64,000 nucleotides of DNA, taken from NCBI GenBank assembly GCA_016191115.1, contig JACPPG010000015.1, positions 1-64,000 of the forward strand, written 5' to 3'. The position numbers were made by a program, and so were the translations under genes. Source of the stretch: Planctomycetia bacterium. Its GTDB lineage: Bacteria > Planctomycetota > Planctomycetia > Pirellulales > JACPPG01. Shown here in pieces: positions 1-64,000 of this stretch. The notes below the pieces were generated by a model. That model was not told where the DNA came from. It did no database searches and was given only the letters and a program-made list of their open reading frames with translations. The number at the start of each line of letters is the position of its first letter. Position 1 is the stretch's first letter.

Positions 1-154
1 GGGCCGTTCACAGATTCAAGCTGGATGGCGGCGCACCGGCGGGAAAGTGGGACAGGCACCGAGACGCAACGTTAGTCTGAAAGGACTTGCGCTGTTTATG
101 CTCGGAGCCAGTCCCATTTTCCCGCCTCGCCATTTTGAAAAACAGAATGACCCC
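1..154 (+). repeat. Element A copy 1 (MITE-like, cut by window edge)
   Basis: The first two bases of the terminal repeat lie outside the window. The body carries the internal inverted repeat seen in all copies: GGCGGGAAAGTGGGACAGGC pairs with the segment ending TTTTCCCGCC. The right end is degenerate (GAATGACCCC rather than GAATGGCCCTG). Element B follows after about 10 bp. There is no coding capacity; the short ORFs across it recur only because the repeat recurs. Confidence 0.85.
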
Positions 155-164
155 GCCGCCGTGA

Positions 165-287
165 CAGGAGAATTGCAAAGCCTGGGAGAGGGGGTCAGGC
201 ACATTTTTCGGCCGAAGCTCCTTCGGAAGAACTGAGAACCGCATGTGCCGAAAAATGAGCCAGACCCCGGACTTTGCAGTTCTCCTG
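165..287. repeat. Element B copy 1 (palindromic MITE-like)
   Basis: The element is near-palindromic, starting CAGGAGAATTGCAAAG and ending CTTTGCAGTTCTCCTG. Inner arms carry CATTTTTCGGC and GCCGAAAAATG. It is flanked by GCCGCCGTGa (155-164) and GCCGCCGTGc (288-297), a 9-bp target duplication. Relative to the copy at 17117 it is inverted. Confidence 0.8.
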
Positions 288-819
288 GCCGCCGTGCTGG
301 GTTGCCGCCGCGGATTCTGGCGTCGACGGGGCCGTGCAGCTACGCCGGGCGAAGGGCGGAATTAACGATCGTAACGGGTGGCATCGCCGCGAAGGCCACC
401 GGAGCGGCCCCGCTTTGGCCAAGTCCAACGCTGCAAAGTGCTTGCAGCCCTTGTACGGCGAGGATAGCCTAGGAGAATCGTCCGAAAAGCTTCACTCGTC
501 GGCAGGGTCTGCCCCAACAGTATGCGTCGCCACCCCACTTCGTCTGGGGCGCGGCCATCTGCTCGGTTCGAGTAGGAACAGAGGTTTCTCGGATGCGCCG
601 GAGTGCGCGGGCCAGAACGATCGCGGCATCGACCGCGATTAACTCGCTTACGACCGGCGACCGTGGCGCGAACCGGCGGGATGACCCTAGGCGCGTCCAT
701 CGGTCGAGCATTTCCGAGAGCGCCCTAGCGCAAGGACCGCGACGTGTTGCCCTTGGCACGCGCGCCAAATTGGCGTCGCCCCGTTTGGTTAGGTGCATCC
801 TCCAGAGGCCCCGTCAACG
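288..819. other. Intergenic region, no gene recognised
   Basis: This holds 530 bp between element B and the Calx-beta gene. Open frames of up to 120 codons exist on both strands, but they overlap one another, lack ribosome binding sites and match no family I recognise. It presumably holds the promoter of the downstream gene. I could not pick out a convincing -35/-10 pair. Confidence 0.4.
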
Positions 820-3800
820 ATGAGCCTTCTCCGCTTGTTTGGTTCCGGCGCCCGTCGTCGAAATTCGCAACGCCGCCGATCGCGCACGACGCGATTGGGC
901 ATGGAATGGCTCGAGCCGCGGACCCTGCTGGCCGCCGACGCGCTGGCCGCGGGATCGGCGCTGCACAACGCCAGTAACGCGCTCGACGTCAACGGCGACG
1001 GCACGGTGAGCCCGATCGACGCGCTATTGGTGCTCGGCGAGCTCAACGCCCAGGGCGCCTACACATTCTCCGCCAGCGCGCAGAGCGCCACATCCGCGCC
1101 GCGTGCCGCGGCCGATGCCGCGGGGGGCGGCAGCGGCACGCCCGCGCTATTTCTCGATACCAGCGGCGACGGGCAGCTCTCGCCGATCGACGCCTTGCTC
1201 GTCATCCGCGCGCTCAACGACCAGGCCGGGCACGACGTTCGCATTCGTCTGCAAGTGACCGACACGGGCGGCACGCCGATCACGTCGATTTCGCAGGGGC
1301 GGAATTTCGTGTTGCAGGCCTTCGTGCAGGACGTCCGTGACGGCGCAACCATGCCGGGGGTGGGAATCGCCTACACGGACGTGACGTTTAACTCCTCCCT
1401 GGCCACGCCCAGCGGGCCGATCGTCCACTCGACCGACTACCCGAACGCCCCCGCCGGCAGCACGGCCACGGCCGGGTTGATCGACGAGGCAGGCGGTCTG
1501 CAAAGCGCGCCGGGGCCTCTCGGCTCGGACGAGTTCCTGTTGTTCAGCGTGCAGATGCTGGCCGCGGGCCCGGGTGTCGTCACGTTCACCGCCGACCCGG
1601 CGGATATCTCGCCGCAGCACGACACCGCGTTGTTCGAACCACCCGCCAAGGTGCTCCCGGCCAACATCGACTATGGCAGCGTCTCGCTCACCATCGACGC
1701 GCTGCCAAGGCTCTCGGTCACCAACCAATCGATCGTCGAGGGGAACGCCGGCACTACGACCATGACGTTCACGGTCACGCTCGACAAGCCGAGCGACCAG
1801 ACGATCACCGTCAACTACGCCACGGCGCCGGGCACCGCCGTGGACGAGGTCGCGGACCCGGCCCATCCCGACTTCCAATCCACCAGCGGCCTGCTCTCGT
1901 TCGATCCGCAGCAGACATCGAAGACCGTCCAAGTGACGATCAACGGTGATACGACACGCGAGCAGGATGAGCAGTTCTTCCTGAATCTCTCCACGCCTTC
2001 GAACGCCACGATCGACGTTGCCCAGGTTGCCGGCACGATCACCAACGACGACCCGATACCGAACATCTCCGTCGACGATCCGACCATCGTCGAAGGCACC
2101 GGAGGCGCCGAGTCGATTCAGTTCACCATCAGCCTCACCAACCCCAGCAGTCAGACTATCACCGTCCAGTACGCGACGAGTCCCGGCACGGCGACGGCGA
2201 ACGTCGACTACGCCTCGGCCTCCGGCGTGTTCGCGTTCGAGCCGGGCGAGACTTCCAAGACGCTTGCCTTCGCGCTCGCCACGGATGCGGTCTTCGAGCT
2301 CGACGAAACCTTCTTCCTGAATCTGACCAACGCCCAGGGCGCCACGATCGCTAAGCCGCAGGGCACGGCCACGATCACCAACGACGACGCGGTCCCCACC
2401 CTGTCGATCGACAGCCCCGCCGTCATTACCGAGCCGACTGCCGGCACCACGCAGCTCGTCTTCACCGTGACGAAATCCGGCGGCACCGAGGTCGACTCGT
2501 CGGTTCACTGGACGACCGCCGCCGGCACGGCGGACGACATCAACACCAATCCCACCAACCAGGATTTTCAAGCCGCCAGCGGCGACCTGACGTTTGCCCC
2601 GGGTGAAACGACCAAGACCATCGCCATTACGATCAACGCCGACAACCTCAACGAAGCCAACGAGCAGTTCTTTGTCAACCTGTCCGCGCCGATGCGCGCC
2701 ACGATTGGCACTGCGCAAGGCGTTGGCACGATCGCCGATGACGGCGATCCGGTGCCCGCTATGTCCATTAGCCCGGCCACGGCCGCGGAAGGCAATACGG
2801 GCACGACGCCGCTAGTGTTTACTGTCACGCTGGACCGGCCCAGCGGTCAGACCGTGACGGTGAACTTCGCCACCGCCGAAGGGGGCGGGGCCAACCCGGC
2901 CACCGAGGGCACGGACTACGATGCCAACAGCGGCACCCTCACCTTTGCGGCCGGCGAGACGAGCAAGACGATCACAGTCAATGCGCGCGGCGACACAACC
3001 GATGAGCCCGACGAGACTTTCCTCGTCAAGCTATCGGCCGCCACGCACGCCACGATCGAGATATCGCAGGCCACCGGCACGATCACCGACGACGATCCGC
3101 TGCCAGCGATCTCGGTCGATGATCCTTCGATCGTGGAAGGAACGGGCGGCTCGAAGTCGATCCCGTTCGCGGTCACCCTCTCCAACCCGAGCAGCCAGAC
3201 GATTACCGTCCAATATGGGACGACCGCCGGCACGGCGCAAGCAGGGGTCGACTTCGCGTCGTCATCGGGAGTGCTCACGTTCGCGCCGGGGGAGACCTCG
3301 AAGCCGTTGCCCTTCGCGGTCGCCACCGACTCGGCCCCTGAGCCCGACGAGACGTTTTTCTTGAACTTGCACGACGCGTCGGGCGCTACGATCACCAAGG
3401 CGCAGGGCACCGCGACGATCGTCGACGACGACGGCACAATCGTTTCGGTCGGCAACGCCTCGGTCGCCGAAGGGAACACCGGCACCACGCAGCTCACCTT
3501 TACAGTCACGCTCTCGGAAGCCGTCGACCACGCCGTCACGGTCGGCTTCGCCACCGCCGACGCTGCCGGCGCAAATGCCGCCACGGCGGGCACGGACTAC
3601 ACCGCGAAGACCGGCACCGTCACCATCCTGGCCAACCAGACCAGCGCCACGTTCACCGTCGACGTCACGGGAGACACCACCGACGAGCCCGACGAAACGT
3701 TCCTCGTCAATCTCTCCGCGCCGACGGGCGGCGCCGCGCTCGGCACGTCGCAGGCCACCGGGACGATCACCAACGACGATCTGCCGGCCATCTCGGTAGA

Positions 3801-6800
3801 CGATCCCTCGATCGTCGAAGGAACTACCGGACAGAAGTCGATCCAATTCACCGTCACCCTCTCCAACCCGAGCAGTCGGACGATCACGGTCGGTTTTGCG
3901 ACGGCCGCCGGCACGGCGACGGCAACCACCGACTTCGCATCAGCGTCTGGGGTGGTCACGTTCCAGCCGGGCGAAACCTCGAAGACGCTTCCGTTCGCGA
4001 TCGTCACCGACTCGGTCATTGAGCCGGACGAGACGTTTTTCCTGAACTTGAGCAACGCCCAGGGCGCCACCATCACCAAGGCGCAGGGCACCGCCACCAT
4101 CGTCAACGACGACGGCATCCTCTCGATCGCCCCGGCGTCGATCGCCGAAGGGAATTCGGGCACGACGGCGCTGACGTACACGGTCACGCTTTCCTCGCCC
4201 GTCGACCGCGCCGTGACGGTGAATTTCGCCACCGCGCCCGACACCACGGGAGCGCATCCCGCCACCGAGGGCACGGACTACACCGCGAATAGCGGCGCCG
4301 TGACGTTTGCGCCCAACGAGACGACAAAGTCGATCACTGTGACCGTTAAGGGGGACACCACCGACGAGTTCGACGAGACCTTCCTGGTGAATCTCTCGTC
4401 ACCGACCGGTGGCGTGACGATCGGCACGTCGCAAGCCATCGGCACCATCATCAACGACGATCAGCCGACGGTCTCGATCGCCGACAAAAGCGTCACCGAA
4501 GGGGATACGGGCGATAAGACGATGACGTTCAACGTCACGCTCTCGGCCGCCAGCGTCAAGACGGTCACCGTGCACTTTGCCACGGCAGGCGACAAGGACG
4601 CCACCGAGGGGAACGACTACCTGGCAACCAGCGGCGACCTCACCTTTGATCCCGGCCAGACGTCGAAAACGATCAGCGTCACCGTCAAGGGTGACACCCA
4701 GGGCGAACCGAATGAACGTTTCGACGTGAATTTGTCGGACCCCAGCAACGCCACGATCGGAGACGGCCAGGCCGTCGGCACGATCACCAACGACGACCTT
4801 GCCGTATCCATTGCGTCGGCCGCGGTTACGGAGGGGAACACGGGCACCCCGACCAAACTCGTGTTCACCGTCACGCTGTCTCAGGCTGTTGATCAGGACG
4901 TCACAGTGAACTTCGCCACGGCCACCGGCGGAGCCAATCCCGCCACCGACGCCGATTTCGCGGCGAAGACCGGTACCGTGACCATTCTCGCCAATCACAC
5001 GACCGCTCAGATTTCGATCGACGTCAAGGGAGACACTTTAGACGAACCCGATGAGACGTTCCTTGTCAATCTCACCGACCCGAAAGGGCCCAACGGAATC
5101 GGGCTCGGCACTTCCCAAGCAACGGGCACGATCCTCGACGATGATCCACCGCCGGCCATCTCGATCGCCGACGCCAGTGTCGCCGAAGGCAATGCGGGCG
5201 ACTCACCGACGATGACGTTCACCGTGTCGCTGCCGGTCGCCAGCGGCAAGACTGTCACTGTGAACTTCGCCACCGCCGGCGACCTCGATGCCACGGAGGG
5301 AACCGACTACACCGCCAGTAGCGGCGCCCTGACGTTTGCGCCCGGCGAGACGACAAAGTCGATCACCGTGACCGTCAAGGGGGACACGACGCCCGAGGCT
5401 AACGAGCACGTCCACGTCAACTTGACGGCCCCCAGCAATGCCACCATCGCCGACGGACAGGCCGTGGGCACGATCAGCAACGACGACGGCCTGGTCGCCT
5501 CGGTTGCCACGGCCGCGGTGGCCGAAGGCAACTCGGGCACCACGCCGCTCATCTTCACGGTCACGCTGACCCAGGCCGTCAACGACCCCGTGACGCTCAA
5601 TTTCTCCACGGCGCCGGACACCGGCGGAGCGAATCCGGCCACGGCCGACATCGACTACGTGCCGAAGACAGGCACCGTGACCATCCCCGCTAACCAGACG
5701 ACGGCTCAATTCTCGATCGACGTCAAGGGCGACACGGCCAACGAGCCCGATGAGACGTTCCTCGTCAATCTCTCCGCGCCAACAGGTGGCCCGACCATCG
5801 TCACGCCGCAAGTCACCGGCACAATCACCAACGACGATCCACTGCCGGCCATCTCGATCACCGACGCCAAGGTCGCCGAAGGCGACACGGCCGACACGCC
5901 GACGATGACGTTCAACGTCACGCTTTCGGCCGCCAGTGGCAAGACCGTTACCGTGCACTTCGCTACAGGGAACGATACCACCACGGGCGCCAATCGCGCA
6001 ACGGCAGGGACCGATTACACTGCCAACAGCGGCGACCTCACCTTTGCCCCCGGCGAAATATCGAAGCAGATCAGCGTCACCGTCAAGGGGGACACGGATC
6101 CCGAGCAAAACGAGACCTTCCTCGTCAACCTGTCCGCTTCAGAGAGTGCTCCGCTAAACGCCACGATCGCCGACGGCCTGGCCGTCGGCACCATCCGCGA
6201 CGACGAGCCGCTCACGGTCTCGATCGAGGACGCCGGCAATTTCACGGAAGGCCAGAGCGGGACGCAGAACTTCATCGTCCGATTGTCGCACGGCTCGGAT
6301 GTCCCCGTGGACGTCGATTTCGCCACGATCGATGGAACGGCGAAGGCGGGAGAGGACTACACCGCCCGCACCGGCAGCCTGCATTTCGCGGCAGACGTTG
6401 CGACGCAGACCATCTCGATCACGGTCACCAACGACACGCTCGACGAAGAAGACGATGAGACGTACTCGGTCAAGATCTCCAATGCTCGCAGCGCCGGTGG
6501 CGCCGTACCGATCGCGGACGACACCGGGGACGCGATTATTGTCGACAACGACAACCCGCCGCGCATCGTCTTTACCCCCAAGCAAACGCAGAACGAAGGC
6601 GATTTCATCCCCGTGATCGTCCGGTTTGACCTGTTCCTCGTGAATGCCAGCGGCGCGATTGCGCCCAGCGCGAAGACCGTGTCGGTCGACTTCACGACCG
6701 CCGATGACACGGCCCTGGCGGGCATCGACTACATCGCGAAAAGCGGCACGATCACCTTCGCGCCCGGCGAAACCAAAAAGCAGATCGAAATCGAGTCGAT

Positions 6801-7596
6801 CGGCAACACAACGGTCGAGAATGACAAACAGCTCCAAATCGACTTCACTAATCCGGTAAACTCCGATTTGACGTTCAACGGTCAACCCACCGGCACCCTA
6901 GTGCTGGCCAACGACGACGCGACGGGCTCGTTCTCCGGCTCCGTCTACGTCGACACCAATAACGACGGCACGAAAGCCGCGAACGAGAAGCCGCTGGGCG
7001 GTGTAACTCTTACGCTGACCGGCAAGAACATCCAGGGCACCGCCGTTCACATGGTGACGACCACCGCCAGCGACGGCTCCTACAGCTTCCAGAACCTGCT
7101 GCAGAGCGACGACAAAGGGTACACGGTCACCGAGTCGCAGCCCGCCTTCTTCACCGACGGCAAGGAGACGCCCGCCTCCGGCGTCACCAGCCCGACGAAC
7201 GACCAGTTCTCCTTCGTCGTCACTATCGGCTTCGCGAGCACGGGCAACAACTTCGGCGAGCGCGGACTGCGGCCGGAGCTGGTCACCAGGCGGCTGTTCA
7301 TGGGCTCGCAGCTCACGACGGGCCTGGTGAGCGGCGTGCAGATCACCGGCGGTGAGATCTGGTTTGCCGTCGACGCACAGAAGGCGGGCACGATTCGCAT
7401 CAATGCCACTTCGCCCGATCCGGCCGCCAAGTTCGTGCTGACTTTGTACAACAGCAACATGGTGGCCGTGGCCACGTCGGGCGCCGCGAGCGCCACGCCG
7501 GAAGTCAGCTATTCGGCCCTGGCCGCCGGCGCGTACCTGCTGCGGATCACCGGCACTAATTCGCTGGTGAACGTCAACGTTGTGTCGCCAACGTAG
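820..7596 (+). CDS. Giant secreted Calx-beta repeat surface protein
   Basis: About 2258 residues. The N-terminus is basic and then carries the planctomycete export-associated tag LEPRTLLA (about residue 32). Two dockerin-like Ca-binding repeats follow (NGDGTVSPIDALLVL about residue 60; SGDGQLSPIDALLVI about 110). From about residue 300 to 2030 there are 15 Calx-beta domains, recognised by the repeating V/I-x-EG-N/D-x-G start and GTI-x-NDD end, with Asp/Glu-rich Ca-binding loops. An SdrD B-like domain (DTNNDGTKAANE) and a C-terminal beta domain (YLLRITG) close the protein. Calx-beta arrays typically form Ca-stabilised extracellular rods for adhesion or matrix. The ATG at 820 is chosen because it precedes the basic stretch; a GTG at 793 is in frame. 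It is convergent with the BBP7 gene. Confidence 0.9.
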   Translation: MSLLRLFGSGARRRNSQRRRSRTTRLGMEWLEPRTLLAADALAAGSALHNASNALDVNGDGTVSPIDALLVLGELNAQGAYTFSASAQSATSAPRAAADAAGGGSGTPALFLDTSGDGQLSPIDALLVIRALNDQAGHDVRIRLQVTDTGGTPITSISQGRNFVLQAFVQDVRDGATMPGVGIAYTDVTFNSSLATPSGPIVHSTDYPNAPAGSTATAGLIDEAGGLQSAPGPLGSDEFLLFSVQMLAAGPGVVTFTADPADISPQHDTALFEPPAKVLPANIDYGSVSLTIDALPRLSVTNQSIVEGNAGTTTMTFTVTLDKPSDQTITVNYATAPGTAVDEVADPAHPDFQSTSGLLSFDPQQTSKTVQVTINGDTTREQDEQFFLNLSTPSNATIDVAQVAGTITNDDPIPNISVDDPTIVEGTGGAESIQFTISLTNPSSQTITVQYATSPGTATANVDYASASGVFAFEPGETSKTLAFALATDAVFELDETFFLNLTNAQGATIAKPQGTATITNDDAVPTLSIDSPAVITEPTAGTTQLVFTVTKSGGTEVDSSVHWTTAAGTADDINTNPTNQDFQAASGDLTFAPGETTKTIAITINADNLNEANEQFFVNLSAPMRATIGTAQGVGTIADDGDPVPAMSISPATAAEGNTGTTPLVFTVTLDRPSGQTVTVNFATAEGGGANPATEGTDYDANSGTLTFAAGETSKTITVNARGDTTDEPDETFLVKLSAATHATIEISQATGTITDDDPLPAISVDDPSIVEGTGGSKSIPFAVTLSNPSSQTITVQYGTTAGTAQAGVDFASSSGVLTFAPGETSKPLPFAVATDSAPEPDETFFLNLHDASGATITKAQGTATIVDDDGTIVSVGNASVAEGNTGTTQLTFTVTLSEAVDHAVTVGFATADAAGANAATAGTDYTAKTGTVTILANQTSATFTVDVTGDTTDEPDETFLVNLSAPTGGAALGTSQATGTITNDDLPAISVDDPSIVEGTTGQKSIQFTVTLSNPSSRTITVGFATAAGTATATTDFASASGVVTFQPGETSKTLPFAIVTDSVIEPDETFFLNLSNAQGATITKAQGTATIVNDDGILSIAPASIAEGNSGTTALTYTVTLSSPVDRAVTVNFATAPDTTGAHPATEGTDYTANSGAVTFAPNETTKSITVTVKGDTTDEFDETFLVNLSSPTGGVTIGTSQAIGTIINDDQPTVSIADKSVTEGDTGDKTMTFNVTLSAASVKTVTVHFATAGDKDATEGNDYLATSGDLTFDPGQTSKTISVTVKGDTQGEPNERFDVNLSDPSNATIGDGQAVGTITNDDLAVSIASAAVTEGNTGTPTKLVFTVTLSQAVDQDVTVNFATATGGANPATDADFAAKTGTVTILANHTTAQISIDVKGDTLDEPDETFLVNLTDPKGPNGIGLGTSQATGTILDDDPPPAISIADASVAEGNAGDSPTMTFTVSLPVASGKTVTVNFATAGDLDATEGTDYTASSGALTFAPGETTKSITVTVKGDTTPEANEHVHVNLTAPSNATIADGQAVGTISNDDGLVASVATAAVAEGNSGTTPLIFTVTLTQAVNDPVTLNFSTAPDTGGANPATADIDYVPKTGTVTIPANQTTAQFSIDVKGDTANEPDETFLVNLSAPTGGPTIVTPQVTGTITNDDPLPAISITDAKVAEGDTADTPTMTFNVTLSAASGKTVTVHFATGNDTTTGANRATAGTDYTANSGDLTFAPGEISKQISVTVKGDTDPEQNETFLVNLSASESAPLNATIADGLAVGTIRDDEPLTVSIEDAGNFTEGQSGTQNFIVRLSHGSDVPVDVDFATIDGTAKAGEDYTARTGSLHFAADVATQTISITVTNDTLDEEDDETYSVKISNARSAGGAVPIADDTGDAIIVDNDNPPRIVFTPKQTQNEGDFIPVIVRFDLFLVNASGAIAPSAKTVSVDFTTADDTALAGIDYIAKSGTITFAPGETKKQIEIESIGNTTVENDKQLQIDFTNPVNSDLTFNGQPTGTLVLANDDATGSFSGSVYVDTNNDGTKAANEKPLGGVTLTLTGKNIQGTAVHMVTTTASDGSYSFQNLLQSDDKGYTVTESQPAFFTDGKETPASGVTSPTNDQFSFVVTIGFASTGNNFGERGLRPELVTRRLFMGSQLTTGLVSGVQITGGEIWFAVDAQKAGTIRINATSPDPAAKFVLTLYNSNMVAVATSGAASATPEVSYSALAAGAYLLRITGTNSLVNVNVVSPT

Positions 7597-7610
7597 GCGC
7601 GAAAATACGC

Positions 7611-7683
7611 TCGGGAGGGCGAGGCTCCTGCCGAGCCGCCGCGTCGCCAAAGCCCGGCTCAGCGGGAGCTGCGCCCTCCCGAC
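7611..7683. repeat. Hairpin repeat C, copy 1, in a convergent gap
   Basis: The arms GGGAGGGCGAGGCTCCTG and GGGAGCTGCGCCCTCCC form a long inverted repeat between two converging stop codons. Related sequence occurs at 55076 and 57063, and a degraded trace near 24005. The position suits a bidirectional transcription end, but there is no T-run. Confidence 0.7.
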
Positions 7684-7715
7684 CGCTGACGCGCGATCTG
7701 AACGTCGCGCCGCAA

Positions 7716-9551
7716 TTAGAACCGCATGCTGACGCCGAGATTGATGCCCTGCATCCAGAACGGGTTCTGCTTGAAGCTGAAGATCGGCGCGTTTCCCGGC
7801 GGGCCGCCGCCGAATTGCGTCGGGTCGACCGACGTGTCGATCTGGGCGCCGGCCTGGGCAACGCGATTGATGTAGATGATCGTGTAGCCGAGCGTCGCCC
7901 GGATCCGCGGCGTCACCTGGTAGTTCAGGTTCATGCTGAATTCGGGCACGACGGCAAACACGTCGCGGTGGTAGCTGCCGATGTTGCTCGGTTGCGCCAG
8001 CAGGTCCCCCCGGGTGACGACGGGGTTCGCGTCGGGCTCGCGGACGGCCGAGTCTCCCTCGATCGACACGGATTGCCGCATATTGCCGAAGGAGATTCTC
8101 GACAACGTGTTCCACGACACACGCCCCGCGATCCGGTCCGTGTGAATGCCGATCTGGGCGCCGTTGAACTGGTTGGCCGCGCGGAACTCATCGCGGCCCG
8201 TGATGATGGTGCCCAGTGGAATGATGCCGCCGCCGTCGGTGATCACCTCGCGATCGTTGATGCGGATCGAGTCCTCGACTTCCAGCCAGCGATATCCCCA
8301 GGTGAAGTCGATCCGCCGCCGCGTGCCCGATAGCATGGCATGGCGGAAATAACCGTCGGCCGCCAGGAAGTTGGCCGTGGTGCGCGCCTCGACCGCGGCG
8401 CGCGAGATGCCGGCTTGCGCGAGGATGATCGAGTCGTTGGCTTGCGTGATCGTGTTGAAATACGGCCGGGCCAAGAGCGGATCGCCTTCGGAATTGGCGC
8501 GGAAGTTCGTCACCCCACGCTGCATGTCCAGAAATGAACCCACGATGCCGACCGTGCGCCCCGCATCGAGCCATGTTCCTACCGTGATGCGTCCGCCGGA
8601 ACGGAGGTCGGTGTCAAAGCGGCGATTGCCGAAGATCGTCGAAACGCCGGCCGTGTCCAGGGCGCCGGTCGCCCCGCCGATCGTCACCAAAGGGGGCAGC
8701 GACTGCCCGCGGCCCCACCACATCAGATAATCGACATTGACCCACGTGCCCGGCGGCAGCGCCGGCAGCACCGGCCAGGTGCTCGGACAATAATGGTCGT
8801 AGAACGACCCCCCACCGTCGTCGTTGTAGCAGCACGACGAGCAGGCCTCGGCATAAGGGTCGTAGTCGAGCCATTCGCCCTCCTCGTCGAGCGGGCCTTG
8901 CCCGGCGTACGGCTCGGCCCGCGGAAGCGGCTCTGCTTGCGGCGCCGGCGCCGCGCGCGGCGTGCTGCCACGCGGACGCGGCGGGGCCGGCGTCGGCTGG
9001 GGCATTTCTTCCGGCCGAACGCGCGGCGGCGGAGCGCGACGCGGCTTCGCGGGCGGTGTTTCGCCGGGAGGCGCGGGCTCGAAGAATCGCTCCGGCGGCA
9101 CCGTCGGAGGCTGCTCCGTCGGAGCCTCGGCCGGGGGCTGCGTCTCGGGGGTTTCCGCGGGCGGTTGCGTATCGGGCATCTCGCCCGGGGGCTTCGTTTC
9201 GGGCGTATCGGGAGTCGGCTTGACCTCGAACAAGTCCTCCGACGGCTGGGCCGGAGGCTCGGTCCGCTTGTCGGGCTGCCCACCGGCAGGAAGTTGCGCC
9301 ATACGAATGGGCGTAGCGCGCGCGGGCCGGGCGGCATGCTGGGCGCCACGGAAGGCGGAACCAGGAGCTTCCGGGGGCTTCTCGCCGCGCGTCCGCGTGG
9401 CGCGCTGGGCCTTTTGGTCCGGCGCGTCCGAGGGTTCGATCAGGCGCAAGTCGCGCAGCGCTTCGGCCTGCGGCATGCGCCGCGGCTCAGCGGCCGTGGT
9501 CATGCCGGCGACGAACATCGCCGCGAGACTTGCGAATCGACCTAGTTTCAT
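7716..9551 (-). CDS. BBP7-family outer membrane beta-barrel protein
   Basis: About 611 residues. The start codon at 9551 is chosen because a GGGGGA ribosome site precedes it and a signal peptide (MKLGRFASLAAMFVAGMTTA) follows at once. Residues about 80-240 are a low-complexity Pro/Glu/Thr-rich spacer (repeats of PPAETPETQ type), then a Cys cluster (ACSSCCYND). The C-terminal 330 residues match the planctomycete BBP7 barrel: WVNVDYLMWWGRG, then IFGNRRFDTDLRSGGR and a barrel ending GINLGVSMRF with a terminal Phe typical of outer-membrane insertion. Function is unknown; the long spacer suggests a periplasm- or wall-spanning barrel. Confidence 0.85.
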   Translation of the reverse strand: MKLGRFASLAAMFVAGMTTAAEPRRMPQAEALRDLRLIEPSDAPDQKAQRATRTRGEKPPEAPGSAFRGAQHAARPARATPIRMAQLPAGGQPDKRTEPPAQPSEDLFEVKPTPDTPETKPPGEMPDTQPPAETPETQPPAEAPTEQPPTVPPERFFEPAPPGETPPAKPRRAPPPRVRPEEMPQPTPAPPRPRGSTPRAAPAPQAEPLPRAEPYAGQGPLDEEGEWLDYDPYAEACSSCCYNDDGGGSFYDHYCPSTWPVLPALPPGTWVNVDYLMWWGRGQSLPPLVTIGGATGALDTAGVSTIFGNRRFDTDLRSGGRITVGTWLDAGRTVGIVGSFLDMQRGVTNFRANSEGDPLLARPYFNTITQANDSIILAQAGISRAAVEARTTANFLAADGYFRHAMLSGTRRRIDFTWGYRWLEVEDSIRINDREVITDGGGIIPLGTIITGRDEFRAANQFNGAQIGIHTDRIAGRVSWNTLSRISFGNMRQSVSIEGDSAVREPDANPVVTRGDLLAQPSNIGSYHRDVFAVVPEFSMNLNYQVTPRIRATLGYTIIYINRVAQAGAQIDTSVDPTQFGGGPPGNAPIFSFKQNPFWMQGINLGVSMRF

Positions 9552-9742
9552 TCCCCCAGGTCCCCCCGGGTCAGATGCCCGGTTGCTCTCGACCGTTTTG
9601 CCGCCGGTCACCGACGTTTCGGGCCGGCGGGCGGCGGCTACGTGCCTTTGACGGTCCGGCAAACTTTGCCGGTTACATCTGTTTGATCGGTTGTAACGGT
9701 CGTATGGCTAGAGTCTGATGCGGCAAAATGGCGGGCTGCTTG

Positions 9743-9875
9743 CGGGGGGCGGGCATCTTGCCCGACTTCGAGCTTGCACGCTTGCGAAGCCCAGGGGTGG
9801 CCACCCCTGGGCTTGGCTACCGCAATCGCCCAAGCTCTAACGGGAGCGGCAAGGCGGGCAGGATGCCCGCCCCCC
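9743..9875. repeat. Nested palindromic repeat
   Basis: The outer arms GGGGGCGGGCATCTTGCCC and GGATGCCCGCCCCCC enclose a 28-bp perfect palindrome at 9787-9814 (half AAGCCCAGGGGTGG). Element A begins directly after its right arm. The same CCCAGGGG core forms the groEL terminator at 53259. Confidence 0.75.
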
Positions 9876-10017
9876 CAGGGTCATTCACAGATTCAAGCTT
9901 GCCGGCGGCGCACCGGCGGGAAAGTGGGACAGGCACCGAGACGCAACGTTGGTCTGAAAGGACTTGCGCTGTTTATGCTCGGAGCCAGTCCCATTTTCCC
10001 GCCTCGCCATTTTGAAA
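9876..10017 (+). repeat. Element A copy 2, truncated at its right end
   Basis: Starts CAGGGTCATTC and has the complete internal inverted repeat, but stops after CATTTTGAAA, so the right terminal repeat is lost. It lies in the divergent gap between the BBP7 and cytochrome/DUF1549 genes. Confidence 0.85.
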
Positions 10018-10199
10018 TCCGTGACTTCGCGCGGCCGTTCTGGTACAACCGATTGCCACGGGGCAACGTCCGGCGGGACATCGACTTGGGTCCTGTCGGA
10101 CAGTTGCCGTTGTGCCGCCTGAAAAATGGCCGCGTGGCTAGTGCCGCTGGCACGCACCGCGCGGTGACCCCGCCTCGTTACAGCAAGCCGCCCATTCCC

Positions 10200-12986
10200 A
10201 TGCGCCGCGCCGCGCCGTTCGTTGGCCTTTTGCTTGCGTTGACCGCACCCGCGGCGGCCGAGCCCGTCGCCGCGGGGGTCGAGTACATCCGCGACGTCAA
10301 GCCGCTGCTGGCGCGCCATTGCTACCGCTGCCACGGGGCTCTGCGAAGCGAGTCCGGCCTGCGCCTGGATACGGCCGTCTCGATCCGCAAGGGGGGCGAC
10401 AGCGGCGCGGCGATCGAGCCGGGGCGCGCCGGCGACAGCCTCTTGATCGAAGCCGTCACGCGGACCGAAACCCGCATGCCGGCCGAAGGAGAGCCGCTCA
10501 CCGACGCCGAGATCGCCGTGCTGCGGCAATGGATCGACGAGGGGGCGATCGCCCCAGACGAGCCGCCGCCCCCCGACCCGCGCAAGCACTGGGCCTTCCA
10601 GCCGCCGGTCCGGCCGAACGTCCCCGCGGCGGGAGCAACTGCCAGCTTTGTCAACCCGGTTGACGCGTTTCTGGCCTTCGATCGCGCGGGCCACGGCCTC
10701 GCGCCGAATGCGGCCGCCGACAAAGCCACGCTTCTGCGCCGCGTGCATCTCGACCTGACGGGGCTGCCGCCCACGCGCGACGAGTTGCACGCTTTCCGCG
10801 GCGACTCCGCGCCCGATGCCTTCGAACGCGTTGTCGATCGGCTGCTCGACAGCCCGCAGTACGGCGAGCGTTGGGGCCGGCACTGGATGGACGTGTGGCG
10901 GTACAGCGACTGGGCGGGTTACCAAAAGGAGGTCCGCGACAGCCAGCAGCATATCTGGCGATGGCGCGACTGGATCGTCGAGTGCTTGAACGCCGACCGC
11001 GGCTACGACCGGATGATCGTCGACATGTTGGCCGGCGACGAGGCCGCGCCCTTGGATCCCAACACGCTTCGCGCGACCGGCTTTCTCGCCCGAAACTGGT
11101 ACCGCTACAACCGCAACGTGTGGCTCGACAACGCGGTCGAGCACACGGCCAAGGCGTTCCTCGGGCTGACGCTCAACTGTGCCCGCTGCCACGACCACAT
11201 GTACGATCCGATTCCGCAGGAGGCATACTACCGCTTGCGGGCCTTCTTCGAGCCGCACGACGTGCGCATCGACCGCCTGCCGGGCCAACCGGACATCGAC
11301 AAAGACGGCATCCCGCGGGTGTACGACGCCCACGCCGACCGCAAGACGTTCCTGTTCGTGCGCGGCGTCGATAGCCAGCCGAAGGAGGACAACCCGCTGT
11401 CGGCCGGCGTGCCGGACGTGCTGGCATTTTGCGAGCTGAAGATCGAGCCGGTGCACCTGCCGCCCGCCGCGCACAACCCGGGGCTGAAATCGCACGTTCG
11501 CGAAGAGACGCTGGCCGCGGCGCGGGCGAACGTCGAGAAGGCAACGGCCGGCCTGAATTCCGCGCGCACGAAACTCGCCCGCCTGCACAGACAAGAAGAA
11601 CATGGTCGAAGCGTGATTGCCAAGGCCGCACGGCATCTTGCGCGGGTGTGGCCATCGCTGGGAACGTCGGATGAAACGGCGTTGCCGCGGCCGAGAAAAG
11701 TCGTCGAAGCCGAGACGTCGCTCGCCGTCGCCGTAAAGCACTTGGAGACGACACAGGCCGAATTGACGAGCGTCGAAACTCGGATTGCCGCCGATAACGC
11801 GCGCTACGCGACGCCGCCCGCCGCTGACGTTGCCGAGCAAACAGCCAAGGCACTTGCCGCCGCGAACCGAGCGTCGGTGTGCGCCGCGGAAGACGCGCTA
11901 CTGCCGCTTGACCGGGAGCTCGCCGAGCTTGAGCGGAACAAGCGTTCCGCCTCAGCCGACGAGCAGCGCAAGAAGCTCGAGCCCAAGCTTGCCGAGGCCC
12001 GCAAGAAGCTCGACGCCGCAAAAGAGGAAGCCGCCAAGCGGACGGACTATCCGCCGCTCGACAAGCTCTATCCGGCCACGAGCACCGGTCGCCGCCTGGC
12101 GCTGGCCCGGTGGATCGCCAACCCGCGCAACCCGCTCACCCCCCGCGTGGCGATCAACCACATTTGGATGCATCATTTCGGCGAGCCGTTGGTGCCCACC
12201 GTCTTTGACTTCGGCCTTAACGGCAAGCCGTCCGTGCATCCGGCGCTATTGGATTGGCTGGCGGTCGAGTTCATGGACCGCGGCTGGAGCATGAAGGCCA
12301 TGCACCGGCTGATCGTCACGTCGCAGGCGTACCGCATGGCGTCGGCGGCCGCCGCGGACGATCCCCGCCGCAAAGTCGATCCCGACAATCGTTACGTGTG
12401 GCGCGCGAACGTCCGGCGGATGGAGGCCGAAACGGTCCGCGACAGCGTGCTCGCGGTCGCCGGAGCGTTGGATCTCGCGCGCGGCGGACCGGACCTGGAC
12501 CACAACGCGGGGCTGACCACGCCGCGGCGAAGCCTGTATTTCCGCCACGCCAACGAAAAGCAGATGACGTTCTTGAAGCTCTTCGACGCCGCCAGCATCA
12601 ACGAATGCTACCGCCGCAGCGAGAGCGTCGTGCCGCAGCAAGCGCTGGCCCTGGCCAACAGTCCGCTCGCGCTCTCTCAGTCGCGGCTGCTGGCAGCGAA
12701 GCTGTGGGAAGAGGCAGGCCGACAGGCCACGGGCGCCGCGGCCGATTGGTTCATCACGGCCGCGTTCGAGCAGGTGCTGTGTCGCCCGCCCACTTCCGAC
12801 GAGCGGGCATTGTCGGCGCAGTTCCTTTCGGACCAGGCCGCCCAGTTGGCCGACGCGTCGCGGCTGACGCAGTTCACCGGCGGCGAGGCGGCGGCCGTCA
12901 AGCCCTCGGACGATCCCGCCCAGCGCGCCCGCGAAGACCTGGTACACGTGCTACTCAACCACAACGATTTCGTGACCATCCGATGA
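10200..12986 (+). CDS. Secreted PSCyt1 / DUF1549 / DUF1553 protein
   Basis: About 928 residues. A signal peptide ([20 protein letters not shown]) decides the start at 10200. Residues about 25-115 are a planctomycete cytochrome C domain with a heme motif CYRCH. DUF1549 follows (about 145-360; it contains [16 protein letters not shown] and a second CxxCH, CARCH). Residues about 430-610 are a charged, Ala/Lys/Glu-rich probable coiled coil. DUF1553 fills about 615-920 ([33 protein letters not shown]). The family is expanded in planctomycetes and is thought to take part in extracellular polysaccharide or redox processes; no reaction is established. The stop overlaps the DUF1501 start by 4 bp, so the two form one translationally coupled unit. 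Confidence 0.92.
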
Positions 12987-14470
12987 CGCGACGCATGCAC
13001 AACACGGGCTGCACAGGCATCCACCGGCGGACGTTCCTGGCCGACGTGGGGATGGGCTTTACCGGCCTGGCGCTGGGGGCGATGCTGGCCCGCGACGGAA
13101 TTGTCCGCGCCGACGCGGCCGGCGCCTGGGCGCCGCCCGACGGGCGTCCGCACTTCGCGCCGAAGGCTAAGAGCGTGATCTGGCTTTTCATGATCGGCGG
13201 CACAAGCCACATGGAGAGCTTCGACCCGAAGCCGGCCTTGAACACGTACGCCGGCAAGACGGTGGCCGAGACCCCGTTGGCCGATCCCTTGGCCAGCCCA
13301 TACCTGAAGAAGAATCTCCGCGAACTGGTTCCGGGCCTGCACCACTCGCATCCGAACCTGTACCCGCTGCAAGTCGGTTACGGGAAGCGCGGCCAGAGCG
13401 GCATCGAGATGAGCGACTGGTGGCCGCACCTGGGCGAGTGTGTCGACGAGCTGGCGATCGTCCGCTCGATGTGGACGACCGACAACAACCACGGCGCGCA
13501 ACTGCAATTCCACACCGGCCGGCATTCGCTCGAAGGCATGTTCCCCACGATCGGCTCCTGGGTCCACTACGGCCTGGGATCCATGAACGACGATCTGCCG
13601 GAATTCGTCGTGATGGGCACGCCCATCGCCGATTGCTGCGGCGGCATGGGCGGGCACGGCGCAAGCTATCTGGGCCCGGAGCACGACGGCGTGCAACTGG
13701 CCGTCGATCCCAAGCAGCCGCTCCCCTTCGCCGCGCCAGGCGCCGACGTGTACCAAGAGGAGCAGGCCGGCGAGTTCCGGCTGCTCGCGCAGCTTAATCG
13801 CCTGGCGGCCGTCGAGTACCCGGCCGACGCCGCCCTTGCCGCGCGGATCAAGTCGTACGAGCTGGCCTTCCGCATGCAAATGGCCGTGCCCGACGTGCTC
13901 CGCTTCGCAGCCGAGACGCCATCGACGCGGGCGCTGTACGGACTGGATCGCAAGGAGACGGCGAGCTTCGCTCAGCAGTGCCTGGCGGCCCGCCGGCTGG
14001 TCGAGCGGGGCGTCCGCTTCGTGCAGATCTTTCACGGTTCTAACGGCGGCGCCGGCGAATGGGACGCCCACGGCAAGCTCAAGGCCGGTCACACGAAGCT
14101 GTGCGGACAGGTCGATCAGCCCATCGCCGCCTTGATCAAGGACTTGAAACAGCGCGGCCTGTTGGACGAAACGCTCGTTGTGTGGGGCACCGAGTTCGGC
14201 CGCACGCCAGGCGCCCAGAATTCCGACGGGCGGGACCATCACCCGTACGGCTTTTCGATCTGGCTAGCCGGCGGCGGCATCAAGGGAGGCATCGCCCACG
14301 GCGCGACCGACGAATTGGGTTTCCACGCCGTCGAGAACCGGCACTACGTCACCGACCTGCACGCCACGGTGATGCACCAGCTCGGCCTCGACCCGCGCCG
14401 CCTGGAAGTCCCCGGCCGCAAGCGGCTGGAGATCGACTTCGGCAAACCGATACGAGAGATCATTGCGTAA
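12983..14470 (+). CDS. DUF1501 Tat-exported protein
   Basis: About 495 residues. The ATG overlaps the previous stop (ATGA). The N-terminus has a twin-Arg signal ([20 protein letters not shown]). The body is DUF1501, an alkaline-phosphatase/sulfatase-like fold ([42 protein letters not shown]; metal-ligand-like Asp/His residues). DUF1501 genes almost always follow a DUF1549/1553 gene in planctomycetes, as here, so the pair probably acts as one extracytoplasmic system. The substrate is unknown. Confidence 0.92.
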
Positions 14471-14515
14471 CGCCCTTCCGGCGTTCGCTTCGATGGTCGC
14501 GTTTGAGGGTCGTTC

Positions 14516-14618
14516 AAATGATGAATGCTGAATGATGCTGAATGCTGAATGATGAATGTGGGAAGACGATGACGCGCTGAGCTCCCATTCATCATTCATC
14601 ATTCCGCATTCATCATTG
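14516..14618. repeat. TCATTC-word inverted repeat (family F), copy 1
   Basis: The left arm is built of ATGATGAATGCTGA units and the right arm of CATTCATCATTC units. Together they make an imperfect hairpin with internal slippage-like variation. Related arms occur at 15422 and 61664, and longer relatives at 16676, 20802 and 27083. Confidence 0.8.
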
Positions 14619-14633
14619 ATTTCGGGGGCCCCT

Positions 14634-15060
14634 ATGCCTATCCGGGTCTTCTGTCCGGCGTGCGGGAAGAAGCTCAATGCGCCGGACCGGCTGGCGGGGG
14701 GAGCGGGCTGCTTGTCCGGCGTGCCGGAGCGTGGTGCAAATCCCCGCCGTGGCCGAGCCGCCGGAGATCGAGGAAGCGGAATACAAGCTGGCCGACCCGC
14801 AGCCGGCGCCGCGGGCAGTGCCTGCGGCACGTCCCGCCACGGCACGTCCCTCGCCGAGTCCGTCCGGCCAGCCCTCCGGCGTCCCGCGCGGGGCGACGCC
14901 GGCGCCCTCCCAAGTGCACGGCCTGTACGACACGATGCTCAAGAAAGACATGGGCCTGGCGGCCCTGGCCGTTGCCCTACTGAGCTTCGCCTGGCTCGCC
15001 GGCCGCACCGAATGGTCCCGCTGGCACGAAGGAGAAACATCGACACAAGCGGCCATTTGA
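14634..15060 (+). pseudogene. Zinc-ribbon membrane protein, frameshifted in a G6 run
   Basis: The frame starting at 14634 encodes MPIRVFCPACGKKLNAPDRL. The second zinc knuckle (CPACRSVVQIP), a Pro/Ala-rich linker and one TM helix (MGLAALAVALLSFAWLAG) lie in the +1 frame and end at 15060. Removing one G from the GGGGGG run at 14696-14701 rejoins them into one protein of about 141 residues with paired CPAC knuckles. This is either a real frameshift or a homopolymer sequencing error. Zinc-ribbon plus single-TM proteins of this layout are common in planctomycetes; function unknown. It is convergent with another zinc-ribbon gene 18 bp away. Confidence 0.75.
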
Positions 15061-15077
15061 CGCAAGCCGAGCCCAAA

Positions 15078-15368
15078 TCAGCCTTCGCCCGAATCGAACC
15101 TCTGCCCGCACCGCGGACAGATCTTCGTATGAACGGAGTTTTTGCGTCCACAAGCAGGACACGCGATGACGTCGGCCTTCTGGCCATGCCGCATCAAACG
15201 AATCGCGCCATAGGCAACTAAAAGCAGGCCGAGCGATGCCACGGAAATCTGCGCGCTCGCTTTGTTGATGTCGCCAGGGTTCAGCTTCCCTAAAGTAACG
15301 ATGGACGAAGCAAGCAACACAATGCCGATTGCCATGATCGCCCAGGCCAAGTCATTCCGCTTCTTCAT
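15078..15368 (-). CDS. Small two-TM protein with C-terminal zinc ribbon
   Basis: About 96 residues. The start at 15368 follows a strong GAGGAGGG ribosome site; an in-frame ATG at 15425 lies inside a repeat arm and is rejected. Two hydrophobic helices (about residues 8-25 and 42-62) are followed by CPACGRKNSVHTKICPRCG, a four-Cys zinc ribbon at the cytoplasmic or membrane-surface end. I do not recognise a named family. Confidence 0.75.
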   Translation of the reverse strand: MKKRNDLAWAIMAIGIVLLASSIVTLGKLNPGDINKASAQISVASLGLLLVAYGAIRLMRHGQKADVIACPACGRKNSVHTKICPRCGQRFDSGEG

Positions 15369-15421
15369 CGATCCCTCCTCGCGTGATGCGCACGCCAATG
15401 GCAAAATGCCCGCCCCGATGG

Positions 15422-15455
15422 CCATTCGTCATTCCGCATTCATCATTCATCATTG
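15422..15455. repeat. Family F half-arm
   Basis: A single CATTC/TCATT arm without its partner, between two codirectional minus-strand genes. Confidence 0.6.
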
Positions 15456-15460
15456 GCCCC

Positions 15461-16639
15461 TCACCAGTCCCCCACGCTCCCGTCCGGATAAAACGTCCGC
15501 TGCGGAAGCTCCTGCTGGAACGGGTGTTTTTTCACTTCGCCCTCGTTGATCTCGATGCCCAGGCCCGGCCGGGTGTTGGGCCGCACGGTCCGGCCCTCGC
15601 GCTCGACGACAAAACCCTCGCTCACCACGTCCGCGCGCCACGGCACGTCCAGGTGCACCGCCTCGCAGATGATGTAGCTGGGCGTGGCGAAGCCGAATTC
15701 CAGCGACGCCGCCGTGCTCACCGGACCCTGCGGGTTGTGCGGCGCCATGGCCACGCGATACGCCTCGGCCATCGCCGCGATCCGCCGCGCCTCGCTCAGG
15801 CCGCCGCAGTGCGTGATGTCGGGCTGGATGACGCTGGCCGCCCGCTTCTCAAAGAGCTCGCGAAACGCATGCTGCCCGACCAACCGCTCGCCGGTGGCGA
15901 TCGGCGTGCGCACGGCCCGCTGCACGTCGGCGATCGCGTCCATGCACTCCGGCCAGCAGGGCTCTTCGAGCCAGTAGAGCCCGTACGGCTCGAGGGCCTT
16001 GGCGAACAGGACGCCCATCCGCGGCGAGGGGCGGGCGTGGCAATCGACCATCAAGTCGATGCGGTCCCCCACCGCCTCGCGCATCGCGCGGACGCACGCC
16101 TCGGCGTATTGGATCGGCAGCAGCCCCTCGAGCGGCATCGTCTCGGGCACGGCCATCGTCTTCATGGCGGTGAAGCCCTCGTCGACCGCGCGGGCGGCGA
16201 GCTCGGCGAAGCGCTTGGCGTCGGCCGATTCGAGCTCGTACATGTCTTCCATCCGCCCGCCGCCCAAGTGGCAGTAGGTGCGGATGTAGTCGCGGACCGG
16301 GCCGCCCCACAGTTTGTGGCAGGGGACGCCGTGGACCTTGCCCAGGATGTCCCACAGCGCGATATCGATTCCGCTGATGGCGGTGCCGCGGACGATTCCA
16401 TTGCCGTGCCAGAAGTGCTGCCGGAACATCAGTTGCCAGAGATGCTCGATCCGCGTGGGGTCCTCGCCGACGATGAGCGGGGCCAGGTCCTCGACCGCGC
16501 CGACGACGGCGCGGGTGTGCCATTCGAGCGTAGCCTCGCCCCATCCCCACAAGCCCGCCTGATCGGTGAGGACCTTGACGAAGATCCAATTCCGCATGCG
16601 GGCGTGGCAGACGTGCGTCTCAACGGCGGTGATTTTCAT
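15461..16639 (-). CDS. Mandelate racemase/enolase superfamily, galactonate dehydratase-like
   Basis: About 392 residues. The start is set at [18 protein letters not shown] (16639), the usual family N-terminus. N-terminal capping domain about 1-125 ([15 protein letters not shown]), then the TIM barrel. Barrel residues visible: Asp and His of DLMVDCHAR, Glu of LYWLEEP, Glu of ATGERL, Asp of QPDITHCGG and the catalytic-type His of [11 protein letters not shown]. This pattern matches D-galactonate dehydratase and its relatives, which dehydrate sugar acids with Mg2+. Exact substrate is not assignable from sequence. It stands alone, divergent from the MFS gene, which could import a sugar acid. Confidence 0.85.
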
Positions 16640-16675
16640 GGCGACGATCCCGCTTGATGGTAGGACCCAAGAACT

Positions 16676-16883
16676 CACCACGGCACGGAGACACGGAGAC
16701 GCAAAAATGCCGAATGTCGAAATCCAAATGTCAAAATAAGCACGAATGACCGAATGACAAAGGCACGAAGCAGGCCCTCCGATTCGTCATTCGACCTTCG
16801 GACTTCGGATATCTTTAGACATTTGGATTTCGCCATTCGTCATTTTTGCGTCTCCGTCTCTGTGTCTCCGTGTCTCCGTGGTT
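16676..16883. repeat. Nested inverted repeat: GGAGACAC outer, ATTCG inner
   Basis: The outer arms are runs of ACGGAGACACGGAGAC (16682-16703) and its complement GTCTCCGTGTCTCCGTGG (16863-16881). Inside are arms built from GAATGTCGAAATCC and GGATTTCGCCATTCG. The two word families are nested around one axis. The same architecture occurs at 20802-20995. Confidence 0.8.
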
Positions 16884-16951
16884 TTGTTGTTTCCAGCGTT
16901 GCCGAGTTGACAGCGCGTCGCCGGAAAAGTCAATTGGCGGCGTTCTTCTCA

Positions 16952-17106
16952 CAGGGCCGTTCACAGATTCAAGCTGGACGGCGGCACCGGCGGGAAAGTG
17001 GGACAGGCACCGAGACGCAACGTTGGCATGAAAGGGCTTGCGCTGTTTATGCTCGGAGCCAGTCCCATTTTCCCGCCTCGCCATTTTGAAAAACGGAATG
17101 GCCCTG
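16952..17106 (+). repeat. Element A copy 3 (left half of A+B composite)
   Basis: Complete: CAGGGCCGTTC at the left end and GGAATGGCCCTG at the right end. Ten bases separate it from element B. The exact 10-mer GTTCTTCTCA precedes it (16942-16951) and recurs after element B. Confidence 0.9.
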
Positions 17107-17116
17107 CGGTGCACAG

Positions 17117-17240
17117 CAGGAGAACTGCAAAGTCCGGGGTCTGGCTCATTTTTCGGCACACGCGCTCTTCAATCCTTCCGACGGACCTTCGGCCGAAAAA
17201 TGTGCCTGACCCCCTCTCCCTGGACTTTGCAGTTCTCCTG
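17117..17240. repeat. Element B copy 2 (right half of A+B composite)
   Basis: Terminal repeats CAGGAGAACTGCAAAGTCC and GGACTTTGCAGTTCTCCTG are perfect complements (19 bp). Inner arms include CATTTTTCGGC and GCCGAAAAATG. GTTCTTCTCA follows at 17241-17250 and matches the 10-mer in front of element A, so A and B are bracketed as a single 289-bp insertion. Confidence 0.9.
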
Positions 17241-17280
17241 GTTCTTCTCAGGAATGCCACATCCCTCTGAGACCTGAAAC

Positions 17281-18627
17281 GTGAGATCAACCAACGTCGA
17301 AGCTGGCGCTGTGACCCATCGAGATCGGCCGGGCTCGCCCTGGCCATTTCCCGTCCGGTATGCGGTTCTGGCGTGGCTGTGCGCGGCGGCGATGATCGCC
17401 TACATCCAGCGGTTTCCCTTGGGCGTCGTCGTGACGCAGGTCCAGGAGGAGCTAGACCTGTCTGACGAAACGATGGGTTGGGCGCTGGGCGCGTTCTTCT
17501 TCACGTATGCGGCGATGCAGATTCCCAGTGGCTGGCTGGTCGACCGGTGGGGGAGCCGCGCGTCGCTGGCGCTGTTCGTGGCCTTTTGCGCGTTGGCCAC
17601 GGGATTCACGGCAGCCGCATTGGGCCTGGCCACCTTGATGGCCGCCCGACTGGCTCTGGGCGCGGGGCAAGCAGGCATCTTTCCCGCCGCCACCGGCACA
17701 CTGGCCAAATGGTTTCCCAAGACTGAGCGCGCCCTGGCCAGCGGCTGGCTTACTGGCTTCATGTCCTTGGGCGGAGTGATCGCCACCGCGCTGACCGGCT
17801 GGCTTCTGGCCAGCATGACGTGGCGATGGGTGTTCGCGGTCTATGCCCTGCCCGGCGCGGCGTGGACGGCCGTCTTTTATTTCTGGTTTCGCAATCGGCC
17901 GGACGAGCACCGGTCAGTGAGCGCGGCCGAGCTTTTGGTGATCCGCGGCGGCGCGGAGGGCGCGGCACAACACGCCGCGGCCGTCGCCATGCCTCTGGAA
18001 CGGACGCCGTGGCTCGGACTCTTGGCAAGCCCGTCCATGTGGTTGATCGCCTGGCAGCAATTCTTCCGTGCGGCGGGGTACATCTTCTTCGGGACCTGGT
18101 ACCCCAAGTTCCTACAACAGGTGTACGGCGTTTCGGTCGAGCAGGCCGGTTGGCTGACAAGCATCCCGCTGGCGGCGGTGGTAGTCGGCTCGCCGCTGGG
18201 AGGGATGATCTCCGATCGGCTGCTCGAGCGGACCGGCAGCCGGGCCATAAGCCGGAAAGCCACCGCGTTTGTCTCGATGATGACCTGCGGCGCACTGTTC
18301 TTCGCCGCCGCGTACCAGCCGCGCTACGACGTGGCCGTGGCATTGATCGCCGCGGCGGCATTTTTCGCCGCCCTTCCCGGGCCCGTAGCCTACGCGATCA
18401 CCATCGACATGGGCGGGCGTCACGTGGGAACCGTGTTCAGCGTAATGAATATGGCCGGCAATATCGGCGCCTTCGTGTTCCCGATCGTGGTGGGCCGCAT
18501 GGTCGGCGAATCGTGGGGTGGGTGGGAACGCGTGCCGGTGCTCGTGGCGGGAATCTACGTCGCCTCCAGCCTTTGCTGGCTGCCTCTGGACCCGCGCGGC
18601 ACGGTGTTCGACCGGCACGCGGAATGA
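17281..18627 (+). CDS. MFS transporter, anion:cation symporter type
   Basis: About 448 residues from a GTG start, with about 12 hydrophobic helices. The MFS signature lies between TM2 and TM3 (GWLVDRWGSRASL), and a related motif follows TM8 (GGMISDRLLERTG). The layout resembles the ACS family (hexuronate, glucarate and similar organic anions). It is 45 bp upstream of lutB and codirectional, so it may import lactate or another 2-hydroxy acid for that pathway. A sugar-acid substrate for the divergent dehydratase is the alternative. It begins 40 bp downstream of the A+B insertion, so its promoter region has been altered by it. Confidence 0.85.
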   Translation: MRSTNVEAGAVTHRDRPGSPWPFPVRYAVLAWLCAAAMIAYIQRFPLGVVVTQVQEELDLSDETMGWALGAFFFTYAAMQIPSGWLVDRWGSRASLALFVAFCALATGFTAAALGLATLMAARLALGAGQAGIFPAATGTLAKWFPKTERALASGWLTGFMSLGGVIATALTGWLLASMTWRWVFAVYALPGAAWTAVFYFWFRNRPDEHRSVSAAELLVIRGGAEGAAQHAAAVAMPLERTPWLGLLASPSMWLIAWQQFFRAAGYIFFGTWYPKFLQQVYGVSVEQAGWLTSIPLAAVVVGSPLGGMISDRLLERTGSRAISRKATAFVSMMTCGALFFAAAYQPRYDVAVALIAAAAFFAALPGPVAYAITIDMGGRHVGTVFSVMNMAGNIGAFVFPIVVGRMVGESWGGWERVPVLVAGIYVASSLCWLPLDPRGTVFDRHAE

Positions 18628-18672
18628 GCCGGCTACTGACGCGGCATCGCCGCGGCGGCTAAGCTATCCAAC

Positions 18673-20112
18673 ATGTCCACGACGCGCGACTACACCAAGA
18701 GCGAGCATCACGAGTTCCTCGAGGCTACCGAGGCCGCGATGGCCAATGTCGGCCTGCAGTCGGCCCTGGCCAAGCTGGGCACGACGCTGGGCCAGCGGAA
18801 TCGCGACGCCTTTGCCGCATTACCGCAGTCCGACTTGCTGCGCGAGCGGGCCCGCGCGATCAAGAACGACACGCTCGCACGGCTCGACGAGCACCTGGCG
18901 ACGCTCGAAGCCAGCGTGCTCGCGCGCGGCGGCAAGGTTCATTTCGCCGCCGGCGGCGCGGAGGCCTGCCAACTCGTGGTCGACATCCTCCGCGGCCGCG
19001 GGGCCACGCGCGTCGTCAAAAGCAAGTCGATGACGAGCGAGGAAATCCATCTCAACCACGCCCTCGAGGCGGCCGGCTTTCACGTGGTCGAGACCGATTT
19101 CGGCGAATACATCATCCAGGTCGCCGGCCAGCGCCCGTCGCACCTGGTGGCGCCGGCCATGCACCTGCGCGTGGGCGACGTGGCCAAGATCCTCAGCTCG
19201 GCGGCGGGCGAGCCGCTGCCGGCCGATGCAACCGAACTGGCCGCCTTCGCCCGGCGCCGCCTGCGCGGCGAGTTCGCCGCGGCCGACGCCGGCATCACCG
19301 GCGCCAATTTTGCCATCGCCGAGACCGGCACCATCGTGCTCGTGGAAAACGAAGGCAACATCCGCCTGACCACCAGCCTGCCGCGGATTCACATCGCGAT
19401 CGTGGGCGTCGAGAAGGTCATCCCCCGGCTGGTCGACCTGCCGGTGTTCCTCAAGGTGCTCGCCCGCGCGGCGACCGGGCAAAAGATGTCGGTGTACACG
19501 TCGCTGGTCACGGGCCCGCGACGCGCCGGCGAGCTCGACGGCCCGGAAGAGTTCCACCTGGTGCTCTTGGACAACGGCCGCACGCGGATCCTTTCCGGCC
19601 CGCTCCGCGAGAGCTTGTTTTGCATCCGCTGCGGCGCGTGCCTGAACGCCTGCCCCATCTATCGCAACGTGGGCGGCCATGCGTACGGCGGCGTGTATGC
19701 CGGGCCGATCGGCGCGGTGCTGACGCCGCTCTACGACGGGCTGGCCGAGAACCGGCACCTGCCGAACGCCTCCAGCCTGTGCGGCGCGTGCCAGGCCGCT
19801 TGTCCCGTGAAGATCGCCATACCCGAGATGCTCATTCAACTGCGCGAGCAATTGCACGACATGCCGGGCGAAGTGGGCCGGCTGGAGGCGATGGCGTACC
19901 GCATGTGGGCTCGCACGATCGGCAGCCCGCGCTTGTACCGCGTGGCGACGTGGCTGGCGACGCGCGTCGTGGGCCGGATGCGCAAGAGCGGCTGGATGTC
20001 GCGGCTGCCTGGCGGCCTCAAGGGTTGGACGGCGAGCCGCGATTTCCCGGCGCCCGCCGCCAGCCGGTTCCGCGATTGGTGGCACGACGAAGGACGGGAG
20101 GGACGCGATTGA
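18673..20112 (+). CDS. lutB: Lactate utilization iron-sulfur protein LutB
   Basis: About 479 residues. N-terminal 300 residues match the LUD domain (HLVAPAMHLRVGDVAKIL; ANFAIAETGTIVLVENEGN). Two ferredoxin-like cysteine motifs follow: CIRCGACLNACPIY (about 317) and CGACQAACPVKI (about 372). With LutA and LutC it forms the L-lactate oxidation complex. LutC follows with a 4-bp stop/start overlap, but no LutA gene is adjacent. Confidence 0.93.
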   Translation: MSTTRDYTKSEHHEFLEATEAAMANVGLQSALAKLGTTLGQRNRDAFAALPQSDLLRERARAIKNDTLARLDEHLATLEASVLARGGKVHFAAGGAEACQLVVDILRGRGATRVVKSKSMTSEEIHLNHALEAAGFHVVETDFGEYIIQVAGQRPSHLVAPAMHLRVGDVAKILSSAAGEPLPADATELAAFARRRLRGEFAAADAGITGANFAIAETGTIVLVENEGNIRLTTSLPRIHIAIVGVEKVIPRLVDLPVFLKVLARAATGQKMSVYTSLVTGPRRAGELDGPEEFHLVLLDNGRTRILSGPLRESLFCIRCGACLNACPIYRNVGGHAYGGVYAGPIGAVLTPLYDGLAENRHLPNASSLCGACQAACPVKIAIPEMLIQLREQLHDMPGEVGRLEAMAYRMWARTIGSPRLYRVATWLATRVVGRMRKSGWMSRLPGGLKGWTASRDFPAPAASRFRDWWHDEGREGRD

Positions 20113-20798
20113 ACCGCGAAGAGTTCTTTTCCCGCGTCCGCAGCGCCGCAGCCGCCGGCCGGGCCCACCAGGTGCACATCCGCGACGACTTGCCGGCCGA
20201 CGTAGGCTATGCCGGCGCAGGCGACGACCTGCCGGCGCGGCTGGCGGCCGAGATCGTCGCCGTGGGCGGGACGGCCGTGGTGGTTGAGAGCATCGACGCC
20301 GCCCGCGAGGCGCTGCGCAACCTGCTCGTTCAACTGAAGCCGCAGGCGGCGCTTTCGTGGCAACATCCGCTGCTCGAGCGATTGAAGCTCAACGAGCTAT
20401 TGGCCGATTTGGGGATGGCGGTCCACAACCACGCGTCGCTTACGGCGCTGGCCGGGGACGCGCAGCGCGCGCAGGAACTTGCCGCCGATGTCGGCATTTC
20501 AAGCGTGAGCTACGCAGTCGCCGAGACCGGCACGCTGGCTCTCGGGTCGCGGCCGGGCCAGGAGCGGATCGTGAGCCTGCTCCCGCCGGTACACGTGGCG
20601 ATCGTCGAGGAAGCGCAGATCGTGGCCGACCTCTTCGATCTATTCGCGGCTCTCGATCGCGCCGGCAGCGACGCGCTACCCACGAACCTGGCGCTGGTCA
20701 CGGGCCCGAGCAAGACGGGCGACATCGAGCTGACGCTGACGACCGGCGTACACGGCCCCGGCACGTGGCACGCGATCGTGATCCGCGCCGCGAATTAG
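20109..20798 (+). CDS. lutC: Lactate utilization protein LutC
   Basis: About 229 residues from a TTG start at 20109, overlapping the lutB stop (TTGA). GGAGGG lies 8 bp upstream, which decides this start. LUD/DUF162 fold with SSVSYAVAETGTLALGS and ALVTGPSKTGDIELTLTTGVHGPG, the usual LutC signatures. It works with LutB in lactate oxidation and is translationally coupled to it. Confidence 0.93.
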   Translation: MNREEFFSRVRSAAAAGRAHQVHIRDDLPADVGYAGAGDDLPARLAAEIVAVGGTAVVVESIDAAREALRNLLVQLKPQAALSWQHPLLERLKLNELLADLGMAVHNHASLTALAGDAQRAQELAADVGISSVSYAVAETGTLALGSRPGQERIVSLLPPVHVAIVEEAQIVADLFDLFAALDRAGSDALPTNLALVTGPSKTGDIELTLTTGVHGPGTWHAIVIRAAN

Positions 20799-20801
20799 GA
20801 T

Positions 20802-20995
20802 TCACCACGGAGGCACGGAGACACGGAGAAGGAATGACGAATGTCTAAGCTCGAATGTCCAAAGAAATCCGAAGTCAGAAGGTCGAATGACTGAATCGCA
20901 GGACTCGCCTCATGCCTTCGTCATTCGGTCATTCGTGCTTATTCTGACATTTGGATTTCGACATTCGTTATTTCTTCTCCGTGTCTCCGTGGTGC
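20802..20995. repeat. Nested inverted repeat: GGAGACAC outer, ATTCG inner, copy 2
   Basis: The outer arms CACGGAGACACGGAGA and TCTCCGTGTCTCCGTGG enclose inner arms with GAATGTCCAAAGAAATCCG and TTCTGACATTTGGATTTCG. It fills the whole gap between the converging lutC and radical SAM genes. Confidence 0.8.
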
Positions 20996-20999
20996 GTCC

Positions 21000-22520
21000 T
21001 CACGTCGCCCGCTTCTTGGTGGCGGCCGGCTTGTCGGTCACGGCGTGAACGTGCGCGCCGTCGGTGCGGCGATGGACGTGCTCGGCTATCGGTAGCGCCC
21101 CGGACGCCGTGGCGGCGGGCGTCGCCTGATCGGCGGCCGGCGCCCCTCTCGCTTTTGTCGCCAGCATCACGGCCGCATGCCGCGCGTACTTCCGTCCCAC
21201 GCCCAGCAGCCGCAAGCTCGGCCACAACACGTGGGCGTTCGAGGTGAGCCATTCCCAGCGGAAAAAGAACCGCATGAAACATTTCGCGTGCCAGTACTGC
21301 ACCTGCTCGGCCGTGAGATGCTGGTACTTCATCACCGGCGTGTAGACCGTGTACTTCGTGAAATCGAAGTTGGCGATCTGGTCTTTCACCTGAGCGAAGA
21401 ACTCCGTGCCCGGGTAAGGCGTCACAATGTTGAAATTGGCGTACGTGGGGTTGACTGCCTTGGCGTAGTGCAGCACGCCGCGGATCGAATTCACGGTGTC
21501 TTCGGGGAAGCCGATCATGAAGCCGGCGACTGTTCGGATCCCCAGCCCACGGCACAACGTCACGAAGTCGCGCTGCTTGTCGTCCTTGACGGGCGCCCGC
21601 TTGTAGTGCCGCAGCGTGTCCTCGTCGGGCGTCTCGATGCCGACGGTGATGCTCGTCAGCCCCACCTCCCGCAAGGCCTTCAAGGTTTCAGGCCTTAAGA
21701 GGTCGATGCGGCTTTCGATCGAGAACTGGATCTTCCTGGGCAGCCGGCCGATCAGCTCCGCCAGCCGCAGCACGCGCTTGCGATCCAGACCAAAGAGCGG
21801 GTCGCGGAACTTGAACGAGCGGAAGCCGTACGTCTCGATGCCGTGCCGTAGCTCGTCGAACACGCTCTCCGGCGTGCGGAACCGCGTCGCGTTCTCCACC
21901 ACGATGTACGGGCAATAGTTGCAAGTGAACGTGCAGCCGCGGCTTTGCTGGATGAGGCCAGTCGGAAATCGCGTGAAGTCGTAACCAATGCGGAACCGCG
22001 AGGGGCCAAAAAGCGACCAGTCTGGAAACGGCAGATGGTCCAACTCGCGAACGCTGCCCACGTCGACCGTACGGGCCGTGGCCGAGAGCACGTCGTCGAG
22101 CTTCCACAGAAGCTTTTCCGGCTCGCCGCGGACGATGGTCACGTCCAGACCGTCGAAGGCCTCCGGGAGGGCGTACGCCACGAGCCCTGTGATGAGCACC
22201 TTGGCCCGGGGGTTCTTGGCCAGCACCTCGTGAATGGCGGCGATCTCCAAGTGGAGCGTGATCAACGAGGGGTTGAAGACGTACAGGTCGCCGCCGGTGG
22301 GAACGCGGTCCTCCGAATACTGAACGGTGTGGCCGAGCTTCCGCAGGATAGCCGCCAGGTAGGCGAAGTTGAGGGCCACGGGCCGGCGATCGCGCTTGTA
22401 GGCCCAGCGAATGATGCGGCCGCGGAAACCGCCGAAGCCGTGGTACTGCCCTACGCCAAAGCCGCCGGCGAAGTCCTTGGCCACGTCGAGCTTTCGCGTG
22501 TCCCACAAGACGACATGCAT
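21000..22520 (-). CDS. B12-binding-type radical SAM protein
   Basis: About 506 residues. N-terminal 150 residues have a B12-binding-like alpha/beta layout (LVAYALPEAFDGLDVTIVRGEPE). The radical SAM core carries the cluster motif CTFTCNYC (about residue 193), followed by EVGLTSITVGIETPDEDTL, typical of this class. The C-terminus is a hydrophilic Ala/Lys-rich tail. It starts 16 bp after the glycosyltransferase stop, so the two are one operon. The reaction is unknown: methylation or C-C bond chemistry on a lipid or glycan is a reasonable inference from the partner. Confidence 0.85.
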   Translation of the reverse strand: MHVVLWDTRKLDVAKDFAGGFGVGQYHGFGGFRGRIIRWAYKRDRRPVALNFAYLAAILRKLGHTVQYSEDRVPTGGDLYVFNPSLITLHLEIAAIHEVLAKNPRAKVLITGLVAYALPEAFDGLDVTIVRGEPEKLLWKLDDVLSATARTVDVGSVRELDHLPFPDWSLFGPSRFRIGYDFTRFPTGLIQQSRGCTFTCNYCPYIVVENATRFRTPESVFDELRHGIETYGFRSFKFRDPLFGLDRKRVLRLAELIGRLPRKIQFSIESRIDLLRPETLKALREVGLTSITVGIETPDEDTLRHYKRAPVKDDKQRDFVTLCRGLGIRTVAGFMIGFPEDTVNSIRGVLHYAKAVNPTYANFNIVTPYPGTEFFAQVKDQIANFDFTKYTVYTPVMKYQHLTAEQVQYWHAKCFMRFFFRWEWLTSNAHVLWPSLRLLGVGRKYARHAAVMLATKARGAPAADQATPAATASGALPIAEHVHRRTDGAHVHAVTDKPAATKKRAT

Positions 22521-22536
22521 GGCACCCTCCTCGGGC

Positions 22537-23853
22537 TTACATGAACTTTGAAAGTGTCTGCTTCGGCCTGACGCGGAAGGGATCCACTAGCGGCTGGGCC
22601 GGGTCGATTCGCACGTTTTCCGGCAACTGTGGCGGCGCGCCCGCGGTACTGAGCAAGCGGATGCGGCCACCTTGATACAGCCGGTACGTGTTGCCGCGCC
22701 AGGTGATCTGCCGGCCCACGAGCGCCGCCAGCATGACGCCGGCGTTCACCAGCGCCACGAGCGGCGAGGCATAAGTGTCGAACCGGCAAGCGGATTCCAA
22801 GGCGGGAAACCGCTCCGGCAAGTATTCGCGGGCCGTCGATTGGCGCAAGTAGCCCCGTACGACGTTCAGCGCGTACCAGGCCGCGCAAAACGCCACCGGC
22901 ATCCACGTCCAGGCGGCTCCCGTCGCCACGCCGTACCAGGCCGCGATCAGGCTGCCCCAGAAGGCCAGGGCCGAGGACACAATCGCCGCAAAGCCAATGC
23001 ACCAGTTGCGCAGCGTGTACGTTTTTCCGATCACGTACTGCCGCCTGAGGAACTCGAGCATCTGGCGCAAATCGAGCTCCAGCGGCGAGGGAAGCATGCA
23101 GGCCGGCTCGAACGTGACGGGCATCCGCTTGGCGCGCAGCACGCGGGAGGCCATCAGGTCGTCGCTGAGCGTGCCTCGCCAGGCCTCGCGCAAACCGCTG
23201 GCCTCGAATTTGTCGCGGCGGATGGCCCACGAGCCGCCCCACACCAGTCCCCGCGCATCGCGGCGATAGATGATCGCCGCGCAGGCGTTGATGCTGTACT
23301 GGATGTACGCCGCCAATGACGGGCGCACCGGAACAAACCACCGATAGCCGGTCGCGGCGGCCGCGCGCGGATCGTCGAGCCGCTGCACCAACAGCCGCAG
23401 CCACCCCGGATGCGGGCGCGCGTCGGAATCGACGAACGCGATGATCTCCACGTTGAAAGGCAAGTCGGCGGTCGCCGCCAGCAGGTTGTGAATCTTCTGA
23501 CCCGTGTCGGTCGCCTTGCCCGCCACCAGCAGCTTCACCGGCACGCGGCGCTCGGCGGCCATCAGACGGCGGATCGTGGCGCAGGCCGGATCGTCGGCGC
23601 TCTCGACGACGAAGGCGACCTCGTAGTTCGGGTAGTCCTGCGCTAAAAGCGGGCGCAGGTTGTCGGCAAGCCCCCATTCGACTCCCTTGCACGGCGCGAC
23701 GAGCAACACCCGGTTCATCATCGGCTCTTCGCGCGCGTGCCGGCGGCGGCTGCGGGCGAAGCGGCGATGCTCGTACGTCTGCAAGCCCAGCAGGAACGCT
23801 TGCACAAGCGCCCCGCCGGCCAGGACGAGCCAGACAATCAACAGCGGACTCAT
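22537..23853 (-). CDS. Membrane glycosyltransferase, GT2/GT21-like
   Basis: About 438 residues. An N-terminal TM helix (PLLIVWLVLAGGALVQAFLL) precedes the catalytic GT-A domain: VAPCKGVEWGLADNLRPLL, AFVVESADDPA (first Asp site), AFVDSDARPHPGW (DxD-like) and LSDDLMASRVL (third Asp). Two or three TM helices follow (about 300-345 and 380). The layout resembles ceramide glucosyltransferase (GT21) and HpnI-like enzymes; I do not see a clean QxxRW motif. It probably glycosylates a membrane lipid at the cytoplasmic face. First gene of an operon with the radical SAM enzyme. Confidence 0.8.
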   Translation of the reverse strand: MSPLLIVWLVLAGGALVQAFLLGLQTYEHRRFARSRRRHAREEPMMNRVLLVAPCKGVEWGLADNLRPLLAQDYPNYEVAFVVESADDPACATIRRLMAAERRVPVKLLVAGKATDTGQKIHNLLAATADLPFNVEIIAFVDSDARPHPGWLRLLVQRLDDPRAAAATGYRWFVPVRPSLAAYIQYSINACAAIIYRRDARGLVWGGSWAIRRDKFEASGLREAWRGTLSDDLMASRVLRAKRMPVTFEPACMLPSPLELDLRQMLEFLRRQYVIGKTYTLRNWCIGFAAIVSSALAFWGSLIAAWYGVATGAAWTWMPVAFCAAWYALNVVRGYLRQSTAREYLPERFPALESACRFDTYASPLVALVNAGVMLAALVGRQITWRGNTYRLYQGGRIRLLSTAGAPPQLPENVRIDPAQPLVDPFRVRPKQTLSKFM

Positions 23854-24162
23854 GCGGGCCTGACCTTCCGTGGCGTGGCCAATTCCGATTCAAGAAGACA
23901 ATACAAACTCAAGCCCGATCCGCGGGCATAGGGAGCGGCAGAATATCGCCGGTGAGCGGTCGAATCAACCGCGTTCGCCGGTGCTAGGTCGCGGTGTTGG
24001 CTTGCGACGCGGCTCGGCAGGCGCCTCACCCCGCCCGAGTGCCTCGCGCCAGCAATGCTTGCACGAGGAGGCAATAAACTCACCGCAGCCGGCACCACCG
24101 CGCCATTGCACCGCAATCGACCGCGCCGCACCGGGAACTTGAGCCAACCGCGGGCCGCGGCC
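23854..24162. other. Divergent intergenic region
   Basis: Contains a degraded hairpin C arm near 24005-24035 (ACGCGGCTCGGCAGGCGCCT) and no convincing gene. It ends in element A copy 4. Confidence 0.4.
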
Positions 24163-24313
24163 CAGGGCCATCCTGTTTTTCAAAATGGCGAGGCGGGAAA
24201 ATGGGACTGGCTCCGAGCATAAACAGCGCAAGTCCTTTCAGACGAACGTTGCGTCTCGGTGCCTGTCCCACTTTCCCGCCGGTGCGCCGCCGGCAAGCTT
24301 GAATCTGTGAACG
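24163..24313 (-). repeat. Element A copy 4 (inverted)
   Basis: In + coordinates it begins CAGGGCCATCCTG and ends AAGCTTGAATCTGTGAACG, with the outermost bases of that end degraded. The GTG in its last segment is the most plausible start codon of the receptor kinase gene. Confidence 0.85.
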
Positions 24314-26496
24314 CACGGTTCAATCCGCGACTTTCGCTGTCGGCCACCGCGCGGCGGTCGTTCACCGCCACCAACGTTTTCCTGCGGAAGCAGATTTGGG
24401 TGTGGCCGCTCGTGGCCGCGGTGCTGCTGGCGGCCATCGGTTGGTGGGTCTACGCGACGGTGGAAGGCGTCATGAAGGCCGGCGCCGAGGAAGACCTGAA
24501 GGTCATCCTGAATGCCGATGTCGCGGCGCTGCAAGTATGGATCAAGGCCCAGGAGTCGACCGCGGCAATGGCCGCCGCCGATCCAGCGGTCCGCGGGCCG
24601 GCCATGAAGCTCGTCGAGCAGGCCTCCGCGGCCGACGTCGCGCCGCTTGCCTTGGCACAGTCGCCCGCCCGGGCCGAGCTGGCCGCGGCTCTCGCCCACT
24701 GGCGCGAGATGCACGGCTACGTCGGCTACGTCGTGGCCGACAAGCGGATGAAGATCGTCGCCGCCCAGCGCGACGAGCTGATCGGCAAGGAAGCGCTCCC
24801 CGGCTACGCGGACTTTCTGCCCGCGGTTCTAGCCGGCAAGACGATTATCTCGCGTCCCTTCCCGTCGATCGCGGTGCTACGGGACGAGCAAGGAAAAATC
24901 CGCAGCAACGTCCCCACGATGTTCGCCGCCGCGCCCTTGCGGAACGACGCCGGCGAAGTCATCGGCGCGCTGGGCCTGCGCATCAAGCCGGAGGTCGATT
25001 TCACTAGGATCCTGAATCTGGCCCGCGCCGGCGAATCGGGCGAGACATACGCCTTCGACGGCCGGGGGCTGCTCCTGTCGCAAAGCCGCTTCGACGACGA
25101 CTTGAAGCGCATCCGGCTGCTGGACGACAAGCCGGACTCGCATTCGATCCTGACGTTGGAGCTGCGCGACCCAGGCGTCGACATGACGCGCGGCGCGCAG
25201 CCGCCGCAGCGGCGGTCCGAACAACCGCTGACGCGCATGGCCGCCGATGCCACGACGGGCGGCTCGGGCGTGGACGCCCAGGGATATCGCGACTATCGCG
25301 GTGTACGCACCGTCGGCGCGTGGACGTGGATGCCGCAGTACGGCTTCGGCATCGCCACCGAGCAGGACTACGACGAGGCCTACGCGGCGCTGCGCGTGCT
25401 GCGGCTGGCGACGTGGGGGATGTTCGGCCTGTTGGCCGTCAGTGCCGTGGCCATTTTCCTGTTCACCGTCTTGGTGGCCCGAATGCAGCAGGCCGTGCGC
25501 AAGGCGGCCCTGGAGGCCAAGCAGCTTGGCCAGTACACGCTCGACGAGAAAATCGGCTCCGGCGGCATGGGCGTCGTCTATCGCGGGCACCACGCCATGC
25601 TTCGGCGGCCAACGGCTATCAAGCTCTTGCACCTGGAAAAAACGACCGCCGACACGATCGGCCGTTTCGAGCGCGAAGTGCGGATCACCAGCCAATTGAG
25701 CCATCCCAACACGATCGCCATTTTCGATTACGGCCACACGCCCGAGGGCATTTTCTACTACGCGATGGAGTATCTGGACGGGATCGACCTGGAGAACCTC
25801 GTCAAGCGGCACGGACCGCAGCCCGAGCGGCGCGTCGTGCGGATCCTCGAGCAGGTGTGCGGCAGCCTGGCCGAAGCGCACGCGGCGGGGCTGATCCATC
25901 GCGACATCAAGCCGGCCAACATCGTCATCAACCGCCGCGGCGGGATTTGCGATTTCGTCAAGGTCCTCGACTTTGGACTGGTGAAGGCGGTCGACAGCCA
26001 GCGCGAAACCACGCTCACCGCCGCCGGCGCCATGACGGGCACGCCGCTCTACATGTCCCCCGAGGCCATCCAGAGCCCCGACAAGGTCGACGCCCGCGGC
26101 GACCTGTACGCCGTGGGCGCGGTGGGCTACTTCCTCTTGACCGGGGCGCCCGTATTCAAAGGCGAGAGCCTGATCGAGATCTGCACGAAGCAAGTGAGCG
26201 AGACGCCGCAAGCGCCCTCGGAGCGGCTGGGCCGGCCGATCTCCGCGGGGCTCGAGGCGATCATCCTCCGCTGCCTGGCGAAAGCCGCCGACGACAGGCC
26301 GGCCACCGCCAAGGAGATTGCCGCGGCGCTCGCCGGGTGCGAAACGGCCGCCGATTGGTCGGACGCGGACGCCGAGAACTGGTGGCGCAGCGAGCGCGAT
26401 CGCAAGGACGTGGACGTGTCGCAAACCATGGCCCACGCGCCCGACACGAAAGTGCCCGACGCGACCATGATTTTCACCGGCGAGCGGCGCCAGTAG
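24307..26496 (+). CDS. Membrane sensor Ser/Thr protein kinase (PknB-like)
   Basis: About 729 residues from the GTG at 24307. TM1 is about 33-55 and TM2 about 367-393 (MFGLLAVSAVAIFLFTVLVA). They bound an extracytoplasmic domain of about 310 residues with a Cache-like layout (GYVVADKRMKIVAAQRDE; FSRPFPSIAV-like stretch). The kinase domain (about 408-675) is complete: glycine loop GSGGMGVVY, Lys of TAIKLL, HRDIKPAN and DFGLVK. A short acidic/Thr-rich tail follows. No ATG lies upstream of TM1 outside the repeat, so translation must begin inside element A. Likely senses a small extracellular ligand; targets unknown. Confidence 0.88.
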   Translation: MNARFNPRLSLSATARRSFTATNVFLRKQIWVWPLVAAVLLAAIGWWVYATVEGVMKAGAEEDLKVILNADVAALQVWIKAQESTAAMAAADPAVRGPAMKLVEQASAADVAPLALAQSPARAELAAALAHWREMHGYVGYVVADKRMKIVAAQRDELIGKEALPGYADFLPAVLAGKTIISRPFPSIAVLRDEQGKIRSNVPTMFAAAPLRNDAGEVIGALGLRIKPEVDFTRILNLARAGESGETYAFDGRGLLLSQSRFDDDLKRIRLLDDKPDSHSILTLELRDPGVDMTRGAQPPQRRSEQPLTRMAADATTGGSGVDAQGYRDYRGVRTVGAWTWMPQYGFGIATEQDYDEAYAALRVLRLATWGMFGLLAVSAVAIFLFTVLVARMQQAVRKAALEAKQLGQYTLDEKIGSGGMGVVYRGHHAMLRRPTAIKLLHLEKTTADTIGRFEREVRITSQLSHPNTIAIFDYGHTPEGIFYYAMEYLDGIDLENLVKRHGPQPERRVVRILEQVCGSLAEAHAAGLIHRDIKPANIVINRRGGICDFVKVLDFGLVKAVDSQRETTLTAAGAMTGTPLYMSPEAIQSPDKVDARGDLYAVGAVGYFLLTGAPVFKGESLIEICTKQVSETPQAPSERLGRPISAGLEAIILRCLAKAADDRPATAKEIAAALAGCETAADWSDADAENWWRSERDRKDVDVSQTMAHAPDTKVPDATMIFTGERRQ

Positions 26497-26510
26497 CCGG
26501 CAGATTGCAG

Positions 26511-26582
26511 GGTGCGCTGTGCGCACCACCGCTGTGCGCACCGTTGCCCGGCGCGGCTTCTCACCGGTGCTCGCAGAGCACC
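26511..26582. repeat. GTGCTC hairpin repeats (family D) in a convergent gap
   Basis: Two related palindromes, GGTGCGCTGTGCGCACC (26511-26527) and GGTGCTCGCAGAGCACC (26566-26582), lie between the converging kinase and rhodanese genes. The second recurs exactly at 29989-30005, and a half copy lies near 53214. This position suits transcription termination. Confidence 0.7.
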
Positions 26583-26588
26583 CTACCG

Positions 26589-26999
26589 CTACTTCTCGGC
26601 CTGCTTGAAGCCCGCGTCGAGGAGTTCCTGGTAGCCGGGCTTGAGCGGACGCACGTCGTAGCCCAACTGCTTCAAGGCGTCGGCGGCCACTAGCGCGCGG
26701 CGGCCGCGGGCGCAGTGGCAGTAGACGACCTTATCCTTGGGGAGTTTCTTTTCGAGCTCCTTGGCAAAGGTTTCGCCCTTCCCCTTCTTGCCCAGGTCCG
26801 AGAGCGGCACCAATAGCGCCCCTTCGCAGTGCCCCTTGTCCCATTCGTCCTGCTCGCGGACGTCGACGAGCACGGCCTTCTTGTCGGCCACTTGCTTCTT
26901 CACTTTTTCGAGCGAGTCGGTCGTGTGCTCGCCGGCCAACAACCGCGCCGCGGACGCGGCCACGAGCAGAATCGCCAACATTCCGAACCGTAGGTGCAT
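26589..26999 (-). CDS. Exported rhodanese-like protein
   Basis: About 136 residues. A signal peptide (about 1-22) precedes a single rhodanese domain: VLVDVREQDEWDKGHCEGALLVPL, then the active-site loop CARGRRA in which Cys is the sulfur-carrying residue. Single-domain periplasmic rhodaneses handle sulfane sulfur or phosphate-like groups; the substrate is not known. Stands alone, convergent with the kinase. Confidence 0.88.
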   Translation of the reverse strand: MHLRFGMLAILLVAASAARLLAGEHTTDSLEKVKKQVADKKAVLVDVREQDEWDKGHCEGALLVPLSDLGKKGKGETFAKELEKKLPKDKVVYCHCARGRRALVAADALKQLGYDVRPLKPGYQELLDAGFKQAEK

Positions 27000-27082
27000 G
27001 TGTCATCTCTCCAAGAAATCGTGCCGTGCCCATGGTCCATTGTCGCGGCCGGTATTCGGCTCTGCAACAGACGCGCAGAATG

Positions 27083-27292
27083 AACCGCCAAGTCGCCAAG
27101 GACGCCAAGAATAGGAAGGACGAATGTCGAAGGTCGAATGTCAAAAGAAGCACGAAAATCCGAATGATGATCGCGGCGGCGCGGCGGCACCGTTGGTCAT
27201 TCGAGCTTCATCATTCGGATTTCTTTTGACATTCGGATTTAGACATTCGACATTTCCCCACCTTGGCGTCCTTGGCGCCTTGGCGGTTCCAT
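27083..27292. repeat. Nested inverted repeat: GCCAAG outer, ATTCG inner
   Basis: The outer arms CCGCCAAGTCGCCAAGGACG and CGTCCTTGGCGCCTTGGCGG are built of a GCCAAGG word. The inner arms are of the GAATGTCGAAGGTCGAATG / CATTCGGATTTAGACATTCG type. Here the outer word differs from the copies at 16676 and 20802 while the inner word is the same, so modules have been exchanged. Confidence 0.8.
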
Positions 27293-27441
27293 GTCGGTGA
27301 CTGCCCGTTGCCGACTTGGGACGCCGCGTGGCCGCGGCGGCTAAACGGAGGCTGCTCGGCCCGTTTCGTCAAAACCCCACCCGCATTTTTCGTGCTTTCG
27401 AGTTTTCGTGATTCAATTTCTATCCGCCGCTGCCGGCTTCC
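27293..27441. other. Spacer between nested repeat and asnS
   Basis: No gene seen. Holds an AT-richer stretch (CATTTTTCGTGCTTTCGAG) relative to its surroundings. Confidence 0.3.
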
Positions 27442-28833
<1,392 letters not shown>

Positions 28834-28890
28834 CACGTCATGCGTTCCTTGCAATTCCGGCGCGGGACATCTCCCAGCGCGTCGGCAGCG

Positions 28891-29934
28891 TCACTCCTGC
28901 CCCGCCAGCCAGCGCTCCGCGTCCAGGGCGGCCATGCAGCCGGTGCCGGCGGCGGTGACCGCTTGCTTGTAGTAGTCGTCGGCCACGTCGCCGGCGGCGA
29001 ACACGCCCGCGACGCTCGTGTTGGTGCGGAAGGGGACCGTCCACTTGATGTACTTCTTGGCGGTCAATTCCAGCTTGCCTTCGACGAACTTCGTGTTGGG
29101 TGTGTGGCCGATGGCCAGGAACATGCCGGAGGCCGGTAGCTCGCGCTTCTTGCCGTCGGTGGCGCCGGCGATGCGGACGGCGGTGACCCCCTCGCGATCG
29201 TTCCCCAACACTTCGTCGACGTGGCTGTTCCACACGATCTCGATCTTGGGGTCTTTCATGGCCCGCTCGGCCATGATCTTCGAGGCCCGCAATTGATCGC
29301 GGCGGTGGATCATGAACACGCGGCTGGCGAACTTGCTCAGGTACGTGCCTTCTTCCACGGCCGAGTCGCCTCCGCCGACCACTACCAGCGGCTTGTTGCG
29401 GAACCGCGGCAGGGCCCCGTCGCACACGGCGCAGGCGCTGACGCCGCGATTCTTGTACGCCTCTTCCGACTCGAGGCCCAGGTAGTTCGCCCGGGCGCCG
29501 GTGGCGATGATGACCGCCTCGGCCTCGACCGATTCGCCGTTCGACGCGGCGAGGCGAAACGGCCGCCGCGTGAAATCGACGTCGACGATATCGTCGGTGA
29601 CGATCCGCGTGCCGAAGTTTTCGGCCTGCTTCCGCATCAGCTCCATCAGCTCCGGACCGCTGACCCCCTCCTTCTGATGCGGGGCCATGCCGGCCCGCCG
29701 CGCGGCCTCGAGCGAATGGTCGAGATACGATTCCAGATCGCCGGCCGGGAAGCCGGGATAGTTTTCGACCTCGGTCGTGAGGGCCAATTGCCCCAAGGGC
29801 AACGTGCCCGCGACACGGTTGTCCTCGGTGATGGCGCCTTCAAAAACCAACGGCCGCAAGTTGGCGCGGGCGGCGTAGATCGCCGCGGTCCAGCCCGCCG
29901 GCCCGCTGCCGATGATCACTATCTTCTCTGCCAC
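28891..29934 (-). CDS. trxB: Thioredoxin reductase
   Basis: About 347 residues. FAD-binding [18 protein letters not shown] at the N-terminus, redox-active CAVC at about residue 155, NADPH-binding [13 protein letters not shown] just after, and C-terminal FAD motif [23 protein letters not shown]. Reduces thioredoxin with NADPH in the cytoplasm. It precedes asnS by 57 bp on the same strand. Confidence 0.95.
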
Positions 29935-29960
29935 GATAAGCTCCCTTTCGAGTAACCGCG

Positions 29961-30005
29961 CGGTCCGCTTTACCGGACCGAAAAAAACGGTGCTCGCAGA
30001 GCACC
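29961..30005. repeat. Two small hairpins upstream of trxB
   Basis: The palindrome CGGTCCG-CTTTAC-CGGACCG (29961-29980) is followed by A7 and then the family D palindrome GGTGCTCGCAGAGCACC (29989-30005). Relative to trxB the T-run comes before the hairpin, so this is not a canonical terminator; it could be an operator-like site. Confidence 0.5.
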
Positions 30006-30094
30006 CTACAACTGCCTACTGCCTTCTGCCGCCTGCTGTTCCAAAGCACGCAATTATAGAAGTTGCCGGCAAGGGGTCTACCTGGAGTCGAACC

Positions 30095-30250
30095 CAGGGC
30101 CGTTCACAGATTCAAGCTTGCCGGCGGCGCACCGGCGGAAAGTGGGACAGGCACCGAGACGAAACGTTGGTCTGAAAGGGCTTGCGCTGTTTATGCTCGG
30201 AGCCAGTCCCATTTTCCCGCCTCGCCATTTTGAAAAACAGAATGGCCCTG
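30095..30250 (+). repeat. Element A copy 5 with exact 9-bp target duplication
   Basis: Intact ends CAGGGCCGTTC and GAATGGCCCTG. AGTCGAACC lies directly on both sides (30086-30094 and 30251-30259). Joining the flanks without the element restores a palindrome resembling a tRNA T-arm. Confidence 0.92.
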
Positions 30251-30359
30251 AGTCGAACCAGGCGAACTTGTCCGCCGCACGGGGCCTGGATATCGTGTGA
30301 TTTGCGGCTTCCGTGCCATCTTCCGCGCGTCCATCGAACTGCTCAGCCACGGCGATCCC

Positions 30360-32495
30360 ATGTACGCCATGCCCGTCACGATCGGCGTCTTGTGCTGCCT
30401 GGCGATCGCCTATCGCTACTACAGCGCGTTCCTGGCGGCGCGGGTGGCGGCGCTCGACGACGCGCGGGTCACGCCGGCGCACGAGTTCTACGACGGGCAG
30501 AACTACCATCCCACGCACAAGTGGGTGCTGTTCGGCCATCATTTCGCGGCCATTTCGGGCGCCGGGCCGTTGATCGGGCCCGTCCTGGCGATCCAGTTCG
30601 GTTACCTGCCGGGCTTGATATGGCTGGTCGTCGGCGTGTGCCTGGCTGGCGCCGTGCAGGACATGCTGGTGCTGGCGGCCAGCGTCCGCCGCGGCGGGCG
30701 ATCGCTGGCCGAAATCGCGCGGGCGGAAATCGGGCCGGTGGCCGGCGCCGCCGCTTCGCTAGCCATCTTGTTCGTGGTGGTGATCGCCCTCTCGGGCTTG
30801 GGCGTGGTGGTTGTCAAGGCGCTTGGCGGCGAGGAGATCAAGCTGGCCGAGGGGACGCGAGTCGATCCGCCCACCGGTCAACCGATTCAAGTTCACGTCG
30901 ACGAGAAATTCGCGGACGTGCCGGCCGGCACGCAGATCACGTACCCCGGCGGCGCGTCGATGACGCGGAGCGAAGGGTTCACGATCGCGTTCGACGGGTC
31001 TGCATCGCCTGGCCCGACGCCCGCTCCCCCGGCGTCTGGACCTGCTCCGCCGCGCGTCGGCCAAATACAAAGCTGGAGCCTGCCCAAGGGCTGCCGCGTG
31101 GCCGTGCCGGGCAGTTCCTGGGGGACGTTCACGATCGCCTGCACGGTGCCGATCGCGCTGGTGGTGGGGCTTTACATGTACAAGCTTCGCAAGGGGCGGG
31201 TGGTCGAGGCGTCGCTCTTGGGCGCGCTGGCGACGCTGGCCGCCACCGTGGCCGGCAACTGGGTGCCCGGCTCGGCGCTCGAACCGTACTTCTCCCTGTC
31301 GCGCGAGCAGACGATCACGGCCATCTGCTTGTACGGCTTCATCGCCTCGGTATTGCCGGTGTGGCTGCTGTTGTGCCCGCGCGATTACCTGTCGAGCTTC
31401 TTGAAGATCGGCACGGTCGTGCTGCTGGTCGCCGCGATCATCGTGGCCAATCCGAAGCTCGAGGCGCCGATGGTGAATCCCCTCTTTGCCGGCGGTGGCG
31501 GGCCGTATTTCGACGGGCCGATATTCCCCTTCTGCTTCATCTGCATCATGTGCGGGGCAATCTCCGGGTTTCACGCGCTCGTGGCGTCCGGCACGACGCC
31601 CAAGATGATCGACCGCGAAAGCCAGGTCCGCGGAATCGGCTACGGCGCGATGCTGATCGAGGGGCTGGTGGGCGTGGTCGCGCTATTGGCCGCCGCCGCG
31701 CTGCCGCAAGGGGACTACTGGGCGATTAACATCGACCTGGCCAAGGTCGAAAAGTACGCCGACAAGCTCACGGAGCTGGGCGCCTCGACCGACAACCTGC
31801 CGACCATCGAGCGGCAGGTCGGCGGCGAATCGCTCCGCGGACGCACGGGCGGCGCGGTGACGCTGGCTGTCGGCATGTCGCAGATTTTCACGGAAGCCAT
31901 GCGCCGCGTGGCGGGTGGCGCCGTGAACCTGGAATCGGTGATCAAGTACTGGTACCACTTTGCCATCATGTTCGAGGCCCTGTTCATCCTCACCACGATC
32001 GACACCGGCACGCGGATCGCCCGGTTCCTGTTGCAGGAGGCGCTCGGCAAGATCTACAAGCCGCTCGATCGCACCGACTGGCTGCCCGGCGCCGTATTGT
32101 CGACGGCGATCGTCACGGCCGCGTGGGGAGGGCTGATCTGGACCGGTTCGATCGAGACGATCTGGCCCATGTTCGGCATCGCCAACCAGATGCTGGCCGT
32201 GATCGCGCTGGCCGTGGTGACGACCGTGATGTTCAACGCCGGCCGCGGCCGCTACGCCGCCATCACGATCCTGCCGATGTGTTTTGTCATTGCCTCGACC
32301 AGTACGGCGGCGGTCCGCATGATCGGCGGGCCGTTTGCCAGGATGATCGAAGACGGCCGCGCCACCGGCAACACGCGGCTCCTGGCACAGGGCGGCTTGA
32401 ACATCTTCTTCACCGGCTTTATGGTCGCCGCCGTGGCGCTCATCGTCATCGAGGCCTTGCTGCGGTGGAAGAGCCGGCGGGGAGCGGTCCCGTGA
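30360..32495 (+). CDS. cstA: Carbon starvation protein A (peptide/pyruvate-type transporter)
   Basis: About 711 residues, many TM helices. Family signatures: KWVLFGHHFAAISGAGPLIGPVLA, GAVQDMLVLAASVRRGGRSL, WGTFTIACTVPIALVVGLYMY, ISGFHALVASGTTPKM, and DTGTRIARFLLQE. CstA proteins import peptides or pyruvate. An inserted Pro-rich hydrophilic stretch (about residues 156-251) separates two segments contiguous in the E. coli protein as I remember it. ATG at 30360 is chosen, with GTG at 30297 as alternative. Element A lies just upstream. Confidence 0.9.
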   Translation: MYAMPVTIGVLCCLAIAYRYYSAFLAARVAALDDARVTPAHEFYDGQNYHPTHKWVLFGHHFAAISGAGPLIGPVLAIQFGYLPGLIWLVVGVCLAGAVQDMLVLAASVRRGGRSLAEIARAEIGPVAGAAASLAILFVVVIALSGLGVVVVKALGGEEIKLAEGTRVDPPTGQPIQVHVDEKFADVPAGTQITYPGGASMTRSEGFTIAFDGSASPGPTPAPPASGPAPPRVGQIQSWSLPKGCRVAVPGSSWGTFTIACTVPIALVVGLYMYKLRKGRVVEASLLGALATLAATVAGNWVPGSALEPYFSLSREQTITAICLYGFIASVLPVWLLLCPRDYLSSFLKIGTVVLLVAAIIVANPKLEAPMVNPLFAGGGGPYFDGPIFPFCFICIMCGAISGFHALVASGTTPKMIDRESQVRGIGYGAMLIEGLVGVVALLAAAALPQGDYWAINIDLAKVEKYADKLTELGASTDNLPTIERQVGGESLRGRTGGAVTLAVGMSQIFTEAMRRVAGGAVNLESVIKYWYHFAIMFEALFILTTIDTGTRIARFLLQEALGKIYKPLDRTDWLPGAVLSTAIVTAAWGGLIWTGSIETIWPMFGIANQMLAVIALAVVTTVMFNAGRGRYAAITILPMCFVIASTSTAAVRMIGGPFARMIEDGRATGNTRLLAQGGLNIFFTGFMVAAVALIVIEALLRWKSRRGAVP

Positions 32496-32538
32496 ACGCG
32501 GGACAGGTGGGGCCTCGCCCTTCCCGCTCATCATTCTC

Positions 32539-34782
32539 TCACGGATACGTCGGCGCGTGCTCGGCGTGCTGCGCGATGGCCTCTTGCAACGCCTCTTCGG
32601 GCGACATGGCTGACGGCAGGCGGCGGAACCACAGCAAAATCGCGATCGCCACGATCCCGCCGACGGCCACGGCCGACCACGTGCACACCAGTCCCCCTTC
32701 GTCCGGCAGCTCGCGCACCAGGAGCCGTAGCACCGGATGCTCGCGAAGCGTCGCCGACTGCACGTTGGACATCAGTATCGTGATGCTGTTGTGCGTGATG
32801 TGATACAAGACGCACGGCAGCAAGCTGCCACTCTGCACCGCTACATAGCCGATGACGATCCCGACAAGGAACGTCAGGATCGACTGCTGAAAGATCAGGT
32901 GCGTGACGGCAAAGAACAGGCTGCTCACGATGATGGCCCGCCACTTGTGCCCCATGCGCCTCAGGCCGGACAGAATGAACCCGCGGAAGGCTAGTTCCTC
33001 GCACACGGCCGGCACCACGGCCATGATCAACAGCGTCTTCCATAGTTCGGGCCGCTCGTGGAAGATGCGGGTGAGCAACTCCTTCAATTGCGGACTAAGT
33101 GGATAGAGCTGCTGCACGATCACGCCGAGCCAACTGAGGGTCGGGTAAACGGCCGCGGCCAACAGCACCGCGGCCGGCAGCGAAACGAGCGCGGCCATGA
33201 GCGACCCCGCGACCGGAGGACACAGAAGCAGCGTCTTGGTGGGGCTGCGGGAGAGCATGATGGTCATCAGCAAGGCCGGCGTGGCCACGACCGCCAACTG
33301 GCTGACCAAGGTCACGCGTGCCAAGTCAAAGAACGTGTCTGGCTGCGGCAGCGCGAACCCCATGAAGAACCGCAACATCAGGATCAGCACGCCGCAAAAG
33401 ACGGCGCCCGCCACGGTGGGCGTGCTCTCGCGGTCGTGCAGCAATTGACGGAGCCACAGCCGCAGGTCGAAGCGTTCGCTCTCGCGAAACAGCACCCCCT
33501 CCGAATTAAACTGGTCGACCGCCCATCGAATGGCCAACAAGCAGCATCCCAGCGTGACCAGCCCGACCGGCGGGCCGTACAGGAGAGCTTGCGCATAGTT
33601 TCCCTCCAGCATGGCGCGCAGCAAGAGCACGATCCCCGTCACCGGAATCAGGCTGTTGCCCAAGGTTAGCTCGCCGCCCGGCGCCATGGGGATCATCACC
33701 AAGGGCAGCGTGACGAGCACCAGCGGCATGAGGTAGTATTGGCCCTCCTTGGTGCTTCGCGCGAACGCGGCGATCGCCAGGCAGAGCGCGCTGAAGAGCG
33801 CCGCGACCGGCACAAGCGCGATCAACAGCCAAAGCGGCGCGAGCGCCGGCGGCGGGCCCAACCGCGGCAACTGCCTGAGCACGATCGCCCCGGTGGCTCC
33901 CAGGCTCACCAGATTCAGCACGGCCGTGGCCGTGCTGAAGAGCATGACGGTCAACAGCTTGCCCCACACGATTTCGATGCGTTCGGCCGGGCTGGATAGC
34001 AGCGTTTCGAGCGTGCCGCGCTCCTTCTCGCCTGCGCAAAGGTCGATGGCCGGATAAAACGCCCCGGTCAAGGCCCAGATCAAAAGCATGAACGGCAGCA
34101 CTTTCGACCACAGCGCCGCGTCGCGATGGCCGGTCGTGGCCGTATCGTGCTCGCTAACCTTGAAGGGCTCGGCCGAGTTTTGCGGCAAGTGACCCAGCGC
34201 CAGGTTTTCGCGGCCGACTTCCTCGCTCCATCGGCTCACGGCCTGCCCGACGCGTCGCATCGCCAGTTGCGATTTTTCCGTAGCTGTGCTGTAGAAGACC
34301 TGCGGCGCAGGCACCTGGATGTCGCGGGCCGCTTCCGAGTCCTCCGGGCGGATGTCGCGCACGGCGATCCGCAGTTCCTCTAACCGCTCGCCGAAATCGG
34401 GTGGGACATAGAGAACCGCGTCGCACCGCCCAAGGTCGATCGCCGATCGCCATCGATCGGCGTCGCGCTCCTCGTCAGGCGCGAGGTCGCGCTCGCTTAC
34501 GAATTCGACGGCCAACAGCTCGCTCGCCGCTTGATCGCCAAACCACCGCGCGGAAAACCGCCCGTTCTCGAACAATTCCGGCGAGTTGGGCAGCCGCCAT
34601 CGTCCCACGACCAGCACCTTTGTCGGCTGCTCGCGGACGAATTGCGCCACCTGGAACATGCTCATTCCCAGCAAGGGGTACAGCACGACCGGCAACACCG
34701 CGATCATGAACAGGGTCCGGCGGTCGCGCAACTGGTCGCGCACCTCGCGGAGGAAGATCAATTTGACGTTCGACCACTTCAT
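32539..34782 (-). CDS. ABC-2 permease fused to CPBP intramembrane protease
   Basis: About 747 residues. Residues 1-420 are an ABC-2/NatB-like permease: N-terminal TM helix (TLFMIAVLPVVLYPLLGM), a large extracytoplasmic domain, then PFMLLIWALTGAFYPAIDLCAGEKERGTLETLLSSP. The C-terminal third (about 560-740) is a CPBP (CAAX-like) protease with CEELAFRG, FFAVTH and HITHNS motifs, so the catalytic Glu and His are present. The ATPase gene lies 25 bp upstream on the same strand. NatAB systems export Na+ or other substrates; the protease domain may process the cargo or the permease, which is inference. Confidence 0.88.
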   Translation of the reverse strand: MKWSNVKLIFLREVRDQLRDRRTLFMIAVLPVVLYPLLGMSMFQVAQFVREQPTKVLVVGRWRLPNSPELFENGRFSARWFGDQAASELLAVEFVSERDLAPDEERDADRWRSAIDLGRCDAVLYVPPDFGERLEELRIAVRDIRPEDSEAARDIQVPAPQVFYSTATEKSQLAMRRVGQAVSRWSEEVGRENLALGHLPQNSAEPFKVSEHDTATTGHRDAALWSKVLPFMLLIWALTGAFYPAIDLCAGEKERGTLETLLSSPAERIEIVWGKLLTVMLFSTATAVLNLVSLGATGAIVLRQLPRLGPPPALAPLWLLIALVPVAALFSALCLAIAAFARSTKEGQYYLMPLVLVTLPLVMIPMAPGGELTLGNSLIPVTGIVLLLRAMLEGNYAQALLYGPPVGLVTLGCCLLAIRWAVDQFNSEGVLFRESERFDLRLWLRQLLHDRESTPTVAGAVFCGVLILMLRFFMGFALPQPDTFFDLARVTLVSQLAVVATPALLMTIMLSRSPTKTLLLCPPVAGSLMAALVSLPAAVLLAAAVYPTLSWLGVIVQQLYPLSPQLKELLTRIFHERPELWKTLLIMAVVPAVCEELAFRGFILSGLRRMGHKWRAIIVSSLFFAVTHLIFQQSILTFLVGIVIGYVAVQSGSLLPCVLYHITHNSITILMSNVQSATLREHPVLRLLVRELPDEGGLVCTWSAVAVGGIVAIAILLWFRRLPSAMSPEEALQEAIAQHAEHAPTYP

Positions 34783-34807
34783 GCGACGCCGCTAGCCAGA
34801 GTCCTTG

Positions 34808-35572
34808 TCAAATCAGCACCGGCCGCCGGTGCGCGGCGTCGTGCTCGGAGATCAAACGGAAGAACAACTCCTCCAGGTCCTGCTCGCCGTGCACTTCGCG
34901 CAACTCGTCCAGTCGCCCGGACGTTAGGATGTGCCCGCGATGCACGATCGCGATGTGGTCGCACAGCTTCTCAGCCTCGCGCATGATGTGCGTCGAAAAG
35001 ACGATGCACTTGCCGTATTGGCGCAGCTCGGCGACCGTCTGCAGAAGGGCACGTGCCACGAGCACGTCCAGCCCGCTCGTGGCCTCGTCGAAAATCAAGA
35101 CCGGTGGATCGTGCACCAAGGCCCGCGCGATCGAAACCTTCTGCTTCATTCCGGTCGACATCTTCGCGCCCAACAGGTCGCGGATGTCGTTCATTTGCAG
35201 GCGGTCGAAAAGGTACTCCATGCGGGCCCGCAGCCGCGGCTGGACAATGCCGTAAAGTCGACCGAAGTATTCCACCTCTTCCCAGGCGGTCATGCGGTCG
35301 TAAACGCCCGTATTGGCCGAGACGAAACCGATTTGATGCCGCACCTCGGAGGGTTGGGTGACGACGTCGTAGCCGTTGACGGTCACGGTGCCGCCCGTGG
35401 GGCGCAAAACGGTGCTGATAATCCGCAGCGCCGTGGTCTTGCCGGCGCCATTGGGACCCAACAGGCCGAAAATCTCACCCGCCTCGGCCGAGAAATTCAC
35501 GCTCGCCAGCGCGACCAACTTGCCACGCCGCAAGTCGGAGTACTCCTTGGAGAGGTTGTGGGCGTGAATCAT
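34808..35572 (-). CDS. ABC transporter ATPase, NatA-like
   Basis: About 254 residues. Walker [10 protein letters not shown] (about 39), signature [15 protein letters not shown], Walker [13 protein letters not shown], and switch His in FSTHIM. The C-terminal tail is typical of NatA/CcmA-type subunits. It energises the fused permease-protease encoded next. No clear ribosome site precedes the ATG. Confidence 0.92.
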
Positions 35573-35646
35573 GGCGGGCAGCGACAGGGGAAATCGATGC
35601 TTGTCTCAATGGCCCCGCGTCGCCTTAGCTGGTTTGCAGATCAGGG

Positions 35647-35705
35647 TGCCACTGACTCCGCCAGTGCCTCCCCGCTTCGGGCAACACTGGCAGAGCCAGT
35701 GGCAC
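35647..35705. repeat. CACTGGCAGAGCCAGTG hairpin (family J)
   Basis: Arms GTGCCACTGACTCCGCCAGT and ACTGGCAGAGCCAGTGGCAC form a long hairpin in the 211-bp gap between mqnC and the ATPase gene. Single copy in this window. It could terminate mqnC transcription. Confidence 0.65.
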
Positions 35706-35783
35706 ACACAAGACACGTGCGCGATCCTCCGGAGGGGAGCCGGCCGTTGGGCTGATCGCCGCCCGCAAAACTGGTACTACAGT

Positions 35784-36893
35784 TTAGCTCATCGCTGGGC
35801 CAACACCGACCACTGTCGGTTCGGCATCGATCAGGTCGTAGAACACATTCCGCTGCCGCGGAATATAGCCCAGTTCGGCGATAGCGTCCCGAATCTGCGC
35901 GAGCGACAGATAGTGTACCGTGCCCGCCGAGGCCACCACGTTTTCCTCGATCATCAGGCTGCCCATGTCGTTGGCCCCGTAGCACAGGGCCAATTGGCCG
36001 ATCTTCAGCCCCTGCGTAACCCAGCTCGACTGGATGTTGGGGATATTGTCGAGGTACAAGCGGGCGACGGCCTGCGTTTTGAGGTAGTCGAACGAGCCGG
36101 CCTTGGGGATGTGGCTCATGTCGGTATGATCGGGCTGAAAGGTCCAGCAGATAAAGGCGGTAAAACCGCCCATTTCGTCCTGCAACTGTCGGATCCGCTC
36201 GAGGTGCTCGATCCGCTCGGCCAGCGTCTCGATGTGGCCGAACATCATGGTGGCGGAGCCGCGCCCGCCCAACTCGTGCCAGACGCGACAAACGTTGAGC
36301 CAATCGTCGGTCATCACCTTGCCGCGGGTCATCGCCCGGCGAACGCGGTCGACGAGGATTTCGGCGCCGCCGCCGGGCAGGCTGCCCAACCCGGCCGCCT
36401 TTAGCCGCGAAAGCACCGTCTTTAGCGGCAGCTTCGAGACCTTCGTGAAAGCATGAATCTCGGGCGGACTGAAGCCGTGCACGTTGACCTGTGGGAAGCG
36501 GCTCTTGATATCGTGCAGCAGCTCCTCATACCACTCGATCTTGAACTCGGGGTGCAGGCCCCCTTGCATCAGGATCTGGTCGCCGCCAAGGTCGACGGTT
36601 TCCTGAATCTTCCGGAGCAGCTCCGCGCGATCGAGAACGTATCCTTCGGGGTCTTTCGGCTTGCGATAGAACGCGCAGAAGTCGCAGACCGCCGTGCAGA
36701 TATTCGTGTAGTTGATGTTGCGGTCGATGTTGTAGGTCCGGTACGCCTCCGGGTGCATCCGCCGGGTAACCGCGTCGGCGGCCCGCCCGAGCGCCACCAG
36801 GTCGCGCGACTCGATGAGCCGTAGGCCCTCGTCCAGGTTGAGGCGCTCGCCGGCCACGGCCTTGTCGAGCACGGCGGCAATCGAAGCAACCAC
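35784..36893 (-). CDS. mqnC: Cyclic dehypoxanthinyl futalosine synthase
   Basis: About 369 residues from a GTG with AGGAGG 9 bp upstream. Radical SAM cluster motif CTAVCDFCAFYR (about 68), then LMQGGLHPEFKIEWYE, HGFSPPEIHAF, TMMFGHIET and SSWVTQGLKIGQLALCYGANDMGS, all MqnC signatures. It cyclises dehypoxanthine futalosine in the alternative menaquinone pathway. Translated 12 bp after mqnA on the same strand. Confidence 0.94.
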   Translation of the reverse strand: MVASIAAVLDKAVAGERLNLDEGLRLIESRDLVALGRAADAVTRRMHPEAYRTYNIDRNINYTNICTAVCDFCAFYRKPKDPEGYVLDRAELLRKIQETVDLGGDQILMQGGLHPEFKIEWYEELLHDIKSRFPQVNVHGFSPPEIHAFTKVSKLPLKTVLSRLKAAGLGSLPGGGAEILVDRVRRAMTRGKVMTDDWLNVCRVWHELGGRGSATMMFGHIETLAERIEHLERIRQLQDEMGGFTAFICWTFQPDHTDMSHIPKAGSFDYLKTQAVARLYLDNIPNIQSSWVTQGLKIGQLALCYGANDMGSLMIEENVVASAGTVHYLSLAQIRDAIAELGYIPRQRNVFYDLIDAEPTVVGVGPAMS

Positions 36894-36905
36894 TGCGCGG
36901 GCCTC

Positions 36906-37823
36906 CTAACGACCGATTGCATCGCGAGCCACGGCGTCGCGGTGGAAGCGCGGCGGCGTGTCCGGGACGCGCACAATGGCGCCGCCCGCGTGTGCCACTG
37001 CTTCGCCAGAAGCAGTGCGGGCCGCGATGTATGGCTCACCAGAGTGCGAACTTTCCAGGAAGCCGAGCTTAACGGCCAAGTCGCGGTACAGTTCCAGGCC
37101 CCGCCTTTCAAGGTCTCCCAACCGGAAATGAAGGCAATCGCGCAGGTACGACAGGCACTCGGGCCGCGTGAGGCCCAGGCCCGCCGCCTCCGACGCGGCA
37201 ATCCCTTCCAGGTTCTCGACGCCCTGGTCGCGTGCCCTGCCGAGCGCTGCTTCGATGCTCGGCAGATCGCGTCCTGCGTGCGCCACCCACATCGCGAATA
37301 CAAAGGGCAGTCCAGCCCAGCGGCACCACTCGTCTCCCAAGTCCCACACGGCGGCGAACCGGCCGCCGGGCGACTGGATCGCCCGATCGCCGATCAGAAG
37401 CACCGCATCGGCCCCACTGTCCGCAAGCCCGCAATCGACCGGCAAGGGCTCGATCCGCGGGCGGACGCCGTATCGTTCGTTGAGCAGGATCTGCACGAGG
37501 ACGGCGCTGGTGCGCGAGCCGTCGTCGAGCGCCAGGGTGCCGATCTCAGGCACAGGGACGCGCGAGAACATCTTGACCGACAAAACTGGCCCCCGGCAGG
37601 CGATGCACGCGTCGGAGACGATTTCGTAGGCGCTGCCGCGGAAGTATTCGATCGACGGGACGAGCGCCACGTCCAAGCGCCCAGCCGCCAGATCGTCGGC
37701 CAGCCGGCTCGGCACGTCCAGTACCAATTCTACCCGCGGCGCCAACTCCTCGAGTCCGTAGATGAGCGGCCGCGTGTTGAGATAGCTCACCGCTCCCACG
37801 CGGATTTTGGACACTGGCTCCAT
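36906..37823 (-). CDS. mqnA: Chorismate dehydratase
   Basis: About 305 residues. GGAGGA 9 bp upstream of the ATG at 37823 decides the start. Family motifs: VGAVSYLNTRPLIYG, DVALVPSIEYFR, LALDDGSRTSAVLVQILL, and DAVLLIGDRAI. It converts chorismate to 3-enolpyruvylbenzoate, the first committed step of the futalosine route. The C-terminal 30 residues beyond the usual end are low-complexity. Confidence 0.92.
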   Translation of the reverse strand: MEPVSKIRVGAVSYLNTRPLIYGLEELAPRVELVLDVPSRLADDLAAGRLDVALVPSIEYFRGSAYEIVSDACIACRGPVLSVKMFSRVPVPEIGTLALDDGSRTSAVLVQILLNERYGVRPRIEPLPVDCGLADSGADAVLLIGDRAIQSPGGRFAAVWDLGDEWCRWAGLPFVFAMWVAHAGRDLPSIEAALGRARDQGVENLEGIAASEAAGLGLTRPECLSYLRDCLHFRLGDLERRGLELYRDLAVKLGFLESSHSGEPYIAARTASGEAVAHAGGAIVRVPDTPPRFHRDAVARDAIGR

Positions 37824-37928
37824 CACGCAATTCCTCCTTCCAGCCATCCCGGCAAAGCGCCGTGCGTGGCGCGAAGCCACCGCATTATAGGAAAGCGGTC
37901 GGGACCGAAAAGGGTGATCGACCGCCGG

Positions 37929-38050
37929 CACGGAGAACTGCAAAGTCCGGGGTCTGGCTCATTTTTCGGCACGTGCCGTTCTCAATTCTTCCGAAGCCAC
38001 CTTCGGCCGAAAAATGTGCCTGACCGCCTGACCCCCTCGCCAAGGACTCG
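37929..38050. repeat. Element B copy 3, degraded right end
   Basis: Begins CACGGAGAACTGCAAAGTCC and keeps CATTTTTCGGC and GCCGAAAAATG, but the terminal repeat at its right end is lost after GACCCCCTCGCC. No target duplication. It fills the gap between mqnA and the next minus-strand operon. Confidence 0.75.
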
Positions 38051-38116
38051 CACGGCGGCGGCGTGCTCGGGCGCCACTGCCGGCTCGCCCAGCACTGCGC
38101 CGTTCGCCCGCAATCC

Positions 38117-39940
38117 TCACGTCTCCAGTTCGCGGAAGGCCCTGAAACCGACGACCATGGGAACGGCCGTCGCGGCAATCCCCAGGAGACAACCGCCAAG
38201 AAGTCCCAGCATTAACCAATTCCATTGCCGCGAGGCGTTGAGCAGCAGCGCCTCGTTTCCCCCTTGGGTGGCCAACAAGTAGAAGTGGCAGGGAACGGTC
38301 GTCATGACCACCAGCGATACGATGTACAGGGCACTGAGGACGAGATTGAGCGTGCCCCCGAACCCCGCCGCGATCCGCGCGGGTGAATCCTCGCGCAGAT
38401 TAGGCAATTTGGCCCCCAGGCCCACGGCGATGCCCGAGAGCCCAGAGCACAGTAGGGCGCAGGCCAATAGGTGCACCCACACCACCAACGGCGAGACGCC
38501 CAGCATCAGGTCGCTGAGAAGCACCAACAACGCACACGGCACGAGCGAGCCGGCGGCAGCGAAGAGAAACTTGCTCCACAGGATCGTGTCGCGTTTGACG
38601 GGCAGGCGGCCCAGGATCCAGAAGCGGCGCCCTTCGAGACTGATCATGGGAAAAATGAACCGCGTAGTGAACGTCGACAGCAGCAATCCGACCACGGCCA
38701 GATTGAGAAAGCTGATCATGTTGACCCACGAGGCGTAATTCACGTCGTAGCTCAACCGCCGCGTGTTGAGGAAGTACAAGCCCAGCAAGCCAAAGAAGAT
38801 CAGGAACTGCGACCACTGCACCGGATCGCGGCGAAACAGGCGCAGGTCCTTCACAATCAAGAGACGCAGTCGGGCGCTCAGAGGCCGCATGACTGTCGAG
38901 GCCGCGCGGTCCATCCAAGACATCTTCAACCGCCGGCGGGCCACGTGCGCGCCCAATAGCGCGCTGTAGCCGGAACGGTACGTCACGCCCGCCGTCCACA
39001 CGGCCAACTGGTGCAGGACCAGGGCATTGGAAGTCGTCACCGCCAGAAACAGCACGCTTTCGACCATCGCCGTCCGGGCTGACGGATCTCGCCAGCCACT
39101 GCGGGCCGCCTCCAAAAGCCCGGAGCTCAGCCACCAACTGGGCAGCATCCGGCTTTCGCTTGCGCGGAGACGGGCGAGCATCTCCAGGAACCAACCGGGG
39201 GTCAACAGTTCGCTCGTCTGGCGGCTGGCCAGCGACCACATCAGCCAGCCGCCGACAAGCGCCGCCAAGACGCCAGCCACCGTGAGCACGTGCACGCGGT
39301 TGGTGGGGATACAGCGAACCACGAGCATGCACAGGATGGCCCCCAAGCTGCCGGGGATATACGCGAACGCAGCCAGGTACGGCAGCAGGACGCCGTAGTA
39401 GAACCATGGCGCCTCGACGACGATACCGTACGCCACGAGCATCGGGCTTCCCAACAGCAGGAATCCCCAACTGGAAAACAACATCCCTTGCTGGAACTTG
39501 TGGAGAAACACGCGTTCGGCGCGGGCAGGCGTGGTGAGCAGGAACGTCGCCTCGTCCGATCGGTACAGGTTGCTATAGACGATAATGGCGTTGGAGATCA
39601 CGAGCATCACGGTCAGCGACGCGAAGAAGATGCTGTACATCGCGCGGACCGTCTCGTCGTGCGTGACCGGCTCGGGAATGGCGTCATCGAGAAACTCGAA
39701 GCCGAGCAGAAAGAGCACGAACAGGCCGACCCACAAGACCAAGGTCAAGGCCGTGGCCAGGGCCACGCGCAACCGCGAGCGGGCGATCGACTCGCGAAAC
39801 GAGTTGGTCATCAACCGCCGCCGCAGCCGCCAGAAGAGCGCCGTTTCCTCGGGAGCAGCGAGCACGCGAGCGCGAGCCGGAAACGACCGGTCGAGCGGCT
39901 CGCGCGACGCACGAGACGGATTGACCGAGGCATCGTTCAC
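38117..39940 (-). CDS. ABC-2-type exporter permease
   Basis: About 607 residues from a GTG that overlaps the ATPase stop by 4 bp. About 10-12 TM helices in two blocks (about 60-280 and 390-600). No Cys or His active motifs. The segment SDEATFLLTTPARAERVF resembles bacterial ABC-2 exporters with paired permease halves in one chain. Substrate unknown. Last gene of a three-gene coupled operon. Confidence 0.82.
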   Translation of the reverse strand: MNDASVNPSRASREPLDRSFPARARVLAAPEETALFWRLRRRLMTNSFRESIARSRLRVALATALTLVLWVGLFVLFLLGFEFLDDAIPEPVTHDETVRAMYSIFFASLTVMLVISNAIIVYSNLYRSDEATFLLTTPARAERVFLHKFQQGMLFSSWGFLLLGSPMLVAYGIVVEAPWFYYGVLLPYLAAFAYIPGSLGAILCMLVVRCIPTNRVHVLTVAGVLAALVGGWLMWSLASRQTSELLTPGWFLEMLARLRASESRMLPSWWLSSGLLEAARSGWRDPSARTAMVESVLFLAVTTSNALVLHQLAVWTAGVTYRSGYSALLGAHVARRRLKMSWMDRAASTVMRPLSARLRLLIVKDLRLFRRDPVQWSQFLIFFGLLGLYFLNTRRLSYDVNYASWVNMISFLNLAVVGLLLSTFTTRFIFPMISLEGRRFWILGRLPVKRDTILWSKFLFAAAGSLVPCALLVLLSDLMLGVSPLVVWVHLLACALLCSGLSGIAVGLGAKLPNLREDSPARIAAGFGGTLNLVLSALYIVSLVVMTTVPCHFYLLATQGGNEALLLNASRQWNWLMLGLLGGCLLGIAATAVPMVVGFRAFRELET

Positions 39941-40719
39941 GCCGCATCCTCGTCGGGACTGGCCGAGACGGGCGCGGCCGCGGCCGCTTCGTCCGGCGAG
40001 GCTGTGATCTCGAGGAACAACTGCTCGAGCGACATTTTCCCGAGCGACCGGGAGCGGCGACGCAGCTCGTCGATCGTGCCCACGCAGCGCAACCGTCCGC
40101 GGTCGACGATGCCGACCCGGTCGGCGATCTCTTCGGCCACCGACAACGAGTGCGTGGACATGAAGACCGTGGTCCCCATCGCCGCCCGTTCGCGCAACAG
40201 ATCCTTCATCATGCGGACGGTGCGCGGGTCGAGCCCCACAGTCGGCTCGTCAAGCACCAGCACGTCCGGATCGTGCAACAGCGCCGCCGCCAGCGCCACC
40301 CGTTGCTTCATCCCGTGAGAGTAGCTCTCACACAAGTCGTCGACGAAGTCGGCCAGCTCGAAGCGGGCGATCTCCCGGGCGATCCGTTCGTCGGCGACGT
40401 GGGTCGGCAAGCCGTACATGCCCGCAATAAACTGCAGGAACTCTCGACCGGTGAGCTTGTCGTACAAATACGGCTCGTCGGGAATGTATCCCACCACGCT
40501 GTTGGCCTGGCGCGTTTCGCTCTCGACGTCAAAACCACACACCCGCACCCGGCCGCTGCTGGGGCGCAGCAGGCCGACGAGCACTTTGATCGATGTCGTC
40601 TTCCCGGCACCGTTGGGGCCGAGAAATGCGAACAGCTCGCCGCTGGGGACGACCAGGTCCAGGTCGGCCACCGCGACCTTCCGCCCATAGCTTCGGCTGA
40701 CGTGGCAAAACTCGATCAT
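39937..40719 (-). CDS. ABC exporter ATPase
   Basis: About 260 residues. Walker [10 protein letters not shown] (about 35), signature YSHGMKQRVALAAAL, Walker B VLVLDEPTVGLD, and H-loop STHSL. An Ala/Asp-rich tail follows. Start (ATGA) overlaps the preceding stop; its own stop overlaps the permease start, so the three genes are tightly coupled. Confidence 0.92.
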   Translation of the reverse strand: MIEFCHVSRSYGRKVAVADLDLVVPSGELFAFLGPNGAGKTTSIKVLVGLLRPSSGRVRVCGFDVESETRQANSVVGYIPDEPYLYDKLTGREFLQFIAGMYGLPTHVADERIAREIARFELADFVDDLCESYSHGMKQRVALAAALLHDPDVLVLDEPTVGLDPRTVRMMKDLLRERAAMGTTVFMSTHSLSVAEEIADRVGIVDRGRLRCVGTIDELRRRSRSLGKMSLEQLFLEITASPDEAAAAAPVSASPDEDAA

Positions 40720-41738
40720 TCTCGATCCTCGTCGGCCGCGGCTTCCGCTCCGTCACGATCGTCCCGTCCGTTCGATGGTATCAAACGCAACTCCGCCTCG
40801 GCGCTCGGCAACAGCTCGGGATCGATCCTCCGCTCGGGGTCCAGGCGGACGAATAGCAGCCGTGACGAGGCAAGCCACAGCTCTTGCTTGACCACTTGCC
40901 CTTTGGGATCGACCCACACCTGCGCCCGGGCGGATTGATTGCTGCTCAACCCCAGGCCCGGGTCGCCGCGATAGACGACCAGCAAGGCGGGCACGATCCG
41001 ATCCTGCCAGACGATCGGGTCCTTTCGTTCGACCGTCGCGTGCAACACCTCCAAGGGGGCGTTCGGGGGAAGGAATGGACTGTAGATCGGCACCGTCCAC
41101 GTCTGCCCCACCCGCAACCCGGGCAACCGCGTCGGCGGTGACAAGGCGTCCGCCATCAGCGCATCGGCCGGCAGATCGAGGTGCGTCTGGAAGACGAAAT
41201 CGCCGGATTGCACCAGGACGTGCAACGTATCGCGATCGACTCGGCCCTTCATCGAGATCCCCAGGTGCATGCCCGACAGGACCGAACGGTGAAGAACGTC
41301 GTTCTTCGGTGGCCCCAATTCCGTGACGGAGCTGAAACCGATGGGGCGACCGAGCGGCTCGACCTCGATCGCTCCGTCCGCGACGATGCTGATGATCGTC
41401 TGGGAGTTGCGATGGCGATCGTCCAACAGTTTGACGAACGCCGAGATCCACACCGGCGTCAGCTCCGATAGCGGCAGTTCGTCCAGGACGACTCTGCTGC
41501 GGATTTCGCCCATGCCGTCCGGCTTGCGAAACGTGCGACTGGCGGCGGTGCCCAGCCGGCGGCCGTTTAAGAAGATTTCCCATGCCACCGGTTCGCTCTC
41601 GGCATCCGATTCGAGGATCGTGCGGTAGCTGGGAGGCTCTCCGATGAGCATCGGAGGCAGAATCTTCTGCTTCACCAGCCAGCCCATCGTGGCTAGCCAG
41701 AAGAAAAGCACGGCGACGGTGTACCAGCGGCTGAACAC
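40716..41738 (-). CDS. Membrane-anchored protein of unknown function, ABC operon
   Basis: About 340 residues. One N-terminal TM helix (WYTVAVLFFWLATMGWLV), then an all-beta-looking extracytoplasmic domain without recognisable motifs. I do not recognise the family. It is the first gene of a three-gene operon with an ABC ATPase and permease, each pair overlapping by 4 bp, so it may be a periplasmic accessory of that exporter. Confidence 0.75.
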   Translation of the reverse strand: MFSRWYTVAVLFFWLATMGWLVKQKILPPMLIGEPPSYRTILESDAESEPVAWEIFLNGRRLGTAASRTFRKPDGMGEIRSRVVLDELPLSELTPVWISAFVKLLDDRHRNSQTIISIVADGAIEVEPLGRPIGFSSVTELGPPKNDVLHRSVLSGMHLGISMKGRVDRDTLHVLVQSGDFVFQTHLDLPADALMADALSPPTRLPGLRVGQTWTVPIYSPFLPPNAPLEVLHATVERKDPIVWQDRIVPALLVVYRGDPGLGLSSNQSARAQVWVDPKGQVVKQELWLASSRLLFVRLDPERRIDPELLPSAEAELRLIPSNGRDDRDGAEAAADEDRE

Positions 41739-42077
41739 CGATTCACGCGTCCTCTAAATGCTAGCGGCCAGAATCCCCAGCACCCCGGCCTACAACCTAA
41801 GGATCATTGTAGCAGAGCGGACGACACCGCGGCTCATTTCGCCACAACGCCAGCCCCGACGGGCCAAGCCGGTAAGCAGGCGAACGCCCCCTCACAAAGG
41901 TCCTACGGCCTAGTGTCCGGCCCGCCAACCGGCATTGCCAAAAATAGACCTCGACCGGATGATACCGCCCCTTTCCGTCCACGACGGGGCGGGCATCGCG
42001 GAGGGTGCTCTGCACGCCAACCGACGGGCGGCCTTGCCGGGCTGCATGCTCTCCCTTCCCAAGCGCGAGGTAACCCA
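41739..42077. other. Divergent intergenic region
   Basis: A 339-bp gap between two divergently transcribed genes. No gene and no element A. A short trace of the family D word (AGGGTGCTCTGC) sits near 42001. Confidence 0.4.
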
Positions 42078-42737
42078 ATGGTCGACGGCCGATCGCTCGT
42101 CACAAGCCTCTCCTTGCTTGCATGCCTGGGCCTCATGGTCGGCTGCACCAGGTCCGACCCGGCCGCGCCAAGTGGCACGAGCGCCGGGGGCACGGCCGCC
42201 GCGGCCGTTGGCGGCGCGCTGCGCACCGAGCCCGCGCCGGTCGTCGTACTGCACACGTCGCTAGGGCCGATCAAACTACGGCTCAACACGGCCAAGGCGC
42301 CAGCGACCGTCGATAACTTTTTGGCCCAGGTCGACGGCGGGTTTTACGACCAGACGATCTTCCATCAGGTTCAGCCGGGCTACGTCGTGCTGGGGGGTGG
42401 ATATCGCGCCGATTTGAGCGAGAAGAGGAGCCGCTACAGCATCGCGAACGAGGCCGCCAATGGCCTTAAGAATCTCCGCGCCACGATCGCTATGACGCGG
42501 CCGCTCGACGGGGTGGATAGCGCCACCGGGCCCTTCTTCATTAACCTGGGTGACAACCCGCAGCTCGATCATCGAGGAGCGACCGCCGACGACTACGGCT
42601 ATTGCGTCTTCGGCGACGTGATCGAGGGCATGGACGTGGTGGAGCGGATTGCCCAGGTTCCCGCGCGCGCCAGTGGCGACTTTCCGAGCCTGCCGGTGGA
42701 GACGGTGCTCATTGAGTCGGCCACCCGCGCACGCTGA
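42078..42737 (+). CDS. Lipoprotein cyclophilin-type peptidyl-prolyl isomerase
   Basis: About 219 residues. Start at 42078 follows CGAGGTAA. Lipobox LGLMVGC places a lipid-anchored Cys at about residue 21. After a Gly/Ala linker the cyclophilin domain shows KAPATVDNFLAQVDGGFYDQTIFHQVQPGYVVLGGG, ATIAMTRPLDGVDSATGPFFINLGDN and YCVFGDVIEGMDVVERI. The usual catalytic Arg (FHRV) is FHQV here, so isomerase activity may be reduced. Assists protein folding outside the cytoplasmic membrane. Its last 29 bp overlap the convergent gene. Confidence 0.9.
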   Translation: MVDGRSLVTSLSLLACLGLMVGCTRSDPAAPSGTSAGGTAAAAVGGALRTEPAPVVVLHTSLGPIKLRLNTAKAPATVDNFLAQVDGGFYDQTIFHQVQPGYVVLGGGYRADLSEKRSRYSIANEAANGLKNLRATIAMTRPLDGVDSATGPFFINLGDNPQLDHRGATADDYGYCVFGDVIEGMDVVERIAQVPARASGDFPSLPVETVLIESATRAR

Positions 42738-43380
42738 GAGGCGCGGCCGGATTGTTCGCGTTGGCGTTCTGCATGGCCCTCACCGTCTGCTTGTACACGT
42801 CTTCAAGCTCGGAGAGCAGATCGGAGAGCATGTAGATGCGGCCGGTGGGTTTGTTGAAATCCCGGCCGGTCGGCGTGTCGGACAGCATCTGGCCCATGTT
42901 GTGGCCCCAAGGCGTGGTGGCCATGTAGTCGAGCATCTTGTAGCCGTCGGGTCCCTTGATGAGCCGCGCCACGGCCGAGCGGCCGGTCGGCATGCGCGCC
43001 AGCCGATCGAGCCGATCGTAGGCGTTGGGATAGCGGGCGATTTGCGCCGCGAACTTGCGGCCATCGCTGGTGCGCATTTGGCGGACCAGGAAATTGTTGT
43101 CGTCGAGCATCCGATCCAATAGCTCGTCTTGTTGCTCGCGGCGCACCGTCCAGCCGATGTGCCGCAACTGCTCGAACAGCGTTTGCACTTGCGAGCGGGA
43201 GATGATGTCGCCGTCGCGGTAGTTGTAGCGGCTGCGGAACAGCTCTTCGGCCGTGCTACTGACGCGATCGAAGCTAGGCAGCTTCCATTTCTTGGTGGTG
43301 GTAGCGTTCCCCGGTCCGAGCAAGGCCGCGGCGACGAGGGCCGCGAGCAGTCGGGATGCCACGTATGATTGCGTTATCAA
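42709..43380 (-). CDS. Secreted protein of unknown function
   Basis: About 223 residues. A probable signal peptide (about 1-26) precedes a largely helical, Arg/Asp-rich domain (SSTAEELFRSRYNYRDGD; RMLDDNNFLVRQMRTSDGRKFAAQI). Family not recognised; I have seen similar planctomycete secreted proteins but cannot name one. The 3' end overlaps the cyclophilin gene on the other strand by 29 bp. Confidence 0.7.
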   Translation of the reverse strand: MITQSYVASRLLAALVAAALLGPGNATTTKKWKLPSFDRVSSTAEELFRSRYNYRDGDIISRSQVQTLFEQLRHIGWTVRREQQDELLDRMLDDNNFLVRQMRTSDGRKFAAQIARYPNAYDRLDRLARMPTGRSAVARLIKGPDGYKMLDYMATTPWGHNMGQMLSDTPTGRDFNKPTGRIYMLSDLLSELEDVYKQTVRAMQNANANNPAAPLSVRGWPTQ

Positions 43381-43587
43381 TGGTCACTCCGCGATGAAGA
43401 GTTCGGTTAGGCGCCGTAGGACGCCAGCGTCCCTGCCTGTGGAAAACATAGCCCGCCCCTGGCCGTCCGCCCCCGATTAACCGCTAGGCTCCGACCCATC
43501 CTGTTTCCCTCGCCCGGCCGGTCGTGCTAGATTCGCGGGCACAGGTGGGTTCGGCCCGATGTCTCTCAACCCCTCTCGGGGCACGCC

Positions 43588-43890
43588 ATGGGCGTCCTGG
43601 TTTACGCAGTCGATCATCCGGCACTGCCGCCCTTCTCGATGTCGGACCGATTCCGCCACGAGGTTGCGTATTTCATGCACATTCCTGGCGATACGGGGCA
43701 TCCCAAGCTTCCCGACGGCGAGTATTGGATCGACCCGGCGCAAGCACGTTCGTGGTACGAGGACGGTTGCATCGCGCTGGTTTCGCCGCTGGATAGCCAA
43801 AACAAGACCGAGGTCGAGCTGTCCGAGGAACAAGAGAACTGGCTGGCTTGGATGCTCGCCCACGAAGTCGCACACATCCGCCTGGCGTGA
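43588..43890 (+). CDS. Small conserved-looking protein, function unknown
   Basis: About 100 residues starting MGVLVYAVDHPALPPFSM. The pattern GEYWIDPAQARSWYEDG and SPLDSQNKTEVELSEEQENWLAWML suggests a compact cytoplasmic domain. The last residues are HEVAHIRLA; the HExxH at the extreme C-terminus is probably chance, because no third ligand can follow. No ribosome site is clear. Confidence 0.6.
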   Translation: MGVLVYAVDHPALPPFSMSDRFRHEVAYFMHIPGDTGHPKLPDGEYWIDPAQARSWYEDGCIALVSPLDSQNKTEVELSEEQENWLAWMLAHEVAHIRLA

Positions 43891-44123
43891 GGTGTCGACT
43901 GTATTCCGAAATTTTTACGCGAGATTCCACGCGAACCCCGCTGCTTTCCCGAAGGTCCTATCAACTGTCATTTTTCCGAACGCCAATCGGTATCCGCTCC
44001 AGCCCTACCCCCCCTGTGTGGCGGAATTGTAAGGCGATTTTGTTGTTGAATCCCTAACGCCGTCGGATACGATAACGGGGTCCTAGCCTTTGGGCGGGGC
44101 GAACGGTAGAAGGAGATACCGAT

Positions 44124-44345
44124 ATGGCGAAGTCAACGTACTTCGTGCAGGAGTGCCCGACGTGCGGTCGATCGTTGCACGTGCGCGTCGAGTACCTGGG
44201 CCGGTTGCTCGTGTGCCAGCACTGCGGAGGCAACTTGCTGGCCAGTGATTCCGAGGGTGCGCCGACTGCCGTGCCCGGTCTTATGCGGCGGGCCGACGAA
44301 CTGCTCGAGTCAGTGTCGCGTCGTCGTACTCCAGAATGTCGCTAG
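44124..44345 (+). CDS. Small zinc-ribbon protein
   Basis: About 73 residues. A near-consensus GAAGGAGATACC lies directly upstream. Two knuckles CPTCG and CQHCG, 20 residues apart, form a zinc ribbon, followed by a charged tail. Likely a small nucleic-acid or protein-binding module; no partner is evident. Ends in a strong terminator. Confidence 0.8.
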   Translation: MAKSTYFVQECPTCGRSLHVRVEYLGRLLVCQHCGGNLLASDSEGAPTAVPGLMRRADELLESVSRRRTPECR

Positions 44346-44375
44346 GCGCGCTGGATTCCTCACGCGCCCTTTTTT
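44345..44375 (+). terminator. Rho-independent terminator
   Basis: Stem GGCGCG (44345-44350) with CGCGCC (44363-44368), a 12-nt loop and a run of T. It overlaps the stop codon of the zinc-ribbon gene and abuts the convergent stop at 44374. Confidence 0.85.
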
Positions 44376-46611
44376 ACTTCAGCACCTGCCACAGGCTGCC
44401 GTAGTCGTCGGTCCATAGGATCGGCTTCACATCGCGCCCAAAATGCCGCGCGGCGCCCCGGCTTGATCCATCGCTAGCGAAGGCCGCTTGCACTTGCTCG
44501 TCCTTCAGGAACTCCTCATTGCTGGTGATGATCGCCCAGCTCGACGGGTAATATCCGCGCCCCGCCCTGCGGCGTTTCGGATCGTCTCCGCTGGCATCGA
44601 CGTAAAAGGCCTGTTTGCCAAACTCCTTGGCTAGTCCCAGCACGAGCGGCTGCAGGTCCACGTTGCGATTCGAGATGTTCACGAGCAGGATGCCCCCCGG
44701 CTTCAGGTGCTTGAGGTACATCGCGACGCACTCCTTGGTGACCAGGTGCATCGGGATGGCGTCGCTGCTGAAGGCATCCATCACCAGGATGTCGAATTGC
44801 TGCGACTGGCCCATGGCCAGCTCGTTTTCGAGCACCAGCCGGGCGTCCCCTTCGGCGATTTCGACCGTGGCCGGCGTGTCGCTGAGGTACGTGAAATGCC
44901 TTTGGGCCATCTCCACGACGACCGGGTTGATCTCATAGAAGCGAACCGTGTCCCCCTCCCGGCCGAACGCGGCGACGGTGCCGGCCCCCAGGCCGATCAC
45001 GCCGATCTTGATCCCTTCCTGCTCGCTGCTTGTCGTCGGATGGCGCGGGTACCGCCCGATCGCCAGCGCGATCCCCGAGTCGGGCGAGTAGTAGCTCACC
45101 GGGATGCGGCGGCGCTCCGCATCCAAAAACTGCGTGCCGTGCGTGATGATGCCGTGAGCCAGCTTGCGCACAGGCTCCATCCGCGGGTGGTCCTTGTCGC
45201 CCACGTTCATTTCCTCGTCGTAGACGCGCAACAGCCCGTAGAAGTTGCGCGACACGGCGACGAGGTTATTCTTGAAATAAGTCCTGGCGTGGATGCCCAG
45301 GGCCGTGGCCAGTCCTGCCACCACCAACGTCAAGGCGGCGGCCAAGCCGGTGACCCGCCCGCGATCGATAAAGTGATGCCGCGTGGCCGGATCGCGCACG
45401 AGCGCCGCGATCACCAGGATGCACGAGCCCAACAGCGCCAAGTGATATTCCCAGTACCCGTTGAAGATTCGCGGCGCCACCAGCGCCACGAATACGCCGC
45501 CGAGCGCCCCGCCGATGCTGATCAGCAAGTAAAAGAGCGTCAAATGCCTGGCATGCGGCTTCGAGCGGACCAGCTCGCCATGGCAGGCCATGGCGCAGGC
45601 GAACAGCGTCAAGGCGTAGATGAATACCTGCGAAAAGATGGGCGCATCGATGCCGATGTACTGCGTCGCCTCGCTAATGTCCACGCCGACGAACAGAATC
45701 ACCGTCGCCAAGACCGCCGAAACGGCGAGCAAGCTGAGAAACACCGACCGGACGTACCAGCGTGGGCTGTCGAAACAGATGATGAATGAAAGCAAGTAGA
45801 GCGTCAGCGGCAGGATCCACAAAAACGGGACCACGGCCACCTCTTGGCACATTTGATTGGTCGTCGCCAGAAGCATGGCCGACGCACAGGTGGCCAGGCC
45901 CAGCCACAGCGCCATCGTGCCCGGACCGGGGCGCGGGTCGTCATGGGGCGCGGTGACGTCGGCGGTGGCGGCCGGTGTGGGCGACGGCGTTCCCGAGGGC
46001 AGCCCCCCGTCGGCCGTCGCCGCGTCGCGCTTGCCCATCAGCAGCAACTGCACCGCGCACAGCGCGCAGGCAAGGCCGAAAAGACCGTACGCCCACGACC
46101 AGCTTCCTGTCTGCTCTCCCAGCTTCAGCCGCGGTTCGACGACGAATGGATAGCTCAAGAGGGCCAGGAGCGAGCCCACGTTCGATAGCGCGTACAGCCG
46201 ATAAGGACTTCGCTCGTGCGTGTGGGCAAACCACGACTGCAACAAGGGGCCCGTCGTCGACAGAATGAAATACGGCGCGCCGACGGTGAACGTCAGTAGC
46301 GCCAGGATCTGCCACGTGGGCGATCCTTCGACGCGGGCGCGATACGCCGGGTCGGTCGCGATCGGCAGGAACCATAGCGACGCCGCCAGCACCGCCAGGT
46401 GCACGACGGCTTGGGCCCGCGGCTTCAGCCACGCCGTCAACCCATGCGCGTACAGGTATCCGCCCAGCAGCAACACCTGAAAGAACAAAAGACAGGTCGT
46501 CCACACGGCCGGCGTGCCGCCGAACCAGGGCAGGATCTGCTTGCCCAGCATCGGCTGCACCAGGAAGAGCAAAAAGGCGCTCCAAAAGATCGTTATCGCG
46601 TACCAGATCAT
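44374..46611 (-). CDS. Membrane protein fused to spermidine-synthase-like domain
   Basis: About 745 residues. Residues 1-450 hold about 12 hydrophobic helices (WYAITIFWSAFLLFLVQPMLGKQILPWFGG at the start). The C-terminal 250 residues are a Rossmann methyltransferase-type spermidine-synthase fold: IKIGVIGLGAGTVAAFG, FYEINPVVVEMAQ, and LVMDAFSSDAIPMHLVTKE. Such fused MFS-like/spermidine-synthase proteins are widespread and their substrate is not settled. AAAGG precedes the ATG at 46611. Confidence 0.88.
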   Translation of the reverse strand: MIWYAITIFWSAFLLFLVQPMLGKQILPWFGGTPAVWTTCLLFFQVLLLGGYLYAHGLTAWLKPRAQAVVHLAVLAASLWFLPIATDPAYRARVEGSPTWQILALLTFTVGAPYFILSTTGPLLQSWFAHTHERSPYRLYALSNVGSLLALLSYPFVVEPRLKLGEQTGSWSWAYGLFGLACALCAVQLLLMGKRDAATADGGLPSGTPSPTPAATADVTAPHDDPRPGPGTMALWLGLATCASAMLLATTNQMCQEVAVVPFLWILPLTLYLLSFIICFDSPRWYVRSVFLSLLAVSAVLATVILFVGVDISEATQYIGIDAPIFSQVFIYALTLFACAMACHGELVRSKPHARHLTLFYLLISIGGALGGVFVALVAPRIFNGYWEYHLALLGSCILVIAALVRDPATRHHFIDRGRVTGLAAALTLVVAGLATALGIHARTYFKNNLVAVSRNFYGLLRVYDEEMNVGDKDHPRMEPVRKLAHGIITHGTQFLDAERRRIPVSYYSPDSGIALAIGRYPRHPTTSSEQEGIKIGVIGLGAGTVAAFGREGDTVRFYEINPVVVEMAQRHFTYLSDTPATVEIAEGDARLVLENELAMGQSQQFDILVMDAFSSDAIPMHLVTKECVAMYLKHLKPGGILLVNISNRNVDLQPLVLGLAKEFGKQAFYVDASGDDPKRRRAGRGYYPSSWAIITSNEEFLKDEQVQAAFASDGSSRGAARHFGRDVKPILWTDDYGSLWQVLK

Positions 46612-46748
46612 ATTGGTAGCCTTTCAAGCCGCGGAAGGTGCTGCTTCGTCCAGCAGCGCGAGGCGGGAAAACGGCCCGCGACAGGTTGCCGCAGGCTCGC
46701 TGAATTATAGCCGACAGTTGCCCGCGCCCGAACCAATCCGCTGCGCCG

Positions 46749-48044
46749 CTACAAATGGCTCGATCGCGTCAATCGCGCCAGATCGGCGAAGAATTCGGGG
46801 TACGTCTTGGCGGTGCAACCCGGATCGCGAATCACGACCTCCGGCACGCGCAAGCCCACCAGGGCCAGGCTCATCGCCATGCGATGATCGTCGTACGTGT
46901 CGATCGCCGCGCCGCGAAGCGGGCCTGGCGCGATCACCAGCCCATCGTCGTGCTCGACGACGCCAGCGCCCAACTTGCGCAATTCCGTGGCCAATGCGGC
47001 GATGCGGTCCGTTTCTTTGTGGCGGATGTGGGCCACGCCGGTGATCGTTGTCGGCCCTTCCGCGAAAAGCGCCACGGCCGCGAGCGTCTGCACGGTGTCG
47101 CTGATCGCGTTCATGTCCGCCTCGACGCCCACGAGCCGGTCCCCTGAGCGCACCGTGATCTGGTCCGCGCCGCGTTCGACTCGACAGCCCATCCGTTCAA
47201 GCACGTCGACGAACGCTGTGTCCCCTTGCAGACTCGTGCGCGATAGCCCCTCGACGGTCACGCGGCCACCGGCGATTGCCGCCGCCCCCCAAAAGTAGCT
47301 GGCTGCCGAGGCGTCGGGCTCGATCACATAGCTGGTGCCGCGATAGTGGGCGAGCGGGACTGCGATGCGGCGCAGGTCCGCACCATCGACGGCCACGCCA
47401 AACGCCGCCATCACGGCGAGCGTCATCCGCACGTAGGGCTGCGAAACGAGCTCGCCTTCAACCGCCAAGGAAACGGGCGACCGGGCGTACGGAGCGGCCA
47501 TCAAGAGTCCGCTCAAAAACTGGCTCGATACGTCGCCGCGAATCGTGGCGGCGCCGCCCTTGAGGCCTGACGCAACCATCCGCACCGGCGGGCAGTCGTT
47601 GTTCTGTTCGCTCGCCACGTCAACGCCCAACGAGCGCAGCGCAGCGATCAGGGAGCCGATCGGCCGCTCTCGCATCCGCGGCGTGCCGTCGAGCCGAAAC
47701 GTGCCGCTGGCCAGCGCAAGCATCGCGGTAAGAAAGCGGACTGTGGTGCCGCTATTGGCGACGTACAGGTCCGCCTGGGCTGCCGGGATACGGCCGCCGC
47801 AGCCTTCGATCGTCGCGGTGCAGGTCGCGGCGTCGATACCGACCGCGACGCCCAGCTTGCGCAGGGCATCGATCATCACCCGCGTGTCTTCGCTCGCGAG
47901 CAAGCCGGCAAGCGTCGAGCGGCCATCGGCCAGCGCCGCGCAGACGAGGGCCCGGTTCGTGATGCTCTTCGACCCCGGCGGCCGAATGGCCGTGTCGAGC
48001 GGGCCGCAGGGACGGATTTCAATCGTTTCTGGCAACTGTGGCAC
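46749..48044 (-). CDS. aroA: 3-phosphoshikimate 1-carboxyvinyltransferase
   Basis: About 431 residues when started at the GTG 48044 (VPQLPETIEIRPC), matching the normal length; an ATG at 48188 would add 48 non-homologous residues. Motifs: PPGSKSITNRALV, NSGTTVRFLTAML, DVSSQFLSGLLMAAP, VIEPDASAASYFWG, HKETDRIAAL. Catalyses the EPSP step of the shikimate pathway, which also feeds chorismate to MqnA. Confidence 0.94.
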   Translation of the reverse strand: MPQLPETIEIRPCGPLDTAIRPPGSKSITNRALVCAALADGRSTLAGLLASEDTRVMIDALRKLGVAVGIDAATCTATIEGCGGRIPAAQADLYVANSGTTVRFLTAMLALASGTFRLDGTPRMRERPIGSLIAALRSLGVDVASEQNNDCPPVRMVASGLKGGAATIRGDVSSQFLSGLLMAAPYARSPVSLAVEGELVSQPYVRMTLAVMAAFGVAVDGADLRRIAVPLAHYRGTSYVIEPDASAASYFWGAAAIAGGRVTVEGLSRTSLQGDTAFVDVLERMGCRVERGADQITVRSGDRLVGVEADMNAISDTVQTLAAVALFAEGPTTITGVAHIRHKETDRIAALATELRKLGAGVVEHDDGLVIAPGPLRGAAIDTYDDHRMAMSLALVGLRVPEVVIRDPGCTAKTYPEFFADLARLTRSSHL

Positions 48045-48275
48045 GGCGCAACTCAGTGGCGAGAATCGGCGCGAGTACAAACCGCGTTCGTCGCAATGGG
48101 TGCGGCTCCCTAAAGTATCGCACGTGAAGTCGTGGGCCAGAAGAAACGCCGATTGAGCTGGACTCGCTGACGATTCGGCTGGTTGCAAGGCCGGCTAAGC
48201 CCGAAGGTTGTTTGGCACCTATCGGCCGAGCGCCAGTGGCATATTCACTGCCCTCTTCCGGCTGCCCGCTGCCGG
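48045..48275. other. Spacer upstream of aroA
   Basis: A 231-bp codirectional gap. No gene. Presumably holds the aroA promoter; I could not define it. Confidence 0.3.
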
Positions 48276-49502
48276 CTACTTTTCGGCGATCTTCCACAGG
48301 TGTCCGTCGCTGCGGACGTAAACGGCGCCGTCGGCCACGGCCGGCGTGCCGAAGACGGGCTCGCCTAAGTCGCCTTGGGCGATGATCTCACCACTCTTGT
48401 CGCCCAATTGGACAATTTGCGCGTGTCCCTCCTGGCTGACGGCCAGCAGCCGATCGCCGGCGATCACGGGCGTGGCCCAGAAGGGTCCTTTCAAGCGCAG
48501 CTTCCACAGCACGTCGCCGGTCGTGGCGTCGCCGCACAGGAGCACGCCGGAGCCGTTGATCGCATAGACGCGTCCTTGGTGCACGATCGCACTGGCGCTC
48601 CCCGGGGCAAGTGCATTACTGGACCACAGCACCTCGGCCGCCTTGGCGTCCGGCTGGTGCCGTAGGGCCGTCAGCCCAGCGGCCGGAACAAACACGATGC
48701 CGCCATCAGCGACTGGCGAAGGGATCGAAGAGCACGCGACTTCGTACGTCCACACCTGCTCGCCGGTGCGGGCGTTGTTCGCCGTGATCCGACCGGGCGA
48801 CTGCAAAAGCACGGCGTCCTCGCCGCGCGTGCGGCCCGGCAGCACGGCTGGCGAAGTCCAGTTCATGTCGGCCTGCCGTGGAATCTTCCATCGCGTCTCG
48901 CCGGTGTTCGCGTACAGGCCGGCGGCGAACGAGTCTCCTTTGGTCTCGACCTGCACGACCACCGTGTCGCCCACAACGACCGGTGACGACGACATGCCCA
49001 CGTCGTTGGCCGCGGTCGGATAGTCATGTGTCAGCCCGCGGTACCACAGCAGGTTGCCATCCAGATCGAGGCATGCCAGGTCGTTCGAGGAAAAGAGGGC
49101 GAAAATGCGGCGGCCGTCGCTCGCGGGCGAAGGGGCAGCGACCGAGCTGGTCGGATGACAAAGCGTGCGGCCGGTGGCCCAGAACTGCCGCTCCCAGCGG
49201 AGCTTGCCGCTGGTCGCGTCGAAGCAAAGGACGTGCAGCCGGTCCTGACTGTATCCGCTGGCCGAGGTGACGATGACGTTGTCGCGCACGACGATGGGGC
49301 TGGCGACGGCCCGCCCCGGCACGGGCACCTTCCACGCCACGTTGTGTTCCGTGCCCGCTTCATCCTTCGCGATCGCGCTGGGTAGGTGCCCGTCGGCGGC
49401 GACTGACCGATTGTCCGACCCGCGGAAGTGCAGCCAATCAGCGGCCCGGATTGGCGACACGCACATCAGCAGCAGCGTGGTGCAGATCAGCGATCGTCGC
49501 AT
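48276..49502 (-). CDS. Secreted PQQ-type beta-propeller protein
   Basis: About 408 residues. The ATG at 49502 follows GAAGGA and a signal peptide (MRRSLICTTLLLMCVSPIRA); an upstream ATG lies across an intergenic hairpin repeat. The body has about seven PQQ-like blades (DATSGKLRWERQF; NTGETRWKIPR; ARTGEQVWTYE; ATTGDVLWKLR). Planctomycetes use many such propellers outside the cytoplasm, with unknown role; enzymatic PQQ residues cannot be confirmed here. Confidence 0.88.
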   Translation of the reverse strand: MRRSLICTTLLLMCVSPIRAADWLHFRGSDNRSVAADGHLPSAIAKDEAGTEHNVAWKVPVPGRAVASPIVVRDNVIVTSASGYSQDRLHVLCFDATSGKLRWERQFWATGRTLCHPTSSVAAPSPASDGRRIFALFSSNDLACLDLDGNLLWYRGLTHDYPTAANDVGMSSSPVVVGDTVVVQVETKGDSFAAGLYANTGETRWKIPRQADMNWTSPAVLPGRTRGEDAVLLQSPGRITANNARTGEQVWTYEVACSSIPSPVADGGIVFVPAAGLTALRHQPDAKAAEVLWSSNALAPGSASAIVHQGRVYAINGSGVLLCGDATTGDVLWKLRLKGPFWATPVIAGDRLLAVSQEGHAQIVQLGDKSGEIIAQGDLGEPVFGTPAVADGAVYVRSDGHLWKIAEK

Positions 49503-49532
49503 ACGGTCGTTTCCTTCGTGTGCAGCGTTACG

Positions 49533-49572
49533 CGCCTCTCCCCTTGTGGGAGAGGGGCGGGGGGTGAGGGGT
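49533..49572. repeat. CCTCTCCC hairpin (family E), copy 1
   Basis: CCTCTCCCCTTGTGGGAGAGG, a short hairpin with a GGGGTGAGGGG tail, lies between two minus-strand genes. The second copy at 59737 is the mirror form. Confidence 0.65.
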
Positions 49573-49581
49573 GCTGAGTGT

Positions 49582-50739
49582 CTATCGTGCCGACGCTTCT
49601 TCCGTCGCACGCGCAACGCGATCGCGCGACAGCACGGCCGTGCCCGTCTTGTCGCAGACGCGGAACTGGAAGTCCCAGTCCTGCGCCCATTCCTCCTTCA
49701 TATTGTTCTGGCAGATCTTGAGCAGGATCAGGTTGCGGCCAGCGTTCAAGTTCGCGCGCGCGATGTACTGGTCCATGCGCGCGCCGGCATGATAGACCTT
49801 ATGCTGCGCCAGTAGCTCGCCGTTGAGCCAAAGCTTGTTCGCGCACATCGAGGTCAGCCGCAGCTCGACCGGCCGGGCCTCGTCCGCCACGAACTCACAA
49901 GCTGCGTAGCCGACGACCGAGTTGGCCTTCAAAAGTGCCTTGTTCAGGTCCACTTTGCCGTACGGGTCCTCGGTCGCGTGATCGATCCACTTCACCGCGC
50001 CCGATTTCCCCTCGCACTCGGCCGCGAAGTCGACTTTCTGCTCAGGCGGATAGATGACGTCGAACCCTTGTTCGTCGGTGTTGTCGAACGGCCCCATCAG
50101 CTTCCAGCGGAGCACGTAGCCAAAATGCGCAGGCACGTCGACCTTGTCGCCGAACGACTCGAGCTTCTTGACGATCTTCTGCACCTGGTCGAGGTCGCGG
50201 GCCCCGGACATCGCGCGGCGATAGACATCGGCGGCCGCGGGGCCCTTGCTTGCCGCCTCCAGGCCTTCGGCCTCGGTCAGCAGCCGCGCCACGGCGTCGC
50301 GGCGGAACTCGACGCCTGGGTCGTTTAACATGCCCGGGATCAGCCGATCCGCCGCCTTGGCATCCGCGCGGCACAGCCATTCGAACGCCAGCCGCCGGGC
50401 GCGGGGCGCGTGACTGGTGTCGAGGGTGAATTTCTCCAACGGCGCTACCGGTAGCTTGCCCACGTGCTGCAACTCGCGCTCGGCAATCGTGTCGATCGCG
50501 GCGCGAATCCAATTGGCCGCCAGCGGCCCTGCGTCGTCGAGCGCGCCCAGGAGTGCCGTGAGCGACGCTGCGTCTCCCTGCGACAATCGGCTCCACGCCG
50601 CACGGGCGGCCGCCGTCCCGGCCCCTTCCGGCCCGACCGCTTTCAGCATTGCCAACTCCTTCGGAATGTCCACGGCCGAAAGCGAGCTGGGCAGGGCGAA
50701 AAGCAAAAAGCCGATGAGGAGGGCCGTCGAGGAGCGCAT
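49582..50739 (-). CDS. Secreted protein with HEAT-like and beta domains, unknown function
   Basis: About 385 residues. Signal peptide about 1-22, then a helical Ala-rich region (about 30-190) resembling degenerate HEAT repeats. A beta-rich domain follows, with LRLTSMCANKLWLNGELLAQHKVYHAGARMDQ resembling the PA14/galactose-binding pattern of planctomycete secreted proteins. It is 80 bp upstream of the beta-propeller gene on the same strand; they may be cotranscribed. Confidence 0.75.
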   Translation of the reverse strand: MRSSTALLIGFLLFALPSSLSAVDIPKELAMLKAVGPEGAGTAAARAAWSRLSQGDAASLTALLGALDDAGPLAANWIRAAIDTIAERELQHVGKLPVAPLEKFTLDTSHAPRARRLAFEWLCRADAKAADRLIPGMLNDPGVEFRRDAVARLLTEAEGLEAASKGPAAADVYRRAMSGARDLDQVQKIVKKLESFGDKVDVPAHFGYVLRWKLMGPFDNTDEQGFDVIYPPEQKVDFAAECEGKSGAVKWIDHATEDPYGKVDLNKALLKANSVVGYAACEFVADEARPVELRLTSMCANKLWLNGELLAQHKVYHAGARMDQYIARANLNAGRNLILLKICQNNMKEEWAQDWDFQFRVCDKTGTAVLSRDRVARATEEASAR

Positions 50740-51148
50740 GTATGGGGTTCCTGCCAGGTGGGTGGGAGGTCCAGGCGGGGGCTAGCCGACGCATTCTAAT
50801 CGCCAGCGGGGCACTGGGTAGTAGCCAGTCCTGTGCGATTTTTCGACCACGCGTGCGCGCCGAAGGCAGCCCGCCAAGCCGTCCTGTCATTATGGCAGCG
50901 GCGGAAGGCGGATTTCACTACCAATCTGCCGGAACCGGTGACCCATGGCACTGCGCCAAGAGGCTGCCGGAGCGATAACCGATTGGTTTGCAATATCTTA
51001 AGCCATCATCGCGCGGCCTTGGCCCGGCAATTGCTTGCACTCCGCCCGACTGCGCTACGGATGCGCACGTTTGGCAGCCCAATGGCTCGGCCGAACGCTC
51101 GCGGCCGATTCCCGATAGTTTGTAGACCATTTCGGAGGCACGAAAACG
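50740..51148. other. groES upstream region
   Basis: A 409-bp divergent gap. I searched for a CIRCE inverted repeat (TTAGCACTC...GAGTGCTAA) and saw none, and no clear sigma-32 promoter. GGAGGC lies 9 bp before the groES ATG. Confidence 0.5.
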
Positions 51149-51472
51149 ATGTCAACGGCGACCAAGGTCAAGAAGCCCACGAAGATCAAGCTCCAGCCCT
51201 TGGGCGACCGCGTGGTCGTCGAGCGGGAGGAGTCGGAGGAGAAGACGGCCGGCGGGATCGTGCTGCCGGACACCGCCAAGAACAAGCCGGCCCGCGGCAC
51301 CGTGGTCAGCGTCGGCGACGGCAAGCTGTTGGACGACGGCACCCGCGGCAAGCTGCAGGTTAAGGTGGGCGACCGGGTGTTGTTCACCTCGTACGCGGGC
51401 GACGAGTTCCGCATCGGCGACCAGGAACTGCTCCTGATGCGCGAGGACGACATCCTGGCCGTGATCGAGTAA
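51149..51472 (+). CDS. groES: Co-chaperonin GroES
   Basis: About 107 residues. PLGDRVVVEREESEEKTAGGIVLPDTAKNKPARGTVVSVG is the diagnostic N-terminal block; the C-terminus ends LMREDDILAVIE. An N-terminal basic extension (STATKVKKPTKIK) precedes the core. Caps GroEL. Confidence 0.97.
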   Translation: MSTATKVKKPTKIKLQPLGDRVVVEREESEEKTAGGIVLPDTAKNKPARGTVVSVGDGKLLDDGTRGKLQVKVGDRVLFTSYAGDEFRIGDQELLLMREDDILAVIE

Positions 51473-51514
51473 TCCGATCGACCGCTGGCGCAAGCGCGCC
51501 GGCCGAACGAATAA

Positions 51515-53158
<1,644 letters not shown>

Positions 53159-53256
53159 GAACAGGCCACAGGCCACGGGCGGTTAGCCGCCGCAGCCACG
53201 CGGTGCCGCCGTAGGGTGCTCTGCGAACGCCATGAGACGTCCATCGAAGCGACTCA

Positions 53257-53287
53257 AGCCCAGGGGCTGCGTCCCCTGGGTTTTTTT
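53257..53287 (+). terminator. Rho-independent terminator after groEL
   Basis: CCCAGGGG (53259-53266) pairs with CCCCTGGG (53273-53280); loop CTGCGT and seven T follow. The stem core equals that in the repeat at 9787. Confidence 0.9.
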
Positions 53288-53299
53288 CGCGCGCTCTTT

Positions 53300-53545
53300 T
53301 TACTGCTGTTGCGGTGGCGCCGGCGCTCCACGCAGCAGTCCCTCGGTGCTGAGGTCCTCATCCAAATCCGGCCAATGGATGCCGTACCCACCGCCGCCGA
53401 TCTGCCGGTTGGCCCGCTGCGCGGCCGTCGCGCTAAGCAAGCGCGGGTACCATGCCAGCGGGACGATAATCTTTCGACCGTCCATTAGCGATACGGCGAG
53501 CGCGTCGTCGGTGCAATCGACGACCGTGGCACGTTCATCCGGCAT
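53300..53545 (-). CDS. DUF2442 protein
   Basis: About 81 residues. GAGGATCGACAAC precedes the ATG at 53545. VVDCTDDALAVSLMDGRKIIVPLAWYPRLL and GIHWPDLDEDLSTEGLL are the DUF2442 signature. These small proteins often pair with a DUF4160 toxin-like gene; none is next to it here. Function unknown. Four bases separate the alternative ATG (53581) from the upstream stop, so it may be translationally linked to the transglutaminase gene. Confidence 0.85.
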   Translation of the reverse strand: MPDERATVVDCTDDALAVSLMDGRKIIVPLAWYPRLLSATAAQRANRQIGGGGYGIHWPDLDEDLSTEGLLRGAPAPPQQQ

Positions 53546-53585
53546 GTTGTCGATCCTCAACGCGGCGACCGCGTTCAACATTCCC

Positions 53586-54548
53586 TCAAGCTGGCCCGCG
53601 GACCGGTACCCGCACCCACTTCACTTTCGGCTGGCCGCCGGCGCCGGTGAGGAACTCGGCCACGTAGCGGAGCTTCTCGCGGGGTTTCTCGGGCACCGTG
53701 AAGTTGTCCCCCTTTTGCAGGATCGGCCGCACTTCCGCGATGCCGCCGAAGCTGCGGTCGCCCGCCGCCTGGCAGGCAAACCAGTGGCCGTGCCCCATGT
53801 CGTCCTCAAGGTAGAACTCCGGGTAGCAGTGACCGGGGACCCACACGGTGCGTGCCGGGATGCCGCTTGCGCGACACAGGGCGATGAAAAGGGACGTCAG
53901 CTCCTCGCAGTCGCCGGTGCCGTCGTTCAATGCCGCGAGCGCCCCCTTGAGCGGACCGTCCTGGTACTTGACGTGCTCGCGGACCCAATCGTAGATCGCC
54001 TCCGCCTTCTCCCACGCGCCTTCGTGATCGGCCGTGATCTCCTTGGCCAGGTTGCGAATCTTCGGGTTGCGGCTCTCGATCTTCGGGCTTGCCGCCAGGT
54101 ACGGACGCACCTTGCGGTCGAGCTTCTTGGGGATGACGAAGCCCGAAGTGTCCTCGGGCGGGAGGAGCGTCGAGCGAGTCGTTTCGACCGTGATCACGGC
54201 CCGCACCTGCTCGCCGGCGGGGATCTGTGGGATGTTGACGACCAATTGTTTGACGCCCGTCTGCTCGCGGTACGCGGCGTGCTTGACGTACGGCGAAAAG
54301 TCCTCGCTGACGATGCGGACTTCCTGCTCGGGCCAATCCATGGGCACGGGAACCGTGGCGACGATCCCGGCGCACGGCTCGCCGCCGGCGGTGACGATCA
54401 TGCCGATCTCGTATCGCAGCACAGCTTCCTTGCCGTTCTTCGCTCCGGCGGTGTCGACTTCGCCAAACTGGGCGAGCGCAGGCGCGGCGAGGCACGCGAC
54501 AAACATCGCGCACGCTACGAACGTGAAGTGATGAAGGCATCTTCTCAC
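53586..54548 (-). CDS. Secreted transglutaminase-like protein
   Basis: About 320 residues from a GTG at 54548 preceded by GGGAG; a Sec signal peptide follows (VACAMFVACLAAPALAQ). The transglutaminase-like core has GTGDCEELTSLFIALCRASGIPAR (catalytic Cys), PGHCYPEFYLED (His) and AAGD (likely Asp). Such domains usually act as periplasmic proteases or peptide-crosslink hydrolases. Activity on envelope protein is inference. Confidence 0.87.
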   Translation of the reverse strand: MRRCLHHFTFVACAMFVACLAAPALAQFGEVDTAGAKNGKEAVLRYEIGMIVTAGGEPCAGIVATVPVPMDWPEQEVRIVSEDFSPYVKHAAYREQTGVKQLVVNIPQIPAGEQVRAVITVETTRSTLLPPEDTSGFVIPKKLDRKVRPYLAASPKIESRNPKIRNLAKEITADHEGAWEKAEAIYDWVREHVKYQDGPLKGALAALNDGTGDCEELTSLFIALCRASGIPARTVWVPGHCYPEFYLEDDMGHGHWFACQAAGDRSFGGIAEVRPILQKGDNFTVPEKPREKLRYVAEFLTGAGGQPKVKWVRVPVRGPA

Positions 54549-54696
54549 GACAAGACTCCCGAATTGCGGAGGCGCGGGCGCCGCAGAAATAGGCGGGCCG
54601 CCCAAACGCCACTCAACCTTCTAGTCTAGTCCAAGCGTGGAGGAGTGGAATCGCCCCGAACGGCCGGGAGGTTGCGAGTTTCGGTTGCGTCTAGGG

Positions 54697-54981
54697 TCAA
54701 TCCACCACCACGTCCGCCAGGCGGGAGACGCTGACGACTTCGCGCAAGTTGACCCAGGCCCGCTCGCGATTCGGACGGATGCCGTGCCGCCGGCAGTCGA
54801 GCACGTACTTCTCGCGCGTGGTTTGCGTGTCGCGCAAGTCGTGCGCGTCGATGCCGGTGAGTTCAAGGGAATCCGGGTGGACCATCACCAGCCGCCCTAG
54901 CACGACGTATGGACTCGACAGATCCAGGACGATCTCCTGGCCGATCAAGTCCTGCCAAAATGACCCGCCGAGAGTATCCAT
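54697..54981 (-). CDS. Small LSm/SH3-like barrel protein
   Basis: About 94 residues starting MDTLGGSFWQDLIGQEIVLDLSSPYVVLGRLVMVHPDSLELTGI. The pattern (strand, PYVV-x-GRLV, turn, LELTG, then REKYVLDC) fits a small beta-barrel like LSm/SH3. Not a recognised Hfq. Upstream of element A copy 6 and divergent from the cytochrome-like gene, whose N-terminus also has a barrel-like module. Confidence 0.6.
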   Translation of the reverse strand: MDTLGGSFWQDLIGQEIVLDLSSPYVVLGRLVMVHPDSLELTGIDAHDLRDTQTTREKYVLDCRRHGIRPNRERAWVNLREVVSVSRLADVVVD

Positions 54982-55075
54982 ATTTGGGTGCTTGAGATTG
55001 CGTTCGTGCACAGGACAACGCTGCTGACAGGCTTGGCAGCTTCTCGACCGCGCAGCGCCTCGGCATTGGCAAAAG

Positions 55076-55105
55076 GCGCGGCTCGGCGGGAGCCTCGCCC
55101 TCCCC
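55076..55105. repeat. Hairpin C half copy
   Basis: GCGCGGCTCGGCGGGAGCC and GCCCTCCCC only; the left arm is missing. Confidence 0.6.
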
Positions 55106-55164
55106 GCGCACGACTCTACGCTACCGTGCTTGCGCGGTTGGGGCAATCTGCGTGATTGCGCCGG

Positions 55165-55321
55165 CAGGGCCGTTCACAGATTCAAGCTTGCCGGCGGCGC
55201 ACCGGCGGGAAAGTGGGACAGGCACCGAGACGCAACGTTCGTCTGAAAGGACTTGCGCTGTTTACGCTCGGAGCCAGTCCCATTTTCCCGCCTCGCCATT
55301 TTGAAAAACAGAATGGCCCTG
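55165..55321 (+). repeat. Element A copy 6 with 10-bp target duplication
   Basis: Intact ends CAGGGCCGTTC and GAATGGCCCTG. Flanks ATTGCGCCGG (55155-55164) and ATTGCACCGG (55322-55331) differ at one position, consistent with an older insertion than copy 5. Confidence 0.9.
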
Positions 55322-55382
55322 ATTGCACCGGCCCATGATTCGCCTTGACCGGAATCGCTCGCTTGCCTATTGTCCGCCCACC

Positions 55383-56495
55383 ATGCGCCTCCCTTGTCGC
55401 TTATTGTCGGTCGCACTCATTGCGCTCGTCGTGGCGGCCGCTGCGCGCGCCGACGATGACGACCGGCCGCAACCCCCCGAAGCGCGCGTCCTGCTGTTGC
55501 GCAATGGTCAAGTGCTGTCGGGCCAGGTCACGCGCGTCGGGAACATGTACTACGTGACGCTCGCCAGCGGCGAGATTCGCTTGTCGGCCGACGCGGTGGA
55601 GCTGGTCTGCCGCGACCTGGAGGAGGGTTACGAGCGCAAGCGCACGTCGATCGATCCCGACAAGCTGACCGATCACCTCGATCTGGCGCTGTGGTGCATC
55701 CGGCAGGAGCTTTTCGACGACGCGGCCAGCGAAATCGCGGCCGCGGCCACGATCGATCCCCGCCACCCGCGCGTCGGGCTCATCGAGCGTCAATTGAAGC
55801 TGGCCCGCGAGCGGCCGGCGCAAAGTCCGCCGCGCAAGGCGGCCCCCGCCGCAGCCGCGCCGACGAGCGAGGAATTGGACCGCATGCTCCGCGGCATGCC
55901 CCGCGGCACGGTCGAAACCTTCGCCAATACGATCCAGCCGTTGCTGTTGAACAATTGCACGGGGGCCGGCTGTCATGGGCAGCAGTCCGAAGGCCGGCTG
56001 CAACTTTTACGCACGCAACTGGGCCAGTCGGCCAGCAGGCGATTGACGCAGCGCAATTTGTACGCCGTGCTGCAACTGATCGACCGCCACGATCCGCCGG
56101 CCAGCCCACTTCTGACGGTGCCGATCGCGCCCCACGGCACGGCCAAGGCGGCCATTTTCACCGGCAAGGAAGTGGCTCAGTACCGGCAGCTCGTGCAATG
56201 GATTATGCGCGTCGCCCAGGCGCCGGCGCCGGAGCAGCCGCAAAGCATCGAAAGCCCCGGCGATGAGTTGCTGCAGCGGCTTCCCGGCCGACGGCGGGAC
56301 GAGCCGCCGCCCACGGCCTCGACGACCGACGGTACGGGCGAGCGCCGCGCGGCTAGCGACAAGCCGAGCCGTTCGCGCCGCACGTCGAGCGAGAAAAAGA
56401 AGCCACCAGCCGATGAACCCCCGACCGACGCGGCTGCCGCGGTCGACCCGCTCGATCCGGAAGTGTTCAACCGTCGCTTCTTCCCGCCGCAGTAG
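55383..56495 (+). CDS. Secreted protein with SH3/LSm-like module and cytochrome-like domain
   Basis: About 370 residues. A signal peptide after the ATG at 55383 (MRLPCRLLSVALIALVVAAA) decides the start. A beta module follows (LLLRNGQVLSGQVTRVGNMYYVTLASGEIRL), then a helical linker and a domain with LLLNNCTGAGCHG, a CxxxxCH variant of a heme c motif, and a tail rich in Arg/Ser/Pro/Glu. Whether heme is bound is open because the spacing is not CxxCH. Family not named. Confidence 0.75.
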   Translation: MRLPCRLLSVALIALVVAAAARADDDDRPQPPEARVLLLRNGQVLSGQVTRVGNMYYVTLASGEIRLSADAVELVCRDLEEGYERKRTSIDPDKLTDHLDLALWCIRQELFDDAASEIAAAATIDPRHPRVGLIERQLKLARERPAQSPPRKAAPAAAAPTSEELDRMLRGMPRGTVETFANTIQPLLLNNCTGAGCHGQQSEGRLQLLRTQLGQSASRRLTQRNLYAVLQLIDRHDPPASPLLTVPIAPHGTAKAAIFTGKEVAQYRQLVQWIMRVAQAPAPEQPQSIESPGDELLQRLPGRRRDEPPPTASTTDGTGERRAASDKPSRSRRTSSEKKKPPADEPPTDAAAAVDPLDPEVFNRRFFPPQ

Positions 56496-56509
56496 ACCGC
56501 GTCGCGCTC

Positions 56510-56635
56510 TCACCGCAGCGGGGTGCCCCCCGGCGCGACGATGCCTTCCGCGCGGCGGATCACCAGAAACCGATCCTCGCGCACGATGACGGCCACCGCC
56601 CCGCGGCGCTCGACCGGCGGCGTGGGCTCACTCAT
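56510..56635 (-). pseudogene. Truncated Nudix hydrolase N-terminus
   Basis: ATG at 56635 overlaps the STAS stop by 8 bp. Encodes MSEPTPPVERRGAVAVIVRE then DRFLVIRRAEGIVAPGGTPLR and stops. This is the first strand and edge of a Nudix fold; the Nudix box (GX5EX7REUXEEXGU) is absent. The convergent gene stops 15 bp away, so there is no room for the remainder. A remnant after deletion or recombination is the simplest reading. Confidence 0.65.
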
Positions 56636-56990
56636 GCGCCACGGCGGCGGCCGCCCGAGCGCAGGCGGCCTGCTCGTCGTCGGCCAGCTCCAGCACCTGG
56701 TCCAGCCGCAGCACGCGCAGCACCTGCTTGACCTCCGGCGACATCGAGTGCAACACAAGCGCGCCGCCGGCCTCGCGGAAACGCTTATGGCACTTCAGCA
56801 GCCAGCCGACGCCCCGCGAATCCAGGTAGTTCGCCTTCGCCAGGCCGAGGACGACGCGCGTCGCGTAGATGTCGGGCCCGAACTGCCGTTCCAGTGGTTC
56901 TTCCTCCGGCGCAAACGCGTCCTGCGTCACGCTGCCCGTGGCGCTGACGCTGGTGACCGTCCCGTCCTGCCATGCGAGTTTCAAGTCCAT
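56628..56990 (-). CDS. STAS-domain anti-anti-sigma factor-like protein
   Basis: About 120 residues. GGGGAGGC precedes the ATG. NYLDSRGVGWLLKCHKRF carries the DSxG-type site that is phosphorylated in SpoIIAA/RsbV proteins. A Ala-rich C-terminal helix follows. Likely part of a partner-switching pathway; no kinase or sigma factor is next to it. Couples into the Nudix remnant. Confidence 0.85.
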   Translation of the reverse strand: MDLKLAWQDGTVTSVSATGSVTQDAFAPEEEPLERQFGPDIYATRVVLGLAKANYLDSRGVGWLLKCHKRFREAGGALVLHSMSPEVKQVLRVLRLDQVLELADDEQAACARAAAAVAHE

Positions 56991-57062
56991 GCCCGAAGCC
57001 TCCCCGAAAACAAACGCAACCCTGTCGTTTGCTGACCACGCCTCTTCAAGCGCCGCTGCGTG

Positions 57063-57141
57063 CGGAAGGGCGAGGCTGCTGCTGAGCCGCTTCTTCGCGC
57101 GTCGCGGCTCGGCGGGAGCGTCGCCCGGCGTCGCCCTCCCA
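57063..57141. repeat. Hairpin C, copy 3
   Basis: Arms GGAAGGGCGAGGCTGCTG and GGCGGGAGCG...GTCGCCCTCCC; the loop is longer than in copy 1. Sits in the divergent gap between the STAS and ftsH genes. Confidence 0.7.
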
Positions 57142-57465
57142 CCGAGAACGACCGATTATGAGCACGCGCCGGCGGCATAGTCCAGGGAGGGGATACGCGA
57201 AACCGAGGCGAATTGTTCACTTCCTTAGCCCCAACCGGCGAGCCACGAGGCGGCGCTACATCGAATTCCGGCGTTTCGTACGGTACAATTCCGCAGGCTG
57301 GGCCGCGGGAAGGCGCCCGCGCTCGGCAATGAGCCCCCGGCGACGCGCCGCCGTCAGGGGCCCTAAGGCGTACAATAGATCAACGGATTTTCCCGCCCGA
57401 GCCGGCCATCAAGCCGCTCCAGGTCACCCGCGGGGCGGTCGCCAAGCAGGAAGAGACATTCTCGA
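57142..57465. promoter_or_regulatory. ftsH upstream region with possible -10 sites
   Basis: TACAAT occurs at 57284-57289 and 57371-57376, each a good -10 match, but neither has a clear -35. A GC-rich hairpin lies between. Assignment is tentative. Confidence 0.25.
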
Positions 57466-59475
57466 ATGGACAAACAGCCCGTTGGCGGCGGCCCACCCGT
57501 TCAGCAAAAGCCGGCCCCGACACGCCCCCCCATGACGACGTTCACGCTCGTCTTGGGCCTGATCGTGCTGTTGGTGGCCGCGGTATTTTATTTCGGCGGC
57601 GACACCACCCGGCGATCGACGATTTCCTACGGCTTCTTCTACGACCAGCTCAAGGCCGACAACATCGCCGAAGTGCGCGTGCACGGCAAGGAGGCGCGCG
57701 GCAAATTCAAGAAGATACCCGAGGCGCCCAAGGCCGAGGACGCCAAAACCGAAGGGAAGGCGCCCCCGGCGCTTGAGGAGCATTTCTACGCCGACATCAG
57801 CCCGCTGGCCGGCCAGGACCTCGACCGCCTGCTCCTGGAGAAGGTCGGAGATCACTACCACGCCGACAAGCTCAGCGACAGCACGGGCATCGTCATGGCC
57901 ATCTACCTGGCCGTGACGATTTTTTTGGTGATCGGCATGATGTTGTTCATGTATCGACGAGCGCGCGACCAGTTCCTGGGGGGCGGCATCCTGGCGGGCT
58001 TCAGCAAGAGCCCCGCCAAGCGCTATGAGAGCGGCAAGAAGCGGATCACGTTCGATGACGTGGCCGGCCTGGAGGGGGTCAAGCAAGACCTGACCGAGGT
58101 CGTTGAGTTCCTGAAGAACCCGCAGAAGTTCCAGCGCCTGGGAGGGCGGATCCCCAAGGGCACGCTGCTGATGGGCCCGCCCGGCACCGGCAAGACGCTG
58201 TTGGCCAAGGCCGTGGCGGGCGAGGCCAACGTGCCCTTCTTCTCAATCAGTGGTTCGGAATTCATCCAGATGTTCGTGGGGGTCGGGGCGGGTCGGGTCC
58301 GCGACATGTTCAAGACGGCCAAGGAGGCCGCGCCGTGCATCCTGTTTATCGACGAGATCGACGCCGTCGGACGCGTGCGCGGCGCCGGGCTCGGCGGCGG
58401 GCACGACGAGCGCGAGCAGACGCTCAACCAGATACTCAGCGAGATGGACGGCTTCAGCCCCAATGAAGCCGTCATCGTGCTGGCCGCCACCAACCGGCCG
58501 GACGTGCTCGACCCGGCGCTCCTGCGGCCGGGCCGTTTCGACCGGCACATCACCGTCGATCGGCCGAACTTCAAGGGCCGCGCTGCCATCTTCAAGGTCC
58601 ACTGCCGCGAGGTTCCCCTGGCCGACGACGTCGACCTGGATCGCCTGGCCGGCGGCACCGTCGGCCTGACCGGCGCCGACATCCGCAACCTCGTGAACGA
58701 GGCGGCGCTGTGGGCCACACGGCAGGGCAAGGACAAAGTCGACATGAGCGATTTCGAAATCGCCCGCGACAAAGTCTTGATGGGCCCCAAGCGCGAGGAA
58801 ATCCTGACCGGCAAGGAAAAGGAAATGACCGCCTACCACGAATCCGGCCACGCGCTGTTGGCGTGGATCGTGCCCGGCGGCGATCGCCTGCACAAGGTGA
58901 CGATCATCCCGCGCGGCCGGGCACTGGGCGTCACCCAGCTACTGCCCGAAGAGGATCGGCTCAACATCAGCGAAAGCGAGCTGCACGCCCGGCTGGTGTT
59001 CATGCTCGGCGGGCGGGCCGCCGAAAAGCTGGTCTTCGACGAGTACAGCGCCGGCGCCGAGGACGATCTGAAACGCGCCACGCAGATCGCCCGACGCATG
59101 GTGACGCACTGGGGCATGAGCGAACGGCTCGGCCCGGTCGCCTATCGCACGAGCGAGGAGCACCCGTTCCTGGGCAAGGAGATCCACGAGCAGCGCGAGT
59201 TCAGCGAGCACACGGCCCAGGTGATCGACGAGGAAGTGGCGCGGATCCTGCACGCCGCGGCCGATCGCGCCCGCGCTCTGTTGGAACAGAACCGCGACAA
59301 GCTCGACAGTCTCGCGCATGAGCTGGCCGAGCGCGAGATGCTGGACGAGAAAGAGATCGAAGAGATCATCGGGCCATCACCCACGCGCCGCGTCTCAGCC
59401 AACGGGCAGCCCACCGCCCCGCACAAGACGCCCGTCGAGACCGTGCGGGCCGACAAGACGGCGCAGTCGGGGTAG
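57466..59475 (+). CDS. ftsH: ATP-dependent zinc metalloprotease FtsH
   Basis: About 669 residues. TM helices about 23-45 and 140-162 flank a periplasmic loop. AAA domain: Walker A GPPGTGKT (about 238), Walker [37 protein letters not shown]. Zinc protease motif HESGH at about 457. The FtsH-typical pore [13 protein letters not shown] is present. Degrades membrane and cytoplasmic proteins at the inner membrane. Confidence 0.97.
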
Positions 59476-59677
59476 GCTCAAAAGGCTCGTCACATCGCGA
59501 CGTCTCTCTCTGGCCGCAACTGGCTTTGGCTGTCTGGTCTGCCTATCATGGACCCGCGGCGCTGTCGCACTCCTTCCCACAGTGGTTGAAAAACCCCGGT
59601 TGGTGCGGACAGACGCTCTTGCCACCAGTGGGCTTGCCCGCGGCTGCACGTCTCAAACATCAGTGGAGCTTCATCAG

Positions 59678-61648
59678 ATGCGAATGCGCGTACTTCGCCG
59701 GGCCAGTCGATGGAACACCACCGATGGTGCTGCCGCCCCCTCACCCCGGCCCTCTCCCGCGAGGGGAGAGGGGGTTCGCTTGGGCGCCGTGATCTTGGTG
59801 CTGCTCGTCGTGCTCGCCGCCGCGGCACAGCGCGCTTGTGCCCAGGGCCACGACTATGTCGTCTCGCACTACACGAAGTACGAGTATCAGATCCCCGTGC
59901 GCGACGGCAAGAAGCTGTTCACCGCCGTGTACGTCCCCAAGGACATTTCTCAGACCTATCCGATCATGCTCAATCGCACGCCGTACAGCGTGCGGCCGTA
60001 CGGCGTCGACCAGTACAAAAGCGATCTAGGGCCGTCGCGCCTCTTTGGCGAGAAGGGGTACATCTTCGCCTACCAGGACGTGCGCGGGCGGTGGATGTCG
60101 GAAGGCGAGTTCGTCAACGTCCGGCCGTACATCCCCGTGAAGAACGGGCCGCAGGACATCGACGAGTCGAGCGACACCTACGACACCATCGACTGGCTGG
60201 TGAAGCACGTCCCGAACAATAACGGCAAGGTGGGCATGTCCGGCATCTCGTACCCAGGCTTCTATACGGCCTGCGGCATGATCGACGCCCATCCGGCGCT
60301 CGTCGCGGCGTCGCCGCAGGCGCCGGTCGTCGACTGGTTCATCGGCGACGACTGGCACCACAACGGGGCCTTGTTCCTGCCGCACGTGTTCAATTTCATG
60401 TCGGCGTTCGGCCGGCCGCGGCCCCTGCCGACCAAGAAGTTCGCTTTCACCTTCGACCACGGCACGCCGGACGGGTACCAGTTCTTTTTGCACCTGGGCC
60501 CGCTGGCCGAGGCCAATCACCGGCACTTCAAGGACGAAGTAGCGTTCTGGGACGAGGTGATGTCGCACGGCACGTACGACGATTTCTGGAAAGCCCGCAA
60601 CTTGCGGCCGCATCTGAAGAACATCCGCCCGGCGGTGATGACCGTGGGCGGCTGGTTCGACGCGGAAAACCTGTTCGGCACGCTGGAGACGTACAAAAAC
60701 GTCGAGGCCCGCAGTCCCGGCGCAACCAACGTGCTGGTGATGGGCCCATGGGTACACGGCGGCTGGGCCCGCGGCGACGGCCAGACGTTGGGCCACGTGA
60801 AGTTCAACGACAAGACCGCGCCGTTCTATCAGGAGAAGATCGAGCTGGCCTTCTTCGAGTTCCACTTGAAGGGCAAAGGCGAAGCGGTGCACCCCGAGGC
60901 GTGGGTCTTCGAGACCGGCACCAACGTCTGGCAGAAGCACGACGCCTGGCCGCCGAAAGCGGCGCAGAAACGGGCCATGTACTTCGGCGCCGGCGGCCGC
61001 TTGACGCAGGAGGCTCCGGCAGCCTCTGAGCCGGCCGACGCGCACGATGAATACCAGAGCGATCCCGCGAAGCCGGTTCCGTTCATCGGCAAGACAACCG
61101 TCGCCATGGCGCCTGAGTATATGGTGGAAGATCAGCGTTTCGCCTCGCGGCGTCCCGACGTCCTCGTCTACCAGACCGACGCGCTCGCGGAGGACGTGCG
61201 GATTGCCGGGCCGATCGAAGTTGAGCTGCACGTTTCGACCACGGGCACCGACGCCGACTTTGTGGTCAAGCTAGTCGATGTCTATCCCGACGACTATCCC
61301 GATCCCGACCCCAACCCCAGTGGCGTGCGGATGGGCGGGTACCAGCAGCTCGTGCGGGGGGACGTGATGCGGGGCAAATTCCGCGCAAGCTTCGAGAGCC
61401 CGCAGCCGTTCACGCCCGCCGAGCCGGCGGTCGTCAAGTTCGCCATGCCCGACACCTGCCACGCGTTCCGTAGCGGGCACCGGATCATGGTGCAGGTGCA
61501 GAGCACGTGGTTCCCGCTCGTGGATCGCAATCCGCAAAAGTTCGTCGACATTTATCACGCCACTGAAGCGGATTTCCAGAAGGCGACGCATCGCGTCTAC
61601 CACTCGGCCGGGCGGCCATCGCGGGTGACGCTGCCGGTGGTGCCGTGA
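59678..61648 (+). CDS. CocE/NonD-family alpha/beta hydrolase
   Basis: About 656 residues from ATG 59678; the first 34 residues translate the hairpin at 59737 (PSPRPSPARGEG), so the true start may be the TTG at 59780 or GTG at 59789, just before a signal peptide (VILVLLVVLAAAAQRACAQ). Nucleophile GMSGISYPGF, late His in VHGGWARG, and C-terminal jelly-roll (PDVLVYQTDALAEDV). The X-Pro dipeptidyl-peptidase/acylase type acts on peptide or ester bonds; substrate unknown. Confidence 0.85.
   Translation: MRMRVLRRASRWNTTDGAAAPSPRPSPARGEGVRLGAVILVLLVVLAAAAQRACAQGHDYVVSHYTKYEYQIPVRDGKKLFTAVYVPKDISQTYPIMLNRTPYSVRPYGVDQYKSDLGPSRLFGEKGYIFAYQDVRGRWMSEGEFVNVRPYIPVKNGPQDIDESSDTYDTIDWLVKHVPNNNGKVGMSGISYPGFYTACGMIDAHPALVAASPQAPVVDWFIGDDWHHNGALFLPHVFNFMSAFGRPRPLPTKKFAFTFDHGTPDGYQFFLHLGPLAEANHRHFKDEVAFWDEVMSHGTYDDFWKARNLRPHLKNIRPAVMTVGGWFDAENLFGTLETYKNVEARSPGATNVLVMGPWVHGGWARGDGQTLGHVKFNDKTAPFYQEKIELAFFEFHLKGKGEAVHPEAWVFETGTNVWQKHDAWPPKAAQKRAMYFGAGGRLTQEAPAASEPADAHDEYQSDPAKPVPFIGKTTVAMAPEYMVEDQRFASRRPDVLVYQTDALAEDVRIAGPIEVELHVSTTGTDADFVVKLVDVYPDDYPDPDPNPSGVRMGGYQQLVRGDVMRGKFRASFESPQPFTPAEPAVVKFAMPDTCHAFRSGHRIMVQVQSTWFPLVDRNPQKFVDIYHATEADFQKATHRVYHSAGRPSRVTLPVVP
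59737..59774. repeat. CCTCTCCC hairpin (family E), copy 2
   Basis: CCCTCTCCCGCGAGGGGAG with a CCCCTCACCCC tail. Overlaps the start region of the hydrolase gene. Confidence 0.65.
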
Positions 61649-61663
61649 GCCCGGGGGGCGGCA

Positions 61664-61762
61664 AATGATGAATGCGGAATGATGAATGATGAGTGGGGGG
61701 AGGCCCTTGCCTTCGTTGCCCGCTTCACCCATTCATCATTCCGCATTCGTCATTCATCATTT
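61664..61762. repeat. Family F inverted repeat, copy 2
   Basis: ATGATGAATGCGGAATGATG and CATTCATCATTCCGCATTCG arms. Between codirectional genes. Confidence 0.75.
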
Positions 61763-61910
61763 GGGCCGGCAGGATGCCCCCCGTTTCCTGTTTGCCCCTC
61801 GCATAGCGCGTGACGCGCCCGAAGCAAAAGCTATGCTTACGTGAAGCGGCCCGGAAGTGCCGTATTCGCTCGCGTTGCCCCTGCTTCCTTTTCATGGGAG
61901 TTCCCTCGCC

Positions 61911-62822
61911 ATGATGCGAACGACAATCTGCCTGACCCTTGCCCTTTGCGGCGGCACGCTCGCCAGGGCCCAAGACAAGAAACAGCCCAGCGGCCCAAGT
62001 GGCGACGAGGCCACGATTCGCCGTTCGGTTGCTTCCTTCATCGATGCGTTTAATCGCGGCGATGCCAAGGCCCTGGCCGCTCACTGGGCCGAGGAAGGAA
62101 TCTATCTGAATCCGCAGACGGGCGAGCGGCTCGCCGGCCGCGAGGAGATCGCCAAAGCCTACGCCGCCATGTTCGCCGAGGGCGGCTCGCCAAAGCTCTC
62201 GGTCTCGGTCGACTCTCTCCGCCTGCTGGACGACAAAGTGGCCGTCGAAGAGGGCCTGGCCACGGTCCGCCGCGGCGACGAAGCGCCCGAGAACGACAGC
62301 TACATTGCGATCCACGTCAAGCGCGACGGCAAATGGCAATTGGAGAGCGTTCGCGAGACAATCCTGCCCGGCTCATCGGATGAAAGTAGCGGCCTTGCGG
62401 ACATCGCGTGGATGATCGGCCGCTGGCACGACGAAGACGACGCTTCAGCGATCGAGACGGTGTGCGAGTGGACGGCCAACAAGACGTTCATGACCCGCTC
62501 ATTCAAGATCGCGACCAAGGATGGCTTCAAGATGTCCGGCACGCAGGTGATCGGCTGGGACCCAGCCGAGCGCCGGATTCGCTCCTGGGTGTTCGACTCG
62601 GTGGGCGGTTTCGGCGGAGGGGAGTGGACACGTCAGGGCGACCGCTGGCTGATCAAGGCCACGAGCACGCTGCCGGACGGCAAGAAGGCCACCTCGGTTC
62701 AGATCATCACCAAAATCGACGACGACAGCTTCACCTGGCAATCGATCGGCCGAGAGGTCGACGGCGAGCTACTGCCGAATGTGGCTCCGATCACGGCGGT
62801 GCGCTCCGGCGGCGCACGCTAG
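61911..62822 (+). CDS. Secreted SnoaL/SgcJ-like protein with lipocalin-like C-terminus
   Basis: About 303 residues. Signal peptide about 1-20 after the ATG at 61911. Residues about 30-150 are SnoaL-like (IRRSVASFIDAFNRGDAKALAAHWAEEGIY), and residues about 165-300 a second domain (MIGRWHDEDDASAIETVCEWTANKTFMTRSF, WVFDSVGGFGGGEW) resembling DUF1579-like barrels. Enzymatic role unknown. Starts a short run of secreted protein genes. Confidence 0.8.
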   Translation: MMRTTICLTLALCGGTLARAQDKKQPSGPSGDEATIRRSVASFIDAFNRGDAKALAAHWAEEGIYLNPQTGERLAGREEIAKAYAAMFAEGGSPKLSVSVDSLRLLDDKVAVEEGLATVRRGDEAPENDSYIAIHVKRDGKWQLESVRETILPGSSDESSGLADIAWMIGRWHDEDDASAIETVCEWTANKTFMTRSFKIATKDGFKMSGTQVIGWDPAERRIRSWVFDSVGGFGGGEWTRQGDRWLIKATSTLPDGKKATSVQIITKIDDDSFTWQSIGREVDGELLPNVAPITAVRSGGAR

Positions 62823-62848
62823 AGTGGGCATCGAGAAAGGAACTAACC

Positions 62849-64000
62849 ATGAACAAGCTCACGACCACGGCGCGGGCTGCACTCGCGCTTGCGACCTTGG
62901 CGCTCTTGCTGGCGATTCCCGGTGACGTGTCAGCCCGTGGCGGCGGACATTTCGGCGGCGGGGGCTTCGGCGGGGGCGGCCGCAACTTTGGCGGCGGGGG
63001 ACGGGATTTTGGCGGCGGAGGACGGGATTTTGGCGGCGGCGCGCGGGACTTTGGCGGCGGGGCTCGCGACTTCGGCGGCGGCAATTTCGCCCGGCCGGGC
63101 GCCGTCGACCGCAGCCCGTCGATGAGCCGTGGGGCCTTCGATCGCCCTGGCGGCGTGGGGGCCTTCCGGCCGGAAGCTGGCTTCGACCGCGCCGGCGGAT
63201 TCGACCGGGGCGGATTCGGCGATCGGCCCACGCCCGGCGACCTGGGACGTTTCCTCAATCTGCCGCAAGACGCCGGCGGGCGAGGGGCTGCCGGCATCGG
63301 CGATCGCGGCGCAGGCAACTTGCAAAACCGCGCCGCCGATCGCACGCCCGGACAGAATCTCGCAGGCGCTGGCGATCGCGCGGGCAACTTGCAGAACCGC
63401 GCCGCCAATCGCACGCCCGGACAATTCGCCGACAACCACCCCAACTGGCAAAACCACGCCCAGAACGTCCGCAACAATCTCAACGACAATCGCCACAACT
63501 GGTTCAACAACAACTGGTGGCACAACCATCCGAATGCCTGGCCCAATCGCTGGAACTACTGGCACGGGCACTATCCGGGCTATTGGTGGGGCGCCGCCGG
63601 ATGGGGCGCGCTGACCGGTTTCATTGCCGGTAGTTGGGCGCAGCCGGTCTACTACAATTACGCCGACGGCGGAAACGTCGCCTACGACGACGGCAACGTG
63701 TACGTCGACGGCCAGCAGGTCGCTACCGCCGACCAGTACGCTCAGCAGGCGCAGACGCTCGCCGCGACGCCGACGCCGGCCGACGTTGAGAACGCCGACT
63801 GGATGCCGCTGGGCGTCTTCTCCCTTTCGACCAGCGCGAACGACGATCATCCCGTCATGGTCCTGCAGATGGCCGTGAACAAGCAGGGCAACATCACCGG
63901 GATGTATTACAACACCGCCAGCGACAACGCCCAGCCGATCCAGGGCGCCGTCGACCGGGCAACCCAGCGGGCCGCCTGGACCGTCGGCGACAAGAAGAGC
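62849..64000 (+). CDS. Secreted Gly/Asn-rich protein, partial at window end
   Basis: At least 384 codons; runs past the window end with no stop. AAGGA precedes the ATG at 62849. A signal peptide (LALATLALLLAIPGDVSARG) is followed by GGGRDF-type repeats (about 30-80), a Arg/Pro-rich linker with two copies of GNLQNRAA-R-TPGQ, an Asn/Trp/His-rich stretch (NWFNNNWWHNHPNAW), and then a Gly/Val/Asp-rich segment (YADGGNVAYDDGNVYVDGQQV). Similar planctomycete proteins are annotated as mu-protocadherin-like. Extracellular matrix or coat function is inference. Confidence 0.82.
   Translation, partial: MNKLTTTARAALALATLALLLAIPGDVSARGGGHFGGGGFGGGGRNFGGGGRDFGGGGRDFGGGARDFGGGARDFGGGNFARPGAVDRSPSMSRGAFDRPGGVGAFRPEAGFDRAGGFDRGGFGDRPTPGDLGRFLNLPQDAGGRGAAGIGDRGAGNLQNRAADRTPGQNLAGAGDRAGNLQNRAANRTPGQFADNHPNWQNHAQNVRNNLNDNRHNWFNNNWWHNHPNAWPNRWNYWHGHYPGYWWGAAGWGALTGFIAGSWAQPVYYNYADGGNVAYDDGNVYVDGQQVATADQYAQQAQTLAATPTPADVENADWMPLGVFSLSTSANDDHPVMVLQMAVNKQGNITGMYYNTASDNAQPIQGAVDRATQRAAWTVGDKKS

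Follow-up and report, generated by a model that had tools for sequence, protein, structure and literature searches.

A high-copy MITE family of 157 bp with ISAs1-like ends and a core hairpin in a planctomycete genome

Element A and its copies in the window

The 64,000-nt stretch analysed here (the window) comes from contig JACPPG010000015.1 of the Planctomycetia bacterium assembly GCA_016191115.1. At 30095-30250 of its forward strand lies a short repeat, element A, which raises the question of what kind of unit it is and which enzyme would move it. The consensus of A is 157 bp long, gene-less and too short for a transposase gene; the copy at 30095 is 156 bp long, one G short of the consensus. 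The element is bounded by CAGGGC ends. Its left terminal inverted repeat (30095-30115, forward strand, CAGGGCCGTTCACAGATTCAA) is identical to the right one (30230-30250, reverse strand, CAGGGCCATTCTGTTTTTCAA) at 15 of 21 positions, including the first 7 bp. The right end is a variant of CAGGGCNRWTCAGTTTTTCAA, a MITE end found across genomes.

Inside these ends, an inverted repeat pairs at 23 of 26 positions (GGCGGGAAAGTGGGACAGGCACCGAG / CTCGGAGCCAGTCCCATTTTCCCGCC, as read from the sequence). This value, given in a preliminary description of the locus, is exact for the 157-bp form, but in the 30095 copy one G of the repeat is gone, which brings the ungapped score to 20/26. The core hairpin of this copy spans 30134-30221, with arms GGGACAGGCACC (30144-30155) and GGAGCCAGTCCC (30199-30210); hairpins of this type are also present on their own in further genomes of the order. 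The folding z-scores of A are -8.9 as RNA and -5.8 as DNA.

Six copies of A are found in the window. The preliminary description had credited all six with common ends; they do share the element, but both ends are present in only three of them (16952, 30095 and 55165). The 30095 copy is flanked by exact 9-bp repeats, AGTCGAACC at both 30086-30094 and 30251-30259, and the full 157-bp copy at 55165-55321 (forward strand) by 10-bp repeats with one mismatch, ATTGCGCCGG at 55155-55164 and ATTGCACCGG at 55322-55331, in both cases as originally reported. The third full copy (16952-17106, forward strand) has no matching duplication and is probably a misjoin, a recombinant or a copy with a decayed flank. 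Nor are the others intact: the copy at 9876-10018 (forward strand) is missing its right end and the one at 24163-24313 (reverse strand) its left end, with a polarity that fits assembly artefacts, and a copy at 1-153 (forward strand, element positions 3-155) is truncated where the contig begins.

When the element is removed from the 30095 site and the flanks are rejoined (30078-30275), the minus strand reads CCTGGTTCGACTCCAGG, which resembles a tRNA T-arm. A tRNA gene as the target was rejected, as ARAGORN and Rfam find nothing there.

Target duplications and empty sites

Target duplications with at most one mismatch flank 62 of 83 full copies, compared to 0.75 expected from shuffled flanks, one base of slack being permitted at each border. 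An exact 10-bp duplication is present in 43 of them and one with a single mismatch in 19 more. The duplications first described are thus real, although their usual length is 10 bp and not 9.

Empty sites are available in the same genome, where some copies of A lie within a second repeat of about 105 bp. At the occupied site L081:2057, A stands between GGGGCGAGGGTATTGAGG and GGTATTGAGGAGAAG. Of the ~105-bp repeats that lack A, eight were read, and most of them are GGGGCGAGGGTATTGAGGAGAAG, with a single 10-mer. These unoccupied copies provide the target in single copy, and insertion is thereby demonstrated: A inserts as a 157-bp unit with duplication of a 10-bp target. Reading frames across the rejoined flanks are no longer than those across random pairs, giving no sign of insertion into genes.

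Copy number and distribution

The host genome assembly comprises 6.03 Mb in 93 contigs and is 94% complete. A profile built from full copies was used for a census over 2.09 Mb of it, where 170 copies were counted. This density of one per 12.3 kb corresponds to about 490 copies genome-wide, or ~1.3% of the DNA, far from the few fixed copies that would have spoken against a mobile element. A genome-wide BLAST search pointed to more than 500 candidate places, the best 40 of which were scored and are 97-100% identical.

The median divergence of full copies from the consensus is 1.9% (range 0-14%), and subfamilies are marked by seven diagnostic internal positions. The transposition had been called recent. 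This holds only moderately, given the median divergence and the absence of any identical pair among the 83 full copies. The pattern suggests a burst from a few sources that is now decaying and has probably ended or slowed down.

No copy of A was detected in four other species of the genus. Among the other sampled genomes of the order and phylum no full-length copy was detected, the only matches being fragments of ~23-90 bp, and viral, phage and plasmid collections gave no match. The element has therefore been amplified to about 490 copies in one lineage and is absent from the four sampled congeners. Taken together, these results support in substance the original reading of A as a mobile gene-less element: the two tests that could have refuted it, on empty sites and on copy number, were both favourable, while four of its details needed correction.

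Element A constitutes a new, well-supported MITE family, and the hairpin that it carries appears to be captured. Bacterial MITEs in general, including the Tn3-derived TIMEs (PMC4133298), are likewise short and gene-less, with terminal inverted repeats, target duplication and high copy number. The ISAs1-like end type and the captured hairpin set A apart from them. No earlier ISAs1 MITE and no similar planctomycete MITE family was encountered in the literature searched, which left most subscription papers out of reach. Nor did this literature contain an account of A as a bacterial MITE of very high copy number.

ISAs1-type ends and the candidate transposase

The first six bases of A and its 10-bp duplication point to the ISAs1 family, whose elements generate target duplications of 8-10 bp. 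In relatives of the host, full ISAs1 elements measure ~1.25-1.3 kb, with CAGGGC or CACGGC ends, and copies with 10-bp duplications are present at L051, L052, L058, L059 and L069. CAGGGC ends and 10-bp duplications, measured in the host genome and in relatives, thus link A to this family (NF033564, PF13808); A differs in being gene-less, in an end likeness restricted to about the first 10 bp and in showing no shared interior.

It had been stated that no transposase is present. This is true of the window, but the genome does contain a multi-copy ISAs1-family element, located at contig ends. Six left ends (CAGGGCGATTGCGCCACAATAGG; contigs C55, C60, C88, C93, C2 and C19) and four right ends (CAGGGCGATTGCACCAAAAGTCAG; contigs C5, C73, C77 and C82) were identified, mostly as edge stubs of ~140 bp. 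Three left/right pairs carry exact 10-bp duplications (ACCGCTCCAG, CTGGCGCCCG and GGGTCGAGGT), and these numbers imply at least seven resident copies. Because it is present mostly as contig-edge stubs, the element was nearly missed by ordinary profile searches, which returned only ISAs1 fragments from the host genome; an N-terminal fragment of it matches PF13808 and, weakly, NF033564. Elements like A cause breaks and misjoins when short reads are assembled, and autonomous elements end up concealed at the edges of contigs; a draft genome is therefore no basis for stating that a transposase is absent.

The resident ends agree with those of A at only 8-10 of the first 15 bases, and the likeness does not extend beyond roughly the first 10 bp, which makes the resident element a candidate and not a proven partner. 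No autonomous element carrying the 21-bp ends of A turned up in 2.09 Mb of the host genome. None with A-type ends occurs among 80 loci from public genomes, all of which are short elements or unpaired ends, and the matches listed for the pattern CAGGGCCGTTCACAGATTCAAG in public genomes include no autonomous-partner locus. A 1.3-kb element at L273 was dismissed as the partner, as it holds an IS110-family gene. The yhhI region of E. coli served as a reference for the ends of ISAs1 elements, and only a single CAGGGC end was recognised there.

Judged by its ends and duplications, A is likely mobilised in trans by an ISAs1-type enzyme. A DDE transposase of this family, supplied in trans, would bind both ends of A, excise the element and join it to target cuts staggered by 10 bp. 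This enzyme could be encoded by the resident element or by a related one with the longer CAGGGCCRATCAGTTTTTCAA at its ends. As a whole, the explanation of A as a trans-mobilised MITE, moved by an ISAs1-family transposase and carrying a captured hairpin, is considered probable.

A wider end type in planctomycetes

Among 397 genomes sampled from the order, 57 contain the right end of A when up to three mismatches are allowed, although single hits may be due to chance. The highest counts are 71 (genome G015), 23 (G182) and 13 (G139), and no genome has more than one match to the reversed control. When public genomes were scanned for CAGGGCNRWTCAGTTTTTCAA, 80 loci came up, mostly from Pirellulales and other planctomycetes; the few matches outside the planctomycetes are all unpaired. 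This distribution would place the host in or close to Pirellulales. Many of the loci are short elements (67-176 bp) flanked by exact 10-bp duplications, such as L284, L288, L290, L295, L305, L309, L329 and L330. Since the 21-bp right end is common to such elements, A belongs to a broader assemblage of MITEs, within which it is specific to one lineage. An end type that spans the planctomycetes and goes with 10-bp duplications is also absent from the literature searched.

A distinct arrangement was seen in G015 at L038:1490-1640, where the end CAGGGCCAATCAGTTTTTCAAAATGG surrounds a long perfect inner palindrome with arms TACAAGCCCGCAGCGCCAGCAAGGGAA. The apparent flanking repeats of this element are 16 bp long (TCCTGGACACTCTAGC).

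The core hairpin

The core was searched with the pattern GGGACWGGCWCC(15-45)GGWGCCWGTCCC, in which two W positions were left free. It occurs 406 times in the host genome, compared to zero for the reversed control, and stands alone in 22 other sampled genomes, with 1-76 copies each; the four same-genus genomes contain none. In 53 of the 61 sequences listed, the base at each of the two W positions faces an identical base (T.T, read as A.A from the other strand). As these positions were free in the pattern, two symmetric mismatches are conserved. The six bases inward of the arms covary, with 220 of 342 pairs compared to 145 after shuffling (maximum 174 in 2000), a count inflated by related sequences within a genome being counted separately. 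The outer flanks of the core pair as well (50 compared to 36, maximum 51 in 2000).

On these grounds, the core is a structured hairpin that would be under selection or of one mobile origin. Element A then appears to be a composite, in which ISAs1-type ends came to flank a pre-existing planctomycete hairpin; the captured hairpin would subsequently have been amplified together with the flanking ends. It is the most unusual part of A. With its two conserved mismatches, it offers a specific and testable structural signature that is common to the 22 other genomes. Somewhat more tentatively, the core may be an independent, structure-selected planctomycete hairpin family with its own mobility or function, defined by arms GGGACNGGCNCC, two symmetric mismatches and covarying stem extensions. 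Element A would then be the end-pair that captured it and reached about 490 copies, some of which later became landing sites for IS110.

Alternative explanations and assembly effects

Mobilisation by another family that shares the CAGGGC ends and the 10-bp duplications and is absent from the assembly is unlikely. Such an enzyme would be consistent with the lack of an autonomous partner having A's 21-bp ends, and with G015, where 71 A-type ends occur and no ISAs1 transposase was matched. The ISAs1 elements of the host and its relatives, however, begin with the same six bases as A and duplicate the same length of target, and a search of the host assembly for the DDE_Tnp_1 transposase (PF01609) gave no match, in an assembly that drops the middles of multi-copy elements; this negative result also counts against the ISAs1 reading. 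A REPIN-like nature of A, in which a RAYT (REP-associated Y1 transposase) would move the palindrome and the end repeats would be incidental, is very improbable. The core is indeed a pair of inverted, imperfectly pairing motifs, resembling REP/REPIN palindromes in this respect, and many Y1 transposases are encoded in core-bearing genomes. Nevertheless, the 10-bp duplications lie at the outer ends of A, contradicting insertion without target duplication, and mark A as a DDE-type unit. Furthermore, the core motif is present in none of 33 Y1 loci (101 kb, all three of the host genome included), so that neither a RAYT association of A nor a RAYT origin of the core was retained. That A is a static repeat or regulatory module, inherited vertically and maintained by selection, is hardly credible. 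This view would agree with the lack of ORF preference among the insertions and with the strong folding of the RNA, but the empty sites within another repeat refute it, and the target duplications and the absence of A from same-genus species also oppose it.

The ISAs1-mobilised MITE thus remains the preferred reading, and the incomplete copies have to be explained beside it. About 56 interior copies, roughly one third, lack 4-27 bp of one end. One-ended or aborted transposition, which would produce such losses, is improbable. In its favour, the losses concentrate in the outer ~20 bp of both ends, and no convincing duplication mates were seen among these copies. However, the missing end is on the right of the contig in 52 of 56 cases (p = 1e-11), for which no biological reason exists, and the truncated lengths match the ~140-bp stubs of A at contig edges. 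Given that contig orientation is arbitrary, the bias led to the one-ended copies being treated as artefacts, and a new mode of transposition was dropped. They are best read as products of the assembly, those at 9876 and 24163 of the window included. Many contigs begin or stop within A and keep ~137-141 bp of it, the length that a de Bruijn assembler run at a k of about 141 would be expected to leave. Several of the full copies that lack a duplication are affected too: the missing 10-mer is located at a contig edge, for example for L120:970 with L155:1, C3:4045 with L081:1 and L119:6928 with L190, which identifies those copies as misjoins or recombinants.

Secondary insertions and other repeats

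An IS110-family element (PF02371) interrupts the core of A at CACCGAG^ACG, and does so at the same position in at least two copies. Insertions of this kind were located at L086:1-285, L110:1-110, L128:6566-6791 and L160:1-135; those at L086 and L128 are likely the halves of one interrupted copy of A, their flanks agreeing at 9 of 10 bases. A third located insertion lies outside A, at CCACCGAG, and in G331 an IS110-family gene is found between two A-type ends. The insertion in the core parallels IS110-type elements such as ISPpu9, which target REP palindromes (PMC8450116).

The ~105-bp repeat (AAGGATCGACCGAAAAATAACTTC...GAAGTTATTTTTCGGTCGATCCTTA) has long inverted ends and 23 copies in 2.09 Mb, and is apparently another MITE; examples are L081:1982-2254, L106:17717-17816 and L137:3962-4065. 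Element A lies within at least two of its copies, several times at the same site. A further repeat of ~95 bp (GGTCAGGCACATTTTTCGGCCGAAGG...GACTTTGCAGTTCTCCTG) is present in 49 copies in 2.09 Mb, including 193-287, 17117-17211 and 37932-38025 of the window. At L155:12836, part of this repeat replaces the left end of A and the matching target repeat is kept. Finally, a multi-copy element with ends GTAACTCTTTAGCCGTGTG, which we take to be IS66-like from these ends, occurs at more than 20 places in 2.09 Mb, such as L086:17645, L120:5016 and many contig ends, and is also inserted in A at AAAAACAG.
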